DNA of 64,000 nt from Terriglobia bacterium (GTDB lineage: Bacteria; Acidobacteriota; Terriglobia; JAIQFV01). The stretch covers positions 1 to 64,000 of the forward strand of contig JAIQFY010000001.1 of NCBI GenBank assembly GCA_020072965.1, written 5' to 3'. This document shows positions 1 through 64,000 of this stretch, one piece after another. How positions within the stretch are numbered: the first letter of the stretch is position 1; every line of letters begins with the position of its first letter. The notes under the pieces were generated by a model, which saw only the letters and a list, made by a program, of their open reading frames with translations, was not told where the DNA came from and ran no database searches. The position numbers and the translations under genes were made by a program.

Positions 1-320
1 GCGTCGCGAGTCTTATCATGCCAGCTTAACTGTAAGAAGAATTTTCCGCCGGTACGCAACACCCGGACATTGGCCATAGAAATTTCCAGTGACGCGGGTT
101 CATCGGTGTCAAACAGCGGCGGCGTGCGATTGAGCGAAACCTTCTTGGGCGGCGCCAGCTTCCAGTCGATGCTTCCAGAATTCATAAGGGCGTCCTCGGG
201 GGCGCTCGAAGTCACCACACGGATGACCGTTCCGCCCGCCTGCTCTGCCACTTGCGCCGCGCAAGGCGCTACCAGCAGCACGGCGACGGCAGACCCCAGA
301 AACCAATACAGCGTTCGCAT
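1..320 (-). CDS. Haem-b binding (EB_dh-like) gamma subunit of a type II DMSO-reductase-family enzyme, partial
   Basis: The gene is cut by the left edge, so about 106 N-terminal residues are visible. The start ATG at 320 follows a good AGGAGAG Shine-Dalgarno. A hydrophobic signal peptide (about residues 4-20, ending near PCAAQ) predicts export. Beyond it, NVRVLRTGGKFFLQLSWHD is the start of an ethylbenzene-dehydrogenase-type haem domain, in which a b haem accepts or donates electrons for the Fe-S subunit. It is the last visible gene of the operon, 9 bp after the Fe-S subunit gene, the order seen in selenate reductase, dimethylsulfide dehydrogenase and periplasmic NarGH-type systems. Identity rests on a short segment plus context. 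The remainder and any chaperone gene lie outside the window. Confidence 0.7.
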   Translation of the reverse strand, partial: MRTLYWFLGSAVAVLLVAPCAAQVAEQAGGTVIRVVTSSAPEDALMNSGSIDWKLAPPKKVSLNRTPPLFDTDEPASLEISMANVRVLRTGGKFFLQLSWHDKTRD

Positions 321-329
321 GAAACTCTC

Positions 330-1331
330 CTAAACCTTGATCTGTACCAGTTGCGGACGGATGCGGTAGCGAGTCTCGGCATCCCGCCCAATCAGCAGTT
401 GCAACACTTCACTCCGTCCCCCTTCTTGCGCCAATTTCAACTCAGCCTCCAGCCGCGTAATCACCCCTCTAACTTCCTCGCCGAAAAGGTAAATCAGGTA
501 GTCCAGCGGTACCCGCGGGTCTTCGAGGATGCTCTTGCCGTAGTTCTCGCGTTTCGGCGGATTGAAGGGCGGCACGTAAAAAACGTTGGGTTGTGTCCCC
601 CTTTCCGGGTAGAGCGGGAGCGCCATCTTGTGAACGAGGACGAGCTTGTGCACAGGTGACTCGGGATCATCCAGCAGGCCGACGAATCGCAGGCGGCCCG
701 GGCACTGTGCAGCACACGCGTTGACCTCCCCTTTCTCGAGACGCGGGTAGCAGAAGACGCATTTCTCCGATTTGCCCGCGACCTCGTTGAAGTAGATCTT
801 CTTATAGGGGCACGCCTGGATGCAGTAGCGATAACCCTGGCAGCGGTCCTGGTCGATGACCACGATGCCGTCTTCTTCGCGCTTGTAGATGGCCTTGCGA
901 GGGCAGGCTTCCAGACAGGCGGGATAGGTGCAATGGTTGCAGATGCGGGGCAGATAGAAGAAGTAATTCTCGCTGCCGTTCATACCGCCCACGTCTTCGT
1001 CCCAATTCACGCCGGACTGCGGTTCGGGGGAGGGCATGACCGGTTTGCCTTTGCCTTCAAAGAGGCGCTGCTCATAATCGTACTCCCAGGCATGGCCGTA
1101 GTCATCCATGGTGGGCAAAGGGCTGGGCTGGAGCGCGCCGTCTTTCCAGCCCCCGCCGATAAGGTCCCATTGGCGCGGGTAACCGAGGCCGGGGCGCGTT
1201 TCGACATTATTCCAGTACATGTAGCCGGTGCCGTCGCGGTCGGTCCAGAGCTTCTTGCACGCGATGGTGCAGGTCTGGCAGCCCAGGCACTTGTTCAAAT
1301 CCATCACCATTGCATATTGGTGTTTCGGCAT
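330..1331 (-). CDS. Four-cluster Fe-S beta subunit (NarH/SerB/DdhB type)
   Basis: A 333-residue electron-transfer subunit that carries electrons between the haem subunit and the molybdenum subunit. Four cysteine groups are visible: CLGCQTCTIAC (Cys15-25), CNHCTYPACLEAC, CQGYRYCIQAC and CVFC...NACAAQC. In the third, a Tyr sits where a fourth Cys would be. This is the hallmark of the 3Fe-4S site in NarH-like proteins, where NarH has Trp and the SerB/DdhB group has Tyr. MYWNNVETRPG near the N-terminus is typical of the type II DMSO reductase beta family. The protein has no signal peptide and presumably rides through Tat with the alpha subunit. The SD TAAGGAGAGG is strong, and the gene starts 12 bp after the alpha gene. 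Confidence 0.9.
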   Translation of the reverse strand: MPKHQYAMVMDLNKCLGCQTCTIACKKLWTDRDGTGYMYWNNVETRPGLGYPRQWDLIGGGWKDGALQPSPLPTMDDYGHAWEYDYEQRLFEGKGKPVMPSPEPQSGVNWDEDVGGMNGSENYFFYLPRICNHCTYPACLEACPRKAIYKREEDGIVVIDQDRCQGYRYCIQACPYKKIYFNEVAGKSEKCVFCYPRLEKGEVNACAAQCPGRLRFVGLLDDPESPVHKLVLVHKMALPLYPERGTQPNVFYVPPFNPPKRENYGKSILEDPRVPLDYLIYLFGEEVRGVITRLEAELKLAQEGGRSEVLQLLIGRDAETRYRIRPQLVQIKV

Positions 1332-1343
1332 GGCTGCCTCTCC

Positions 1344-4109
1344 TTAAACCTTGGCACTCTCGACTTCCACCTTGATGTCGCGGTTGTTCCCCGTGGGCCC
1401 CCAGTAGTTGAGACGGAAATTGACGTGACCGTATTTGCCGATGAGCTGGGTGGGTTTGATCTTGATGTAAGTGAGCGACTGCCATCCGCCCTGCTTGAAG
1501 CCGAGGAATTTCTCCCAGCCGTGATACATGGTCACGCGCCCGGGTTTTTCGCCCGGCAGGATCTGCAAGCGGCACACACACTGACCGACATCGTTGTGGA
1601 TGCGAACCCAGTCGTTGTCCTTCAGGCGACGCTTGCGGGCGTCGTCCGGATGCATGTAGACGATCGGTCCGCCGCGCTGCAAGCGGAGCATGGCCCGATG
1701 ATCGCGCCACGTGGAGTGAATGGACCAGCGTCCATGCGGCGTGTTCCAGTAGAGGGGGAACTTTTCATCCAGCGGCTCCTTGAAGGTGGGCAGCGCCTCA
1801 CCCAACTCGATGTACCAGGGATGGTCGATATAGAACTGCTGCCGGCCTGTCAGCGTGCGCCACGGGCGCTTCTTTTCGAGCTGATGCTTGAAGGGTGTGT
1901 ACGCCACGCCCTGCTCAATGTCGCTGTTCCAGGACTCAGGATCGGTGGCAATGAAGCGCTGAGGTTTCTGCTGAAGCTGTTGGTAGGTCATGCCACGGGT
2001 TTCGGGGGCGTTGGCGAGAATAAAGTTCGCCGCCTGCTCGTCGGTTTGGATCTCTCCTTTGCCCGTCCAGTCGTGCGCCAGCTGGGTGAAATCGCGGTTC
2101 CAGTCGAAGGCCTCGTCGTGGAAGGGCTTCAGGCCTTTCTTCCGAGCGAGGTCGGCCATTTTTTCGGCGAGGGCGCGGAAGAGGTCCCAGTCGGTCTTGC
2201 TTTCAAACAGGGGCTCGCAGGCCTTGCCAAAGGGATGGATGTAGCTATGACAGTCCGTGGAGTTGATGTCTACCTTTTCGTAGTAGCTGGCCGCGGGCAG
2301 CACGACGTCGGAGTAAAGCGCCGTGGTGTCCATGCGGTAGTTGATGTCCACGATCAGGTCCAGGTCTTTCCAGAGTGAGGATTCAAGGATCTCGTTTCCC
2401 TTAGCCTGATTCAAATAGTTGGCGCGCCAGACGACAAAGGCCCGAGGCTTGCGTCCGTCCTTCGGCCACAGGGGCATCCACCCGTTCTTGACGGACTCCT
2501 GGATGTACCACTCGACGGGCTTGCCGTTGTAAAGATGCGGGTCCTTGCTGGTGGAGTGAACATAGCTCCACAGCGTGGTGTTCTGGAAGCGCTGTTTCTT
2601 TCGCCCTTCGGGGTAGGCCAATTGGAAAAACCCGTGTTCCGGCCAGATGCGCTCCTGTCCTACATAATGATTGAAGCCGCCCCCGTTCTTGCCCACATTG
2701 CCGGTCAGCGCCACAAGCAGAATGAAGGCGCGGTTGATGAGGTCGTTGTGAAACCAGTGATTGGTGCCGGCGCCGTGAATGATCATGGCGGGCTTGCGCG
2801 TGCCCAGCTCCCTGGCAAAAAGTTCAATCTCACGGGCGGGAAGGCCCGTACGCAAGGCCACCTTGTCCAGGGTGTATTTGGCGAGTTCTTTCTTGAGCAG
2901 TTCAAAAACGGTGCTGACTTCGGCTGTATTACCTCCGGCCAGCTGCACCTGGAAGGTGCCCGCCAGCGCGGGATCGGCGCCGTTGAGTTGAATGGTCTTC
3001 TGTTCAGAGCCCATTGACCCGGGCGTCGCGACGGCACGCTGTTGTTTCGTGTCCCAGAAATAGAAGATATCATCCTTGCCGCCGGATTTAAGATCGGACT
3101 CTCGCAGAAAGCGCTTGGTGTTGCGGAGCACGAGCAGAGGCATGTCGGTTTGTTCTTTGACATAGGGGGCATCGATCAGGTTCTGGTCGATGAGGAGCTT
3201 GGCTACCCCCAGGGCGAGGATGCCATCGGTGCCAGGATTGATCTGGAAAAAGAGATCGGCATGGGTGGCGCTGGCGTTGTAGTCGGGCGAAATGCAAACG
3301 ATCTTGGCCCCGTTATAGCGGGCCTCAAAGGCAAAGTGGGCGTCCGGGATGCGGGTCTGTGAAATATTGGAGCCCCACAGCACGATATATTTTGAGTTGA
3401 ACCAGTCCGCGCACTCGCAGGCTTCGGTCTGCACACCCCAGGTGAGAGGCTCGCCCGGGGGAAGGTCGCAGTACCAATCGTAGAACGAGAGAAAGACGCC
3501 GCCGATGTAATGGGCGAGCCGAGAGCCGGCACAGAAACTCACCGGGCTCATAGCGGGGATGACGCTGAAAAATGTGTTGGTATCAGGACCGTAGTTATAA
3601 ACATTGTCGAGCAGTTTCCCTGCGACTATTGTAAGGGCTTCATCCCAGCTGGCACGCCGCCATTTGCCCTCTCCCCGTTGGCCGGTGCGGATCAGCGGAT
3701 ACCGAAGCCGCTGCGGGCTGTATACGTATTCCACGAAGCAGCCGCCCTTCTGGCAGCCGCGAGGGTTATAGTCGGGCAGTTCATTGTTGATCCGCGGATA
3801 GTCAGCCGCCTGCTCCTCGCGGACCATCACGCCGTTGCGCACGTACACCTTCCATGAGCAGGAGCCGGTGCAGTTGGCGGAATGCGTGGAGCGGACCACT
3901 TTGTCCCAACTCCAGATCTTGCGGTAGAAATCCTCCCATCCGCGATAAGGGTAGGCCCGCAGCGGGTCGAACTCGCCCGTGAGCGTGCTGAGCACGGGCT
4001 TTTCCTTGCGCGAGCAGCCGGGCAGGACCAGGGTTGCCGCAGTCATGGCGGCGGTCTGGATGAAGCCGCGCCGGGACCAGGATCGATGGGGTTTGTTCTT
4101 GTCACTCAT
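1344..4109 (-). CDS. Tat-exported molybdopterin catalytic subunit, NarG-like (type II DMSO reductase family)
   Basis: A 921-residue bis-MGD oxidoreductase alpha subunit. The N-terminus carries a twin-arginine signal (SRRGFIQ, residues 12-18, then a hydrophobic stretch ending LVLPGC), so the enzyme faces the periplasm, unlike E. coli NarG. The FS0 ligands match NarG: His76, Cys80, Cys84 and Cys119, with His as first ligand. SFYDWYCDLP places Asp211 where NarG has its Mo-coordinating Asp, which defines the type II family. The substrate cannot be read from sequence: nitrate is the default guess, while selenate, chlorate or an oxidative role (for example a sulfide) remain open. The gene overlaps the hexahaem cytochrome gene by ATGA and has a GGAGG SD. 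The LPGC could be a lipoprotein site, but Pro at -2 is unusual. Confidence 0.9.
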   Translation of the reverse strand: MSDKNKPHRSWSRRGFIQTAAMTAATLVLPGCSRKEKPVLSTLTGEFDPLRAYPYRGWEDFYRKIWSWDKVVRSTHSANCTGSCSWKVYVRNGVMVREEQAADYPRINNELPDYNPRGCQKGGCFVEYVYSPQRLRYPLIRTGQRGEGKWRRASWDEALTIVAGKLLDNVYNYGPDTNTFFSVIPAMSPVSFCAGSRLAHYIGGVFLSFYDWYCDLPPGEPLTWGVQTEACECADWFNSKYIVLWGSNISQTRIPDAHFAFEARYNGAKIVCISPDYNASATHADLFFQINPGTDGILALGVAKLLIDQNLIDAPYVKEQTDMPLLVLRNTKRFLRESDLKSGGKDDIFYFWDTKQQRAVATPGSMGSEQKTIQLNGADPALAGTFQVQLAGGNTAEVSTVFELLKKELAKYTLDKVALRTGLPAREIELFARELGTRKPAMIIHGAGTNHWFHNDLINRAFILLVALTGNVGKNGGGFNHYVGQERIWPEHGFFQLAYPEGRKKQRFQNTTLWSYVHSTSKDPHLYNGKPVEWYIQESVKNGWMPLWPKDGRKPRAFVVWRANYLNQAKGNEILESSLWKDLDLIVDINYRMDTTALYSDVVLPAASYYEKVDINSTDCHSYIHPFGKACEPLFESKTDWDLFRALAEKMADLARKKGLKPFHDEAFDWNRDFTQLAHDWTGKGEIQTDEQAANFILANAPETRGMTYQQLQQKPQRFIATDPESWNSDIEQGVAYTPFKHQLEKKRPWRTLTGRQQFYIDHPWYIELGEALPTFKEPLDEKFPLYWNTPHGRWSIHSTWRDHRAMLRLQRGGPIVYMHPDDARKRRLKDNDWVRIHNDVGQCVCRLQILPGEKPGRVTMYHGWEKFLGFKQGGWQSLTYIKIKPTQLIGKYGHVNFRLNYWGPTGNNRDIKVEVESAKV

Positions 4110-5590
4110 GGCTTGCCTCCTACGGGAGGTGGGGGAGTGCTGCCGGGAGTTCGGGCACTTTGATTCTTGTTTTCTCCGAGGGTCCGCAGGTAGGCGAGCA
4201 CATCCGCGATGTCCTGGTCGCCGAGCGCTGAGGCCTCGGGACGCTGGAATGCGGGCATCGCCGTTCGGATGCGGCCGTTGCGAATCGTGCGGACAATGAA
4301 CTCATTAGTGGCGGCCTGCTGGAACACCGGATTTCCGATTTCCGGGGCGATCCCGCCTCGGCCATGCATCCCGTGACAGCCGGCACAGTTCGTCAGGAAA
4401 AGTGAGAGACCCCGGCTGGAGTCTCCCCGGAGCGAAAGGGAGGGCATCGGGGGAGCCGCTCGTGCGCCGGCGCGGAGGTACTCATCGACGGCCGTGATCT
4501 CCTCGGTATGCAATCCGCCGGCATGGGGTCCCCAGGCCGGCATCTGGGTGCCGGGACGGCCTTGCTCAATGTTGGTCCGAAGATAATCGCGGGGGGCTCC
4601 TGCCACCAGCGAGTCCCCTCGCACTGCGGGAACGAAGCGCCCAAATTTCTTGTCCCAGCGGGAATAAGTGCCGTTCCCGTGGCATGCCGTGCAGTACTGT
4701 CGATAGACCTGCTCCCCCGTCAGCGGTATGGGATGGAGGTCGCGATGCTTCTGATCGATCTTGTCAGGCGCGAGATAGCTCTCAGGGACGTCCCGTCTCC
4801 ACTCGGAGAGCATCAAGACAGTAAGCGCAAGCGCCTCCCCGCGGGTCACTGTCGGGTTGCGCATTTGGCTGTCTCGAACAATGCTGCCCGGGTCGCGGAA
4901 GTGCGCCGTTTGCCAGTTCCACGTGGTGTAGGGCGGCTTCACGTTGGTCATGATGAGTTGGTGGCGGGTCTTTGCGCCTTCGTTGTCGAGCGCGGGTCCG
5001 AGCGTGCCGCCGCGTCCGCCGAGTTTGTGGCAGGAGCCACAGCTCTTCTCCTTGTAAAGCTTTAAGCCCAAGGTCAACATCGGAACCTGATCGGAGGGCA
5101 GCTTTTCGGGGTCGTGGCACGTGGCGCAAGCGGCCTCGGTCATCTCCGGGGGCAATAGCGGATAGTCCCAGTAGACGTCTTCGGCCTTGGCCTCCTGAAA
5201 CGTCAGGGCCGCGCCCTGGCCGTGGTGACACACCGTGCAGCCAAATCGGTCCACAGGGTGCTTGTCGAGAAGGTGCCCGGGATGGGTTCGGTGGGGCAGC
5301 GCCGCGTCAGTCACACGAGGGTCGTCAATTCCATTGTGGCAGGTGACGCAACGATCCACGGCGCCCAGGGCGGGAATGCTGACCTGCTTCATCTCGATCC
5401 GGAACTTGCTCAGCAATTCGCGGCCCCGGTCGTCGGCGGTTTTTTGGCGAAGGATGTCGCGATACTCCCGCTGCACGGTTTTCCATTGGGCCAGGTAGTT
5501 CTCGTGCACCGCCGCGCCCGCCAGGTAGGCGATGGTGACGAGGCTGCCCACCAGCAGGAGCCAGCGATAAAACCGTGAGGGATCGTTCAT
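4106..5590 (-). CDS. Membrane-anchored hexahaem cytochrome c
   Basis: A 494-residue protein from the ATG at 5590, which has an AGGAGAA SD. An in-frame extension to 5671 overlaps the cytochrome b gene and looks unlikely. One N-terminal membrane segment (about residues 8-28) anchors a periplasmic domain with six CXXCH motifs: CVTCH, CTVCH, CATCH, CGSCH, CTACH and CAGCH. The last two lie in class I cytochrome c folds with candidate Met ligands (GTQMPAWG, RTAMPAFQ). It sits between cytochrome b and the molybdenum subunit genes and overlaps the latter by 4 bp. It therefore probably replaces cytochrome c1 and passes electrons from the Rieske/cytochrome b core to the molybdoenzyme. The C-terminus is a Pro/Gly-rich tail. 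Confidence 0.9.
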   Translation of the reverse strand: MNDPSRFYRWLLLVGSLVTIAYLAGAAVHENYLAQWKTVQREYRDILRQKTADDRGRELLSKFRIEMKQVSIPALGAVDRCVTCHNGIDDPRVTDAALPHRTHPGHLLDKHPVDRFGCTVCHHGQGAALTFQEAKAEDVYWDYPLLPPEMTEAACATCHDPEKLPSDQVPMLTLGLKLYKEKSCGSCHKLGGRGGTLGPALDNEGAKTRHQLIMTNVKPPYTTWNWQTAHFRDPGSIVRDSQMRNPTVTRGEALALTVLMLSEWRRDVPESYLAPDKIDQKHRDLHPIPLTGEQVYRQYCTACHGNGTYSRWDKKFGRFVPAVRGDSLVAGAPRDYLRTNIEQGRPGTQMPAWGPHAGGLHTEEITAVDEYLRAGARAAPPMPSLSLRGDSSRGLSLFLTNCAGCHGMHGRGGIAPEIGNPVFQQAATNEFIVRTIRNGRIRTAMPAFQRPEASALGDQDIADVLAYLRTLGENKNQSARTPGSTPPPPVGGKP

Positions 5591-5603
5591 CGCATTCTCC
5601 TCT

Positions 5604-7145
5604 CTAGTGTATTGGCCACTGCGAAGGCCACCAGTAGAAATGCCAATTGGGTCCACGGTGGACCGTCGCAAAATAAGTCAGCAAAATGAAACCGACCAGG
5701 AAACAGGTGAACAGCGAAACGGCCGCGAGGCGCACTGAGTTCTTGCGCCTCAGGATGAGAATTGACCACCCGGCAAAGATCACGACGAGTAGAGAGCCGG
5801 GGTTGATCACAATGATCCACAACTGGTGAATGTTGGGGGACCAGTTGCGAAGCCAGCCGTAATTCACGGTGAATGCGAGCATGCCGGCAGTCACAGCCAG
5901 CGCAAAGAGAAACGATTGCCAGAACACGGCCCGTTCGCTTTTGGTCCCAAACCAGGTGCCTTCGCCCCCCGCGCGCCGATCCAGAAACGGAATCAGCGCC
6001 AATCCAACGACGACGATGACCGGAATCAAAAGACCGCCCGTAAATGCCGAGTATGAGACCAGCTCCTGAATCCCGAGGAAGTACCAGGGCGCCTTCGCCG
6101 GATTCTCCGGGATCGCGGCGTTAGCGAGCTCCTTCAACGGCGCGTCGGAGTAGAACGCCAGGATGAGCGTCGTGGCCACTGTGAGCATGAAGACCGAAAG
6201 CTCCGCCCAAAAGAGTCGCGGCCAGCTCATCACCGTGTTTTCGGGCCCGCGGTTTACCGGCGGCCGCTGGCCCTTTACCAGCGCCATGAGACCGTAGGTC
6301 TTCGTGGCCAGGGGCTCGAAGACGGGGCGCCGTTCTCCGCCCCATTCGGCGAGCCCCCCCATGGGATCTTCGGGTTTGGCCAGGCCCCCATCTTTTCGAA
6401 TGCGCCAGAAGTGCACGCCGAGCAGGGTGACAAGCGCCAGGGGAAGGACAAAGACATGCAGAACGTAAAAACGAATCAGCGCGTCCTGGCCGACGTAGTT
6501 CGCTCCCAGCAGCAAGCGTTTCTGGAAACCGCCGGGATCAAAGTATTTCGTGATCCCAATGGCGTCAGTCAGTTCACGGGGCGAGTTGGCAATATTGGAC
6601 CCGATGGTGATGGCCCAGTAGGCGAGTTGATCCCAGGGAAGCAGATAGCCGGTGAAACTGAGGGCCAGGGTGATGACCAGCAACCCCAGTCCAACCAGCC
6701 AATTGAACTCGCGCGGCTTTTTGTAGCTTGCCGTGAAAAAAACCCGGGCCATATGCAGCAAGACAACTACTACCATGAACTGCGCAGCCCAGCGATGAAT
6801 ATTGCGGATGAACCGTCCGGTGAAAACCGCGAAGTGGATATCTTTGATGGACTGGTAGGCCAGGTCGGTCGAGGGTTTGTAGTAAACCATCAACAGGACA
6901 CCCGTGATAAGGGTAAGCACAAAACTCGCGGTAGCCATCAACCCGAGTCCGAAGGTGAGCGTGGGGCTGAGGGTGCGCAGGTGGACGCGGACGCTGTGGA
7001 TGTGCAGAAAGAGATTGTGGAATGTAGCCTGCGACTCCTCGCGCTCCGATTCGGGCGCTTTCCCCAGGCGGAAGCAGGCCTCCTTCACGCTGTGGGGAAG
7101 CGTCCGCAGGTTATGCAGAAATTCCTGAGTGGCCGTTTCTTCCAT
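5604..7145 (-). CDS. Cytochrome b of a bc/b6f-type quinol-oxidising complex
   Basis: A 513-residue integral membrane protein with an uncleaved N-terminal extension of about 60 residues, followed by the b-type core and the subunit IV-like C-terminal half in one chain. The haem ligands are His117/His131 and His230/His245, with 13 and 14 intervening residues as in b6-type proteins. The Qo motif is APWY (KAPWYFLGIQEL) instead of PEWY. This variant is common in cytochromes b thought to use menaquinol. Position between the Rieske and hexahaem cytochrome c genes supports a complete quinol:acceptor oxidoreductase. The SD TAGGAGGG precedes ATG 7145. Confidence 0.92.
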   Translation of the reverse strand: MEETATQEFLHNLRTLPHSVKEACFRLGKAPESEREESQATFHNLFLHIHSVRVHLRTLSPTLTFGLGLMATASFVLTLITGVLLMVYYKPSTDLAYQSIKDIHFAVFTGRFIRNIHRWAAQFMVVVVLLHMARVFFTASYKKPREFNWLVGLGLLVITLALSFTGYLLPWDQLAYWAITIGSNIANSPRELTDAIGITKYFDPGGFQKRLLLGANYVGQDALIRFYVLHVFVLPLALVTLLGVHFWRIRKDGGLAKPEDPMGGLAEWGGERRPVFEPLATKTYGLMALVKGQRPPVNRGPENTVMSWPRLFWAELSVFMLTVATTLILAFYSDAPLKELANAAIPENPAKAPWYFLGIQELVSYSAFTGGLLIPVIVVVGLALIPFLDRRAGGEGTWFGTKSERAVFWQSFLFALAVTAGMLAFTVNYGWLRNWSPNIHQLWIIVINPGSLLVVIFAGWSILILRRKNSVRLAAVSLFTCFLVGFILLTYFATVHRGPNWHFYWWPSQWPIH

Positions 7146-7155
7146 CGTTTCCCTC

Positions 7156-7620
7156 CTACACGCGGTAACGCGTGCCCTCCGGGACCTCGGAGTCTGCGTT
7201 CACGACCAAGTCACCATTGGCTACGCGGCTGACTTCGAGCCACGGCAACGGACGCGGGGCCGGTCCGCCGATGACGCTGCCTTCATTGTCGAAGCGCGAG
7301 CCATGGCAGGGGCAGGCGAACCCATCCTGCGACCGCGCCACGGTGCAGCCCAGGTGCGTGCACGTGCTCGAAATCGCATAGAATCCTTCGTCGTCGCGGA
7401 ACAGCACAAGACCCTGCTCGGCGAAAGCGGTCTCACTTCCGGCAGCAAACTGCTCCGGCGGGCCAAGCTTGAAACGCCGCACCGGGCCGGGCAACACCGC
7501 GGGGTTGGGCAGACGGAACATTCCGGCAGCCGCTGTGCCGAGGGCAGCAAAAAAACTTCCCATGGACGCCAGACTCAGAAAACTGCGGCGGTTGATTCGG
7601 GGCGGATCTAGACGGGACAT
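7156..7620 (-). CDS. Rieske 2Fe-2S protein, Tat-targeted
   Basis: A 154-residue Rieske protein. The N-terminus has a Tat motif ([10 protein letters not shown], residues 10-19) and a hydrophobic segment that probably stays as the membrane anchor. The cluster ligands are in CTHLGC (Cys87, His89, Cys92) and CPCHGSRF (Cys103, Cys105, His106). It accepts one electron from quinol at the Qo site of the adjacent cytochrome b. The start ATG 7620 overlaps the end of the upstream flavoprotein gene by 13 bp, implying translational coupling, and cytochrome b follows after 10 bp. The spacing makes it part of the same operon and complex. Confidence 0.93.
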
Positions 7621-9533
7621 GGCTTCCACTCCTTGGCAAAACTGAACTGTTCCATGGTGATGGCGGTGGTGGGGCAGCGCTCGGCGCAAAGGCCACAACG
7701 GATGCAGCGCTCCTCGTCCTTGAGGATGGCTGAGAGGTCGGAGGGATTGAGGTCCAACTCGCGAGTGGCGGTCTCGAGTTCGGGCGAAACCGCCAGCCGG
7801 TCGAAACTCACCAGTTTCAGGCACACGGTGGGACAAACATCCACGCAACCTCCGCACAGGATGCAGCGCTCGCCATCGAAAATGGTGTTGATGCCGCAGT
7901 CGAGGCAGCGGCCGGCTTCGGCGCGCGCCTGCTCCTCGTTGTAACCAGTCTCGACCAAGGCGGTTGGGCTCTTCAGACGCGCCTCCGGAGAAAGTGTCGG
8001 AATGTGCAGACGCGAGCGCCGCTCATAGTGTTTCTCACGGTGGTAGTGCTCGATGGGGAAGTGGAACTGCACCTCTTCGGGGGCTATTTCCCTGCCGCGC
8101 AGGAAGCGATAAACTGAACGCGCTGCCTGCTTGCCGCTGGCGATGGCATGGATCATCAGCCGCGGACCGTAGGCGATGTCGCCGGCGATGAGGATCCCGG
8201 GGGCGGAAGTCGTGCCGGTCTCGGGATCATTGACGATCTGCTGCGGCGAGCGCATCTCGATCCCGTCGCGCTGCGGGTCGATGAAGCTCAGATCGGCCGC
8301 CTGCCCGACGGAAAGGAGGACCGTGTCTCCCTCGATCTCCGTAGTGAGGGACTCCTCAAACTTCGGGGCAAATCGCTTGTTCTCGTCGTACACCCGGGTA
8401 CAACGCGCGAACTTCACGCCACGCACGAACTTCTGGCCGTCCTTCTCGTGCACCAGGACCTCACGGGGCCCCCAGCTATTGTGGCGCGTCACACCCTCTT
8501 CCTGGCCTTCAAGAATTTCGACCGTGTCTGCGGGCATTTCCTCAAGCGACTCGAGGCAGACCAGGTTGACTTGCCGGACACCTATCATTCGAGCGGCGGT
8601 GCGCGACACGTCGTACTCTTCCTGGCGCAGCACCGTGCGGGCCACGTCATACGCCACATTCCCCCCACCAATGACAATCACGCGTTGGCCGAGCTCCACC
8701 TTCTTACCAAGGGAAACGTCACGAAGGAAATCGACCCCGCCGATCACGCCGATCGCATCGGCATTGGGAATAGGCAGCAGTCGCGACCGCTTCGCGCCAC
8801 AGGCGATGATGATCGCGGCAAACTCCCTCCGAAGCTCCGTAAAGCTGATGTCTTTGCCGACCTGAGTGCTGCAACGGAGGTCGACGCCCAAAGACTGAAT
8901 CACCTTGACCTCCGCGCGGATCAGTTCACGCGGCAAACGATAGCCGGGAACACCGGTGTAAAGCATGCCCGCCGGTTGCGGATCCATTTCAAAGATGGTG
9001 GGACGGAAGCCCATCAGGGCGAGATCATGTCCGGCCGCCAGGCCCGCCGGCCCCGAGCCGATAATTGCGATTCGTTCTCCTTCGGGTTTGGGAAAGTCGG
9101 CATTGACGAGAAACGCGAGGAGGTGGCTGAGCTCGTCGATATCGTCACACTGGCGAGTTTCGTTCTTGCTCTCCAGATAGGGGAATAGTTCGCTGCCGGC
9201 ATCACTGCGGACATCGCTCCCAAACTTCTCGCAGGCGAAGCGCTTGAGGGCGCGGATGGAAATCGGCTCATCGATGGCCCCGCGTCGACAGGCCGCTTCG
9301 CATGGAGCGCCGCAGATGCGTCCACAGAGCGAGGCCAACGGATTCGGCCCACGGGCAATCAGGTAGGCTTTTTCATAGTCGCCCGCCGCAATAGCTCGAA
9401 CGTATCCCCGGGCATCGGTATGAACAGGACAAGCATATTGGCACTTGATCTGTTCTCGCCAGTACCCGGGGTCTGCCACTCGGATTTTGTAGCGCTGTTG
9501 GTCCACTGTTCTCGCCTGCTTCCAGCGACTCAT
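7608..9533 (-). CDS. GltD-like FAD/NAD(P)-binding oxidoreductase with N- and C-terminal Fe-S clusters
   Basis: A 641-residue flavoprotein from ATG 9533; a TTG at 9563 is an alternative start. The N-terminal Cys-rich domain ([14 protein letters not shown]... [16 protein letters not shown]) is that of the glutamate synthase small subunit family. Two Rossmann folds follow: [12 protein letters not shown] binds FAD and [10 protein letters not shown] binds NAD(P)H. The C-terminus adds a two-cluster ferredoxin domain ([12 protein letters not shown] and [12 protein letters not shown]). No glutamate synthase large subunit is near. As first gene of the operon, overlapping the Rieske gene, it probably links NAD(P)H or ferredoxin to the Rieske/cytochrome b complex. 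GltD-like subunits accompanying Rieske/b complexes are known from anammox bacteria, to my recollection. Confidence 0.88.
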
Positions 9534-9570
9534 AACAACTATCGTTATATGGACACGCCACAACCAGCTA

Positions 9571-9582
9571 TGACCTGAGTCA
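9571..9582. promoter_or_regulatory. Dyad TGAC-N4-GTCA upstream of the respiratory operon
   Basis: A perfect 4-bp half-site palindrome, TGACCTGAGTCA, lies 38 bp upstream of the flavoprotein ATG (minus strand). Its position fits a regulator site for the operon, but a dyad this short arises easily by chance and no convincing -35/-10 pair was recognised beside it. No FNR-type TTGAT-N4-ATCAA box was seen. Confidence 0.2.
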
Positions 9583-10256
9583 CGGCCCGCTGTGTTCCAG
9601 GCGCAGCAAGCTGAAAAGGAAAGAGCGCCAAAACTCGGCTTCGAAGCCTTGAACTTACCCTACGCTTGCCGCACACATTGAACCTGACACAACGGCTTTG
9701 GAAGTCTACGATTGCCAGACGCATCAGGGCTTTTCGGCGAATGCGTCCAACAAAAAAGGAGGGCACCTTATTTCCGGCGTCTTGACATGGGGGCCTCCTT
9801 GCTTCCCGGCCTGAGGTCGGCCCCTTATTTCAGGGCCAGCCATTCAGGAGTCAATACGTCGAATGAGGTCCAGCGACCGACGATAAGTAGTGGTCGGCCT
9901 CCCTCAGATTCTATTCTTGCAGACCTGGCAAGTTCAAGAATTATATTTTGCGGCTGCACGGGCCGGCACGCTTCCTCTCGCAGCCTTCCACGGTTGTGTC
10001 TACGAAACCTTGACTCGGAGCATGACGGAGAATGATATTAGTCGGAGGTGAAGGAGGAATCATGGACGAATCCACAGCGGGATGGACTTCTCATTTTGGT
10101 GCATTCCTTCATTTTTTGCTGGTTTCTCATCCGGACTTGGAGAGACACTATCAGGGAGGATGTTAAAAAGATTCCGGGGCGGGAGGGCAAATTATGAGGT
10201 TTTTTTAACGCTTCCTCCTGCGGGCATTTAGGGCAATACTCTATCAGTCATCCAAC
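9583..10256. other. Long divergent intergenic region
   Basis: About 700 bp separates the minus-strand respiratory operon from the plus-strand BON lipoprotein gene. Open frames here look non-coding. The promoters of both units should lie in this region but none is unambiguous. An inverted pair GTTAAAAA / TTTTTTAAC around 10164-10209 could form a weak hairpin or an operator. Confidence 0.4.
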
Positions 10257-10270
10257 GACAGGAGGTAACA

Positions 10271-11290
10271 ATGCAAAGAAATAGGATTCTGTTAATCTTG
10301 GTTCTCATTGCGTTGGCATGGATTGTCGCGGACTGCTCCATGTTAAACAGCGACAAGACCATTGCCACCGATATCAAATCAAAAATGTTTTCAGACCCGG
10401 ATCTGAAGGCAGCGAACATTGATGTTGCCGTGAAAGATGGCGAGGTGACGCTGAGCGGTGAGGTTCCCAATGCCGATGTGCAATTGAAGGCATTCAAGAT
10501 TGCCAGTGCTTCCCCGGGCGTTAGGAAAGTGAACGATCAGATAAAGGTTGCGGGAGCACAAGTAGCTCAAGCAGAAGCCCCGCCGGAATCTCCAAGCGCG
10601 GCGGCCGCGCCGGCAGCGGCCCCTCCAGCACGAAAAGGATCCGGAGCCACGCCAGCAGCGACCCCTGCAGCCGCAAAAGGATCCGGGGGGACACCCCCGG
10701 CGCCAATGAGCACAACACCCTCAACCCCGGCTCCAACGCCGGAGCCTCAGCCCGTGGTGTATGAGATCCCGACGGGGACACGGATGTCAATCCGGATGGT
10801 CGATTCAGTCGACTCATCCAAGAACCAGACGGGAGAGGTGTTCCGAGCGTCAACCGATGCTCCAATTTCTATCAAGGGTCAAACGGTAGTCCCAAAAAAC
10901 ACGACCGTCTTTGTGAAATTAGCCAACGCCAAGACCGCGGGGCATATCAGCGGATCGAGCGAATTGGAGTTGCAGCTCTTGAAGATGGAGCTTCATGGTG
11001 AGACTTATCCGCTCGTGAGCAGTTCATACCAGGCGAAGGGTGAGGGGCGCGGAAAGCAAACCGCTACGAGAGTGGGGATCGGCGCGGCGGTTGGAACCGC
11101 GGTTGGCGCGATTGCCGGCGGGGGCAAGGGCGCAGCCATCGGTGCCGCCGTTGGGGGCGGCGCGGGAGCCGGAGTCCAAATGGCGACTCGTGGCAAGCAG
11201 GTGATGGTGCCCTCGGAGACATCGCTTGAATTCACGCTTCAGGCGCCGGTGTCGGTAACCGTCATGCCCAAGAAAGCTGCTGCGAAGTAA
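10271..11290 (+). CDS. BON-domain lipoprotein with Pro/Ala linker and glycine-zipper tail
   Basis: A 339-residue envelope protein. The SD AGGAGGTAACA precedes ATG. The N-terminal hydrophobic segment ends IVADC, a plausible lipobox giving a lipidated Cys near residue 22. A BON-like domain follows (roughly residues 30-92, with VKDGEVTLSGEV and VRKVNDQI). Then comes a low-complexity Pro/Ala/Thr linker (about 95-160) containing two related blocks (KGSGATP, KGSGGTP). The C-terminal part has a beta-rich domain and a glycine zipper (repeated GAAVG/GAIAGG), which can insert in or pack against membranes. The precise role is unknown. It probably stands alone, 740 bp from the divergent operon. Confidence 0.8.
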   Translation: MQRNRILLILVLIALAWIVADCSMLNSDKTIATDIKSKMFSDPDLKAANIDVAVKDGEVTLSGEVPNADVQLKAFKIASASPGVRKVNDQIKVAGAQVAQAEAPPESPSAAAAPAAAPPARKGSGATPAATPAAAKGSGGTPPAPMSTTPSTPAPTPEPQPVVYEIPTGTRMSIRMVDSVDSSKNQTGEVFRASTDAPISIKGQTVVPKNTTVFVKLANAKTAGHISGSSELELQLLKMELHGETYPLVSSSYQAKGEGRGKQTATRVGIGAAVGTAVGAIAGGGKGAAIGAAVGGGAGAGVQMATRGKQVMVPSETSLEFTLQAPVSVTVMPKKAAAK

Positions 11291-11496
11291 GGTACTGAAT
11301 CCTGTTGCTCGAAGGGAACAGTCCCCCTCTTCTGCAGGGGGATGGTGTGCGCCGAAGGACCATCCCGAAAGCCGACAGCTATATAACGTCAAAGTGACAT
11401 GATCTGTTTTTCAGATGAGACGTTGGATCTCGCGCGTGATTTTCCGATTCAAAGGTTGATTAGAATTGGGAAGGCGATAAGGGGATCGAAAATTCC

Positions 11497-12246
11497 GTGG
11501 ATCCTTCGATGAGAACCATCCTTACCCGCGTTCAATCTCTGGTTCTGGTCTTCTTATTTCTGCCCAACTGGAATGCGCATGCGCAGCAGGCACCACCGCC
11601 TAAGGACACCGGCGCGAGCCAGACCGGCAAGTCAGAAGCCACGCAATCCAAGCGTATTTTTGGCGTTATCCCGGCGTTCGAAGTCAGCGACTCGGCGAAT
11701 GTTCCCCCATTGACTTCCCGGGAAAAGTTTCACCTTGCATGGAGAACGAGCATCGATCCCTTCGCGTTCGCGGGGTCTGCTGTAAAAGCCGGGGTCTATC
11801 AAGGAGCGGACTTGAACCCGGAATTCGGTCAAGGCTTTTCCGGCTTTGCCAAGCGCTTTGGAGCTTCCTATGCTGACGGAACCTCCGGTCTTATGTTCGG
11901 CACGTTTCTTTTTCCCACCCTTCTCCACCAGGATCCTCGCTACTTCCGCAAGGCTGAGGGATCGTTCTCAAACCGTCTAGGCTACTCCATCACCCGTATT
12001 TTCATCACTCGGACGGACGGAGGCGCCCGCGCATTCAACTGGTCAAAGACTCTTGGCGGCCTGGCATCGGGCGGCCTTTCCAATGCGTACTATCCCGTTG
12101 AAGATCGTGGCGTCAAGCTGACCATCGGGAACTTCGCCTGGTCCATGGGCGCCGGAGCGCTGAGCAATACCCTCAAGGAGTTCTGGCCGGACATCCAAAG
12201 GAGATTCTTCAAAAAGAAACAGACGACAGGTCAGCCGGCTCCATGA
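11497..12246 (+). CDS. Secreted protein of unknown function
   Basis: About 245-249 residues. The start is uncertain: GTG 11497 has an AAGGGG SD about 11 bp upstream, while ATG 11509 (MRTILTRV) gives a cleaner signal peptide ending NAHAQQ. The mature part has a conserved-looking core (FGVIPAF, SREKFHLAWR, DPFAFAG, FLFPTLLHQDPRY, GGLASGGLSNAYYP) and a Lys-rich C-terminus. I recall similar uncharacterised secreted proteins in Acidobacteriota, but assign no function. The protein is likely periplasmic or outer-membrane associated. Confidence 0.75.
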   Translation: MDPSMRTILTRVQSLVLVFLFLPNWNAHAQQAPPPKDTGASQTGKSEATQSKRIFGVIPAFEVSDSANVPPLTSREKFHLAWRTSIDPFAFAGSAVKAGVYQGADLNPEFGQGFSGFAKRFGASYADGTSGLMFGTFLFPTLLHQDPRYFRKAEGSFSNRLGYSITRIFITRTDGGARAFNWSKTLGGLASGGLSNAYYPVEDRGVKLTIGNFAWSMGAGALSNTLKEFWPDIQRRFFKKKQTTGQPAP

Positions 12247-12312
12247 GGGAACTCGCTCCAGAGGGAGATCAGTGAGAGACTGCCCGAAAGCAGTGCGGTC
12301 TCAAAGAAGAAA

Positions 12313-12480
12313 TCATTTCTCTTCAACTGACACCTGCAGGCAAATCCCCTTGTTGTTCTTCGCGACGGTCTTCGAGATCACCTTCTGATCCAGATAGAGC
12401 CGGGATAACTTCGTCATCCTAAAACAACGACGAGCGTACCGCTGGTGGGATCGAAAGCCGGCGCCCCAGGCATGCCTTCT
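12313..12480 (-). pseudogene. Possible decayed gene remnant
   Basis: On the minus strand, a frame giving EGMPGAPAFDPTSGTLVVV (resembling the GxSGxP region of trypsin-like peptidases) runs into a stop near 12420. Directly after, another frame continues as MTKLSRLYLDQKV to 12313. Third-position GC is high in both pieces, as in real genes. It could be an eroded peptidase gene or chance, and no complete gene can be built. Confidence 0.2.
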
Positions 12481-12606
12481 TTGCATACGTGCGAACGATT
12501 GCGAATAAATTCGCTACGATGGCGTTTACATGCCTGCGGTACCGCGCAGAGTTGCGAAATTGCGAACCATTCCGTACGGCATCGCAATATCCACCACAAT
12601 TACCTC

Positions 12607-13689
12607 TTAGTGCACCCGGGTTAGTGTAATCCGACCCCGACCGCTTTGCACGTCAGGGACTGAAGTTGCAATCCAGTCAGTGGTGTAGGAATTGGTGGCA
12701 AAGGAGAAGTTTTCGATCTTCAGATACATCGTCCCCTCTTGGTAGACGTAGGGGGCCGTATTCGCCCAGGTGAATAACATCAAAGTCCCGTTAATAAGAC
12801 GTCCGTAGAGGAGATATGGCGCCGCGCTCATGGGCGATCCGTTGTAAGTGGTTACGCGTATATAGCCTTTGACGAAGGGGCCTTCGGCCCAAATACTTGC
12901 ATCGCCACTGAAGTTCATCCCGTCAGGTGCGCTGGCCACAAAGGTATAGGCGCGCTGAGAGGGTAGAAGGGGGAGGGAAGAGAATTGGCCGGAGAACAAA
13001 GTCAGGGCAGTCCCGAAAATTGGAATATCGGAAACTATTTCAATTCGACCTTTGCTGAGCTGAGCACTCGGAAAAAATTGAGATAGGAACTTAGGTGTAT
13101 GCCAGGACGGCCCGAGGGAGAGATCCGTCGAACCCAGATTTGCATTTGTCTCTGAGTACAATGTCAAGGTCACTTTCGCCGTCTTATTCGTACTGTCTCC
13201 GTTGGCCAGGGCAAGCGCAATCCTGGAGAAGTCCTCAAATGGAATGGCCGACAGGTAGAACTCCGTGGAGGGCGGAACTCCGACGCTGTCCACTAAAGCG
13301 GCACCCGATCGAATCAAATAGGTGAGGTTTCCTTCGACAAAATTGGTTTGAGCCTGACCGAACGCCATGACGCATGCAAATCCCGCCAAAAGGCCCGATC
13401 CGGTAACATGATAGGTGACGGTGGCGCCTGCAGGGATCGACACCGGTATTTTTCCGTCAGAGATTGGCGTCCCATTCACAGCGGGGTTCCAGTCTTTACC
13501 CTCTCCTTGGTAGAACTTCAAGGTCCCGTCGTAGGTCTGCGTTCCCCGGTTCGTCAGCGTGATGACAGTTTCGTAATCTCCGCCCGCGGCCACCTGTCCA
13601 AACACAATATCCTTTTGCGGCGAGAAGTTCTGAGCGAACGACGTCCCACACAATAGAATAAGACCAACGATAATTTTCCCCGGTCGCAT
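12607..13689 (-). CDS. Secreted Ig-like-domain protein of unknown function
   Basis: A 360-residue exported protein. ATG 13689 follows a GGAGG SD. The signal peptide (residues 1-19) ends TSFAQ. The first mature domain (FGQVAAGGDYETVITLTNRG) has the pattern of beta-sandwich Ig-like/ASPM-SPD-2-Hydin-like domains. A second beta-rich domain follows (ALALANGDSTNKTAKVTLTLY). No catalytic motif is recognised. Such proteins are common in acidobacterial secretomes and may act in surface adhesion. The gene is monocistronic, with 388 bp of non-coding upstream DNA. Confidence 0.75.
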   Translation of the reverse strand: MRPGKIIVGLILLCGTSFAQNFSPQKDIVFGQVAAGGDYETVITLTNRGTQTYDGTLKFYQGEGKDWNPAVNGTPISDGKIPVSIPAGATVTYHVTGSGLLAGFACVMAFGQAQTNFVEGNLTYLIRSGAALVDSVGVPPSTEFYLSAIPFEDFSRIALALANGDSTNKTAKVTLTLYSETNANLGSTDLSLGPSWHTPKFLSQFFPSAQLSKGRIEIVSDIPIFGTALTLFSGQFSSLPLLPSQRAYTFVASAPDGMNFSGDASIWAEGPFVKGYIRVTTYNGSPMSAAPYLLYGRLINGTLMLFTWANTAPYVYQEGTMYLKIENFSFATNSYTTDWIATSVPDVQSGRGRITLTRVH

Positions 13690-14077
13690 AGGTTTGCCTC
13701 CATCTGCATGTCCGAGATGCCATTGTTAGAAACCATTAAGCCTGAAGAGGGATCAAGGATAGAATCACGTTTCGGGAGTGATGTGAACCAACGAAAGGGC
13801 AGAGGCCCCCAGGTGGGGCCAACCCCTTGTGCTTTGAGCAGAGCAACGTTGTGCGAAAACTTAATCCGGTAGCATGTGAATCATCTCACAAGAGGCACAT
13901 TGAAGCAAGATCCAACGGGGCTGGGTCAGGGACACCTCGTGGCCACCCTGGAATTGTGATCACCGGATTTCGGAGAAACATGACGGGGGGGGTAATGCAT
14001 TCCGGTGGCAATGTGCGCGCGGTGAAACTGTTGGGGGTTTGTCGGTAAATGCGCGGAATTGGGGCTGGATTTGTCGA
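13690..14077. other. Intergenic region without recognised genes
   Basis: This 388-bp stretch lies between two minus-strand genes. Open frames here lack coding character, and no RNA gene, repeat or strong promoter is recognised. Confidence 0.4.
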
Positions 14078-14398
14078 TCACTCGGGAAGTTTCATGCTCT
14101 TCCAAGCCGGATAACGAAATACCTTGCCCTCGCACACATTGGCCACATAGCGTCCTTTACAGCGAAACTGCATGATCCGGTTTCCGGCGCAGGCCAGTTC
14201 AGCCCAGCGGGAACCTGTGGCGGGATTTTGTTCGATGCCGATAAGCTGAAACTGTCCAAAATTGAAGTCAACGCACCGGAGCCTCTTCGAGCGAAACACT
14301 CTGACCGGGTAGGAATCCTCTCCGAGGGCAACTTCAGATTTGCCGTCTCCCAGCGATTGCTCCCACACCAAGACAAGTGTTTCTTCGAGCGTCATCAT
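14078..14398 (-). CDS. Small protein of unknown function
   Basis: About 106 residues from the ATG pair at 14398/14395 (MMTLEETLVLVWEQ). A longer frame to 14491 exists, but its extra N-terminus is Arg-rich and looks untranslated. The body contains regularly spaced hydrophobic and basic residues (VRVFRSKRLRCVDFNFGQ, RWAELACAGNRIMQF, CKGRYVANVCEGKVFRYP). It has no signal peptide and no known motif. The next gene upstream on the same strand is a response regulator, 136 bp away, so they may share a transcript. Confidence 0.6.
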   Translation of the reverse strand: MMTLEETLVLVWEQSLGDGKSEVALGEDSYPVRVFRSKRLRCVDFNFGQFQLIGIEQNPATGSRWAELACAGNRIMQFRCKGRYVANVCEGKVFRYPAWKSMKLPE

Positions 14399-14534
14399 CC
14401 CCCCGTGGTGTCTCCGGATATGTCGCTGGGACCCTCGCGGGAATGCAATCCGCAGCTCGGTTAGGGCCCGCCCCGCAAAGGATCGCGGCAAGAAGAGCCA
14501 TTCTCACAAAATTGTGGCCAAAGGCCCCTACCGG

Positions 14535-15224
14535 CTACCTTGCCTCGGTCCATTGTGAGGACGGATCCACAAACTCAAGGCCGTGCCAGAATGGGCCGAT
14601 GACTCCTTCTTCATCGGTCCAGGCCACGCGGGCCATTGTGCGAACGGAAACGTCTCCAGATTCGGGCAGAAAAGCCTGGCAGATTTCGACTTCCTCACCG
14701 ACTGCAAATTGAACGGGCAACCTCATCAGGGCCCCGTACCGGGTGACGTCCACGGTTTCGGCCGCGACTTCAATTTTCTTCCCGTGGATGTCCTTGCCGC
14801 GAATCGTAATGGGCACCCTCATATTAACCCGTGGACTTCTGCGGCGTTCCACCGGGGCCACTTGCATGGCGCAGGTCACTGCATCAGAAATCTTTGCAAT
14901 CGTAAAAGGCTTCTCGAGGTAGTCTAGCGCGCCCAATTCCTGGGCAGTGGCCCACACCTCGTGTCGGGGCTTTGCCCCCATGAAGAGGATGGGAATCAAC
15001 TTTGTCTGCTTAACGGATTTGAGGATCTCGCACAACATAAAGCCGCCCATTTGAGGCATCATAACATCCAGCAGGATGCAGTTCGGGTGGTCGAGGACGG
15101 CCCTGCGGATGGCTTCCTCCCCGGATCGCGCCACCAGGACTTCGTATTGCGGGGCGAAGGTCTTCAGCAAGGCCTCCACGATTTGTGGCTCTTCATCAAC
15201 AACGAGCAATCTCTTCTTGTCCAT
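14535..15224 (-). CDS. Response regulator with PilZ output domain
   Basis: A 229-residue two-domain protein. The N-terminal receiver (residues 4-120) has acidic VDEE, phospho-acceptor Asp in ILLDVMMP (about Asp53) and Lys in YLEKPF. The C-terminal PilZ domain begins with the c-di-GMP-binding signature RRRSPR (about 127-132) and continues with TVDVTRYGALMRL, in place of the usual D/NxSxxG. It probably converts a phosphorylation signal, and possibly c-di-GMP, into control of motility, surface or polysaccharide functions. No histidine kinase is adjacent. The SD GGGAGA precedes ATG 15224. Confidence 0.88.
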   Translation of the reverse strand: MDKKRLLVVDEEPQIVEALLKTFAPQYEVLVARSGEEAIRRAVLDHPNCILLDVMMPQMGGFMLCEILKSVKQTKLIPILFMGAKPRHEVWATAQELGALDYLEKPFTIAKISDAVTCAMQVAPVERRRSPRVNMRVPITIRGKDIHGKKIEVAAETVDVTRYGALMRLPVQFAVGEEVEICQAFLPESGDVSVRTMARVAWTDEEGVIGPFWHGLEFVDPSSQWTEAR

Positions 15225-15302
15225 CGCAATCTCCCAGGATCAGCTTCCACAGGTCAGATTCCACTTGCATATCACATCGCGTTCTTGGCAGAGGATATCA
15301 CG

Positions 15303-15554
15303 TTAACGACGAGCATCGTCATCTGGGTATTCGGGCTTAGGTTCCTTGATGGGTTTGGGCTCCGGGGTTTTACACTCATTCAGATTCTTCGTTTTCTCAT
15401 AGCATTTGCCAAGCTCATTCAGTTCCTTGCCCTTGGTATGACAATAATTGCAGGGTTTGCCCTCCTTCTTAGTGAATTCTGCCTTCCCGACCAAAATTGA
15501 AACAGAGAGCAATGTCGAAAGGATGAAGAGAAAGAACAACTTCAACAGTTTCAT
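15303..15554 (-). CDS. Small exported CXXCH protein (possible mono-haem cytochrome c)
   Basis: Only 83 residues. The signal peptide (1-24) is followed by a single CNYCH haem-attachment motif (about residues 35-39), two further Cys residues, and a Lys/Pro/Glu-rich tail (PEPKPIKEPKPEYPDDD). SD GGGGGAGG. It is too short for a normal class I cytochrome c fold, though mini-cytochromes of this size exist. CNYCH with two extra Cys could alternatively bind a metal or form disulfides. The neighbouring genes give no functional hint. Confidence 0.7.
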   Translation of the reverse strand: MKLLKLFFLFILSTLLSVSILVGKAEFTKKEGKPCNYCHTKGKELNELGKCYEKTKNLNECKTPEPKPIKEPKPEYPDDDARR

Positions 15555-15636
15555 GAGCGACGCCTCCCCCCTTCGTCTCAGGATCCTAATGAGATGCTGT
15601 GATCCAAGTGATAGGCTGTCATAACGATTTCAATCG

Positions 15637-15972
15637 TTACGATGATTCCGGCCGCACGATGACGGCCGTCCCATAGCACAAAACCTCCGTCACACCTTGC
15701 AGCATTTCGGTGGCATCGTACCGTACCCCGATCACGGCATTGGCGCCGAGCTGCTGCGCGTGGGAAACCATCATCTCAAACGCCTCCGCCCTTGTCTTCT
15801 CACAGAGCTCGGTAAACAGAGTAATATTCCCCCCGAAGAGTGTCTGCAAAGAGCCTCCGATCGTCCCGAAGATGGAACGTGAACGAACCGTGATCCCCCG
15901 GACTACCCCCAGGGTCTTCGTAATCCGGAAACCATCCAGTGTGAAGGCCGTGGTCGTCATCGCAGGTTCCAT
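15637..15972 (-). CDS. YbjQ/UPF0145 family protein
   Basis: A 111-residue cytoplasmic protein matching the YbjQ family from end to end. It has the TLGVVRGITVRSRSIFG start, a central helix (CEKTRAEAFEMMVSHAQQLGANAVIGVRYD) and a final strand VLCYGTAVIV. Members form pentamers and are loosely described as heavy-metal-binding, but the function is unproven. SD AGGAGAG. The gene stands alone. Confidence 0.9.
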   Translation of the reverse strand: MEPAMTTTAFTLDGFRITKTLGVVRGITVRSRSIFGTIGGSLQTLFGGNITLFTELCEKTRAEAFEMMVSHAQQLGANAVIGVRYDATEMLQGVTEVLCYGTAVIVRPESS

Positions 15973-16402
15973 TCAGACTCTCCTGGCGGGCAGTGCGAAA
16001 GAGTTCTTGTGCTCAAGGCAAGCATCCGGCATCGATTAAAACCTGGCTTCCTATGGATCTGTATCTTCGGGGTGGCCGTCGGCTAAGCATGCCTCCCCCA
16101 TTCTGAAAGAGGTGCGCCTCCTAAAGACACTCAGGCACCGGGCAAAGAGAGCCGCGGTATTAGGACTCGTCGGCCCGGTTTTATCATATCCAACCCGGGT
16201 TGAACCCCAGAGAATGCGAACCCGGGTCCTAACCAGGTGAACGTCACAAGGCCTGTTTTGTGAACCGCCACAGGGGCTCCGACCCCATGTGGATTGGTCA
16301 GACTGAATCATCACAATTTCCCTGGAGCCTTGAGAACCGAAGTAGAGTCCTTCACCCTCCAGGAAAATCAGACATGAATACCGCACACGGTCATTCCGCC
16401 AC
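15973..16402. other. Intergenic region without recognised genes
   Basis: This 430-bp region lies between YbjQ and the end of the DUF1573 gene. A 138-codon minus-strand frame (16051-16467) overlaps the DUF1573 C-terminus and has no protein character. Nothing else is recognised. Confidence 0.4.
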
Positions 16403-16843
16403 TCAGTGTGGAGGGGTATCCGCGGGTTTCTTTTCCTCTTCAAACTGTGCCTTGATAAACAGGCCAAAAGTCGGAAAAGCGGAATCGTTGGTCGCCACGC
16501 TGGCTCCTTTTAGAATTTCACCGCGGTAGCCTTCGGTGTGTTCAATGCTCAAGGTGATTTTGCCCTCCTTGCCAGGAGGGACGACTTTGTCAAAGTCGCT
16601 TGCCGTACACCCTCAGCCGGGACTGACGGACTTGATTAACAGGTCTTCGGTCCCTTGGTTCTTAATCGCGAATGAATGACTAAGCCGCGTGCCTGGCCTG
16701 ACAATCCCAAAGTCATGAGTCACCTTTTCCACGACAAGTTTGGGCGCTCCTGGAGGCTGCTCACTTTGTTTCTGCTGAGATCTCCCCAAGCCGGGTAGGG
16801 CCAATACCAGCAGCATTACTAATAGGGTTATTTTTTGCTTCAT
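16403..16843 (-). CDS. DUF1573 protein with in-frame UGA at a conserved Cys: candidate selenoprotein
   Basis: Reading from ATG 16843 gives a signal peptide (residues 1-22) and a DUF1573 domain (KVTHDFGIVRPGT, IKNQGTEDLLIKSVSPG), then a TGA at 16615-16613. The same frame continues for 69 more codons with perfect family character (GCTASDFDKVVPPGKEGKITL, GYRGEILKGASVATND) to a second TGA at 16403. DUF1573 proteins normally read CGCT at this point, so the UGA replaces exactly the first Cys, giving a U-G-C redox-like motif. Two tight hairpins follow the UGA. Either Sec is inserted here, or a single TGC/TGT to TGA mutation or read error broke the gene. Without readthrough the product is a 76-residue fragment. 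Confidence 0.7.
16563..16599 (-). promoter_or_regulatory. Tandem hairpins after the UGA: possible bacterial SECIS element
   Basis: On the mRNA strand, 14 nt after the UGA, CGACUUU-GAC-AAAGUCG forms a perfect 7-bp stem (16598-16582), extendable by a G.U pair. Its 3-nt loop starts with G and begins about 21 nt after the UGA, in the range known for bacterial SECIS elements. Immediately next, CCCUCCU-GGCA-AGGAGGG (16580-16563) forms a second perfect 7-bp stem. Both lie inside coding sequence. Structure is seen; SECIS function is inferred. Confidence 0.4.
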
Positions 16844-17039
16844 GGATTAATTTTCCGCCTCCATACGGACTGAGTGCCACTGCAGAGCTTACCAGATTGA
16901 GCAAGGCAGTGTCACCAGCCCTTTTAGAACGAAGTGAAACAGAGATTTTAACAAGGGTCATCGAAGGGGTCTTGGAGGTTCCCAATTATCCGACCCTGGC
17001 ATCAGGAAAAAATGCAAACCTGCAGTTGTAGCTTGAGGT

Positions 17040-17627
17040 TCAATGAATCCAGGCTTGAACGGGTGCACTCAGGAAAAAGGCGAGAAGCCCGAGAGGAATT
17101 GCTGCGACAAGATCGAGGATATAGTGTTGTTTTGTAAACACCACGGACATCATGGACAGTCCCATCGGCAATGACAAAACCCAGCCGTAGGCATTGCGGT
17201 GAACGAAGAGAACTGATAGAGCGACGATCAACATGGACACGTGCATGCTGGGAAGCAGGTTGTACGGAGCAACCAAACGGTGAAGGAGCAGTGTCAACCG
17301 TTCGGAAAAGGCTCTGGGTTGAATGGGGATTCGGATGAGTTTCGTTGGAACAGCAAGGAAGATGATGTAAGACGACAGCATGACCATGGCGCTCGCAAGG
17401 AGATATCGCTCCATCAGACGGGGAACTTCAAACAGAACAAAAAAGGGGAACACAATCAGGGGGAAATACAGGCAGTAGAAATAAATGAACCAGGGGATAA
17501 AAGGGATTCTACCATCTAAATGGATCGAAGGGACGATGGCTATTCGGCCGGAGTTGACGAAATTCACCAGGAGGTCGAGTGACCAGAGGCCCAGGAAGAT
17601 GACGATGTATACAAACGACCCGCTCAT
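17040..17627 (-). CDS. PAP2-superfamily membrane phosphatase-like protein
   Basis: A 195-residue protein with about six membrane segments. The PAP2 catalytic motifs are visible: PSMHVS (motif 2, with its His) and KQHYILDLVAAIP (motif 3, with His and Asp). The motif 1 region reads VPTKLIRIP and is atypical. PAP2 enzymes remove phosphate from, or transfer it between, lipids such as phosphatidate, undecaprenyl-PP or phosphoinositol ceramide, and the substrate here is unknown. The gene is monocistronic; the DUF1573 gene lies 196 bp downstream on the same strand. Confidence 0.85.
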   Translation of the reverse strand: MSGSFVYIVIFLGLWSLDLLVNFVNSGRIAIVPSIHLDGRIPFIPWFIYFYCLYFPLIVFPFFVLFEVPRLMERYLLASAMVMLSSYIIFLAVPTKLIRIPIQPRAFSERLTLLLHRLVAPYNLLPSMHVSMLIVALSVLFVHRNAYGWVLSLPMGLSMMSVVFTKQHYILDLVAAIPLGLLAFFLSAPVQAWIH

Positions 17628-18259
17628 GAGGCGACCGGATCTTTCAGTAAGGCCGCAGGAGAGCTCTCAGTCACGGGCATCCACCCATTTACTGCCCCAA
17701 AAAGCCAGGATACCACTATCCCGTTAGATTCGAGATCATGGCACCCACTTCAACTGGGGTCGGCGTTCGCTGTTGTGTCGGCGACCACCTCGCGTCCTTT
17801 GTTGATCTTCCATCCAGCCTGAACCGTATGGTTCTTCCAGGGAAAAGCTGGCTTAGCAACGATGGGACTACCAGCGCTTAGATTCTTCCCGCCAAAACGA
17901 CTCACACTCCATTGGATGCATCATCCTTCCATCGGCGGCTATGATAAATGTTCGAACTATCATGAGACCCTGCCGGAGGTGCGAAGCCGGATTATCTCCT
18001 GGAACCGACTTGCTCTCGAGCATTGTGCATCGGCCCATGAGAGACAAGCGCCCCTCTTAGTAAAACCGACCTCACGGAGGCCCCCGGTCTCGCACGCTTC
18101 AAAGACCATGAAGCTGGGAATCCCACGTTAAAGGTTGAATTTTCCCCCGGCTCCATGGCAACTCCTTGGCGTATAATGACATCAATGCAATTAGGGGTTA
18201 CAAAGGTCATTCAGCTCATGCCTTATCCCGCCATTGTATGTTAACCCGGGGAGGCTCGC
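17628..18259. other. Divergent intergenic region
   Basis: This 630-bp stretch lies between PAP2 (minus) and the PEGA gene (plus). A TATAAT box at 18172-18177 could be the -10 of the PEGA transcript, but no good -35 is seen. Short frames here look non-coding. Confidence 0.35.
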
Positions 18260-18829
18260 ATGCCGGCTACACAAACAAAGGTCAAGAGAGTCCTGCTAGT
18301 CTTTTTCCTCAGCGCTTCATTTGTCGTTTCTTCTGTGGCATGGGCGGCGGACGAGCAGGCTAGCCCCACCCCAGGGAAAGAGGTGACCCCAGTCGAAGTG
18401 GCTCCCCATCGAACTCTAAGGGTTGGCGCCATCTCACTGGGAGCCTTCTATTCGTACTCTTCCGGCTGTCCGTTTCTCTATGGTTGCTATCCATACTTCT
18501 GGGATCCCTATTATTCCGGGTTCTGGCCAACCTATTGGTACTACCCTCCGTTTTATCCACCGGTCCAACTTCCCGGCTACTCCGGCCCTGGGCAAGGCGG
18601 AGAAATCAGACTAGAAACCAACGCCAAAACCGCCGAAGTCTATCTCAATGGCGCTCTTGCTGGAATCGCGGGACACCTGAAGAGTTTTTGGCTTGCACCC
18701 GGCGTCTATGAACTGGAGATTCGAACAGAAAACCGGGTCGTTTTTCAACAACGGATTTACGTCCTGACCGGGAAAACAATTCGAGTCAAAGCCACGCTGG
18801 CAGAAGAGAAAAAGGAGGCGCTGCCATGA
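18260..18829 (+). CDS. Exported PEGA-domain protein
   Basis: A 189-residue secreted protein. ATG follows a GGGGAGG SD. The signal peptide (1-30) ends AWAAD. A very aromatic Tyr/Trp/Pro-rich linker follows (about residues 72-112: PYFWDPYYSGFWP, YWYYPPFYPP), then a C-terminal PEGA domain (GGEIRLETNAKTAEVYLNGALAGIAG, WLAPGVYELEI). PEGA domains occur in surface and S-layer-like proteins. The gene overlaps the next by ATGA, so the two are translationally coupled and likely work together at the cell surface. Confidence 0.82.
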   Translation: MPATQTKVKRVLLVFFLSASFVVSSVAWAADEQASPTPGKEVTPVEVAPHRTLRVGAISLGAFYSYSSGCPFLYGCYPYFWDPYYSGFWPTYWYYPPFYPPVQLPGYSGPGQGGEIRLETNAKTAEVYLNGALAGIAGHLKSFWLAPGVYELEIRTENRVVFQQRIYVLTGKTIRVKATLAEEKKEALP

Positions 18830-19509
18830 GGGTGATTCAATGCTTGATCCTTCTGTTATCCTTTTCCCTGGTCGTGGTAGCCCAGGAGCGGCAGGGCATT
18901 GAGCCGCGCTCCACCCCCGGCGATTACATCAACCGCGCTATTGAAAAGGAGATTTCAGTCGGTGCGGCTCTCATGGCGCCGGACCAGGTGAGACACACCT
19001 TCGTGACTGACCTCAACCGCGGGTACATTGTCGTTGAGGTAGGGATCTACCCTGTCACTGGCAAAAAGGAGAAAATCGCCCTCGATCATTTCCTCCTCCA
19101 TTCCGGCAAGCTCGTCTCGAGACCTGCGGGGCCGACAGAGATTGCCCGGATCCTTCAGAAGACCAGCACCTCGGGACATGATGTTACGGTTTACCCCACG
19201 GCGGGGATTGGATACGAATCAGGTCCTCCGACCTATGATCCGTACGATGGCAGGACGCACGGCGGGGGTGTGCGGACGATGGCGGGCGTGGGAGTCGGCG
19301 TGGGCCGGTCTGGTCCGGGAGCGAACACCGAAGCAGACCGCAAGACCATGGAATCGGAACTCACAGACAAAGGCCTGCATGAGGGGGAAATCTCAGAGCC
19401 CGTCGCCGGCTATCTTTATTTTCCGGTGACTGGAAAGAAGTCGAAGGCCTCTTATCAGCTTGAATTCACTTTTGACGGGAAGAAGATTCTCTTGAATCTT
19501 GGTTCGTGA
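18826..19509 (+). CDS. Secreted protein of unknown function, coupled to the PEGA protein
   Basis: A 227-residue protein with a short signal peptide (1-19, ending VVAQ). Residues around 20-105 and 165-227 look like beta-rich segments. Each contains a similar phrase (IYPVTGKKEK and YFPVTGKKSK), suggesting an internal repeat separated by a Gly-rich linker (GGGVRTMAGVGVGVGRSGPG). No known family is recognised. It starts inside the end of the PEGA gene (ATGA overlap). Confidence 0.75.
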   Translation: MRVIQCLILLLSFSLVVVAQERQGIEPRSTPGDYINRAIEKEISVGAALMAPDQVRHTFVTDLNRGYIVVEVGIYPVTGKKEKIALDHFLLHSGKLVSRPAGPTEIARILQKTSTSGHDVTVYPTAGIGYESGPPTYDPYDGRTHGGGVRTMAGVGVGVGRSGPGANTEADRKTMESELTDKGLHEGEISEPVAGYLYFPVTGKKSKASYQLEFTFDGKKILLNLGS

Positions 19510-19565
19510 AAGGAAGGAAGGGATCCCGCTCTGATCAAACAGATATTGGAGCGCGCGGGCCGACC

Positions 19566-20738
19566 TTAGTGTGAAAGCATGAGAGCCGCGGAAGTGGGTA
19601 TTGATAGGGGAGAGTTGTTTTGGTTCTTGTTATTCTGCAGGGTTCGCTCCCGTACCTCCTCCCAATGGATGAATGGGACTTGCAGGAAATGTTTCACCAC
19701 CGCGGGATCAAACTGGGTTCCTGAACATCGGATGATTTCCTCTTTGGCAGCTTCATAGTTGGTCGCAGCGCGGTATGGCCGATCCGTGATCATGGCATCG
19801 AGGCAGTCCACCACGGAGAAAATGCGGGCTCCCAATGGGATACTCTCCCCTTTAAGACCTCTTGGATAACCCGTTCCGTCATATCTCTCGTGGTGAGCGA
19901 GTACGATTTCAGAGGCAAATTTGAGCCCGTCAATTCCCCTCAGAATCCAGCACCCGATTTGAGGATGTTTACGCATCTCCGTCCAGTTCTCTTCCGTTAG
20001 CTTCGAGGGCCGGAGCAGAATACTGTCGGCAACTCCGATTTTTCCGATATCGTGAAGCATAGCGCCACGTCCAATGTCGCCCAGCAAGTGGGGTTCAATG
20101 CCCATGACACGAGCCAGGTGAATTGTGTATTCTCCGACGCGCTTCGAATGGGCCTGGGTCTCGTGCTCCCTCGCATCCAGGGCGGTAACCAATGCCTCGA
20201 GGGCGATATCTGAGGAATCCTGCAAGCTCCGGAAGGCATGGCGCAGCTCGGTGGTCTGTTCCTTCAGAATTTCTTCCATTTGCTGGACATATTGTTCTTG
20301 ATTCAATCTCTGGAAGTGCTGCTCCAGGGCCCTTCGTACCCGGGTCACAATGTCATTCGACAAAAAAGATTTGAGGATATAGTCGACGGCCCCCAGCTGC
20401 ATGGCCTGCACCGCCAGAGAGACGTCATCGCATGCAGTTAACATGACGACCCCGGTCTGGCCGTAATTCTTGATGACCTGCGGCAGCAACTCGAGCCCGC
20501 TCATCCCAGGCATACGAACGTCCAAGAGGGCAAGATCGAAGGAACTTGTTGCAAGGATTGTTAGGGCCTCCCGGGCGTCGCAGGCTTCCTGGATTTCAAA
20601 TCCGGCTGCTTGCAGCCTTGCGCGGAGCAGCAACCGAATCGAGAGATCGTCGTCGACAATCAGGATGCGCTGTTTGAGGGAAGTGCTCTTGGCAAGTACC
20701 GGTTCGGTTGGCTGGGAGTGAAGGTTTATGGTTGTCAT
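19566..20738 (-). CDS. Response regulator with HD-GYP phosphodiesterase domain
   Basis: A 390-residue protein from ATG 20738, with a purine-rich upstream region (GAGGAGAGGAA). The receiver domain (about residues 24-140) contains VDDD, phospho-acceptor Asp in LALLDVRMPG and Lys in YILKSF. A coiled helix links to an HD-GYP domain with MLHDIGKIG (HD metal ligands) and HHERYDGTGYPRGLKG (full HHE and GYP signature), so it is expected to hydrolyse c-di-GMP when phosphorylated. Together with the REC-PilZ gene at 14.5-15.2 kb it points to c-di-GMP signalling. No cognate kinase is adjacent. Confidence 0.92.
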   Translation of the reverse strand: MTTINLHSQPTEPVLAKSTSLKQRILIVDDDLSIRLLLRARLQAAGFEIQEACDAREALTILATSSFDLALLDVRMPGMSGLELLPQVIKNYGQTGVVMLTACDDVSLAVQAMQLGAVDYILKSFLSNDIVTRVRRALEQHFQRLNQEQYVQQMEEILKEQTTELRHAFRSLQDSSDIALEALVTALDAREHETQAHSKRVGEYTIHLARVMGIEPHLLGDIGRGAMLHDIGKIGVADSILLRPSKLTEENWTEMRKHPQIGCWILRGIDGLKFASEIVLAHHERYDGTGYPRGLKGESIPLGARIFSVVDCLDAMITDRPYRAATNYEAAKEEIIRCSGTQFDPAVVKHFLQVPFIHWEEVRERTLQNNKNQNNSPLSIPTSAALMLSH

Positions 20739-21125
20739 ATCCCTGTATTCCTCTCCTCTGTGTTCTCTGTTCTTCTTCTTGACGCCATCGAGTTTGCGCT
20801 TCAACCCATTGGAGAATTCGGTCTCGAGGCCCCGCGATTGCAAAACGACTGGATCCGCACACCACCTTCGGCGGGTAAGCACCGAGACAATCTCCTTTTA
20901 GACCTAAATCATCACAAAATCTTCACACCCCCCAATTTATCAGAAGTATCGATCCATGCTTCCGGGACCAAGTCCCGCTTCTACACCCCTACTTTGCTTG
21001 TGCTCCAGCGCACATGGGTAAGTACCAGGAAAACTGCTCTTTAAGGGGATGGCGATTCAACTGCTTGAGTTGATGGCGCGACCAGCGTATCCTTCCGGCG
21101 AGATCCACTGAAACTGAGGCCCCAG
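20739..21125. other. Divergent intergenic region
   Basis: 387 bp separate the HD-GYP regulator (minus) from adenosine deaminase (plus). Promoters for both should be here, but none matches consensus well. No other feature is recognised. Confidence 0.35.
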
Positions 21126-22208
21126 ATGAAGCTCACCGACACCCTTCTTCGAGCCGCCCCGAAAGTACTCTTGCACGACCACCTCGATGGCGGCTTAAGA
21201 CCGCAAACCATCATTGACATCGCCCGGCAGACACGCTACGAGGGGCTGCCGACATCCCATCCCGGTGAGTTAGCTGAATGGTTTTTCAGGGGGGCGAATC
21301 GGGGCAGCCTTCCCGAGTATCTGGAGGGATTCAAGCACACCATTGCGGTCATGCAGACCGAGGAGGCGCTGGAACGCGTTGCGTACGAAATGATGGAAGA
21401 TATGCATCATGACGAGGTCATTTACGTCGAAACGCGGTTTGCCCCCATGTTTCATACAGCCCGTGGATTGCATTGGGAGGAAATAGTCAGTGCCGTGCTT
21501 CGGGGCCTGGAGCGGGGAAAGCGCGAGTTCAGGGTGGCGTTCGGGCTGATCATTTGCGGGATGCGGAACATGAAATTATCTCTTGAGATGGCGGAACTGG
21601 CCGTCGACTTCCGTGACCGCGGCGTGGTGGGATTCGATCTGGCCGGAGAAGAGGGCGGGTATCCGCCGAAGCGACATGTCGATGCGTTTCATTACGTCCA
21701 ACGTGAGAATTTCAGCATCACGATTCACGCGGGCGAAGCTTTTGGAAAGGAGTCCATCTGGCAGGCGATACAGTGGTGCGGCGCCCATCGGATCGGACAC
21801 GCCACCCGTCTCGTGGAAGACATGGCTCTCACCGATGGTCGAGTGGTTAAGCTGGGCACCCTGGCGCAGTATGTCCTGGATAAGCGAATACCATTGGAGA
21901 TATGCATGTCCAGCAATGTGCACACGGGCGCCGTCCCTTCTCTTCAAGCGCATCCCTTCGGAATATACTTCAAAGAGAAGTTCCGGGTCACCCTCAATAC
22001 GGATAACCGTTTGATGAGCAATACCTCCATGACCAAAGAATTCTCTGCCGCGGTTAAGCACTTTGGCTTGGGCCTGCACGATCTCGAAAAGATCACGATC
22101 AACTCCATGAAAAGCGCTTTTATCCCTTACGACGCGCGGTGCCGGATCATTTATGATGTGATCAAACCGGGTTATCAAAGACTCCTCAAGCGCGAAGCAA
22201 AAAATTGA
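21126..22208 (+). CDS. add: Adenosine deaminase
   Basis: A 360-residue member of the amidohydrolase superfamily. Zn ligands HDHLDG near residues 17-19, the HAGE motif (catalytic His and Glu), RIGHATRL and NTDNRLMS (catalytic Asp) are in the canonical order for adenosine deaminase of the type seen in actinobacteria. It converts adenosine to inosine and ammonia in purine salvage. It could also act on a related modified adenosine such as aminodeoxyfutalosine, and sequence alone cannot exclude that. A GAGG precedes ATG. The gene is monocistronic and convergent with the MFS gene, 18 bp away. Confidence 0.88.
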   Translation: MKLTDTLLRAAPKVLLHDHLDGGLRPQTIIDIARQTRYEGLPTSHPGELAEWFFRGANRGSLPEYLEGFKHTIAVMQTEEALERVAYEMMEDMHHDEVIYVETRFAPMFHTARGLHWEEIVSAVLRGLERGKREFRVAFGLIICGMRNMKLSLEMAELAVDFRDRGVVGFDLAGEEGGYPPKRHVDAFHYVQRENFSITIHAGEAFGKESIWQAIQWCGAHRIGHATRLVEDMALTDGRVVKLGTLAQYVLDKRIPLEICMSSNVHTGAVPSLQAHPFGIYFKEKFRVTLNTDNRLMSNTSMTKEFSAAVKHFGLGLHDLEKITINSMKSAFIPYDARCRIIYDVIKPGYQRLLKREAKN

Positions 22209-22226
22209 ATTTCACCATGAGAATCC

Positions 22227-23498
22227 TCAGGGCCGGCCGCCGGGAACAGTCGACAGGGGCAAGACTTTTGACCGAACCACCCGGGCAGCCGTGGGCGAGA
22301 TGCCGAACCAGAGCAACGCCCCCACCACGGAGAGAGCAGCTGCTACATAAAGGGCATTTTCCCACCCCATGCGATTCGCGAGAATGGGAGTCAGCGCCGG
22401 GGAAATTAACCCACCGATATTGCTTCCCATGTTCATCACACCTCCTGCCGCACCGCTCCTCCTCCCGGCAATCTCCATCATCGTGGCCCAAAACGGCCCT
22501 TCCACACTTAGAACCAGCGCCGTCGCGAAGGCCAGGCTCACAGCGGCAAGGTAGGGGTTACCGGTCCGCGCCCCCAGGGTGAGGAACACTCCCGCAAAGG
22601 TAAGCCCGAAAAGAGGAATGGCCCGACGGCCCCATCGCAGGCCCAGGGGGCCCGCCACCAGACGGTCAGAAATCATCCCTCCGATCGGGATCGAGAGGAT
22701 GGAGAGGATCCACGGAAGGCTGCTCAATGCCGCACTGCGGAGTAAATCGAAGTGCCGGACCTGCACGAGGTAGAGATAGAACCAGAACACAAAAATATAG
22801 CCCACATAACCTTGAAGCGTGTAGCTCAACGTCAGAAGAATGAAACTGGCGGACCGCAGTGAGGCGAGCGGTTGATCCGTCGACTTATGAAGGGAGAGAG
22901 GAAGATTCGGAAGCTCCGAATTCCGCAGGCGCCGCCAGGCCACGGCGACCACCATAGCGGGCAGGGCAGAGACCAGCAATGCCAGTCGCCATCCCCAGCG
23001 CACCATGATGGCCGTCAATACAGGAGGAGCCAGAGCCGAACCCAGCCCGATGGCCGCAATCACGATGCCATTGGCGCGGCCTTGATTTTCCGTCGGGATC
23101 CAGCGGGACACTCCCAGCGCGGCCGCGGGAAAGGTTGGAGCCTCTCCAACTCCAATGACAAATCGCAGCACCAGCAAGGCCGTGAGGACTCCCGCCGCGC
23201 TCCCCCTGAAAGGCCCCCAGCCGGCAGCCGACAGCAGGACTGTGCCCACGACCCACCAGAGTGCTGATCCCGCAAGCACACGCGGGGCGCCCCACCGATC
23301 CGCTAAGACTCCCCCCGGAATTTGCATCAAGGCATATCCCAGCAGGAAAGCGCTGAAGATCCGGCCCATTTGAATTTGCGAGAGTGAAAATTCGTTCATC
23401 AGAAGGGCGCCAGTCACGGAGATATTGACCCGGCAGAGGTAGCTGGCGGTCGCCGTGGCGGACAAGAGGGCCACCAGCATCCACGGTCGGCGAGTCAT
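22227..23498 (-). CDS. MFS transporter (anion:cation symporter-like)
   Basis: A 423-residue protein with about 12 membrane segments. The loop 2-3 motif GGVLADRWGAPRV and early RVNISV and NEFSLSQ segments resemble the ACS branch of the major facilitator family (hexuronate, glucarate or phthalate transporters). GVGEAPTFPAA in helix 4-5 supports this. The substrate is unknown. It begins in the last bases of a GNAT gene (ATGA overlap), so the two are co-translated. Confidence 0.85.
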   Translation of the reverse strand: MTRRPWMLVALLSATATASYLCRVNISVTGALLMNEFSLSQIQMGRIFSAFLLGYALMQIPGGVLADRWGAPRVLAGSALWWVVGTVLLSAAGWGPFRGSAAGVLTALLVLRFVIGVGEAPTFPAAALGVSRWIPTENQGRANGIVIAAIGLGSALAPPVLTAIMVRWGWRLALLVSALPAMVVAVAWRRLRNSELPNLPLSLHKSTDQPLASLRSASFILLTLSYTLQGYVGYIFVFWFYLYLVQVRHFDLLRSAALSSLPWILSILSIPIGGMISDRLVAGPLGLRWGRRAIPLFGLTFAGVFLTLGARTGNPYLAAVSLAFATALVLSVEGPFWATMMEIAGRRSGAAGGVMNMGSNIGGLISPALTPILANRMGWENALYVAAALSVVGALLWFGISPTAARVVRSKVLPLSTVPGGRP

Positions 23499-23956
23499 GA
23501 TTCCTCCAGCGACTTGTGCATGATGAGTTCGGAAGCACCTTTGAGAATGTAGTCCTTCAGCTCTCCAACCACTGTGTACCCCTGTCGTTCATACAAGGCC
23601 TTTGCGCCCGTGTTAAATGATGATACACACAGGAAAATATGCCTAGACTGCGGTCGAACATAGCCCTCGGCGAAGGCAAGCAGCCGGCTCCCGATTCCCT
23701 TGCCGCGAAACTCCCTGGCCGTGGCAATAGAAGCAATATAGGGAGAGCTCGCCAGTCCTCGGGGATGGAGGAGAACAAATCCGCACCGCTCGACCCCTTC
23801 GCGCGCGACAAAGAGCAGGTAATCCCGGTGATGACAAGCCGTCCGGCACTCTTCCAAACCCCTGCCAAGGGTGATCCAGGGATCAGTGCCCGCCATCAGT
23901 TCCGCGCACCACTCATGATCGGATTCGCTCGCAAGGGCAATGTCAAATGAACTCAT
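23495..23956 (-). CDS. GNAT-family N-acetyltransferase
   Basis: About 153 residues from ATG 23956, which has AGAGGA upstream; a longer frame to 24031 has no better start. The acetyl-CoA binding segment IATAREFRGKGIGSRLLAFAE (motif A, R/QxxGxG/A) and the C-terminal NTGAKALYERQGYTVVG are classic GNAT features. The substrate is unknown. Four-base overlap with the downstream MFS gene suggests the two handle the same compound. Confidence 0.87.
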   Translation of the reverse strand: MSSFDIALASESDHEWCAELMAGTDPWITLGRGLEECRTACHHRDYLLFVAREGVERCGFVLLHPRGLASSPYIASIATAREFRGKGIGSRLLAFAEGYVRPQSRHIFLCVSSFNTGAKALYERQGYTVVGELKDYILKGASELIMHKSLEES

Positions 23957-24441
23957 GTGATGCGATCCTCTGAACCTTCCCAGCCCTGTCTCGCGAGGAT
24001 GCCACCCCATGACAACCTGCCTGGAGAGCAATAAAGGATCCCTTGGGGTCCAGTGGGTCTCGGCGTATCAATGTAGCGGATCCCCCCGATAACGCCGGAG
24101 TATAGCATGCGGTCCGATGATGTTCCTCCTCCGGCCGGGATCAGCGCCCTCTCGTCTGGGAAATCGAGCCGCCCGGTTTCTTCTCTCCCATTGAGATGAG
24201 AAAGGGCTGTCGCGTCACCGAGGTATCTAGGCCTTTGTGGCCCCGGCACCCGGTTGCTTGCCAGAGGGGATATGGAAGTTTATTGTTGGAAGATCGTGAA
24301 TATTCAGTGGAATCGAATGAAACAACATTGCATCGCGTTATGGAAGCTGGGATCGAGCTTGACAGTCAAGCGGCCCGCCTCTAGACTGCCGCAAGCCTTG
24401 GCAGAGCTTTTAGCGTAAGACCGGTCTCCAGAACAAGGGGA
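23957..24441. other. Divergent intergenic region
   Basis: About 485 bp between the GNAT gene (minus) and the TPR gene (plus). No RNA, repeat or convincing promoter is recognised. Confidence 0.35.
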
Positions 24442-25638
24442 ATGAGAGAGGGGGAATCTGAAAGCAGCATGCCGGAATACAACAAGGCGCACAAACTCCA
24501 CATTGCTGCACTCAGCCTCTTCCTCAGCCTCCTCAGTGCGACCCTCAGTTTTCCACAAACAACCAGCTACTTTTACAAGGATGCCAGGGCCGATGCCATT
24601 ATTCGGCGTGGACTCCCGCTGTCTTACAACCTTGAATACACCGCAGCCGGGAAAGCCTGGGATGAATTGATTCAACTTTATCCCGATCACCCGGCCGGAT
24701 ATGTTTACAAGGCGGCCCTGATCTGGTGGCAAGCGGTGGAAGATCGGCAGAACAACCATCTTGAGATTCAATTTGATTCCCTTACGAAAACCGCCCTGGA
24801 GAAAGGAATGGCTTGGATCCAGAAGAACCCCCGCGACAAGCTTGCGCTTGCCTACATTGCCAGCGCGTACGGCAATCGGACTCGCTTTGACGCCACGGTC
24901 ACCCGGAGTTATTACTCAGCGCTTCGCAACGGTCAGAAAGGGCACAAATACGTGAGGATGGCGTACGACCTTGACAACGACTTTTACGATACCTACATCG
25001 GGTTGGGCTCCTACAATTATTTTACAGGCGCCCTCCCTGCGGTGATCAAGCCATTTGCCTGGCTCCTGGGCGCTCGCGGAAATAAGGAAGAGGGGATTCG
25101 ACAACTGCTTCTCGCTTCGGAAAAGGGGGAATATGCACAAACCGAGGCCAAGGTGGTCCTCCTGAGCGTTTACTTTTCAGAGAAACTGTGGGATGAGTAC
25201 GAGGCCATGCTTCAAGTCCTCATGAAGGACTACCCCCAGAATCATGTCTTCTATATGTGGGCATCGAATTATTTCATTATGACTCAGCGATGGGATAAGG
25301 GGATTGCGGTTTTCAAGAATGTTGAAAAGCTGATCCCTTCCGACCATAACGCCTCGGCCGTGGGCGCCCAGGCATGGCTGAATTACAACCTGGGGCGGAA
25401 TTATTTTGCCAAGCAGGATTACACCAATGCTCTGGACTGCCTGATTCGAGCTGAAAGAGCCGACTCCAAGAATCCGGTCCTGCTAGCCCAGCTTTATCTG
25501 CTCAAGGGGAATGCCCTGGATATGGCGGGTCGTCGAGGTGAAGCGTTGACGGCATATCAGAAGGTGCTGGAATATCCCGACATTGAAGATAGTCACTCGA
25601 AATCAAGACGCTACCTGAAATCGGGCTTCGGCCAATAG
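24442..25638 (+). CDS. Exported TPR-repeat protein
   Basis: Up to 398 residues. ATG 24442 or ATG 24469 (MPEYNKAHKL) could start it, and the latter gives a more usual signal peptide ending LSFPQ. The remainder is helical, with TPR-like units around residues 60-100 and 285-385 (LNYNLGRNYFAKQDYTNALD, GNALDMAGRRGEALTAYQK). A conserved central part (GLGSYNYFTGALPAVIKPFAWLLGARG) is typical of an uncharacterised acidobacterial family, as I recall it. Probably a periplasmic protein-protein interaction scaffold. Confidence 0.8.
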   Translation: MREGESESSMPEYNKAHKLHIAALSLFLSLLSATLSFPQTTSYFYKDARADAIIRRGLPLSYNLEYTAAGKAWDELIQLYPDHPAGYVYKAALIWWQAVEDRQNNHLEIQFDSLTKTALEKGMAWIQKNPRDKLALAYIASAYGNRTRFDATVTRSYYSALRNGQKGHKYVRMAYDLDNDFYDTYIGLGSYNYFTGALPAVIKPFAWLLGARGNKEEGIRQLLLASEKGEYAQTEAKVVLLSVYFSEKLWDEYEAMLQVLMKDYPQNHVFYMWASNYFIMTQRWDKGIAVFKNVEKLIPSDHNASAVGAQAWLNYNLGRNYFAKQDYTNALDCLIRAERADSKNPVLLAQLYLLKGNALDMAGRRGEALTAYQKVLEYPDIEDSHSKSRRYLKSGFGQ

Positions 25639-25750
25639 GCCGGCGCGGGAAGAAATCTTAGAGTTCTATCAAAAGAGGCGCTAGGGTGTGTTCTTAGTGC
25701 TTGCATGTAAAACCGGGCGAACATCGACACTTAACAATTTCTTCTGACCT

Positions 25751-26758
25751 ATGGATAACCTCACGCATACCCTGTTAGGAGCAGCCCTCTCGCGGGCCGG
25801 ATTCAATCAAAAAATGCGCCATGCCTCGGTGGCGTTGATGGTCGCAGCCAATCTCCCCGACATCGATATCGTTACCGGAGCGTGGGGGAACCTGGCCTAT
25901 CTTGAATCCCATCGTGGCATCACTCATTCAATGCTCGGGGTGACCGGACTGGGCCTTGTGTTTGCCGGTGTCATCTTCTTCCTGCAAAGAAAATCGTGGA
26001 GGAGGCATCCGGAGTCGTTCCGCGCCCCCTCCTTTCCGATGATCGCAGTGGTTTGCCTCGTGGGCACATGGAGCCACCTGCTCCTGGATTTCACGAATAG
26101 TTATGGGGTCAGACCTTTTATGCCGTTCAGCGATCGTTGGGTGTCCTGGGATATTGAATTTATTATCGACCCCATCATCCTGGCAGCCCTGGTGTGTGGT
26201 CTGGTGCTGCCGAGTCTATTTGCGTTGATTTCAGAGGAAGTCGGAGCACGGGCCAAGGCACGAGGGCGCGGAGGGGCCATTGTTGCCCTGATATTCATCA
26301 TGATGCTATGGGCCGTCCGAGACTGGAATCACCGCTCCGCGATTGCCAAACTTTCCGCGTTCACCTATCGCGGGGAAGATGCCGTTACCCTATTTGCATA
26401 TCCGAAACCTGCAAATCCCTTTCTATGGAATGGGATTGTCGAAACAGAACATGCCTATTTCACGCTTGAGGTGGGACCCGACTTCTCAGCCCTCAGTCTG
26501 AACAAAGCCAAGGTCTTCTATAAACCGGAAGATAATGAATTCTTGCGAGCCGCCCGGGAGACGCGCACTGCAAAGATTTTTTTGGGTTTTTCCCGGCTCC
26601 CTATTTACACCGTGACGAAACGAGGGGAAGACACTCTTGTTACAATTCATGACCTCCGTTTTGAATCGGCCACGAGGCGGCGAAGGGCCTTCACTACCAG
26701 CATCCTTCTTTCCAAGGACCTGCATGTGTTGAGTGAACAATTCAATTTCGCGGGGTGA
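25751..26758 (+). CDS. YdjM-like membrane-bound metal-dependent hydrolase
   Basis: 335 residues, 4-6 membrane segments. The N-terminal MDNLTHTLLGAALSRAG, ANLPDIDIV, HRGITHSM and WSHLLLDFTNSYG carry the His/Asp residues that define the YdjM/LexA-regulated membrane metal-hydrolase family. The C-terminal 130 residues form a soluble domain. The physiological substrate of the family is not established. The heptad repeat array begins 5 bp after its stop codon. Confidence 0.85.
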   Translation: MDNLTHTLLGAALSRAGFNQKMRHASVALMVAANLPDIDIVTGAWGNLAYLESHRGITHSMLGVTGLGLVFAGVIFFLQRKSWRRHPESFRAPSFPMIAVVCLVGTWSHLLLDFTNSYGVRPFMPFSDRWVSWDIEFIIDPIILAALVCGLVLPSLFALISEEVGARAKARGRGGAIVALIFIMMLWAVRDWNHRSAIAKLSAFTYRGEDAVTLFAYPKPANPFLWNGIVETEHAYFTLEVGPDFSALSLNKAKVFYKPEDNEFLRAARETRTAKIFLGFSRLPIYTVTKRGEDTLVTIHDLRFESATRRRRAFTTSILLSKDLHVLSEQFNFAG

Positions 26759-26763
26759 AAAGA

Positions 26764-27067
26764 GTTGTCAGTTCTCAGTTGTCAGTTGCCAGTGGGCAGA
26801 TTTCCACGGAGGTAAGCAACCCTCAGCTCTGACAATTCATTCCCGCGATTATTGCTATCGCCGAAAAGTACCCGCCTTCAATCTGCGGAAGTAGTTTCAA
26901 AAATGTTGTCTACGCTAAGACCGGATTGCCTTGGGGAATGGGGAAGAAATTTAGGGATTCTAAGGGGCGGCCGATTGAGGCGCTTGATGGGTTTACTTGA
27001 AATTATTTGGTAACCGAGAACTGGCAACTGTTCACTGGCAACTGAGAACTGACAACCGACAACTGAT
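26764..27067. repeat. Heptad tandem repeats in inverted arms between convergent genes (array A)
   Basis: The left arm (26764-26799) reads in 7-base steps gttgtca, gttctca, gttgtca, gttgcca, gtgggca. The right arm (27018-27067) is the reverse-complement type: aactggc, aactgtt, cactggc, aactgag, aactgac, aaccgac, aactgat. The arms flank about 220 bp and abut the stop codons of the YdjM-like gene (left) and the deacetylase gene (right). The transcript could fold into a long imperfect hairpin. Between the arms is a 55-codon open frame (26833-27000) without a normal start. Confidence 0.85.
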
Positions 27068-27069
27068 TT

Positions 27070-27780
27070 CTACTCCGGCAAAATGTCCGTTACCTTTGTA
27101 AGAAAAAACCCCCGAGCTTTCAACTCCCGAATGATTATCCGCAGGGCATCGACCGTCCGCTGCCGATCAGCCTCCAACGAGGGGCCATCGCTGTCGTGCA
27201 GGAGCAGAATATTTCCGGGCCTGATTTTCTTCAACACGCGGCGGGCCACTTCTTCGGCCGGGATGTTGGTCCAGTCCCATCCCGCTCGGGTCCAATAAAC
27301 AGTCTTCCATTCGCGATCCCTGGCGAGCCGAAGTATCTTTCGTCCCCGGATTCCGTAAGGCGGTCGAAAAAGATGCGGTTCCATGGAGAGGACCTTTTGG
27401 AAGGCCGCCCGCGATCTTTCGATCTCATCGAGCAACGAGCGAAGTGGTTTTAACCACAAGGGGCGATGACTATATCCGTGAAAACCCAGCTCGTGACCAG
27501 CTTTAAGGACTTGTCTCGCAACGTCGGGAAAGGCCTCCACTTTCTTTCCGACGAGAAAAAAGGTAGCCGGAACTCGTTCGTCGTCGAGAATTTTCAGGAT
27601 TTCCAGAGTGAACCGGGGATGTGGACCGTCATCGAATGTGAGAGCGACCTGCTTCCGATCGGTCCGCCCTCGCCAGTATATTTTTCCGAAAAGGGAAGAG
27701 CGGATTGAGACCGAAGCGTAAAGGCAGACGAGGACCGCCAGGACCACGAGTGCACCGGTAACGCAGAGGGCGATCAACAT
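27070..27780 (-). CDS. Polysaccharide deacetylase (NodB homology)
   Basis: A 236-residue protein with an N-terminal membrane anchor (residues 1-25), then a NodB domain. TFDDGPH holds the catalytic base Asp and metal Asp. GFHGYSHRPL holds the metal His pair. RPPYG and the late LLHDSDG complete the motifs. It probably deacetylates peptidoglycan or an extracellular N-acetyl-glycan on the outer face of the inner membrane. Its ATG lies within the last 7 bp of the upstream acyl-CoA synthetase gene (ATGTTGA overlap), giving translational coupling between functionally unlike proteins. Confidence 0.9.
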   Translation of the reverse strand: MLIALCVTGALVVLAVLVCLYASVSIRSSLFGKIYWRGRTDRKQVALTFDDGPHPRFTLEILKILDDERVPATFFLVGKKVEAFPDVARQVLKAGHELGFHGYSHRPLWLKPLRSLLDEIERSRAAFQKVLSMEPHLFRPPYGIRGRKILRLARDREWKTVYWTRAGWDWTNIPAEEVARRVLKKIRPGNILLLHDSDGPSLEADRQRTVDALRIIIRELKARGFFLTKVTDILPE

Positions 27781-29912
27781 TTTGGATTCACTGCCAGGCG
27801 GATGCGGGCATCCAGAGCTCTTGAGTTTTGAGGAATCGCCGACGCCAGAAACGGATTCACATCGACCTCCACGATCTCATCGAAATCGGTGATGAGTTGT
27901 GACAAACGCTGGAGTGACTCCGCCAGGATGCCGAAATCGACGGAGGGTTCCCCGCGTACTCCCTCAAGAAGGGCATAGCCGCGAATCTGGCGGATCATTT
28001 CCCGCGACTCCAGTTCGGTAATGGGCGTAATCCGGAAGACGACGTCCTTGATGGTTTCCACAAACACCCCTCCGAGGCCGAACATCAGCAGCGGACCATA
28101 GTGAGGATCCAGTGTCATGCCCAGGATTACTTCCTTTCCGCCACGAACCATTTCCTGCACCAGGAAGCCGTTGATGCGTTCACCGAGACCGAGGGATTGG
28201 AGCCGCTCGTCGAGCCTGTCTAAGGCACTCCCAAGCTCCTCCTCCGTGCGCAGATCCACCGCCACACCCCCTGCTTCGGTTTTATGTGTCAATTCCGCTG
28301 ATACGACTTTCAACACCAGGGGAAACCCGATTCCGCGGGCGGCTGCGAAAACCTCATCCCGGGTCCTCGCCATGGCATACCTCGCGATGGGGATCCCGTA
28401 AGCCTGTAGAACTTCCATGGACTCCACGATCGTCAACTGATCTGTCCCAGATCTCTCTGCTGCTTGTAAGATCTCCCGAACCCGGTCCGAATTGACTTCA
28501 AATCGTCGAACCCCGCTGTGCGGACGCGAACGCCAGTTTGAATAACGGACCATGGCCGAAAGCGTGCGCGCTGCCGATTCCGGAAAGAGGTAAAGCGGCA
28601 AATGATCGGGGACAACGCGATTGATTTCCTCAAAAAACTCATCTCGGGCCATAAACACGCCCATCACGGCCTTGGCATATTTTTTCCGAACCTGTTCGAC
28701 CGCCCGCACGATGTCAATGGGATTGATCATGATGGGGGGTACAAAGGTCACGATCACGGCGTCTACCCCTTCATCCCTGAGAATCAGGTCAAGGCAGTAC
28801 GCATAGCTGTCTTTGTTGGCGCTGGCGATCATGTCCACCGGGTTCAACACGCTCGCCTCTTCCGGAAGGAAACCTTTTAAGGCTTTGCGAGTGGCGGCTG
28901 AGAATTCCGCCATGACGAGTTTGGAGCTGACGCAGGCGTCGGTCGCCATGATCGCCGGTCCCCCCGCGTTGGTGAGAATGGCGACACGATTTCCTCGGGG
29001 GAATGGGTTGTTTGAAAATCCGATCGCGACGTCAAATAATTCTTCCACGGTGTTGACTCGCAGCACCCCGCATTGCTCGAGCAGGGCATCAATCGCGATG
29101 TCCATTCCGGCCATGGCCCCGGTATGCGACGATGCCGCCCGGGCACCTTGCGTCGTGCGGCCTGACTTCACGACCAGGATGGGCTTGTGGCGAGTGATGC
29201 GACGCGCAATCTGGGTGAACTTGCGGGGATTCCCAAACGATTCCAGATACATGAGGATGATTTCGGTCCGCGGATCATGCTCCCAATACTCCAGGAGGTC
29301 GTTACCCGAGATGTCGGTCTTATTCCCCATGGATACAAAGTAGGAAAACCCCAGATTCACCTTACGGGCAATGTTAAGAATGGCCACGCCTAACGCCCCG
29401 CTTTGAGACATAAACCCGACGTTGCCCATCAGCGGCTCGGTCGGGGCAAAGGTACAATTCTCGCGGACCGTCAGATCCGTGTTAATCAGACCCATGCAGT
29501 TCGGCCCGACCATGCGCATCCCGAGGCCACGGATCTTCTCTTTGAGCTGTAGTTCAATTGCCTGTCCCTCCGCGCCCACTTCCTTAAAGCCGGCCGTGAT
29601 GACCACCAGTCCGCGAATCCCTTTCTTCCCACACTCATCCACGATCTCCAAGACTTGGGACCGGGGGACCACAATGACCGCGAGATCCACTGCATCGGGA
29701 ATGGCCGTCACCGACGGGAAACACTTGATCGAATGGATAACATCAGCGCTCGGATTCACCGGGAAGATCTTTCCGTTGAATTCGTACTCCATTAGATTGT
29801 GGAGAATCTCACGACCGATGGAGCCTTTCTTTCGTGAGGCTCCGATGATGGCGATTGACTGGGGCTTAAAAATGGGATCGAGAGGGTGATTTGACAAGGT
29901 CACTGCGTCCAA
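27774..29912 (-). CDS. ADP-forming acetate/acyl-CoA synthetase, fused alpha-beta
   Basis: A 712-residue NDP-forming acyl-CoA synthetase. Domain order is CoA-binding Rossmann (AIIGASRKKGSIG, about 21-33), the two succinyl-CoA-ligase-like domains with active-site His in SSHTGAMAG (about residue 263), then a C-terminal ATP-grasp domain (about 480-700; GFPLVLKVVSAELTHKTEAGGV). It interconverts acyl-CoA + ADP + Pi and acid + ATP, or works in protein acetylation where fused to GNAT, which is absent here. The start is non-ATG: TTG 29912 or GTG 29903, with no strong SD. It is the first gene of the pair with the deacetylase. Confidence 0.9.
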   Translation of the reverse strand: MDAVTLSNHPLDPIFKPQSIAIIGASRKKGSIGREILHNLMEYEFNGKIFPVNPSADVIHSIKCFPSVTAIPDAVDLAVIVVPRSQVLEIVDECGKKGIRGLVVITAGFKEVGAEGQAIELQLKEKIRGLGMRMVGPNCMGLINTDLTVRENCTFAPTEPLMGNVGFMSQSGALGVAILNIARKVNLGFSYFVSMGNKTDISGNDLLEYWEHDPRTEIILMYLESFGNPRKFTQIARRITRHKPILVVKSGRTTQGARAASSHTGAMAGMDIAIDALLEQCGVLRVNTVEELFDVAIGFSNNPFPRGNRVAILTNAGGPAIMATDACVSSKLVMAEFSAATRKALKGFLPEEASVLNPVDMIASANKDSYAYCLDLILRDEGVDAVIVTFVPPIMINPIDIVRAVEQVRKKYAKAVMGVFMARDEFFEEINRVVPDHLPLYLFPESAARTLSAMVRYSNWRSRPHSGVRRFEVNSDRVREILQAAERSGTDQLTIVESMEVLQAYGIPIARYAMARTRDEVFAAARGIGFPLVLKVVSAELTHKTEAGGVAVDLRTEEELGSALDRLDERLQSLGLGERINGFLVQEMVRGGKEVILGMTLDPHYGPLLMFGLGGVFVETIKDVVFRITPITELESREMIRQIRGYALLEGVRGEPSVDFGILAESLQRLSQLITDFDEIVEVDVNPFLASAIPQNSRALDARIRLAVNPKC

Positions 29913-30019
29913 TCCACTGGGACTTGATTATTGGAAAGTCGGATTCCGCGCATGGGTGTGCGTTTCAATTGCGTGCCCATGATAGGAGAGAACAAGGGGA
30001 TTGTAAAGGCGGGGAAGGA

Positions 30020-30210
30020 GTAGGTAGTAGGTGATAGGTTATAGGTGATAGGCGGCAAGGAAAAGCCCGGAAGGAACGTCCTCCTGTTCAAATATCAACT
30101 TTTGGTCTCTGATCTCCAGTCTCTTGCCTCTGGCCCACACCTTGTGAGTCCTACCACCTATTCTCTACCCCCTACCACCTATCACCTATTACCTGACCCC
30201 TGGCACCTAC
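30020..30210. repeat. Heptad tandem repeats in inverted arms (array B)
   Basis: The left arm (30020-30056) steps as ggtagta, ggtgata, ggttata, ggtgata, ggcggca. The right arm (30149-30210) steps as tcctacc, acctatt, ctctacc, ccctacc, acctatc, acctatt, acctgac, ccctggc, acctacc, the reverse-complement of the left. The right arm ends 3 bp from the stop codon of the penicillin acylase gene (30213). The remaining spacer 29913-30019 holds nothing recognised. Confidence 0.85.
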
Positions 30211-30212
30211 CT

Positions 30213-32684
30213 TCAAGGCTGCAGCGTCAGGATCCTCACGGCGCTCCGCTTGACGTCATTGTCGCTAAAGTGCATTGGAAAGCTGCTGGCTCGAAGCCAG
30301 TAGGAGGTTTGGTCGGAGTAATGAACACTGAAGGCCTGGCCCGATGACCCGAGGGTGAGGTTGTTGAAGGAATGGTCGAAGTCGGCAAAGTCAACAACCA
30401 TTCGCATCGAGGGTCCTATGAGGGAGTCTGTTTGCTTGACCGTCTGTTTTGTCCCCGGTTGTTCAAAGGGCCCGACATTGAGAATCTGATCGAGCGGCCA
30501 GATCCGGCCCAGCACATGTCGAAACAGGAGCGGATACCGCCTTCCCCAAACCCAGGCGGACACGTCGGCAGAACCATAAACTGATTGCAGGTGATGGCAG
30601 ACCTGCTCCAAGGAGCGAACGAGCAGGTCGTCATAGTTCTTGTATTCCCTCGGCAGCCAGCGGGTAGACCGTTCCGTCAACTGGTTTTCTAGAAAAATCG
30701 ACTTCATTCCGGACCGGTAATCCCTCCACTCCTCTCCCAGTGCGCCCTTCAGGAGAGTCTCCTGTAAATGGGTCCGGAGATATTCGACGAGGGTGGTCTC
30801 GATGTCCTTTGGAGTCGAGAGGAAGTCTCCCGACTTGAGATGTTCGATGGCGACCTTCGTCACGGCATCGCCGGGGACAACATGGTCAGACGCGCGAATG
30901 ACCCAATCCGCCAACACCTTATTGGCTTCCGAATAAACATCTCCCTGAATATGCAAAAAATCATCTCCTGTGAATCTTGCCCCTGAGCTAAGAAGCTGAT
31001 GGATTCTTGCGAAACGATAAGGCTCTTCCCAGTCGCTGGTGATGAAATAGGGATAGCTGTCCCCGGTGATTCGCTGGTTAGCGGTGGCAATGATGCCTTC
31101 GGGAGGATTGAACAGATGAGGAAGCTCATCAAATGGGATATAGCCCACCCAATCGTATTGATCCGAATTTCCCGGGACAGTGACATTACCGAAGCCGCCG
31201 CGCCGGATGGGAATCTTCCCTGCATCATAAAACCCGATGTTGCCTTCCTTATCGGCGTAAACAAAATTCTGTGTCGGGCCCAGGAAATCCTTCAAAGCCG
31301 TCGTGAATTCTGCCCAATTTGCCGCCGAATTCAACCTCAAAAAAGGGAATCCGATTCCATGGGGTTCGATTGCGGTCCATCTTAAAGCAAAACCGGTTTG
31401 GCCCATTCGTCTTACAACCGGCCCATGGCGCGTCACAAGGACAGGCAAGGTCTTATCTGGCCTGCCTTTGATTTTGATCGTTTCATTTCGAATTTCAGCT
31501 TCAACCCAAACGCCGTTCGCCAAGTATTTTGTTCCCTGATCCGAGTCAAATTGCTCGGCGTAGACATCCTGGACATCGGGATTGAGATTGGTCATCCCCC
31601 AGGCGATGTGCTCGTTATGCCCAATGATGATGCTGGGCGCGCCCGGAAGCGATACGCCAATGACATTGAGCTGGGGTGTTCGCAAATGTGTTTGGTACCA
31701 GATGGAAGGAATCGAATGGGCAAGATGCGGATCATTCGCCAGAAGCGGCTTTCCGGTTGCGGTATGCTCGCCGCTGACCACCCAATTATTGCTTCCCACC
31801 AAGAAGTCCGCGCCGGCATCATTCCAATGAGTCAAGAAGCTCACGACAGACTCCTGACTCCGCTCCGGTGCCCAGGCCCAAAGCAGCGCCATCCAGGAGA
31901 AGAGCTCTCTGGAGTGAATCGGGGTTGAGTTCATATCCGGGGACTGGGCGGTGTTCAGGCTCTTGTTCTCAAATGAGAGGCTCGAAAGGGAAGCGGTGTC
32001 TCCTTGCCCCGTCGTATCCATCCCCACCAGCGGTATCTCGTATTTCGAATGGGTAGGGTAGAGATCCTTCAGGATTTCCGGCCCGTATTTCTCAAGCAAC
32101 CTCGCTCGAAAGATGTCCCGCTCCCAGGTATGGTTCAGAGTTTCCGCCATCATGAGGGCGATCGATAGGGAATCCCTGGAATTCCAAGGGCGTGGCCGGT
32201 AACGCAGAATACGGAATTCGATTGGCAGACGCTCGAGATGTGTGCGCATGAAGGCATTCACGCCTTCGGCATAACGATCCAGGATTCGCCGGGAGTCCGG
32301 ATCGATCTCCTCCAGGGTTCGAGACGCGGCTTCACGGAAGCCAAGGCGGCAATGATCCTCGTCGAGGCGGAGAGTGGGTTCACCCAGCACTTCAGAGAGT
32401 TCGCCCAGAGCATTTCGGCGGAACATATCCATCTGCCAGAGCCGGTCCTGGGCGGTGACGTACCCCTGAACGAAAGCGACGTCCTCCGTGGACTGAGCAA
32501 ATATGTGCGGCACGCCGATAGCATCGCGGTAAACAGTGACGGGGGCACCCAGCCCCGGCACCGTGACCGCCCCATCGAGTTGGGGCAATGATCTTCGAGC
32601 CAGCCAGTATCCGTACCCGAAAAGTCCGGCCACCAATGTCATTAGGACGAGGGCAAGGCCGGCGAAAATTTTGACGATTTTCAT
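30213..32684 (-). CDS. Penicillin acylase family Ntn-hydrolase
   Basis: An 823-residue precursor. An N-terminal membrane or signal segment (1-28) is followed by the alpha chain (VTVYRDAIGVPHIFAQ, GYVTAQDRLWQMDMFRR). The spacer ends before LVGSNNWVVSG, where the Ser of GSNNW becomes the N-terminal nucleophile of the beta chain after self-cleavage. The beta chain contains LLANDPHL and HIAWGMTNLNPD, typical of the family. It hydrolyses amide bonds of N-acyl compounds, possibly quorum-sensing acyl-homoserine lactones, acyl peptides or beta-lactams; the substrate is unknown. The product should be periplasmic. ATG 32684 has a GGAG SD. Confidence 0.92.
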   Translation of the reverse strand: MKIVKIFAGLALVLMTLVAGLFGYGYWLARRSLPQLDGAVTVPGLGAPVTVYRDAIGVPHIFAQSTEDVAFVQGYVTAQDRLWQMDMFRRNALGELSEVLGEPTLRLDEDHCRLGFREAASRTLEEIDPDSRRILDRYAEGVNAFMRTHLERLPIEFRILRYRPRPWNSRDSLSIALMMAETLNHTWERDIFRARLLEKYGPEILKDLYPTHSKYEIPLVGMDTTGQGDTASLSSLSFENKSLNTAQSPDMNSTPIHSRELFSWMALLWAWAPERSQESVVSFLTHWNDAGADFLVGSNNWVVSGEHTATGKPLLANDPHLAHSIPSIWYQTHLRTPQLNVIGVSLPGAPSIIIGHNEHIAWGMTNLNPDVQDVYAEQFDSDQGTKYLANGVWVEAEIRNETIKIKGRPDKTLPVLVTRHGPVVRRMGQTGFALRWTAIEPHGIGFPFLRLNSAANWAEFTTALKDFLGPTQNFVYADKEGNIGFYDAGKIPIRRGGFGNVTVPGNSDQYDWVGYIPFDELPHLFNPPEGIIATANQRITGDSYPYFITSDWEEPYRFARIHQLLSSGARFTGDDFLHIQGDVYSEANKVLADWVIRASDHVVPGDAVTKVAIEHLKSGDFLSTPKDIETTLVEYLRTHLQETLLKGALGEEWRDYRSGMKSIFLENQLTERSTRWLPREYKNYDDLLVRSLEQVCHHLQSVYGSADVSAWVWGRRYPLLFRHVLGRIWPLDQILNVGPFEQPGTKQTVKQTDSLIGPSMRMVVDFADFDHSFNNLTLGSSGQAFSVHYSDQTSYWLRASSFPMHFSDNDVKRSAVRILTLQP

Positions 32685-32801
32685 TTTTTCTCCGGTAGAA
32701 TGCTCGGGAGCGACATCTCTGACCTTGCAAGGGACGGCGCATCTTAATCAATGTCATAGCCCTTTGCAATCTGAAATCAACCTCGGGAGGAAGCCATTCC
32801 A

Positions 32802-33335
32802 ATGCATTCAGGACGGATCGGGGCAGGCATGCGGGTTGCCGCAGTGCTCCTGATATCTTTCGTCAGTGTTGCCGCGAGCACTGTTTCCTCAGTGGCAGCC
32901 GGCAAACCCCTTCAATACCTCATGACTATTCACATGGACAAAGGAAACATCAGCATTCAACTCTTCCCGGATGCCGCACCTCACACCGTTGCCCGGGTGG
33001 TCGAGTTGGTTCAGAAGAAATTTTACAATGGACTCACCTTCCACCGGGTCGAGCCTGGTTTTGTCGTCCAGGGCGGGGATCCAAAAGGGGACGGGACCGG
33101 CGGTTCGGGCATTAAGCTAAAGGCGGAGTTCAACTCCAAACGCCATGTCACAGGCGCGGTCTCCATGGCGCGAAGTTCGGACCCTGACAGTGCCGACAGC
33201 CAGTTCTTCATCTGCCTCTCCCCGCAGCCGAACCTGGACGGAAGGTATACTGTCATCGGGCAGGTGATCTCAGGTATGGAACGAGTCCGAAAAATCGGGA
33301 AAGGTGATGTGATGCGCCAAGTAACTGTTCGATGA
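32802..33335 (+). CDS. Exported cyclophilin-type peptidyl-prolyl isomerase
   Basis: 177 residues. The signal peptide ends near SSVAAG (about residue 34); a second in-frame ATG at 32829 would shorten it. The cyclophilin fold is complete but compact. FHRVEPGFVVQGGDPKGDGTGG has the catalytic Arg and Phe/Gln, followed by GAVSMARSSDPDSADSQFFI and LDGRYTVIGQVISGM. It probably catalyses proline isomerisation during folding of periplasmic proteins. GGGAGG lies about 10 bp upstream of ATG. Confidence 0.93.
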   Translation: MHSGRIGAGMRVAAVLLISFVSVAASTVSSVAAGKPLQYLMTIHMDKGNISIQLFPDAAPHTVARVVELVQKKFYNGLTFHRVEPGFVVQGGDPKGDGTGGSGIKLKAEFNSKRHVTGAVSMARSSDPDSADSQFFICLSPQPNLDGRYTVIGQVISGMERVRKIGKGDVMRQVTVR

Positions 33336-33420
33336 GTTCCGGGCCCGGACAATCGCGGCTGAGATCAAATGGTCTCCCGAAGCAGACAACTCAACGATGA
33401 GCAGGCGCTTCCCGCGGAAA

Positions 33421-33452
33421 ATAAAAAGGCGCCCCCCCACAGGGAGCGCCTT
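33421..33452 (-). terminator. Intrinsic terminator after the M48 protease gene
   Basis: On the minus strand, AAGGCGC pairs with GCGCCTT across a 13-nt loop and is followed by TTTTATTTT, a good rho-independent terminator 31 bp after the protease stop. On the plus strand the U-tract is missing, so it should act one way only. Confidence 0.8.
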
Positions 33453-33482
33453 CAAATATCCTCTCAAAATCTGCCTTCTAAT

Positions 33483-34484
33483 CTAATTCCGCCGTTTCAA
33501 CGTGGGCGGTGCTTCGTCCTCAGTTTTCTTCTTATCAGTGGACTCGTCGACGTCGGTGGTATCGCCCGAGGTCTTACGCTTCAAGGTCGGCCGATCGCTC
33601 TTGGCCTCTTCCACGGTGCGCCGGTTCTCGATCCCCTGCAGACGGCCCTTGATGGAATCGAAATCGGAGGTCGTAACAACGTACGCCTCCTTGGAAGGGA
33701 GGAGTTGGGTGATCTCCTTCTGGGCGCGTTCGATGCGGTCAGGAGTTTGAGGATGGGTCGAGAATGCCTTGGCGACGGCCCCCGGCTTGTGTTTTTCCTT
33801 CGCCTGGATCCTCTCAAAGAATGTCACCATTCCATTGGGATCGTAACCCGCCGCGTACATGTATTGCACGCCCAAATAATCGGCTTCCTCTTCAAATCCC
33901 CGGCTGAATTTCAGGAAGCCCAGGGGGAGCGCCAAACCGACGGCCTGCCGAATTCCGTACCCTGCCCAGCCGCCGAGAAAGATCAGCGGGAGAGTTGCCC
34001 AATTAGCCACTTCCGCCCGTGTCGCCTGCCGGGTTCCATGACGCGCGGCCACGTGGGCTATTTCATGCGCCATGACCCCCGCCAGCTCACACTCATTCTC
34101 CGCGGCAAGAATTAAACCCGTATTCACAAAGAAAAATCCGCCGGGCAAGGCGAATGCATTGACTTCGTCCGAGTCAATCACCTTAATCGTAAACGGAACC
34201 TGCGCGTCCGAGTGCTTGACGAGGTTCTGTCCGACGCGATTCACGTACTCGGCAATGATGGGATCATCAATGACTTTTGAGGTGCGTTCAACCTCCTGAG
34301 CCAGGGACTTTCCCAACGCAATCTCTTTCTCGATGGAGTATCGGTTCATCCCTTTACCCACATCGCGATTGCCGATACTGTCGATGTCGTCCTTTTGCTT
34401 CTTGTCAGTCGCCCACAAAGAAGGCGTACTGATCGACAACACCAGGGCAAAAATCATTATTCGTCTGGCCCATCGTCCATTCAT
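33483..34484 (-). CDS. M48-family periplasmic zinc metalloprotease
   Basis: 333 residues with a signal peptide ending near SLWAT (about residue 25). The catalytic zinc motif HEIAHVAARHG (HEXXH) lies near residue 140, and the third ligand Glu is likely in FSRGFEEEADYLG. The C-terminal 60 residues are a charged Lys/Glu/Thr-rich tail. Related proteins (BepA/LoiP-like and acidobacterial M48) do quality control of outer-membrane proteins. The gene is monocistronic with its own terminator. Confidence 0.92.
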   Translation of the reverse strand: MNGRWARRIMIFALVLSISTPSLWATDKKQKDDIDSIGNRDVGKGMNRYSIEKEIALGKSLAQEVERTSKVIDDPIIAEYVNRVGQNLVKHSDAQVPFTIKVIDSDEVNAFALPGGFFFVNTGLILAAENECELAGVMAHEIAHVAARHGTRQATRAEVANWATLPLIFLGGWAGYGIRQAVGLALPLGFLKFSRGFEEEADYLGVQYMYAAGYDPNGMVTFFERIQAKEKHKPGAVAKAFSTHPQTPDRIERAQKEITQLLPSKEAYVVTTSDFDSIKGRLQGIENRRTVEEAKSDRPTLKRKTSGDTTDVDESTDKKKTEDEAPPTLKRRN

Positions 34485-34570
34485 GGTCCATATCTCCTTA
34501 TTCGGGCTGTCATGGTATTATATCGCGTTTTTGTGTGAGCAAGGTCCTTTTTTCTAACCGGCGGGAGGCC

Positions 34571-35710
34571 ATGTCTTTGAGTCTTGATCTCGAAACGCTT
34601 CGCCAGGAATTCCCCGTAACCCGGCATTGGGTCTATTGCAACCATGCCGCAGTGGCTCCAATTTCGACCCGCGTCGCCAACGCCATTCAAGGCGTGCTGA
34701 CCGATCTCAACGAATTCGGTGCAGTCCACTGGAAGTCCTGGGGGAAAACAGTCGAACACGCCCGCCAACTGGCAGCCCGTCTCATCAACTGCGACCCGGA
34801 TGAAATCGCCTTTGTCAAAAACACCTCTGATGGCCTGTCCCTTTTATCCAACGGGTTAGACTGGAAATGGGGCGATAAGGTTGTATCTATTGACACGGAG
34901 TTTCCAGCCAATGTCTACCCCTGGCTCTCCCTGAAGAAACGGGGCGTGGAACTGGTGACCATATCGGAGCGGAAGGGACGGGTCGATCTCCATGAAATTG
35001 AACAGGCACTCGATGCCCGCACCCGGGTGTTGACTGTTAGTTATGTCCAGTATTTGAGCGGGTTTAGGGTGGATCTCGATGCTCTCGGAGAGATGTGCCG
35101 GACCCGTGGTATCATTTTTTGTGTGGACGCCATCCAGGGCTTGGGGGCCTTCGAAATTGATGTGAGAAGACAGAACATCGACTTCCTTTCCGCGGACGGC
35201 CACAAATGGATGCTCGCGACGGAAGGGGCCGGCGTGGCCTACCTGTCAAAACGAATCGTCGATCAGGTAACACCGACCGTTCTCGGCTGGATGAACGTCG
35301 AACATTTTAATGACTTCAACCAGCGCGAACTGAATTTCCGGCATGGCGCTTTGCGATATGAATGTGGCTCGTTGAACACCATCGGTATTTACGGGCTGGC
35401 CGCTGCCCTCAACTTGCTCCTCGAGGTCGGCATCAAGAACATCTCCGGGCAGATTCTCACCATAACCACCCATTTGTGTGATGGGCTTTCCTCAAAAGGA
35501 TATACAGTCCTGGGATCACGAGCCCATGGTGAGGCTTCAGGGATCGTCTCCTTCCGGCCGGGCATCCGGGGACCCGAGACGCGCGCACTCTTTCATCGCC
35601 TGGAGGAGGCCCGGGTGGCGACCGCCCTGCGAGGCGGCCACATCCGCGTCGCCCCCCATTTTTATAACACGCAGGCTGAAATGGACCAGATCCTCAGTGT
35701 TCTCCCCTAA
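34571..35710 (+). CDS. Class V aminotransferase (PLP-dependent)
   Basis: 379 residues from ATG 34571, with SD GGGAGG; frames further upstream begin with non-ATG codons inside the promoter area. The fold type I pattern is clear: FVKNTSDGLSLLSNGL, GIIFCVDAIQGLGAFEID with Asp binding the PLP ring nitrogen, and SADGHKWMLATEGAG with the PLP-binding Lys near residue 217. This subgroup resembles cysteine desulfurase/isopenicillin-epimerase-like enzymes, but the acceptor and donor are not predictable. The next gene, DedA, lies 39 bp downstream. Confidence 0.88.
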   Translation: MSLSLDLETLRQEFPVTRHWVYCNHAAVAPISTRVANAIQGVLTDLNEFGAVHWKSWGKTVEHARQLAARLINCDPDEIAFVKNTSDGLSLLSNGLDWKWGDKVVSIDTEFPANVYPWLSLKKRGVELVTISERKGRVDLHEIEQALDARTRVLTVSYVQYLSGFRVDLDALGEMCRTRGIIFCVDAIQGLGAFEIDVRRQNIDFLSADGHKWMLATEGAGVAYLSKRIVDQVTPTVLGWMNVEHFNDFNQRELNFRHGALRYECGSLNTIGIYGLAAALNLLLEVGIKNISGQILTITTHLCDGLSSKGYTVLGSRAHGEASGIVSFRPGIRGPETRALFHRLEEARVATALRGGHIRVAPHFYNTQAEMDQILSVLP

Positions 35711-35749
35711 CCGTCATCCGCTCCGAAGTGGCGAGGACCGTCTCCATCA

Positions 35750-36367
35750 ATGATCACCGGACTTCTCGAAAAGCTCAGCCTCTTCATTATTGCATCGATT
35801 TCGTCGATGGGTTACTGGGGGATTATGGCGATGATGGCCATCGAATCGGCCTGCATTCCTTTGCCCTCGGAAGTCATCATGCCCTTCTCCGGGTATCTGG
35901 TCTATGCCGGCCGATTCAATTTCTGGCTGGTGGGACTCGCGGGAGCAGTCGGTTGTAACATCGGGTCAGCCGCTGCTTATTATTTGGGCGCGCATGGAGG
36001 GCGACCGCTCATTGAGAAATACGGCAAATACCTGCTGCTTTCGCATAAAGATCTGGAGTGGGCAGACCGCTGGTTCAACCGCTATGGGGAAGCCACTGTC
36101 TTTTTCAGTCGCCTACTTCCCGTGATCCGCACCTTCATCGCCTTTCCGGCCGGTGTGGTCCGAATGAATCTCCTGCGATTTCACCTTTACACCTTTGTTG
36201 GATCCCTGCCGTGGTGCCTCTTGCTGGCTTATGCGGGAATGAAGCTGGGATCGCACTGGACCAAGCTTCGGGCCTACTTTCATCGTCTGGATCTCGTGTT
36301 GGGAGCGTTGATCCTGTTGGGACTGGTCGTTTTTGTAAAGCGCCATTGGGGGAGGGAAAGAGGGTGA
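35750..36367 (+). CDS. DedA-family membrane protein
   Basis: 205 residues with 4-5 hydrophobic segments, two of them possibly re-entrant. The diagnostic E-x-x-x-P (MAIESACIPLPSEVIMP) and the second conserved block FFSRLLPVIRTFIAFPAGVVRMN with G-x-W-like GSLPWCLLL are present. DedA proteins are involved in lipid (undecaprenyl phosphate or phospholipid) translocation and membrane homeostasis. The gene may be co-transcribed with the aminotransferase. A heptad repeat array starts within 5 bp of its stop codon. Confidence 0.92.
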   Translation: MITGLLEKLSLFIIASISSMGYWGIMAMMAIESACIPLPSEVIMPFSGYLVYAGRFNFWLVGLAGAVGCNIGSAAAYYLGAHGGRPLIEKYGKYLLLSHKDLEWADRWFNRYGEATVFFSRLLPVIRTFIAFPAGVVRMNLLRFHLYTFVGSLPWCLLLAYAGMKLGSHWTKLRAYFHRLDLVLGALILLGLVVFVKRHWGRERG

Positions 36368-36369
36368 AT

Positions 36370-36600
36370 GAGGTATCAGGTGGTAGGTGATAGGTAATAG
36401 GTGATAGGGGGTCGGGAAAAGAAGCCAGAGGCCGGAAGCCGGAAAGCAGACCCGAAAAAGGTGGAATTTTAGAGTTTTGGCTTTGAACTTTGAACCTTGA
36501 ACTTGGAACTCGGATTCTTTTGGACTTTGAACCTTGAACTTGGAACTTTGAACCGGTGTTTTGGACCTTGGACTGGCTTTTTTGAACCTTGAACTTAAAG
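36370..36600. repeat. Heptad tandem repeats, three sequence families in one spacer (array C)
   Basis: Three adjacent arrays with a 7-base period are seen: ggtgata-type (36370-36412), gaagccg-type (36421-36449) and tttgaac/cttgaac/ttggaac-type (36479-36600). The last runs to the stop codon of the DUF507 gene and the first begins 2-3 bp after the DedA stop. Unlike the other loci, the two ends are not reverse complements of each other. Translation of these repeats yields spurious FKVQ-rich or ITYHL-rich frames. Confidence 0.85.
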
Positions 36601-36873
36601 AATCCCCAGTTTCTTGAGTTCCTCCTGGTAGTATTTCCGTAGAAGGATATCCCATTCCTGGCTCCCCTCGGGGATCTGACGTTTTTGGGACAGCAGTTTG
36701 TTGCGGGCGATCGCCTCAATCGCTTCTTCGTCCTTCATCAGTTGTTCCATGATCTTGAAGATCTCCTGGCGAATGGTGTTGCGGTCCTCCAGAAAATCCA
36801 CGTTCTCAATCTCCGCCAGTCGATCCACCAGCAGATGCGACGTATGAACGATCTTCTCCCGGGAAAGCTTCAT
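36595..36873 (-). CDS. DUF507 family protein (copy 1)
   Basis: A 92-residue cytoplasmic, highly charged helical protein (MKLSREKIVHTSHLLVDRL, IMEQLMKDEEAIEAIA, ILLRKYYQEELKKLGIL) matching DUF507 in length and layout. The function of the family is unknown. It follows a paralogous DUF507 gene after 9 bp, so the two probably form a heteromeric pair. Its stop overlaps the end of heptad array C. Confidence 0.88.
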   Translation of the reverse strand: MKLSREKIVHTSHLLVDRLAEIENVDFLEDRNTIRQEIFKIMEQLMKDEEAIEAIARNKLLSQKRQIPEGSQEWDILLRKYYQEELKKLGIL

Positions 36874-36882
36874 CGTTAAACC

Positions 36883-37161
36883 CTAAAGCACAATCTTGCG
36901 CTCTCGCGCCAGCTTCGTCTTGATCTTCCGGAACATCTCCTGGTAGGAGATTCCATCCTGTCGAATCGTTTCGGAATGCTGATTGAGTAAGGCGCGAACC
37001 TCCTCGTTCAGCTTGTCTTCAAGGGACAGTTCCTCAAGGATGATCTTTTGAAATGTCTCGACGAGCTGATCGGGATCGCGTGCTTCAATCATGTCACGTT
37101 CAATCAACTTGTCGACGATTTCGAAGGCCATGTGGGACACGAACTCTTTGGCAAGCTGCAT
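36883..37161 (-). CDS. DUF507 family protein (copy 2)
   Basis: A 92-residue paralogue of the neighbouring gene (FVSHMAFEIVDKLIERD, VETFQKIILEELSLEDKLNEEVRALL). Both copies share a pattern of an N-terminal helix, a charged linker and a C-terminal R/K-rich helix. It lies immediately downstream of the tRNA operon terminator, and its own promoter must be in or near that short gap, unless it is fed by readthrough from the tRNA transcript. No function is known. Confidence 0.88.
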   Translation of the reverse strand: MQLAKEFVSHMAFEIVDKLIERDMIEARDPDQLVETFQKIILEELSLEDKLNEEVRALLNQHSETIRQDGISYQEMFRKIKTKLARERKIVL

Positions 37162-37176
37162 TTTTCAAAATCCAAC

Positions 37177-37210
37177 AAAAAAGGCTACCGAGCCGAAACC
37201 CGTGTAGCCT
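37177..37210 (-). terminator. Intrinsic terminator of the tRNA operon
   Basis: On the minus strand, AGGCTAC ... GTAGCCT (7-bp stem, 15-nt loop) is followed by TTTTTTG. It lies 100 bp after tRNA-Asp and about 20 bp before the DUF507 start. Confidence 0.8.
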
Positions 37211-37309
37211 CCGTAAAAAATCAATCCGTGGGCGTTCAATCAGTCAACGCGACTCATTCGGGTATCTCGGTGGTTAGGAAACTGGGCCCTGCTCCAACAA
37301 ACAGCGCAA

Positions 37310-37387
37310 TGGCGGGGACGACGGGGCTCGAACCCGCGACCTCGTGCGTGACAGGCACGCGCTCTAACCAAACTGAGCTACGTCCCC
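37310..37387 (-). tRNA. tRNA-Asp (GTC)
   Basis: Cloverleaf on the minus strand: acceptor GGGGACG/CGTCCCC, D arm GCTC...GAGC, anticodon stem CGTGC/GCACG with loop CTGTCAC (anticodon GTC), and T arm GCGGG-TTCGAGC-CCCGT. Discriminator G and CCA are encoded. It is co-transcribed with tRNA-Val. Confidence 0.97.
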
Positions 37388-37420
37388 TTACCGTCCTTCT
37401 TCGGTCCTTTGACGGAAGAC

Positions 37421-37496
37421 TGGTGGGCGGTACAAGACTCGAACTTGTGACTTCATCCTTGTAAGGGATGCGCTCTACCAACTGAGCTAACCGCCC
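37421..37496 (-). tRNA. tRNA-Val (TAC)
   Basis: Cloverleaf on the minus strand: acceptor GGGCGGT/ACCGCCC, D arm GCTC...GAGC, anticodon stem CATCC/GGATG with loop CTTACAA (anticodon TAC), and T arm ACAAG-TTCGAGT-CTTGT. Discriminator A and CCA are encoded. It is the first gene of the Val-Asp pair. Confidence 0.97.
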
Positions 37497-37629
37497 TGAT
37501 CATCTCCGCTCCGCAGGAGAGCTGAATTCCGATTCCGTAAATCCGGGACTTGTTAGCCGTTCCAGCCGCCCCTTTCACTCTTAACCTGGGCTTCGCATTA
37601 CAGGTCTCTCGAGCGTTGGACCGCAAGGG

Positions 37630-37658
37630 ATATTACACGAGGCCCCGAGACGTGTCAA
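37630..37658 (-). promoter_or_regulatory. Sigma-70-type promoter of the tRNA-Val-Asp operon
   Basis: On the minus strand, TTGACA (37658-37653), a 17-bp spacer, then TAATAT (37635-37630): near-perfect consensus, about 125 bp upstream of tRNA-Val. It is the strongest promoter seen in the window, as expected for stable RNA. Confidence 0.85.
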
Positions 37659-37701
37659 GAAACCCCTCCGATGCGAAGGGCTCCTTCCCCGGTTTCTCGT
37701 T

Positions 37702-37959
37702 TCATCGTTCCCGCATCGCACGTCCTCTCCGGAACAAAGCCGTGCACAGGGCCTTCTCCTCGATGTGATATTTGAACGTCCTTTTCCCGTCGAGCAGCAA
37801 AACCGGAATCTCGTGCTTGTAGCGCTCGTAAAGGTCGGCGTCCTGCTCGATATTGATCTGCTCCCAGGGAAGGGCCAGCCTCCCACACACCGTCTGCACG
37901 ACCTTCTCGGCGTCTTCGCAGAGATGGCACCCGGGCTTGCTGAGCAATTGAATCCTCAT
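37702..37959 (-). CDS. Glutaredoxin-like (DUF836) protein
   Basis: An 85-residue thioredoxin-fold protein from ATG 37959 (GAGGG upstream). The redox motif CHLC follows SKPGC at the N-terminus (Cys11, Cys14). EIPVLLLDGK contains the conserved cis-Pro. It probably reduces disulfides or glutathionylated targets. Divergent from metK. The tRNA promoter lies just past its stop codon. Confidence 0.87.
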   Translation of the reverse strand: MRIQLLSKPGCHLCEDAEKVVQTVCGRLALPWEQINIEQDADLYERYKHEIPVLLLDGKRTFKYHIEEKALCTALFRRGRAMRER

Positions 37960-38008
37960 GAACGGCCCTCGTGACTGATTGGCGAACGGATTGTAGCACA
38001 ATTGATTG

Positions 38009-38037
38009 TTGACCCCTGTGGAGCGCTGTGTTATTGT
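38009..38037 (+). promoter_or_regulatory. Extended -10 promoter of metK
   Basis: TTGACC (38009-38014), a 17-bp spacer and TATTGT (38032-38037) preceded by TGT, which makes an extended -10. The predicted transcript starts near 38044, leaving a leader of about 77 nt with small GC hairpins (around 38041-38068). No known SAM riboswitch class was recognised in the leader. Confidence 0.65.
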
Positions 38038-38120
38038 CTGCGGTTTGAACCCCCGCTGACGGGGTCACCCAACGACATCGACTCCAAAGAGATCAGTTAA
38101 ACCATGAGGAGGGTTTTCGA

Positions 38121-39320
38121 GTGCAAGGGAAATACTATTTTACTTCCGAGTCAGTAACTGAAGGACACCCCGACAAGATTGCTGACCAGATTTCGGATGC
38201 GGTCCTGGACGACATTATGGCCAACGACCCGATGGGAAGGGTAGCGTGCGAGACCCTGGTCACCACGGGGATGGCCATTGTCGCGGGTGAAATCACCACC
38301 ACCCATTACGTCGACATCCCAAAGGTCGTCCGGGATACGATTGAGGGGGTCGGATACATCGACGCGACCTACGGATTTGATTATCTCACTTGCGCGGTGA
38401 TCACCTCGATCGATAAACAATCCCCTGACATCGCCCAGGGCGTCGACGAACGGGCCGTCGAGGGGAAGGACAGCATAGAGCAAGGGGCGGGGGACCAGGG
38501 GTTGATGTTCGGCTATGCCTGCGATGAGACTGCCGAGCTGATGCCCATGCCCATCATGCTGGCACACAAGCTGACGATGCGGCTCGCAGAAGTTCGTAAA
38601 AAGAAGATCCTGGACTACATCCGACCGGACGGCAAATCGCAGGTCACGGTGGAGTACTCCAATGGTAAGCCCCAGAGGATCGAGGCAGTGGTGGTCTCCA
38701 CCCAGCACAATCCCGAAATCAAGCATGGCCATTTGAAGGCCGAGGTCATCGAGCATGTGATCAAACCCGTGATTCCCGCCCAATTTCTCGATAACAACAC
38801 GAAGTTTTTCGTTAATCCGACAGGCCGGTTCGTGGTAGGCGGCCCCCAGGGGGACTGCGGACTCACCGGGCGGAAGATTATTGTCGACACCTACGGCGGC
38901 ATGGGACATCACGGGGGTGGCGCGTTCTCAGGAAAAGATCCCACCAAAGTGGATCGTTCCGCCTCCTACATGGGACGCCATATCGCCAAGAACATTGTGG
39001 CCGCCGGGTTGGCCTCACGCGTTGAGATTCAGGTGGCGTACGCCATCGGCGTGGCGGATCCCGTCTCAGTGATGGTCGATACCTTCGGCACGGGGAGAAT
39101 CGCCGACGAGAAGATTTGCGATTTGGTTCGGACGACCTTTCCGCTGCGACCCCGTGGAATCATCGAATACCTGAACCTTCGCCGCCCCATTTACAAGAAG
39201 ACAGCCGCCTACGGCCATTTTGGCCGGTCCGAAAAAGAATTTACCTGGGAGCAAACCGACAAGGCCGAATCGCTCCGCACTGGAGCCAGACTTGATGTTC
39301 CCGTGGGAGCTAAAGCGTAG
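38121..39320 (+). CDS. metK: S-adenosylmethionine synthetase
   Basis: 399 residues, full length, with all MetK signatures: [20 protein letters not shown] (N-terminal ATP site His), [12 protein letters not shown] (motif 1), [16 protein letters not shown] (P-loop-like motif 2). It makes SAM from Met and ATP. The GTG start at 38121 has a strong SD (GAGGAGGG, about 9 bp upstream) and no in-frame ATG competes. It is followed by ahcY, so SAM synthesis and recycling of its by-product are encoded together. Confidence 0.98.
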
Positions 39321-39334
39321 CAGTTCAGGATTGA

Positions 39335-40678
<1,344 letters not shown>

Positions 40679-40795
40679 AGGCCAGCTGTCCCCGGTTCTA
40701 GATTGAAGGGGCGCTCCGATGCAGCGGAGCGCTCCACGCGAACCACGACAAATAAATAAAAACCAGACTCCAGCCACGACACAAATCAAATTCAA

Positions 40796-40828
40796 AACCC
40801 CGGTCCTCGGACCGGGTTTTTTTATGCG
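40796..40828 (+). terminator. Intrinsic terminator downstream of ahcY
   Basis: AACCC(C)GGTCC-TC-GGACCGGGTT hairpin with one bulged C, followed by TTTTTTTATG. It closes the metK-ahcY transcription unit. Confidence 0.85.
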
Positions 40829-40953
40829 CTAGAGGCGACGTGGAAATTCACTTTCCGTCAGGAAGGAGTCCCGGAGAACAGGATAGAGAGAGAGAGGTTT
40901 CACACCACAAGTCTCCTGTCTGAAATTCTTATGGCCGGGTCGTATCTTTTAGT

Positions 40954-40982
40954 TTGACGCAAAAAACTATTTTTAGTAGATT
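40954..40982 (+). promoter_or_regulatory. Promoter upstream of speA
   Basis: TTGACG (40954-40959), 17-bp A/T-rich spacer, TAGATT (40977-40982). If used, transcription starts near 40989 and leaves a leader of about 250 nt before the speA ATG. Confidence 0.5.
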
Positions 40983-40988
40983 GAGGAA

Positions 40989-41242
40989 AATTTGAAGGAG
41001 GGAGGCGCGACGGTCAGGATGCGCAACGGTCTACGGTGTGATTAGCCAGGTTTCAAGCCTCCCCCATCGGACATAAGAATTTGAATGCTGTTCAAGTAGC
41101 ACCTCTGATCGGTTTAAAGAAAGCCAACCTGCCGAGAGGGCGGTGTGGTCGTGTCTCGTGCAGTACAGGAGCTCCGCATGGGCGGAGATACACCTGGTTC
41201 CCCAAGGTCCAAGACACAAAATAAACCGGAGACTAACTGGAA
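40989..41242 (+). other. Long, possibly structured speA leader
   Basis: GGGAGGC (41000-41006) can pair with GCCTCCC (41057-41063) around a 50-nt loop that carries a near-direct repeat (GCGACGGTC, GCGCAACGGTC). A second local hairpin, AGCTCCGC-ATGG-GCGGAG, lies near 41168-41188. No known riboswitch is recognised. The region contains no credible coding frame. Confidence 0.35.
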
Positions 41243-43174
41243 ATGAACCCCCTGCCTGCCGAAACTCAGTTAATGCCCAGTTCCGAAACTACGGATCTGG
41301 TTTCCAAGTTGTACGGTGTCGAGAACTGGGGTGCCGGATACTTTCAGGTCAGCCAAAAAGGCAATCTCTCGGTTACCCCGACCAAGAACCCTCACCTCCA
41401 GGTCGATGTGTATGATGTCGTGTGCGAACTGGCGCGGCGCAAAGTCGGGACCCCCATCCTGCTGCGTTTTCCCCAGATGCTGGAATGCCAGGTGACGGAT
41501 CTTCACGAGGCGTTTTTGAACTCCATCAATGAATTTCATTATGGCGGCGGGCATCTCGGTGTTTTTCCGACCAAGGTGAACCAGAAGTTGGACGTCATCG
41601 AAAGCCTTCTGCACACCGGGGCCAAGTACCGTTACGGCCTGGAGGTAGGAAGCAAGGCCGAGCTGGCGCTCGCGGTGGCCATGCCCCTTTCCCCCGGCGC
41701 GCTGATTGTCTGCAATGGGAACAAGGATGAGCTGTTTGTGCGCAGCGCGCTCTTATGCCAGAAGCTGCAAAAGCCCTCGATCGTCGTCATCGAAGACATC
41801 GAAGATCTCAAGATGACGTTGAGCCTGGCGGAAAAACTGGAGCTGGAAGCTCAACTGGGGATTCGCGTCAAGCTGTATACCCGCGGGAGCGGCAAGTGGG
41901 AGGAGTCGGGCGGCGAGATTGCCAAGTTCGGCTTGAATACGATCCAGCTGGTCAAGGCACTGCACCACCTGCGCGAGGTCGGCCACCAGCAGGATTTGAA
42001 GATGCTGCATTTCCACATTGGGTCCCAGATTACGAATATCAAGCGGATCAAGGCGGCCGTCAAAGAGGCGGCTCGTGTCTTCTGCAAGGTGAATAAAATG
42101 GGCTTCAACGTCCAATACCTGAATGTCGGCGGGGGATTGGGTGTGGACTACGATGGGAGCCGGACGGCGTCGGAGTGCAGTGTCAACTACACGATTCAGG
42201 AATTTGCGAACGACGTCATTTACACCGTGCGAGAGGTTTGTCTGAGCGAGAATGTGACGGAACCGATCGTCGTCACCGAAAGCGGTCGGGCGGTCGTGGC
42301 CTACCATTCCATGCTGATCACCGACGTCAGACAGGCCGTTTCACCCGGGGCCAGTGCGGCAGCGTTAATCGAAATGGCGAACGGCACCAAGTCGGAGCCG
42401 GTTCGGGAATTGGTCGATCTGGCGCGCGATATCAATGCCAAAAATTTCATGGAGTATTACCACGACGCCCTGGCACACCGCGAGGAATTCATTGCCCTGT
42501 TTGACCTGGGTTTTCTTGACCTGGAAGAAAAGGCCAAGGGCGAACAGCTCTTCTGGGACATCTGCCGGAAAGCCGTGAAGTTTTCCAAGTCGATGAAGGA
42601 CCGACCTGAAGAATTTGAGGACCTGGAGAAGTTGCTTTCGTCCAAGTACATCTGCAATTTCTCGCTCTTCCAGTCCGCCATCGACATCTGGGCGCTCGAC
42701 CAGCTGGTTCCGATCATGCCCATCCACCGCCTCAACGAGATCCCCACCGAATACGGAACGCTGTGCGATGTGACCTGTGATTCCGACGGGAGCATTGATA
42801 AGTTTGTCGATGTCCGGGACACCAAGGAATCCCTCGAGCTGCACTCACTCAATGACACGCCCTATTACATCGCCCTTCTGCTCGTAGGGGCCTATCAGGA
42901 GGCCATCGGAGATCTCCATAATTTGTTTGGCGCGGTCAACGAGGTGAGCGTGGTGGTCGACGAAAGCGGACGGTTTCATTTCCGAAAAATCGTGCGAGGG
43001 GAAGTCGTCCGGCAGGTCCTCAGTTACATGGGCTACGACGTGGACACGCTGCTGCAATTGCTGGGAAACAGCGTGTCGCGACTGCGCCAGGAAGGGCTGC
43101 TCAAGGATGAGGACGAGCATGAACTGCTGGCCAACTATTCGCGCCTCCTGGACAGTTACACGTATCTGTCGTGA
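41243..43174 (+). CDS. speA: Biosynthetic arginine decarboxylase
   Basis: 643 residues, normal for SpeA. Group IV PLP decarboxylase: GVFPTKVNQKLDVI contains the PLP Lys (about residue 113), HIGSQI contacts PLP, VGGGLGVDYDG binds phosphate, and the C-terminal LCDVTCDSDGSID supplies the active-site Cys/Asp. It converts arginine to agmatine and CO2, the first step of putrescine synthesis by the agmatine route. It may also make up for lack of ornithine decarboxylase, and no agmatinase is nearby. The SD is weak. A heptad array begins 2-3 bp after the stop. Confidence 0.97.
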   Translation: MNPLPAETQLMPSSETTDLVSKLYGVENWGAGYFQVSQKGNLSVTPTKNPHLQVDVYDVVCELARRKVGTPILLRFPQMLECQVTDLHEAFLNSINEFHYGGGHLGVFPTKVNQKLDVIESLLHTGAKYRYGLEVGSKAELALAVAMPLSPGALIVCNGNKDELFVRSALLCQKLQKPSIVVIEDIEDLKMTLSLAEKLELEAQLGIRVKLYTRGSGKWEESGGEIAKFGLNTIQLVKALHHLREVGHQQDLKMLHFHIGSQITNIKRIKAAVKEAARVFCKVNKMGFNVQYLNVGGGLGVDYDGSRTASECSVNYTIQEFANDVIYTVREVCLSENVTEPIVVTESGRAVVAYHSMLITDVRQAVSPGASAAALIEMANGTKSEPVRELVDLARDINAKNFMEYYHDALAHREEFIALFDLGFLDLEEKAKGEQLFWDICRKAVKFSKSMKDRPEEFEDLEKLLSSKYICNFSLFQSAIDIWALDQLVPIMPIHRLNEIPTEYGTLCDVTCDSDGSIDKFVDVRDTKESLELHSLNDTPYYIALLLVGAYQEAIGDLHNLFGAVNEVSVVVDESGRFHFRKIVRGEVVRQVLSYMGYDVDTLLQLLGNSVSRLRQEGLLKDEDEHELLANYSRLLDSYTYLS

Positions 43175-43176
43175 AG

Positions 43177-43365
43177 AGCTATCAGCGAATAGCTATCAGC
43201 TGTCAGCGATCAGCACATCGCCATCAGCTATCCGCATTGGGAAGATTCGCTCTTACTTTTCATCCTTGTCACGGAGCATATAAACTTTAGCGAGGAGCTG
43301 CCAATCCCAATGCCCCGGCTCCCCAGTGGCTGCCGTTTGCTGACGGCTGAAAGCTGATGGCTGAA
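43177..43365. repeat. Heptad tandem repeats in inverted arms between convergent genes (array D)
   Basis: The left arm (43177-43235) steps as agctatc, agcgaat, agctatc, agctgtc, agcgatc, agcacat, cgccatc, agctatc. The right arm (43328-43365) steps as ggctgcc, gtttgct, gacggct, gaaagct, gatggct, gaattct, the reverse-complement type. The arms abut the speA stop (43174) and the lptG stop (43369). Confidence 0.85.
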
Positions 43366-43368
43366 TTC

Positions 43369-44904
43369 TCACGTATCAATCGTCAGCAGCAGGTACAGCC
43401 CGCCCAAGCCGAACAACAGGTTCGGAGACCATACCGCGATCATCGGGTTCAATTTGTTGAATGAGCCCATCGCCTCAAAAAGTCCCGCCACCGCCCAGTA
43501 GACGATCCCGATCACGATGGACAACCCTATTCCGTAAAGGGCGCCTCGCCGGCCCGTGGAGAAGGAGAACGGGATGGCGATCAGGACCATGATAAACGCC
43601 ATGGCCGGATACGAGAATTTTCGATAGTATTGGACCATTAACCGCACCACATCGAACCCGCTCTGCTGCAGCGAGCCAATGTAATGCCACAGTTCGCGGG
43701 CATTCATCTGCTCGCTCAACTTGACCACTTTGACAAAGTACTCGGGACTCTCAGTCATCTCCGCAAAAGTCGTCACGCTGAACATTTTGTAAGGCTCACG
43801 CGCATCTGCGGCAAAATCCCTCACCCAGCCATCATCGTAAATCCAGCGGTATGAGTAGGCATCCCGGTAGGTCTGTCTGGAATAAATCCGCCGTGTGATT
43901 TCGAAAGTGTGCGGATCGATCTCGAAAACCGAGAGTCCCGCAAAGACCTGCTTGTCGGGATCGTAGTAGTTGTAATTGTAAATCTGGAGGTGTGAATTCC
44001 CCGCACCCACAATCCAATTCTGATTTGGACGAAGAAAAGTTTGCGGAGGCCTGCCCTTGATGATGTTCCGGTACAAGTCCTGGCGCTGATTGGATCCAGG
44101 CAGCACGAAATCCTGCAGGACAAACATGCCGACGCTGATCACCGCGGCGCTGAAGAGCAGCGACAGGGAAAGACGGTAGAGGCTTAAACCCGAGGCCTTC
44201 ATTGCGGTGATCTGATTGGTCTTGGTCAACAATCCGAAGTTCACCAGAGTGGCCACCAGCACCGCGAGGGGGGTCAGCGTGTAGACGATCTGAGGGGTCA
44301 AGAACACGAAGTAATAGATGGTGGTCAGCGGCGAGATATTATTTCTTACAATGTCCGAGATGAGCTCAAACAGCGTGACAATGATAAAGATCATGATGAA
44401 GGCACCGAGGGAAAGGAGGAGATAAGTGAAGAATCCCCGCAGGATGTACTCATCCAGGATATGAGGGGAGATCAGGCGCAAAACGTTGATGACCTTCCCC
44501 GCCGGCTTCGGAGGGGCAGACCCGGAATTATTCATTTGGGGGGCCCGTTTCAGCCATAAAGGGTCCAGAAACTGGGGGCGTGAAATCCTGAACAAGGAGC
44601 GCTCATGAAGAAAGGTGAGAATTCCTCCATAGAACAGGAAGATCAGGTTGGTCCCCCAGATTCCCACAAAAGGCGAAAGCCGGCCATCTTCGGCGAAACG
44701 GGATCCGCTGACAAAAAGCAGATAATAGGCGCTGATGACCAGGAGGCTCAGGACAAACCCGTAGGACTTGCCCCCTTTCCGGGAGGAGATTCCCAAGGGG
44801 ATTCCGAGCAAGGCAAGGACCAAGCACGAGCAGGGAAGGGCAAAGCGGCGATACAATTCGATGCGGAAAGACCGGGGACCGTTTGGCTTCCTGATTTCGC
44901 TCAC
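43369..44904 (-). CDS. lptG: C-terminal part of LptF fused in frame to complete LptG
   Basis: This frame stays open back to about 44982, but a pipeline start is GTG 44904. It begins with the conserved LptF C-terminus (SFRIELYRRFALPCSCLVLALLGIPLG, three membrane segments). It runs with no stop through a short linker into a whole LptG (from about MNNSGSAPP, ATG 44535; HILDEYILRGFFTYLL ... YRKFSYPAMAFIMVLIAIPF). LptF and LptG are the inner-membrane permeases of the LptB2FG exporter that moves LPS to the LptC-LptA bridge. The two halves are normally separate genes; fused versions occur in Acidobacteriota as I recall. The 5' LptF half is in another frame (see next entry). Confidence 0.85.
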   Translation of the reverse strand: MSEIRKPNGPRSFRIELYRRFALPCSCLVLALLGIPLGISSRKGGKSYGFVLSLLVISAYYLLFVSGSRFAEDGRLSPFVGIWGTNLIFLFYGGILTFLHERSLFRISRPQFLDPLWLKRAPQMNNSGSAPPKPAGKVINVLRLISPHILDEYILRGFFTYLLLSLGAFIMIFIIVTLFELISDIVRNNISPLTTIYYFVFLTPQIVYTLTPLAVLVATLVNFGLLTKTNQITAMKASGLSLYRLSLSLLFSAAVISVGMFVLQDFVLPGSNQRQDLYRNIIKGRPPQTFLRPNQNWIVGAGNSHLQIYNYNYYDPDKQVFAGLSVFEIDPHTFEITRRIYSRQTYRDAYSYRWIYDDGWVRDFAADAREPYKMFSVTTFAEMTESPEYFVKVVKLSEQMNARELWHYIGSLQQSGFDVVRLMVQYYRKFSYPAMAFIMVLIAIPFSFSTGRRGALYGIGLSIVIGIVYWAVAGLFEAMGSFNKLNPMIAVWSPNLLFGLGGLYLLLTIDT

Positions 44905-45643
44905 AAGTTCGCGGTTGCCATATTCGCTCAGCGTTCGCCGGGTCGTCTGCGCACCCCGGGCGACGATCGGAGGCAGAGTAATCGCTGGGTTTCAGCGGCG
45001 CAAGGAGGTGAGTGCTTCCCTCTTCCAGATAAAGTTGGAATCGATCCTTGGCACGGTCAACAATTAACACCCCTTTTTGCGCGAGCGTAATCCTGGGCTG
45101 ATCCGCCTTGGAAACGTCGACCAGGAAGATTCCATTCCAGCGATCTCCACTGATGTCCTGAACGTAGAGAATCAGATTCGGGAATCGGCCATCAAAAACG
45201 CGGGGGCTGATCTCGGTGCCGACCTGGGACCGGGCTAACTGCATCAGGACCGACTGCTTCATACGGTTGACTCGAGGCACGACTGCCAGCGAAAGGGCCA
45301 GATTGAGCCCGGCGGCGAGGAACGCCAGCAGAAGAACCGGTTTCACAAATGCCGCAATGGACTGGCCGCTGGCTCGAAGCGCGACGACTTCGCCATCCGC
45401 CGAGAGCCGGCCCAGCCCTACAAGGATGCCGAGAAGCCCTGCCATGGGGATGGCAAAAAGAAAGATATTAGGGAGCAACAGCAGGCAGAGCTTCCCGATC
45501 AGTGCGGGCGAAGCCGTGCTGCTGACGACCATCTCCAGCAGCTTTCCCATATCTCGAATGAAAAGGATGAAGGTAAAGACCAGCAACCCCAGGAGGGTGG
45601 GGGAGAGAATTTCACGGAAGATAGCGCGTGTTATAATTCGCAT
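44603..45643 (-). pseudogene. lptF: 5' part of the LptF half of LptFG, frameshifted at about 44976-44983
   Basis: ATG 45643 opens a typical LptF N-terminus (MRIITRAIFREILSP, three membrane segments, then a periplasmic beta-jellyroll with DISGDRWNGIFLVDVS). True homology stops near Asp221-Tyr222 (44983); beyond this the frame gives Arg/Pro/Cys-rich nonsense to 44603. In the -1 frame the protein resumes at ITLPPIVARG and continues into the LptF C-terminus. Two tandem copies of GATTACTC would restore the frame (DYSITLPP) but only one is present. Loss of an 8-bp repeat, real or an assembly error, would explain the break. An intact fusion would have about 760 residues. Confidence 0.75.
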
Positions 45644-45694
45644 GGATCAAAATCTCATCGTCAAGGACCTCTTCAATTTACCATATATCTTTTT

Positions 45695-47863
45695 ATGCCC
45701 GAAAAAATTAAATTGGCCTTGCTCTGGCACATGCATCAGCCCTTTTATAAGGATTCCCTGCAGGGATTGATGGAAATGCCATGGGTACGCTTGCATGCCT
45801 TGAAAGATTATTGGGGAATGGTTGCCATGCTCGAGGATTTTCCCCGGGCCCGGATGACCTTCAATGTGGTCCCGTCGCTTCTCGCCCAAATCGAGGACTT
45901 TCTCGCTCATCCGGACATTGATCCACTCTTCACGCTCGCGTTCCAGCCCGTGTCTTCTCTGACTGACAACCAGAAGCTATCCATGTTGGAGAACTTCTTT
46001 CAGGCCAATTACGAACATCAGATTGCCCGGTTTCCGAGACTCGAAGAGTTGTACCAACGCGCCCATCTCTCCCCGGATCCGACCTCCATCAATAGACTCC
46101 GACAATTCGGGACGCAGGATCTCCTCGATTTGCAGGTTCTTTCCCAGTTGTGCTGGTTTGATGAGATCTACCTGACCCGGGATGTGGTGACCCGGTCGCT
46201 AGTTGAAAAAGGGCGTCGATTTTCCGATGAGGATAAAGCCATGCTCCGGGACAAGGAGATGGAGTTGTTATCCCGCCTCATCCCGGTTTATCGCCAGGCG
46301 GCAGAGCGGGGACAGGTCGAACTCTCCACCACGCCTTTTTTCCACCCCATCCTCCCTTTGCTCTGCGATTCCTCCATTGCCAGTCAATCGCAACCCCGCT
46401 CCCCCTTTCCCATTCAACCTTTCCGGTATCCCCAGGACGCTGCTTTGCAGTTGAAAAAAGCCGTGGAGCAACATCAAAGACTCTTCGGCCGGGTCCCGTC
46501 CGGGGTCTGGCCCTCCGAGGGTTCGGTTTCCAACGCTGCCCTCGATGTGATCTCCGACAGTGGGTTTTCGTGGACGGCCACTGACGAGGGGATCCTGGCC
46601 CGGAGCCTGGGACTCGCATTTCATCGGACCCCCAGCGGGGAAATTCACCATTCGGAGATGTTGCATGCCTCCTATCAATACCGCAACACACCCCTGCGCA
46701 TCTTCTTCCGTGATCGGGAACTCTCCGATGCCATCGGCTTCCATTATTCCAGGATGCCCGCCCAGGAGGCCGTGGAAAATTTTATCCATCGCATCAAGTC
46801 TTCAGTCAAACTCTCTAGAGAATCCTCGCCCTGCGTTTCGATCATTCTCGATGGAGAGAACGCGTGGGATTACTTCCCGGAGAACGGCCGTCCCTTTTTG
46901 AAGGGACTCTACCAGCGATTGACCGAGGACCCGGGCGTCGAGATGGTCACCTTTTCCGATGCCTGTGCCCTTTTGAGCGCGCATGAACGAAGACTGGAAA
47001 ACATCTGGCCCGGTTCGTGGATTAACTCCGATTTCTCAATCTGGATCGGGGACCCCGAGGACAACCGGGCCTGGGAGCTTTTGAGCGACGCTCGCGAGGC
47101 GATGGAGATCTTCACAAAAGACCATCCCGACTTTACGGAAAGCCTATGCGGAAAGTCGGCCTGGGAATCGCTGCTCGCGGCCGAAGGGAGTGACTGGTGC
47201 TGGTGGTATGGACCCGAACACTCCACGGTCAACGATCTTCGTTTTGACCGGTTGTTCCGTTCCCACCTCATCAACTGTTATCAGCAGATGGGGCGGACCG
47301 TCCCGGGAAGTTTGGCACAACCCTTGAAGCGGCAGATCCCGAAACGACTTCACAATCTTCCGTTGGGGAAGGTGCATCCGGCCATTGATGGCCGCGTGTC
47401 CAGTTATTTTGAATGGATGGGGGCGGGATCGATCGAGGAGACCCAGAGCACCATGCATCAGGGCAGAAAGTGCTTTGAACGGGTTTTGTACGGGTGGGAC
47501 GAAGAGAATGTTTTTCTTAGGGTCGATCTGCCGGAGGCACTGCTCGAGAATTATCAGCCTGTTGATGTGAGGGTCTACTTCGATGCCGGCAACTGCCTGG
47601 TCTTCAAGGATGTCACGGCGCCACAAGGTGCAATTTCCGTGCTCTTCCGGGAAGAGAAGGTGGGAGCGGAGCGGGCGGTTAACAGGGCTGACGCGGAACC
47701 AGCTTTTGACAAGATGTTCGAAGCCCGCTTTCGAAAGTCTCTCTGGCCTGTTCCACCCGAGGGTGCGTTGTCTTTTTATGTCCTTCTGGAGATTGGGGGG
47801 GTTCCTGTTGAACGCATTCCCATGCATGGAAGCCTGACGGTCGACGATACTTTACTTGAGTAG
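45695..47863 (+). CDS. Glycoside hydrolase family 57 protein
   Basis: 722 residues. The N-terminal GH57 (beta/alpha)7 barrel starts at LALLWHMHQPFY (motif 1) and continues with FNVVPSLL. GVWPSEGS carries the probable nucleophile Glu (near residue 272), and WTATDEGIL and ILDGENAWDYF contain later catalytic or substrate residues. The C-terminal 200 residues form a beta-rich domain (SYFEWMGAG, VDVRVYFDAGN). Members act as alpha-amylases, amylopullulanases or branching enzymes on alpha-glucans such as glycogen. The absence of a signal peptide implies a cytoplasmic role. Divergent from lptFG with only 51 bp between. Confidence 0.9.
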   Translation: MPEKIKLALLWHMHQPFYKDSLQGLMEMPWVRLHALKDYWGMVAMLEDFPRARMTFNVVPSLLAQIEDFLAHPDIDPLFTLAFQPVSSLTDNQKLSMLENFFQANYEHQIARFPRLEELYQRAHLSPDPTSINRLRQFGTQDLLDLQVLSQLCWFDEIYLTRDVVTRSLVEKGRRFSDEDKAMLRDKEMELLSRLIPVYRQAAERGQVELSTTPFFHPILPLLCDSSIASQSQPRSPFPIQPFRYPQDAALQLKKAVEQHQRLFGRVPSGVWPSEGSVSNAALDVISDSGFSWTATDEGILARSLGLAFHRTPSGEIHHSEMLHASYQYRNTPLRIFFRDRELSDAIGFHYSRMPAQEAVENFIHRIKSSVKLSRESSPCVSIILDGENAWDYFPENGRPFLKGLYQRLTEDPGVEMVTFSDACALLSAHERRLENIWPGSWINSDFSIWIGDPEDNRAWELLSDAREAMEIFTKDHPDFTESLCGKSAWESLLAAEGSDWCWWYGPEHSTVNDLRFDRLFRSHLINCYQQMGRTVPGSLAQPLKRQIPKRLHNLPLGKVHPAIDGRVSSYFEWMGAGSIEETQSTMHQGRKCFERVLYGWDEENVFLRVDLPEALLENYQPVDVRVYFDAGNCLVFKDVTAPQGAISVLFREEKVGAERAVNRADAEPAFDKMFEARFRKSLWPVPPEGALSFYVLLEIGGVPVERIPMHGSLTVDDTLLE

Positions 47864-48028
47864 GTGAGGTGAGTCGAGCCCTCCCGGAGAGCCATCCTTA
47901 AAGAGACCGGTCATTCATTCTTCACGCCAATTGTGCATCCAAGGCGGGCGGCCACTGAGGTCGACCTTAAAAGCAGGTCCCCAGTGGAGCCTTGAGAGGG
48001 TCCGCCCAGACAGAATTTTGTCCCTCGC

Positions 48029-49438
48029 TCACCGCCCCGGTGTTCCTCTCTGCGGGCTGGGTGGCCGGGGCACTGTCACCGGACTCAAATCGCCCTCCTT
48101 GTCCACGGCGCGCACCCCAAAGATCAAATTGTCCTTTGACAGACCCTTCAGTGTGAACTCGGTGACGTTGCCGACATACAGCTCATGTTGCCAGTCCGGC
48201 GCCGTGGTATCTCTCCATACAACCGCATACCCGGCGACGTTCGACCCGGGATTGGCAGACCAATGAATGAGGGTGTCGTAGGCCTGGCGTGCTGAGCCGA
48301 ATCGCACATTTTCGGGAGCCACAGGCCCCAGCGCGAGTGAAGCCAGGGTAGCTGCATTGAGCCGGGCGACCTGTGCTATATAGCCGGGTGAGACAAACTC
48401 AGGCAAATCTCCATATTGAACCCCCCCTTCAGTTCGCGGGGTTTGATGCTGATGCCGGAAATCTTCGTGCAACTCGGAAAAGCGAACCGCCGCAAACCCG
48501 CTTTCATTAAACGCAGTATGGTCGCCCCCCCGTCCATATCGGTCCCGGCGAAATACCATCATGACCTTGAAGTCAGGGACGTATTTGACAGCGGTCTCTT
48601 CGGTATAGCGCGCCAGTTGCCGCGAGGGTGAATCCTCTTCACCACCGATGGCCTCACGCAACCGCTTGTCGGCCTCAGTTTCGTTGACCGGCACCCCTTC
48701 AGAAAATACCCTCACGACCTGATTATTGATCTCCTCGCCCCCTCCTTGAATGTTGCCCACGATGTCATCGTTGAGCATGGCTGCGACGTTCCAGTTCTTC
48801 TCCTTCGCCATTCGGGCCCAGTGCGTGGACCCGATCAACCCCTGCTCCTCGCCCGCGACGCTGAGGAAGACCAGCGTCGCATCGAACTGGTACTTGCTCA
48901 TGACTCGAGCCAGCTCCATCGAGACTGCGGTGCCGCTGGCATCATCATCCGCTCCGGGGGCGTTGCACTTCGTGTCCATCATCTGAGTACACATGGAATC
49001 ATAATGTCCGCTCACCACATAGATTCGGGCGGCGGAATCCGGCCGTGACCCCGGCAATGTCGCCACCACGTTGACAATCTCGGTGGGCTTGGGGACGCGG
49101 GATCGGTAACGGGGCTCAATATCCTTGGGATCGATAATGAATGAGTCAAACTCCACCTTGAGACGCCCGCCACTCTCCCTGGAATACTTCTCCAATTCGC
49201 TTTTGATCCATCGACGGGCCGCTCCTATTCCCCGGCCTTCGGCGTCCGTCTCGGAGAGCGTGTGTCGAGTCCCAAAGCTGACCAGCTTTTCGATTATCTG
49301 TTTGATGTTCTGTGATGAAATCTCCTGGACGATCTTCTCAACCTCCGGGTTCCGGGCAGGGAGGGGTTGGCCTGAGCATGGGATGACTAAACCCACCCAA
49401 ACAAGCAAAACCGCAAAGGCGTCGAAACGAATTTGCAT
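48029..49438 (-). CDS. Secreted M28 aminopeptidase with C-terminal fibronectin III-like domain
   Basis: 469 residues from ATG 49438 (SD CAGGAG). The signal peptide ends near IPCSGQ. The M28 zinc site is visible: VSGHYDSM (His, Asp), GADDDASGTA (bridging Asp), AGEEQGLIGS (catalytic Glu-Glu), NDDIVGN and a late His in SELHEDFRHQHQ. A C-terminal FnIII-like module (APENVRFGS ... GVRAVDKEGDLSP) may attach it to a surface or polymer. It probably degrades extracellular peptides. Monocistronic. Confidence 0.93.
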   Translation of the reverse strand: MQIRFDAFAVLLVWVGLVIPCSGQPLPARNPEVEKIVQEISSQNIKQIIEKLVSFGTRHTLSETDAEGRGIGAARRWIKSELEKYSRESGGRLKVEFDSFIIDPKDIEPRYRSRVPKPTEIVNVVATLPGSRPDSAARIYVVSGHYDSMCTQMMDTKCNAPGADDDASGTAVSMELARVMSKYQFDATLVFLSVAGEEQGLIGSTHWARMAKEKNWNVAAMLNDDIVGNIQGGGEEINNQVVRVFSEGVPVNETEADKRLREAIGGEEDSPSRQLARYTEETAVKYVPDFKVMMVFRRDRYGRGGDHTAFNESGFAAVRFSELHEDFRHQHQTPRTEGGVQYGDLPEFVSPGYIAQVARLNAATLASLALGPVAPENVRFGSARQAYDTLIHWSANPGSNVAGYAVVWRDTTAPDWQHELYVGNVTEFTLKGLSKDNLIFGVRAVDKEGDLSPVTVPRPPSPQRGTPGR

Positions 49439-49812
49439 ACACACTCCTGGCGATTGGAATAGACTCCTGTGATAAAATAATGGCGTGGGTAAAGGGCGAT
49501 TCGTCAATCAGAAGCTTGGGAAACGCGTCCACCGGGGCATTGGACAGCACCTCGGGAAGGCTCAAACCAAGGGCCCTCTAGATAAGATATCTCAGCGCCG
49601 CCACCTTGTGGATCCTTGCGGACCACGTATCCCCGACGAGGAGAGGCCTGGAAAAAAGTCCCTCCCGCAGGGGTCATGAGGGCTGCTCGAAGCCTCTTCC
49701 CGGGGTCCGCCTCATGAAGATCAAGTCTGATTCCCGAAGAAGATTTCGCCCCTTTCCGATCCCTGCCCGGTCCAGGGAGATGGAGGCCGTTACTTGATGG
49801 ATGTTCTTCCCC
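49439..49812. other. Intergenic region without recognised genes
   Basis: About 375 bp between two minus-strand genes. No coding frame, RNA gene or repeat is recognised. It should hold the promoter of the M28 peptidase. Confidence 0.35.
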
Positions 49813-51570
49813 TCATGGCCTCGCCGCCACTTTCCCGTAAACCAGTTTACCCCCAAGGAACGTTTTCTCGACCTCCGTCCGCAGAATCAATTGAGGTTCA
49901 ATTTTCATAATATCGTGGCTCAGAACCACCAGGTCAGCGAGCTTTCCTTCCTGAATGGACCCCTTAAGATTCTCCTCGAAGGCGGCATAGGCTGCGTCGA
50001 GGGTGAAGGATCGAAGCGCCTCTTCACGGGTCAAGCGCTCCTGAGCAAACCAGCCTGCCGTCGGCCACCCGCTTTGATCCTGACGTGTGATCGCTGCATA
50101 AAAGCCCCATAGCGGGTTGGGGTTCTCCACCGGGAAGTCAGATCCGGCCGCAATCCGAACCCCGGTCTTCAGCAGCGAGCGCCAGGCATAGGCTCCTTTG
50201 ATCCGCTCGGGTCCGACGCGCTGCTCGGCCCACCGCATGTCACTGGTACAGTGGGTGGGCTGCATCGAGGGGATGACATGCAATATCGCAAATCGGGGAA
50301 GATCGTTCAGGGCTAGAATCTGGGCATGCTCATCGCGCAAACGCAATTGGTTCACCTTCGGGTTTTCCTTTTCGAGGCTTTCCACAACATCAAGCCAGAT
50401 GCGATTGGCGCGGTCGCCTATGGCATGCGTATTGACCTGAAAGCCCCCATCGGTGGCTTTCTTTGCCCAGGCATATATGGCCTCTTTGGGTGTGACCATC
50501 AAGCCGGTATTCTTGGGATCATCACTATAGGGCTCCAGCATGGCAGCCCCCCTGGATCCGAGCGCGCCGTCAGCTACAATCTTAAGGGATCGGACTGTCA
50601 GTCGATTTCCACCATATCCAATGAGGGGCCCCGTCTTGAGATAGGCATCCAGCGTCAAGGCCGCTGGAGAATTGAGGGGACTGCCCGTCGCCATGATCAT
50701 GGCGTAGACACGGAAGTCGAACCGGCGCTCGCCAATTAACTCCTTGTAAACCTCCAGCGTCTCTCCTCCCACTCCTGCATCGTGAACCTCCGTCAAACCA
50801 TCCGAGAGACATTTTTGGATCGCACGCAGGGCAGCCCTCTTAATCTGGTCACGGGTGAGGGGAGGGATATGTCGTCCGACAAGGGACATGGCATTGTCAA
50901 CAAAGACACCCGTGGGCTCGCCGGTTTTTTCATCGCGGACGATTCTGCCGCCGGGCGGATCCGGGGTCTGCCGAGTAATCCCGGCAATTTCCATCGCCCG
51001 GGCGTTGGCCAGCCCGGCGTGACCGTCCACGCGGGTCAGCCACACGGGATTGTCAGGGGACACGGCACTCAGTTCGCGATGATCGGGAAAATCTTTCACT
51101 GGCCACCGCGTCTGATCCCACCCGCGCCCCTGCACCCATTCTCCGCGAGGACTCTCCGTCACCTTTAGTCTCACCATCGCCACGACCTCGGCGTAGCTGC
51201 GGGTCTCCACAAAACTCAATCGCTGTAAACTTTCCCCGAGTCCGATGAAATGACCGTGGGCGTCGATGAAGCCCGGGATAACCGTCTTGCCCTCGAGATC
51301 GACAACCTCGGTCTTTGGACCTTTGAACCGGGTGGCCCCTTCATTTGTCCCCACAAACAGGATCTTTTCCCCCTGAATCGCGATGGCCTGTTCGTGCGGA
51401 CTTTTGGAATTCATGGTGTAAATGTTCCCGTTCAACAACACCGTGTCCGCCGATCCATTCGCCGGACTCGGCGGGCGCTGCGGTCCGGCTTGGGCTCGTA
51501 AGATCTGATGCACCATGATCACCGCAAACAGGAGAAGCACCAGAACCGGGAGAACTTTTCGTGCCTTCAT
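49813..51570 (-). CDS. Exported amidohydrolase (YtcJ-like, amidohydrolase_3)
   Basis: 585 residues from ATG 51570, with SD AAGGGGA. The signal peptide (1-24) ends LRAQAG. The N-terminal beta-sandwich segment GNIYTMNSKSPHEQAIAI leads to the metal-binding GFIDAHGHFIGLG (HxH). Further metal or catalytic residues are in EVHDAG, NTHAIGDRAN and AAGSDFPVENPNP (Asp). The C-terminal GKLADLVVLSHDIM closes the sandwich. Family members hydrolyse amide, imide or cyclic substrates; the substrate here is unknown. Export is unusual for the family but common in acidobacterial-type homologues. Confidence 0.9.
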   Translation of the reverse strand: MKARKVLPVLVLLLFAVIMVHQILRAQAGPQRPPSPANGSADTVLLNGNIYTMNSKSPHEQAIAIQGEKILFVGTNEGATRFKGPKTEVVDLEGKTVIPGFIDAHGHFIGLGESLQRLSFVETRSYAEVVAMVRLKVTESPRGEWVQGRGWDQTRWPVKDFPDHRELSAVSPDNPVWLTRVDGHAGLANARAMEIAGITRQTPDPPGGRIVRDEKTGEPTGVFVDNAMSLVGRHIPPLTRDQIKRAALRAIQKCLSDGLTEVHDAGVGGETLEVYKELIGERRFDFRVYAMIMATGSPLNSPAALTLDAYLKTGPLIGYGGNRLTVRSLKIVADGALGSRGAAMLEPYSDDPKNTGLMVTPKEAIYAWAKKATDGGFQVNTHAIGDRANRIWLDVVESLEKENPKVNQLRLRDEHAQILALNDLPRFAILHVIPSMQPTHCTSDMRWAEQRVGPERIKGAYAWRSLLKTGVRIAAGSDFPVENPNPLWGFYAAITRQDQSGWPTAGWFAQERLTREEALRSFTLDAAYAAFEENLKGSIQEGKLADLVVLSHDIMKIEPQLILRTEVEKTFLGGKLVYGKVAARP

Positions 51571-52202
51571 ATTAAGATCCCCTTGGCGTCGAATTTTTGA
51601 CCCCAGAACATCAAATGGCAAGTTGCAGGGCCGGCCCTGAACTAATGCTCACTTCCAGTTCGATTCAAGCCGCCGACGATTCTATCTCTCCCGAGACTGA
51701 GATTCTAGCAATTAGTTTCCATCCTCTTACCCCGAATGGAAGTCATGCCTGCCCAAGGGATTCGGTTAATTGCTCGATCCTCCAAACTCTTGGTGTATGA
51801 GGCTTTCTGAGACAAACCGCTGCGCAGGGCAAAGGCGCTTCATGTGAGGATTCCCTGCAGAAATCATTAACGCCTAAATATCGACAAGCCGATAAGTTAA
51901 TGGAGCCCGAGGATCAGGGTACTGGATTTCAATACATACGGTCTCTCTTCGGCCTGATGATCAAACCCGAGAAGGCATGGTTGGGAAATCTGGGGCGGAG
52001 AAAACGCCCAGCATTTCTCCACAAGAGCCAGGATGCGGGCTCTCTTAAACTGTCCGGGGGTGTCTCGCCCCTCCTGAAACCAGGGGTTTGAAATGCGGTC
52101 GTGTTGGTCCCGATCCACCGGACCCTAAGCCCTGAGGTGAACCGGGGTGGTGAACGTATACTCGAAATGTTTTAGAAGATCGTGTCATCGAAGGTCATCC
52201 AT
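51571..52202. other. Divergent intergenic region
   Basis: About 630 bp between the amidohydrolase (minus) and the hybrid kinase (plus). Short frames here lack coding character, and no consensus promoter or RNA is recognised. Confidence 0.35.
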
Positions 52203-55200
52203 ATGAGACGAAGCATCGGGATCATCGCTTTGACCATTGGGGCCCTGCTGGCAGTCACCCTGCTCGCCTTTCATCTCCACCAGCGAAGTACAGAGGAGGT
52301 GGTGTCAGGCTTTCAAGACCAGCAACTTCTCATGGCCCGGCATGTAGCGAATCAGATTGCCTCCTACCTGCGGGATCGCTCGCAGCGAGTTCGACTCCTC
52401 TCCACCCTCGCCTCATCGAAGCCACTTGATTTGGACCGCCTGTCAAAGAACATCGACGATTACTTTCAGTATGTGAAAACCAAGAGTGTCAAGGCAATCA
52501 CCGTTTATGATGAAGCCGGAAGGGTCATTTACTCCGTCTCGAGCAGCGTCGCCACCAGGAAGGACGCCCCCGCGGAGCTACTTGCCTGGGCTCGAAGACC
52601 TGAGAACCAGGGAAAGGTCTACTTATCACCGGTTGTAGTCCCCTCTGCTCCAGGTGAAAACCCCCCTTCCTATGCCCTGCTTCTTTTTGAGCCCGTCCGA
52701 TTCGAAAATGCGCCCCCGGATGACCCCAAGGGCAGCCCGATGCTAGCCGGAGGGATCTCCCTTCTCGTGGATATGAATGAGCTCCTGAGCGGGCAATTGG
52801 CTCTCGTTAGCCCCAAGCAGAAGGCTCCTCAGGCCTGGATTGTTGATGAAAAGGGCACTCTCTTGTTTCACCCCGAACATCCTGAAATGGTCTTGAGAAG
52901 CATACGTCGCCGAGAGGCTCAGTGCGATCAATGTCACATCTCCATGAATTATGTGGAGAAGATCCTCCGAGAGAAACAAGGTATTGTCGATTACACCGTC
53001 AGCAATTCATCCAAGAAGCTGGCGGCTTTTGCCCCAATCGAGTTTGAAGAGGCCCGATGGATTGTGGTTGTCAATGCACCCTATGATGCCGTGACCGCCT
53101 TTGTAAGAAGGAGTTTTCGCGACACGTTGATGCTTCTGGCCGTGACCATTCTTGCCCTTGTGACCGGCTCCTCCTTGGTTTACCGGGACTACCGGTCGAG
53201 GATCCGTGCAGAAGAGGAAGCACTGCAATGGAGGGAAAAACGGGCCCTGGAGGAAAAGGCGCGGGAGTCGGAGGAACGGTATCGGCGGCTAATAGAACTC
53301 TCTCCTGATGCCATTTTCATACAGTGCGAAGGGAAGGTTGTCTTCATAAACGCGGCTGGGGCGAGTCTCCTGGGTGCAACCCATCCGGAACAACTTCTGG
53401 GAAGACCCATCCTGGAACTGGTCCACCCCGATTTCCGGGGGATTGTCAAAGAACGCATGGAGATGCTCAGGCAGGGGAGGGATCTTTCTGCCCTCGAAGA
53501 AAAGTATCTCCGGCTCGATGGCAGCTCAATTGAGGTGGAGGTTATCGCGACGCCATTTACCTATCACGATAAACCCGCTGCCCAGGTGATCGTGCGTGAC
53601 ATCACCGAACGCAAGCGAGCTGACTCGTTGTTGAGAAAGAGTGAAGAACACTTTCGCTCTCTGATCGAAAATGCCTCCGATCTGATCTTCGTCCTGAATG
53701 CAGATCGGACAATCCGTTACGGCAGCCCCTCGATCGAACGGGTGCTGGGGTATAAGCCGGAGGATTACATTGGAAAAGACGCCCTCGAGTTTGCCGATCC
53801 CGCGGACATTCCCGGTATCGCGAATTCCATCTCACGGTCGGTCAAGCAGCCCGGAGAAGTTTCCACGGTCGAGCATAGGATCAAGGGCAAGGACGGCACC
53901 TGGCTCTACTTTGAGTCTCGGGGAAGAACCCTCAAGGATCCTGAAGTAGGTCTCACTGCCGTGGTCAATTCTCATGACATCACCGACCGCAAGCTGGCAG
54001 AGGAAGCGGTCAGGCAGAGTGAGGAAAGGTATCGAGGGCTCTTTGAGACGATGCATGAAGGATTCGGTTTACATGAGATTATTTGTGATGACAGCGGAAA
54101 ACCCATCGACTACCGATTTCTTGAGGTGAATTCGGCGTTTGAGGCAATGACAGGCCTTCGGTCATCACAAATCATCGGGAAGACCGTAAGACAAATCCTT
54201 CCGGAATTGGAACCCCATTGGATCGATGCCTACGGAAAGGTTGCGCTCACAGGTGAGCCTGTTCAATTCGAGAGTTACTCAGAATCCTTAAAGAAACACT
54301 TCGAAGTCGCGGCCTATCGCCCGAAGAGCGGCCAGTTCGCCGCTACCATCGTGGACATCACGGAGCGCAAGCGTGCGGAAGAAGCGATCCTGAAACGGAG
54401 CCGACAGCTGCAGATCCTTTCACGTGCCGCCCAGGAGATTAATTTGGTCCTCGAAGTCCCCGTGATTATGCGCAGCCTGGTCGCGTCGGCGATGGAGTTG
54501 GTTGATGCCACGTCAGGAGGGGCGGGGCTCATGTTGGATGGGAAGATAGTCTTTACCGAGTATAACAAGGAAGGATCTGTCATTCCGATTGATTACAGTT
54601 TCATGGCAGGGCAAGGCGTTCCCGGTTGGGTATTACAGGGAAGGAAACCTTATATCGCAAATGATGCCGAGCACGATCCGCAGGTCCTCCCCGAAATTCA
54701 AAAGGCACTGGGCTTCCGTGATCTAATCAACGTCCCTATTTTCAGCCGGCGCGGAGAACTCCTGGGTGTTTTTGAAATTCACAACACCCGGGGGGGCGCG
54801 GGGTTTGACGAGAATGACGTGGACCTTCTCCAGGGGCTGGCAGCAAGTGCCGCGGGAGCCCTTGAGAACGCGCAAATCCTGATTGAGCGCTCCCAGGCAG
54901 AGATGGAGACGGCCCGCCAGAAGACCCTGTTTCAACAGCTGTTTGAAAATGCGCCCGCAGCCATCGCACTGCTAGATGAGCACGACCGGATACTCCAGGT
55001 GAATAAAGGGTTCGAGACCATGTTTCATTTTTCCTCCCATGAAGTTCTGGGAAGGCATATCAACGAAACTGTCGTCTCCGAGGAGTTTTTCGAAGAGGCT
55101 TCTCTCTTATCCTCAAGGGTCCTGCATGGGGAGACAGTTGAAATTCAATCGACGAGATGTAGTAAGGATGGGGCGCTCATCCCTGTTCAAATATATGGGG

Positions 55201-56420
55201 TACCCATCGTGATCAATCAAAGACAAACGGGTATCTACGGCATGTATGTCGACCTGAGCGAATCCAAGCGCCTGGAGGAGCAGTTTCGGCAGGCCCAGAA
55301 GATGGAGGCTGTCGGCCGGTTGGCAGGGGGTGTGGCCCATGATTTCAATAACCTGCTCACCGCCATCATGGGATATTCCGAGTTGCTGCTTATGCGTCTC
55401 GATGGTCCGGATCCCTTGCGGAAAAATGTGGAGGAGATCAAGAAGGCCGGGGAGCGCGCGGCATCACTGACCCGCCAGCTGCTCGCCTTCAGCCGACGGC
55501 AGGTCCTCCAACCTCAGGTGATGGACTTGAATATTGTCGTCTCCGGGATGGAAAAACTGGTCCGCCGCCTCATCGGTGAAGACATCGATTTGCGACTGGC
55601 GCTTCAGTCTCCGCTGGGTAATGTGAAAGCTGATCCCGGGCAAATTGAGCAGGTCATCTTGAATCTTGTGATCAATTCCCGCGATGCCATGCCCCATGGG
55701 GGAAAGCTGATTCTGGAAACGGACAGCATCATCCTGGACGAGGAGTACGTCTGGAAGTATCCGGGAGCCAAACCAGGAACTTATGTGATGCTCATGGTGA
55801 GCGACACCGGATCGGGGATGAACACCGAGGTACAATCCCATCTGTTTGAGCCGTTCTTCACTACTAAAGAGAAGGGGAAGGGAACCGGTCTGGGGCTTTC
55901 CACCGTTTATGGTATCGTCAAACAAAGTAACGGCTATATTAGCGCCTACAGCGAGGAAGGACGGGGGTCGACCTTCAAGGTTTATCTTCCCCGGGTGGAC
56001 GACCTCGCGGCCAATGCTAAAACTCCTGTCGAACCTGAAAAATGGGTGGCGGGCTCGGAAACCGTTCTCCTCGTGGAGGATGAACAAGCCATCCGGGGGT
56101 TGATGCAGGCCATGCTCCGGATGAAAGGCTATACTGTCCTCGAAGCAGCGGACGGACAAGAAGCGCTTGGCCTATTCAAAGGCAATGAGGACCGCATCGA
56201 TCTCGTGATCACCGACGTGGTCATGCCAAGAATGAGCGGCAGGGAGCTTGCCACTCGGATCGCTGCCGACCGGCCCAAGACCAAGGTGCTCTTCGTTTCA
56301 GGGTATAGTGAAGAGGCCGTTCTATATCAAGGGATCTTCGAGCCGGGAACAGCGTTCCTTCAAAAGCCTTTCACGCCCGATTCGCTGGCCCGGAAAGTCC
56401 GCGAAGTGCTCGACAACTGA
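52203..56420 (+). CDS. Hybrid sensor histidine kinase with periplasmic CXXCH (haem c) sensor, PAS/GAF domains and receiver
   Basis: 1405 residues from ATG 52203 (GAAGG upstream); a GTG at 52182 is an alternative. TM1 (about 5-24) and TM2 (about 308-326) enclose a Cache-like periplasmic domain that contains CDQCH (241-245), a covalent haem c motif. Cytoplasmic order: PAS (from about 355), PAS (479), PAS (606), GAF (733-892), PAS (909), HisKA with phospho-His1046 in GGVAHDFNNL, HATPase (GTGLGLSTVYGIVKQ), and a C-terminal receiver with phospho-acceptor Asp1338 (LVITDVVMP). It probably senses redox state, oxygen, NO or a haem ligand outside the cytoplasm. No separate DNA-binding regulator is adjacent. 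Confidence 0.93.
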   Translation: MRRSIGIIALTIGALLAVTLLAFHLHQRSTEEVVSGFQDQQLLMARHVANQIASYLRDRSQRVRLLSTLASSKPLDLDRLSKNIDDYFQYVKTKSVKAITVYDEAGRVIYSVSSSVATRKDAPAELLAWARRPENQGKVYLSPVVVPSAPGENPPSYALLLFEPVRFENAPPDDPKGSPMLAGGISLLVDMNELLSGQLALVSPKQKAPQAWIVDEKGTLLFHPEHPEMVLRSIRRREAQCDQCHISMNYVEKILREKQGIVDYTVSNSSKKLAAFAPIEFEEARWIVVVNAPYDAVTAFVRRSFRDTLMLLAVTILALVTGSSLVYRDYRSRIRAEEEALQWREKRALEEKARESEERYRRLIELSPDAIFIQCEGKVVFINAAGASLLGATHPEQLLGRPILELVHPDFRGIVKERMEMLRQGRDLSALEEKYLRLDGSSIEVEVIATPFTYHDKPAAQVIVRDITERKRADSLLRKSEEHFRSLIENASDLIFVLNADRTIRYGSPSIERVLGYKPEDYIGKDALEFADPADIPGIANSISRSVKQPGEVSTVEHRIKGKDGTWLYFESRGRTLKDPEVGLTAVVNSHDITDRKLAEEAVRQSEERYRGLFETMHEGFGLHEIICDDSGKPIDYRFLEVNSAFEAMTGLRSSQIIGKTVRQILPELEPHWIDAYGKVALTGEPVQFESYSESLKKHFEVAAYRPKSGQFAATIVDITERKRAEEAILKRSRQLQILSRAAQEINLVLEVPVIMRSLVASAMELVDATSGGAGLMLDGKIVFTEYNKEGSVIPIDYSFMAGQGVPGWVLQGRKPYIANDAEHDPQVLPEIQKALGFRDLINVPIFSRRGELLGVFEIHNTRGGAGFDENDVDLLQGLAASAAGALENAQILIERSQAEMETARQKTLFQQLFENAPAAIALLDEHDRILQVNKGFETMFHFSSHEVLGRHINETVVSEEFFEEASLLSSRVLHGETVEIQSTRCSKDGALIPVQIYGVPIVINQRQTGIYGMYVDLSESKRLEEQFRQAQKMEAVGRLAGGVAHDFNNLLTAIMGYSELLLMRLDGPDPLRKNVEEIKKAGERAASLTRQLLAFSRRQVLQPQVMDLNIVVSGMEKLVRRLIGEDIDLRLALQSPLGNVKADPGQIEQVILNLVINSRDAMPHGGKLILETDSIILDEEYVWKYPGAKPGTYVMLMVSDTGSGMNTEVQSHLFEPFFTTKEKGKGTGLGLSTVYGIVKQSNGYISAYSEEGRGSTFKVYLPRVDDLAANAKTPVEPEKWVAGSETVLLVEDEQAIRGLMQAMLRMKGYTVLEAADGQEALGLFKGNEDRIDLVITDVVMPRMSGRELATRIAADRPKTKVLFVSGYSEEAVLYQGIFEPGTAFLQKPFTPDSLARKVREVLDN

Positions 56421-56714
56421 ACCGCAGACATCGAGATGCCGGGTTCAGGTTGCACCTCCCACTCTGCATCGAAGACCATCGATCCACAAAGAGGCGTCGT
56501 TCACGCTGTTCACTGCGCGTCCCAATCCCAGATCAACGCAAACCCTCCACCTCTCGGAAATTCGCATTCCAACTTGAATCCCCCCCCTTCCCTCAACCCC
56601 CTTTTTAGCTGCTCCTGAATGCCCATTGCTTCCAACTCCTCCGGGATATAAAATCTGTCTGCTATAATCCTCTCACACAATCCCAGTTAGGTCTCTCCAA
56701 CGGAGGAAAATCTC
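56421..56714 (+). promoter_or_regulatory. Intergenic region with extended -10 promoter for the flavin reductase gene
   Basis: TGC-TATAAT at 56660-56668 is a perfect extended -10 with a start expected near 56675, 40 bp before ATG 56715. No good -35 is seen, as often with extended -10 promoters. The rest of the 294-bp spacer shows nothing recognisable. Confidence 0.55.
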
Positions 56715-57191
56715 ATGGAGCCGGAAGCGAAGAAGAAAGTCTTACGGATGATCAATTATGGAATGTACATCCTTTCGTCCCGGGCGGAGTCGCATCTCGC
56801 TGCTGCTACCGTCAACTGGCTGTCCCAGGCTTCATTCACCCCGCCTCTAGTAATGGTGGGCCTCAAGGTGGAGAGCGACACCTTTGCCACCGTGAAAAAG
56901 TCGAGGCATTTTGCCGTGAATATTTTGGGAAGAAATCAAAAAGCGCTTGCGCAGGACTTTTTCAAACCCAGTTCCGTTGAGGGAACCAGGATCAACGGCC
57001 ATGAATATGGAAACGGGAAAACCGGGGGAGCCCTTTTGAAAGAAACTCCCGCGTCGTTCGAATGCAAGGTCACTGACATTGTCGAGCGCGGAGACCATGC
57101 GGTCGTCCTGGGGGAAGTCGTTGAAGTGACGATCAACCGCGAGGACACTCCGCTTTTCATGAGGGAAACCGGTTGGTTCTATGGCGGGTAG
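56715..57191 (+). CDS. Flavin reductase-like FMN-binding protein
   Basis: 158 residues, the length of small flavin-reductase (PF01613-type) proteins. The split-barrel pattern is visible: NYGMYILSSRAE, ATVNWLSQASFTPPLVMVGL (the segment that contacts FMN) and RHFAVNILGRNQ. The C-terminal VLGEVVEVTI completes the barrel. It probably reduces flavin with NAD(P)H or acts as an FMN-dependent redox protein. SD CGGAGG. Confidence 0.9.
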   Translation: MEPEAKKKVLRMINYGMYILSSRAESHLAAATVNWLSQASFTPPLVMVGLKVESDTFATVKKSRHFAVNILGRNQKALAQDFFKPSSVEGTRINGHEYGNGKTGGALLKETPASFECKVTDIVERGDHAVVLGEVVEVTINREDTPLFMRETGWFYGG

Positions 57192-57246
57192 GCTGCATCA
57201 ACCCTTCATGAAAGTCCATTGATCTTCGGAATCAGGTTAAATTTCT

Positions 57247-57735
57247 ATGAGCTGTCCTGAGGACCGTTTTCACCTCGCCACCGAGCTCTGGCAGCAGGCC
57301 TATGAACACCAGAAGAACGGCGACTTCGAAGAAGCAATTCGACTCTATAAGGAATCGATAGAGGTTCTTCCAACAGCGGAGGCGCATACATTCCTGGGGT
57401 GGACTTACAGCTTCCAGGGAAAACTCGAAGAGGCCATTGAAGAGTGTCGCAAGGCCATTCAAGTGGATGCCGACTTCGGGAACCCCTACAATGACATCGG
57501 GGCCTATTTGATCCAGCTGGGCAAGCCGGATGAGGCGATCCCCTGGTTGGAACAGGCGACTCTGGCGCACAGATATGAAAGCCATTGCTTTCCTCATATG
57601 AACCTGGGGCGGATTTACGAAATGAAGGGACAATGGAAGAAGGCCCTTTCAGAATTTCGTCAGGCCGTTGAATGCCAGCCGGACTATGAGGAGGCAATTC
57701 ACGCGCTCGGGCGCCTGCAGGCACGATTGAATTGA
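57247..57735 (+). CDS. TPR-repeat protein
   Basis: 162 residues made of about four TPR units: AYEHQKNGDFEEAIRLYKESI, LGWTYSFQGKLEEAIEECRKAI, IGAYLIQLGKPDEAIPWLEQA and LGRIYEMKGQWKKALSEFRQAV. It has no signal peptide, so it is probably a cytoplasmic adaptor. The weak SD and short gap after the flavin reductase gene suggest co-transcription. Confidence 0.88.
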   Translation: MSCPEDRFHLATELWQQAYEHQKNGDFEEAIRLYKESIEVLPTAEAHTFLGWTYSFQGKLEEAIEECRKAIQVDADFGNPYNDIGAYLIQLGKPDEAIPWLEQATLAHRYESHCFPHMNLGRIYEMKGQWKKALSEFRQAVECQPDYEEAIHALGRLQARLN

Positions 57736-57764
57736 GGCCTTGCTCCCCTGATGCAGATCGCGAC

Positions 57765-58730
57765 ATGAAATTGAACGGATTCCCGCAACGATCAGTGGCT
57801 CATCGAAAACTCAACGTCAAAATTGGAATCGCCGGATGGAGCTATCCTGACTGGAAAGGTATTGTCTATCCTTCCGGGGGGAGTTGGAGCAAGCTCCGCT
57901 ACATGGCGCAGTTTTTCGCAGCCCTCGAAATTAACTCGACTTTTTACCGAATCCCTTCCACCCGGGTGGTCGACAAATGGTGCGCCGAGGTGAGGTCCGT
58001 CCAGGATTTCACCTTTTCAGTGAAGCTTTTTCAGGACTTCACCCACGGCGAAAACAGGGGGGACAACACGGGACTGGGTTTCACCAGGAACGTCTCTTCG
58101 TTCCAGCGAGCCCTCCTACCGATTCAGCAGAGCGGCCGACTGGGCGCGGTGCTGATTCAGTTCCCGTATTCCTTTCACCTGAATTCCAAGAATCTCGATT
58201 ATCTCAAGCAGTTATTCAAAGCCTTGGAAGGGTCTCCCCTCGTGGTCGAGGTGCGTCATCGGTCCTTTCTCCACAAGGAGTTCTTCGATCTTCTTCGCCG
58301 CTGCGAGGTCGGCTTCGTGAATCTTGATCAGCCCCCGGTCTCCTACTCCCTCGGTCCCACTGCCGAGAACACGGGCCCCGTGGCTTATGTCCGATTTCAT
58401 GGAAGGAATTCAGCCGCCTGGTTTGACGAGCACTCCAGCCGGGACGAGCGCTATAACTATTGTTATGCCGGTGACGAACTCGACGAATGGGTCAACAGAG
58501 TAGAACAGCTCTCGAACAGCGCCCGCGTGGTTTATGTCATATTCAATAATCACTTTCGTGGACAGGAAGTCGTCAACGCGCTCGAGTTTCTCCATTTATG
58601 GTCCGAGAAACCGGTTCCCGTCCCCGCCCCATTGAAACGGGTCTATCCCCGCCTGAAGGAAATCGCCTCAGAATTCTCTCCGCGATCGTCGGATGCCGAC
58701 GACACACTCCCTTTGTTTCCCGAGAGGTGA
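57765..58730 (+). CDS. DUF72 (YecE-like) protein
   Basis: 321 residues from ATG 57765; a TTG at 57732 overlapping the TPR gene is an alternative. The TIM-barrel family DUF72 is recognised from KIGIAGWSYPDWKG (N-terminus), AALEINSTFYRIPS, FSVKLFQDFTH, GAVLIQFPYSF, VVEVRHRSF and YVRFHGRN. An Fe-S or UV-endonuclease-related role has been proposed for the family but is unproven. Follows the TPR gene by about 30 bp. Confidence 0.92.
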   Translation: MKLNGFPQRSVAHRKLNVKIGIAGWSYPDWKGIVYPSGGSWSKLRYMAQFFAALEINSTFYRIPSTRVVDKWCAEVRSVQDFTFSVKLFQDFTHGENRGDNTGLGFTRNVSSFQRALLPIQQSGRLGAVLIQFPYSFHLNSKNLDYLKQLFKALEGSPLVVEVRHRSFLHKEFFDLLRRCEVGFVNLDQPPVSYSLGPTAENTGPVAYVRFHGRNSAAWFDEHSSRDERYNYCYAGDELDEWVNRVEQLSNSARVVYVIFNNHFRGQEVVNALEFLHLWSEKPVPVPAPLKRVYPRLKEIASEFSPRSSDADDTLPLFPER

Positions 58731-58777
58731 CCTTATTCCCCTAGCTTGAGAGCCTCCCCACCCGACCGCGAAAATCT

Positions 58778-58805
58778 TTGCCCTCCCCCCCTTGTCCTGT
58801 ATAAT
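58778..58805 (+). promoter_or_regulatory. Candidate promoter upstream of mazG
   Basis: TTGCCC (58778-58783), 16-bp spacer, TATAAT (58800-58805, perfect -10). This gives a leader of about 65 nt to ATG 58876. Confidence 0.5.
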
Positions 58806-58875
58806 CGCCGAGGCGCAACGATGTCCCGCGCAAGAAAGTTCATTGAGGTGGGGAATCTCTCCACTCGGCTTCTCC

Positions 58876-59727
58876 ATGACCCAAAGCAAATTTGAAGAGT
58901 TCGTCCACACCATGGCAAGGCTTCGCGGCGAGGGGGGATGCCCCTGGGATCGGGAGCAGACTTATGAAACATTAAAAAACTTCCTGATCGAGGAGACGTA
59001 CGAAGCGGTCGAAGCCATCGAAGACAAGGACCATGGCGCACTTTGTGAAGAACTTGGGGACGTCCTTTTGGAGGTGGTGTTCCTGGCGCAAATAGCAAGG
59101 GAAGAGAATCGCTTCACCATTGACGACGTCATCGATGCCATCAACACCAAGATGGTGCGACGGCATCCGCATGTTTTTGGGGATACGCGGGTGGCCGACT
59201 CCCGCGAGGTTCTGAAGAACTGGGAAGAGATGAAGCAGGCGGAGCGGGCGGAAAAACGGGGCGACAAACTCACGGAAACGCTGCCCCCGTCAATTCTCGA
59301 CGGGGTCACGCGACGCATTCCGGCTGTTCTTGAAGCCAGCCAGCTCTCACAACGCGCCGCCCGCGTCGGTTTTGATTGGTCGAGGGCCGAGGAGATCCTC
59401 GACAAACTCCACGAAGAACTGGAAGAGCTGCGGGATGCAATGAGGGGGACTCCTCAGACCCAGTCCAATGCCGTGGAGGAGCATTGCGAGCTTTCCGGAA
59501 TCGAGGACGAAATCGGAGACATAATTTTTGTTGCCGTAAATCTAGCCCGCCACTTTAAGATCGACCCGGAATCCGCTCTAAAGAAAACAAATCAGAAGTT
59601 CCGTAATAGGTTCCGTTACATCGAGAACATGCTGGCACGCTCCAACAGGAGCTTCGAGCAAACAAACCTTGAGGAAATGGAGCGATACTGGCAGGAAGCC
59701 AAGCGAGCAGAACCCGGGGCCAAATAA
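58876..59727 (+). CDS. mazG: Nucleoside triphosphate pyrophosphohydrolase MazG
   Basis: 283 residues from ATG 58876 (MTQSKFEEFV). GGCPWDREQTYETLK is the diagnostic start of the N-terminal MazG domain. The metal motif EETYEAVEAI...EELGDVLLEVV (EExxE...ExxD) follows, and the second MazG-like domain repeats it (EELEELRDAM...EDEIGDIIFVAVN). It hydrolyses NTPs and dNTPs, including damaged ones, to monophosphates and lowers ppGpp-related stress in E. coli. No obvious SD. The GNAT gene starts 3 bp after its stop. Confidence 0.95.
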   Translation: MTQSKFEEFVHTMARLRGEGGCPWDREQTYETLKNFLIEETYEAVEAIEDKDHGALCEELGDVLLEVVFLAQIAREENRFTIDDVIDAINTKMVRRHPHVFGDTRVADSREVLKNWEEMKQAERAEKRGDKLTETLPPSILDGVTRRIPAVLEASQLSQRAARVGFDWSRAEEILDKLHEELEELRDAMRGTPQTQSNAVEEHCELSGIEDEIGDIIFVAVNLARHFKIDPESALKKTNQKFRNRFRYIENMLARSNRSFEQTNLEEMERYWQEAKRAEPGAK

Positions 59728-59730
59728 CCC

Positions 59731-60513
59731 ATGTCCTTTTCCCGACCCAACCCCACGGCAGGTGAGATCGAAATCCGCCCGCTCGTCACCGTGGACGAAT
59801 TCCGCCGCTGCGTAGACCTTCAGGTTTCCGTGTGGGGGTTTGATGAGTTGGATGTGATGCCACTTCGTTTCTTTGTCGTCGCCTCCCATATAGGAGGGCA
59901 AGTCTTTGGGGCATTCACACCTCAGAGAGGGATGATCGGCTTCCTGTGCGCTCTTTCGGGAATGAAAGGAGACTTGCCATACATCCATTCTCATATGCTG
60001 GCGGTTGTCCCCGAATTCCGGAATCAGGGGGTGGCGAAACGGCTGAAACTCGAGCAAAGGGCAGATGCCATTCAGAGGGGTTTTCGCCTCGTAGAATGGA
60101 CTTTCGATCCATTGGAACTCAAGAATGCCTACTTCAACATCGAAAAATTGGGGGCGATCGTTCGCCACTACTCACCGAATCATTACGGGATGACTTCAAG
60201 CCGGCTCCAAGCGGGTCTGCCGACTGACCGCCTGATCGCCGAGTGGTGGCTGCACAGTGACCGCGTCAAGAGGATCCTGGGGGAAATCCCAGCAAAAAAG
60301 GATTTAGAACCCGCCGAGGGCCAACGCCGTGTGGGGGTCCCAGCTGATGTGACTGAATGGAAATCCAAGGATGTGCCGCGCGCTGAAAAGGTCCAGTCCG
60401 TGATCCGTCAGCGCTTCCTGGACCATTTCAAAGACGAGTACAGCGTCACAGGGTTTGAAAGAGGAAAAGAGAACAGCGCTTACTTGCTCACTAAGAACTT
60501 TAGGATAGATTAA
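59731..60513 (+). CDS. GNAT acyltransferase associated with MenC/racemase (COG3375-like)
   Basis: 260 residues. The GNAT core has LQVSVWGFDELDVMP, GGQVFGAF and the CoA-binding MLAVVPEFRNQGVAKRLK, and LVEWTFDPLELKNAYFNIEKLGA is typical of the larger COG3375 acyltransferases. Such genes are found next to N-succinylamino-acid racemases, where the GNAT N-succinylates D-amino acids before racemisation. The next gene is exactly such an enolase-superfamily protein, which supports that role here. Follows mazG by 3 bp. Confidence 0.82.
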   Translation: MSFSRPNPTAGEIEIRPLVTVDEFRRCVDLQVSVWGFDELDVMPLRFFVVASHIGGQVFGAFTPQRGMIGFLCALSGMKGDLPYIHSHMLAVVPEFRNQGVAKRLKLEQRADAIQRGFRLVEWTFDPLELKNAYFNIEKLGAIVRHYSPNHYGMTSSRLQAGLPTDRLIAEWWLHSDRVKRILGEIPAKKDLEPAEGQRRVGVPADVTEWKSKDVPRAEKVQSVIRQRFLDHFKDEYSVTGFERGKENSAYLLTKNFRID

Positions 60514-60553
60514 TAAATCATTGCAATTCAAATTCTTTATAAGATGCAGCCTA

Positions 60554-61660
60554 ATGAAAATTGATCGGATTGAACTCACTCAGATCCACATCCCTCTGGT
60601 TCATTTCTTCGAAACCTCCTTCAACCGGACCTACAACCGGACGATTGTCCTGGTGAGAGTTTTCTCCGAGGGGGAAGTGGGATATGGCGAGGTCACAGCG
60701 GGCGAAACACCCTTCTATAGTCATGAGACCGGGGACACCGCATGGATCATCATCAAGAAATTCATTGCCCCCCTAGTGCTTCATCGGGACATGGAACATC
60801 CCCGTGAGGTTTCTCCGTTGTTCCAACCCATCCGGGGGCACAACATGGCTAAAGCCGCCATTGAGACCGCAATATGGGACCTGTGGTCACGCCTTAATGA
60901 TCAACCGCTGCATGCTGTCATTGGGGGCAAGCTTGAGCAGATTGAATGCGGTGTTTCCATCGGGATCCAGGAAAGCGTTCCCGCGTTGTTGAAGAAAATT
61001 GAGACCGAAATTGAAGCCGGTTATCGCAGGATCAAAATCAAGATCAAGCCGGGATGGGATGTTGAAGTGGTCCGTGAGGTTCGAAAGCGTTTTCCGAAGA
61101 TTCCCTTGATGGGTGACGCCAACTCGGCTTACTCCCTGGCTGACGTCAACGTGTTCAAGCGGCTGGATGACTATGATCTGATGATGGTGGAGCAACCCCT
61201 CCACTGGAACGACCTCCTCGACCATGCCGAATTGCAGCGACAAATCCGGACGCCCATCTGTCTTGATGAGTCCATCCATGATGTAGAAGACGCGCGCAAG
61301 GCGATCGGTATCGGGGCCTGCAAGATTATCAACATGAAACTCGGCCGAGTCGGGGGCTACTCGGAAGCAAGAAAAATCCATGATTTGGCCCAATCAAGGG
61401 GGGTTCCGGTTTGGTGCGGAGGAATGCTCGAATCGGGCATCGGGCGGGCCCATAACATCGCCCTATCCACCCTTGAGAATTTTAAACTACCCGGCGATGT
61501 TTCAGCCAGCAAGCGATACTGGAATCAGGACATCATTGATCCGGAAGTTGAAGTCAATCCTCAAGGAAGGATCACCGTTCCCAGCGGTGTGGGGTTGGGT
61601 TACCAGCCGGTCTGGGAGCGTGTGGAAAAGCTCTCGGATCGAAAGGAATCCCTAACCTGA
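60554..61660 (+). CDS. o-Succinylbenzoate synthase / N-succinylamino acid racemase family enzyme
   Basis: 368 residues from ATG 60554. Enolase-superfamily muconate-lactonising subgroup. The catalytic Lys pair is in RIKIKIKPG (KxK), metal ligands are Asp in MGDANSAY, Glu in MVEQPL and Asp/Glu in CLDESIHD, and the second base Lys is in NMKLGRVGG. GGMLESGIGRAHN is typical of OSBS/NSAR. It could make o-succinylbenzoate for menaquinone or racemise N-succinylamino acids. The GNAT neighbour and absence of other men genes favour the racemase role. Confidence 0.88.
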   Translation: MKIDRIELTQIHIPLVHFFETSFNRTYNRTIVLVRVFSEGEVGYGEVTAGETPFYSHETGDTAWIIIKKFIAPLVLHRDMEHPREVSPLFQPIRGHNMAKAAIETAIWDLWSRLNDQPLHAVIGGKLEQIECGVSIGIQESVPALLKKIETEIEAGYRRIKIKIKPGWDVEVVREVRKRFPKIPLMGDANSAYSLADVNVFKRLDDYDLMMVEQPLHWNDLLDHAELQRQIRTPICLDESIHDVEDARKAIGIGACKIINMKLGRVGGYSEARKIHDLAQSRGVPVWCGGMLESGIGRAHNIALSTLENFKLPGDVSASKRYWNQDIIDPEVEVNPQGRITVPSGVGLGYQPVWERVEKLSDRKESLT

Positions 61661-61700
61661 GACGGTGTCCTCCCAAGAGATTCACTGTCTCCCAAACTGA

Positions 61701-62648
61701 ATGGCCATTGAGATTTCACTGCAAGGGTCCGTGGTCAAGTCTGGCCCCCGATGGACCCTTTATGCCTTGCTGGTTCTCATGGAGCTGTTTTGGAGTCTGC
61801 ACTATGTCGCCAGCAAGTATGCGTTACGGGAATTCGAGCCCCTGGTGCTGGCCTCACTGCGCATCGGGGCCGCCACTCTAATTCTTGGCTTGATCTCCGC
61901 AGTCACCGGGAATGGGGGTACCGCGAGGAATTCGAACACCTCCCGGCCCCGCATTCTGTTTTTGCAGCTCGGCCTTTTTGGCACTGCCCTGAACCAGCTT
62001 TTCTTTATTCTGGGGTTATCAAAATCGCTGGCTTCTCATTCGGCCCTGGTTATTTCCATCTCTCCGGTGTTCGTGCTCATCATCGCGCGGTTGAAGGGAA
62101 TGGAACACCTGGCTCGGTTCCGAGTCGCCGGCATGGCGATTTCAATCTTCGGCGTGATTGCCCTGAACCTCAAGGAAGGGTTTCATTTGCAGACGGAGTA
62201 TTTTTTGGGTGACCTCATCACCATGGCAGGGATACTGTCTTTTTCTTATTACACGATTATCAGCAAGGACATTGCTCGACACTATGGTTTGATCCGGGCT
62301 ACTTTTGCCACCTATCTGGGAGGTGCATTATTTTTAATTCCCGCTGGTGTTCTCGGGTGGCACCGGCAACCCTGGGGGCAGGTGAGTTGGCGGGGGATTG
62401 CAGCCCTCGGCTATATGGTGTTGTTCGGATCGATTGTCGCTTACCTGATCTTCTTCTACGCCCTGCGACATGCCGAGGCTTCCCGGGTGGCGTCCTACGC
62501 CTATTTGCAACCCGTCATGGCCAGCGCTTTCTCCATCACTTTCCTGGGCGAAAGGTTGACCCTCAGTTTAGTCGCTGGAATCTTCATCATCTTGACAGGA
62601 GTTCTCATTGCAGAACACGGGAGAGAAGTCTTCGACTGGCTGGTGTAG
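61701..62648 (+). CDS. EamA/DMT-family transporter
   Basis: 315 residues with ten predicted membrane segments in two EamA repeats (LMELFWSLHYVASKYALREFEPLVLASLR; second repeat GILSFSYYTIISKDIARHYG). The C-terminal half has the usual ASRVASYAYLQPVMASAFSITFLGERLT signature. DMT exporters move amino acids or other metabolites. Position after the GNAT/racemase pair suggests amino-acid export, but this is inference. The start is uncertain, with only a weak SD. Confidence 0.9.
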   Translation: MAIEISLQGSVVKSGPRWTLYALLVLMELFWSLHYVASKYALREFEPLVLASLRIGAATLILGLISAVTGNGGTARNSNTSRPRILFLQLGLFGTALNQLFFILGLSKSLASHSALVISISPVFVLIIARLKGMEHLARFRVAGMAISIFGVIALNLKEGFHLQTEYFLGDLITMAGILSFSYYTIISKDIARHYGLIRATFATYLGGALFLIPAGVLGWHRQPWGQVSWRGIAALGYMVLFGSIVAYLIFFYALRHAEASRVASYAYLQPVMASAFSITFLGERLTLSLVAGIFIILTGVLIAEHGREVFDWLV

Positions 62649-62687
62649 CCGAGATTGCTTCCGTCGTTCTGAGGCAGGGGCAGCGCG

Positions 62688-63746
62688 ATGAAAAGAATAG
62701 CGGTCATTGCAGGGGACGGGATCGGCATCGACGTGACGCGAGAGGCCGTCAAAGTGATCGAGGCCCTGAAGAAACTCGGCGGTCTCGAGGTTGATCTGAA
62801 AGAGTTCGACTGGGGCGCCGAACGCTTTCTACGGGATGGCATCTCAATGCCCCCGGGCGGGCTTGACATGCTGAGAAATGAGTTCGACGCCATATTTGTT
62901 GGAGCCCTGGGCGATCCGCGCATTCCCGATATGCGCCATGCCGCCGATATTCTATTGGGCATTCGATTTGGCCTCGATCTCTATGCCAATGTCCGCCCTG
63001 TCAAACTCATCAGCCGCAAACTGACCCCTCTGAAAGATCGGACCGAGCAGGACATCCATTTCACGGTCTTTAGGGAGAATACCGAAGGTGCGTATGTCGG
63101 CATGGGCGGCAACTTCAAAAAGGGGACGGCCGACGAAGTGGCCATCCAGGAAGAGCTCCATACCCGAAAGGGAGTCGAGAGAATCATCGTTTACGCCTTC
63201 GAGTTCGCCCGCAAGAACCGACTCAAGAAAGTGTGCATGAGTGACAAGTCGAACGTCATGCGGTACGGTCACGACCTGTGGCAACGGGTCTTCAAGGAGG
63301 TCTCAGGGCGATACCCGGAAATCGAACCTTCCCACCTTTACGTGGATGCCCTGACCATGCAGATGGTCAAGAATCCCGGTCAGTTCGAGGTGATTGTGAC
63401 CAACAACATGTTCGGAGACATCGTGACCGATCTCGGCGCCGCGTTGCAGGGAGGCCTGGGGTTGGCCGCCTCTGGAAACATCAACCCGGAGGTCACCAGT
63501 ATGTTCGAACCCGTTCATGGGTCGGCCCCGAAATACGCCGGCAAGAACATCGCCAATCCGCTGGGTGCCATTCTGACCTCTGCCATGATGCTCGCGCACC
63601 TGGGTTTTGAACCCGAGGCAAAACGGATTGAGGATGCCGTCAAGGACTCAATCGACCAGAACGTCACGACAACCGACTTAAAAGGGAAGTACGGAACCCG
63701 CGAAGTGGGGGACTTTATCGCCCAGCACGTGATCGCCGCGCGGTAG
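62688..63746 (+). CDS. Isopropylmalate/isocitrate dehydrogenase-family enzyme
   Basis: 352 residues of the beta-decarboxylating dehydrogenase family. [44 protein letters not shown] (substrate loop), [42 protein letters not shown] (catalytic Lys/Asp) and [18 protein letters not shown] are canonical. It could be LeuB, a tartrate or homoisocitrate-type dehydrogenase; no leu genes are present to support LeuB, so no symbol is given. SD GGCAGGGG. 39 bp after the EamA gene, so it may be co-transcribed. Confidence 0.88.
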
Positions 63747-64000
63747 GGAAGTAAGGGGGGAGTACCTTCAGGCCCTCAGCCTTTTCTCATCGCCGGGGCG
63801 CGAGGACCACCGATCCGGACGAGCGAGCTACAGCAGAGGTTGGCCTCGCGTCCTTCTTCGCTCAAGAGGGGAAAATTCACCACAACTGAAGGTCTGATAA
63901 CGCAATTCGTAAAGACCACCAACTTGACATAATAAGAAGAGCGCCACTTTGATGCCCGGCCTTGATGACATCTTGATCGATTGAGGGGTTGAAATCACGA
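63747..64000. other. Right edge, no recognised gene
   Basis: The final 254 bp contain no credible coding frame, RNA or repeat. Confidence 0.35.

Follow-up and report, generated by a model that had tools for sequence, protein, structure and literature searches.

Selenoproteins with a DUF1573 domain have been described before. Two reviews list a 'DUF1573 domain-containing protein' with the domain pfam07610 and the motif UGC (PMC9312934; PMC13188914), and both refer for it to Zhang and Gladyshev 2007 (NAR 35:4952); going by that citation as the two reviews give it, the OS_HP2/DUF1573 selenoprotein family was first described in 2007. A third publication equates OS_HP2 with pfam07610, gives its motif as UxC and counts 2 selenocysteine (Sec) sequences and 354 Cys homologues in its data set (PMC2398784), and NCBIfam holds a model, NF041425, named 'OS_HP2 family (seleno)protein'. 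Neither review mentions Acidobacteriota in its main text, and a frequency of Sec-DUF1573 in this phylum was not found in the literature examined.

The stretch of DNA analysed here (the window) comprises 64,000 nucleotides of an Acidobacteriota genome. Its first-pass annotation had proposed a candidate new selenoprotein family, taking DUF1573 not to be among those described. The reviews, PMC2398784 and NF041425 together rule out a new family and show this view to be wrong. Given that Sec-DUF1573 is both published and modelled, the window gene is a new instance of a known family, a well supported addition that modestly extends its range. OS_HP2 has the same DUF1573 domain and U-G-C motif, but comes from a deltaproteobacterial symbiont of Olavius algarvensis. 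What is new here is apparently the breadth: the Sec form is present in about 10% of the Acidobacteriota genomes sampled, Sec and Cys have changed places several times, and in one protein a Cys domain precedes a Sec domain. Many new genomes confirm a family of which few sequences have been published so far.

The gene and its predicted Sec codon are placed as follows:

16403..16843, minus strand: OS_HP2/DUF1573 selenoprotein gene, from the open reading frame and its translation and from Pfam and NCBIfam matches.
16613..16615, minus strand: predicted Sec codon, an in-frame UGA at residue 77 in the motif U-G-C-T, in a column shared with Cys homologues.

The frame opens with an ATG at 16843 and closes with a terminal TGA at 16405-16403, and its sole internal TGA is codon 77 (16615-16613), followed by 69 sense codons; the coordinates, motif and codon count of the first-pass annotation were all correct. 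Read through, the product has 146 amino acids with U at position 77 (MKQKITLLVMLLVLALPGLGRSQQKQ...SVSPG-U-GCTASDFDKVVPPGKEGKITL...PPH) and a hydrophobic, signal-peptide-like segment at its N-terminus. Pfam DUF1573 (PF07610) matches residues 38-124 of this protein (1.8e-16, 60.4 bits; gathering cut-off 26.1 bits), a span that crosses the TGA and includes the U-G-C motif, which bears out the claim of DUF1573 character on both sides of the codon. PF22544 (HYDIN/ASH-type) also matches, at 3.4e-9. With U entered as C for scoring, NF041425 gives 87.6 bits (5.4e-25), below its curated cut-off of 100 bits, and the window protein further differs from OS_HP2 in being a short single-domain form; two relatives score on either side of this cut-off (L009, 104.5 bits; L105, 81.4 bits). 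The Cys-containing DUF1573 proteins have the beta-sandwich domain and the CGC(T) motif in common with the window protein, but carry TGC or TGT where it has UGA and are without the SECIS-like hairpin described below. Under standard annotation the gene would be cut short after codon 76 and its active site would be missing.

We hold with high confidence that the UGA at codon 77 is read as Sec and that the protein belongs to the OS_HP2/DUF1573 family. Decoding would be carried out by SelB and Sec-tRNA(UCA) under the direction of a hairpin 13-32 nt past the UGA, and the product, judging by its N-terminal hydrophobic segment, is predicted to be exported. The AlphaFold model (pLDDT 86.9, U modelled as C) is an all-beta sandwich, in which residues 77-79 (Sec-Gly-Cys) fall within the short turn that links strand 68-75 to strand 80-84. 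The best matches among solved structures are 2qsv (Porphyromonas, function unknown) and HYDIN/ASH/PapD-like domains, with top Foldseek matches at E about 4e-6 and a TM-score of 0.6; the HYDIN/CFA65/VesB-like Ig (ASH/PapD-like) domains, such as PDB 2qsv and 2e6j, share the fold alone with the window protein. We therefore picture a single Ig/ASH (HYDIN- or PapD-like) beta-sandwich that would present Sec-Gly-Cys in an inter-strand turn. Sec77 and Cys79 would most likely form a reversible selenenylsulfide, through which the protein would act in thiol/selenol redox; a small periplasmic redox protein of this kind is the most likely role, and we consider it probable rather than secure.

The same Sec-Gly-Cys might instead bind a soft metal, in a selenoprotein that does no redox chemistry. 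CXC pairs can bind metals, and the next gene downstream, in the window as in the sister genome, is annotated YbjQ, 'putative heavy-metal-binding'. This neighbourhood is not conserved beyond the genus, however, and Sec usually takes the place of a redox Cys; we judge metal binding to be unlikely, while regarding it as the one rival of any weight. The YbjQ gene lies at 15637-15972 on the minus strand, and adjoining it at 15303-15554, also minus, is a gene for a small secreted-looking protein with the motif CNYCH (CxxCH). Both stand in the same order in the sister genome (G001) and are not kept in more distant relatives. Clustering the open reading frames over the fetched loci revealed no conserved neighbour pointing to a redox pathway, and a conserved operon that would reveal the function was discarded as a lead, the neighbours in these loci being common to close lineages only.

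Using a profile of four proteins (those of the window, of G001 and of L009 and L010, two Acidobacteria MAGs from a separate collection with UGA at the same site), we surveyed 396 genomes of the same phylum. Counting L009 and L035 as one record, we obtained at least 42 distinct TGA loci from at least 41 genomes, the window included; the UGA form occurs in at least 39 of the 396 sampled genomes. In all 42 loci the TGA sits in the column of the window's UGA and nowhere else in the domain, and among the matches listed that same column holds TGC or TGT in 32 of the 32 Cys homologues. The UGA/Cys pairs that the first-pass annotation had suggested looking for are thus conserved, and its placement of the TGA at the first Cys of the CGC motif stands; judged from these alignments, that placement is far beyond chance. 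Six further matches with weak scores, from the classes closest to the window genome, have other residues in the column.

A second feature downstream of the codon distinguishes the two forms:

16581..16599, minus strand: SECIS-like hairpin, arms GCGACTTT / AAAGTCGT, loop GAC, from folding, register analysis and covariation among relatives.

Counted from the U of UGA, the hairpin occupies positions 17-35, and its stem (GCGACUUU-GAC-AAAGUCGU) closes on a 3-nt apical loop, G first, at positions 25-27. Across the family it is located within the coding sequence about 12-35 nt after the UGA, from where it would direct the decoding. Among the matches listed, 38 of 42 UGA genes have a hairpin whose stem counts 6 or more contiguous pairs, as against 0 of the 32 Cys genes; of the four remaining UGA genes, two fold into stems of 6 and 8 bp that close on a larger loop. 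The mean minimum free energy over positions 10-40 is -12.6 kcal/mol for UGA genes against -4.7 for Cys genes (Mann-Whitney p 2.4e-12, with the sequences treated as independent of kinship). To allow for the unequal G+C of the two sets, the control was a synonymous recoding drawn from each gene's own codons, and this gave p <=0.05 for 26 of the 42 UGA genes and 0 of the 32 Cys genes among the matches listed. For the window hairpin alone the same control is borderline (z -1.9, p 0.05), and the region folded by itself reaches a z of only -1.67; a search of 15000-18500 against Rfam gave no match.

The arms are wholly different from lineage to lineage (GGTGGCCTCGT/ACGAGGCCATC, CCCTGGC/GCCAGGG, ACTTTGCT/AGCAAAGT). 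In 22 relatives' sequences of one register, 91% of the cells pair, with 25 both-side changes in the helix (mean of 10.4 in shuffles) and a covariation score of 0.350 (0.151 in shuffles); neither value was equalled in any of 500 shuffles, and the signal collapses once the partner is slid by 1-3 nt. The register of this set is a few bases off that of the window, so that the covariation supports the SECIS of the family and not the window's helix base by base. On this comparison of sequences the downstream hairpin is SECIS-like and conserved by structure across the family.

The window genome (108 contigs, 100% complete) contains all four components of the Sec machinery that the first-pass annotation had proposed searching for: tRNA-Sec with anticodon TCA on contig C9 (69.8 bits), SelA (556.5 bits), SelB (381.7 bits) and SelD (376.7 bits). 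Its selD (L030, G000:C68:64978-65904) has an in-frame UGA of its own, in the motif AAG-U-AAK, at what we take to be the usual Cys/Sec position, and is therefore itself a predicted selenoprotein. With these genes present, the genome very probably uses selenocysteine. The tRNA-Sec with anticodon TCA is also found in the genomes of G001, L009 and L010, and selA scores above cut-off in 37 of the 40 other UGA genomes; for two of the three in which it was not found, a UGA genome of the same genus has it. As selA is above cut-off in 33 of 40 Cys-only genomes as well, selenocysteine is commonly used within the group, and we set aside the machinery as a discriminator of Sec from Cys genomes: selA is necessary, not discriminating.

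The identity of an inserted residue cannot be read from sequence alone, and the UGA could in principle be decoded as another amino acid, by UGA=Trp reassignment or near-cognate readthrough. Against this, the site alternates with Cys only among the homologues read, the window gene and its ortholog in G001 both terminate at TGA, the tRNA-Sec(UCA) and its partner genes are all in the genome, and the SECIS-like hairpin is restricted to UGA forms. We consider such decoding very improbable, and Sec at codon 77 strongly supported by the complete machinery, the Sec/Cys pairs and the covarying hairpin.

A nonsense mutation of TGC or TGT to TGA in a decaying DUF1573 pseudogene is equally hard to credit. 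What speaks for it is length: the window form and that of G001 have 146 amino acids and one domain, most relatives 340-400 amino acids, a shortness that could reflect the loss of C-terminal domains. But the G001 gene, from a genome of the same genus and at 79% amino-acid identity, shares both the internal UGA and the point at which the frame ends, and synonymous and non-synonymous counts between the two give dN/dS 0.24 before the UGA and 0.17 over the 69 codons past it, so that the downstream part is under selection as protein. The first-pass annotation had named close relatives with TGC or TGT, plus other mutations accumulated in the window gene, as an observation that would refute Sec; G001 keeps its UGA, with purifying selection on both sides. 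With the UGA held in an identical column in at least 41 genomes and a hairpin that covaries among relatives, we reject the pseudogene. A sequencing or assembly error, conceivable in that the window genome is a draft, is still less credible and is rejected, since independent genomes share the TGA.

Returning to Sec-DUF1573 as a family, a tree built from the domain after masking the site requires 10 Sec/Cys changes (8-10 in bootstraps), at least 4 of them forced by well supported branches; the alignment is short and the counts carry no direction. We suggest, tentatively and at somewhat less than even odds, that Sec-DUF1573 is widespread in Acidobacteriota with repeated Sec/Cys exchange (L073 included), and that it serves an extracytoplasmic redox role that has so far gone undescribed, built on an Ig/ASH-type beta-sandwich and not on a thioredoxin fold. 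The many Sec/Cys pairs are material on which the role of Sec-Gly-Cys on an Ig-like fold can be tested.

Domain arrangement varies among the relatives. The form in the window's genus stops after one DUF1573 domain, and the close Sec homologues L009 and L010 run about 210 residues further. L073 (G341:C24:100000-104000, minus strand) encodes in one frame a Cys domain (CGC) and then an adjacent Sec domain (UGC), and is a natural Sec/Cys pair within one protein. L094 and L103 (G112 and G133) carry, some 1 kb downstream of the Sec form, another DUF1573-like domain with CGC, encoded in a different frame of that strand.
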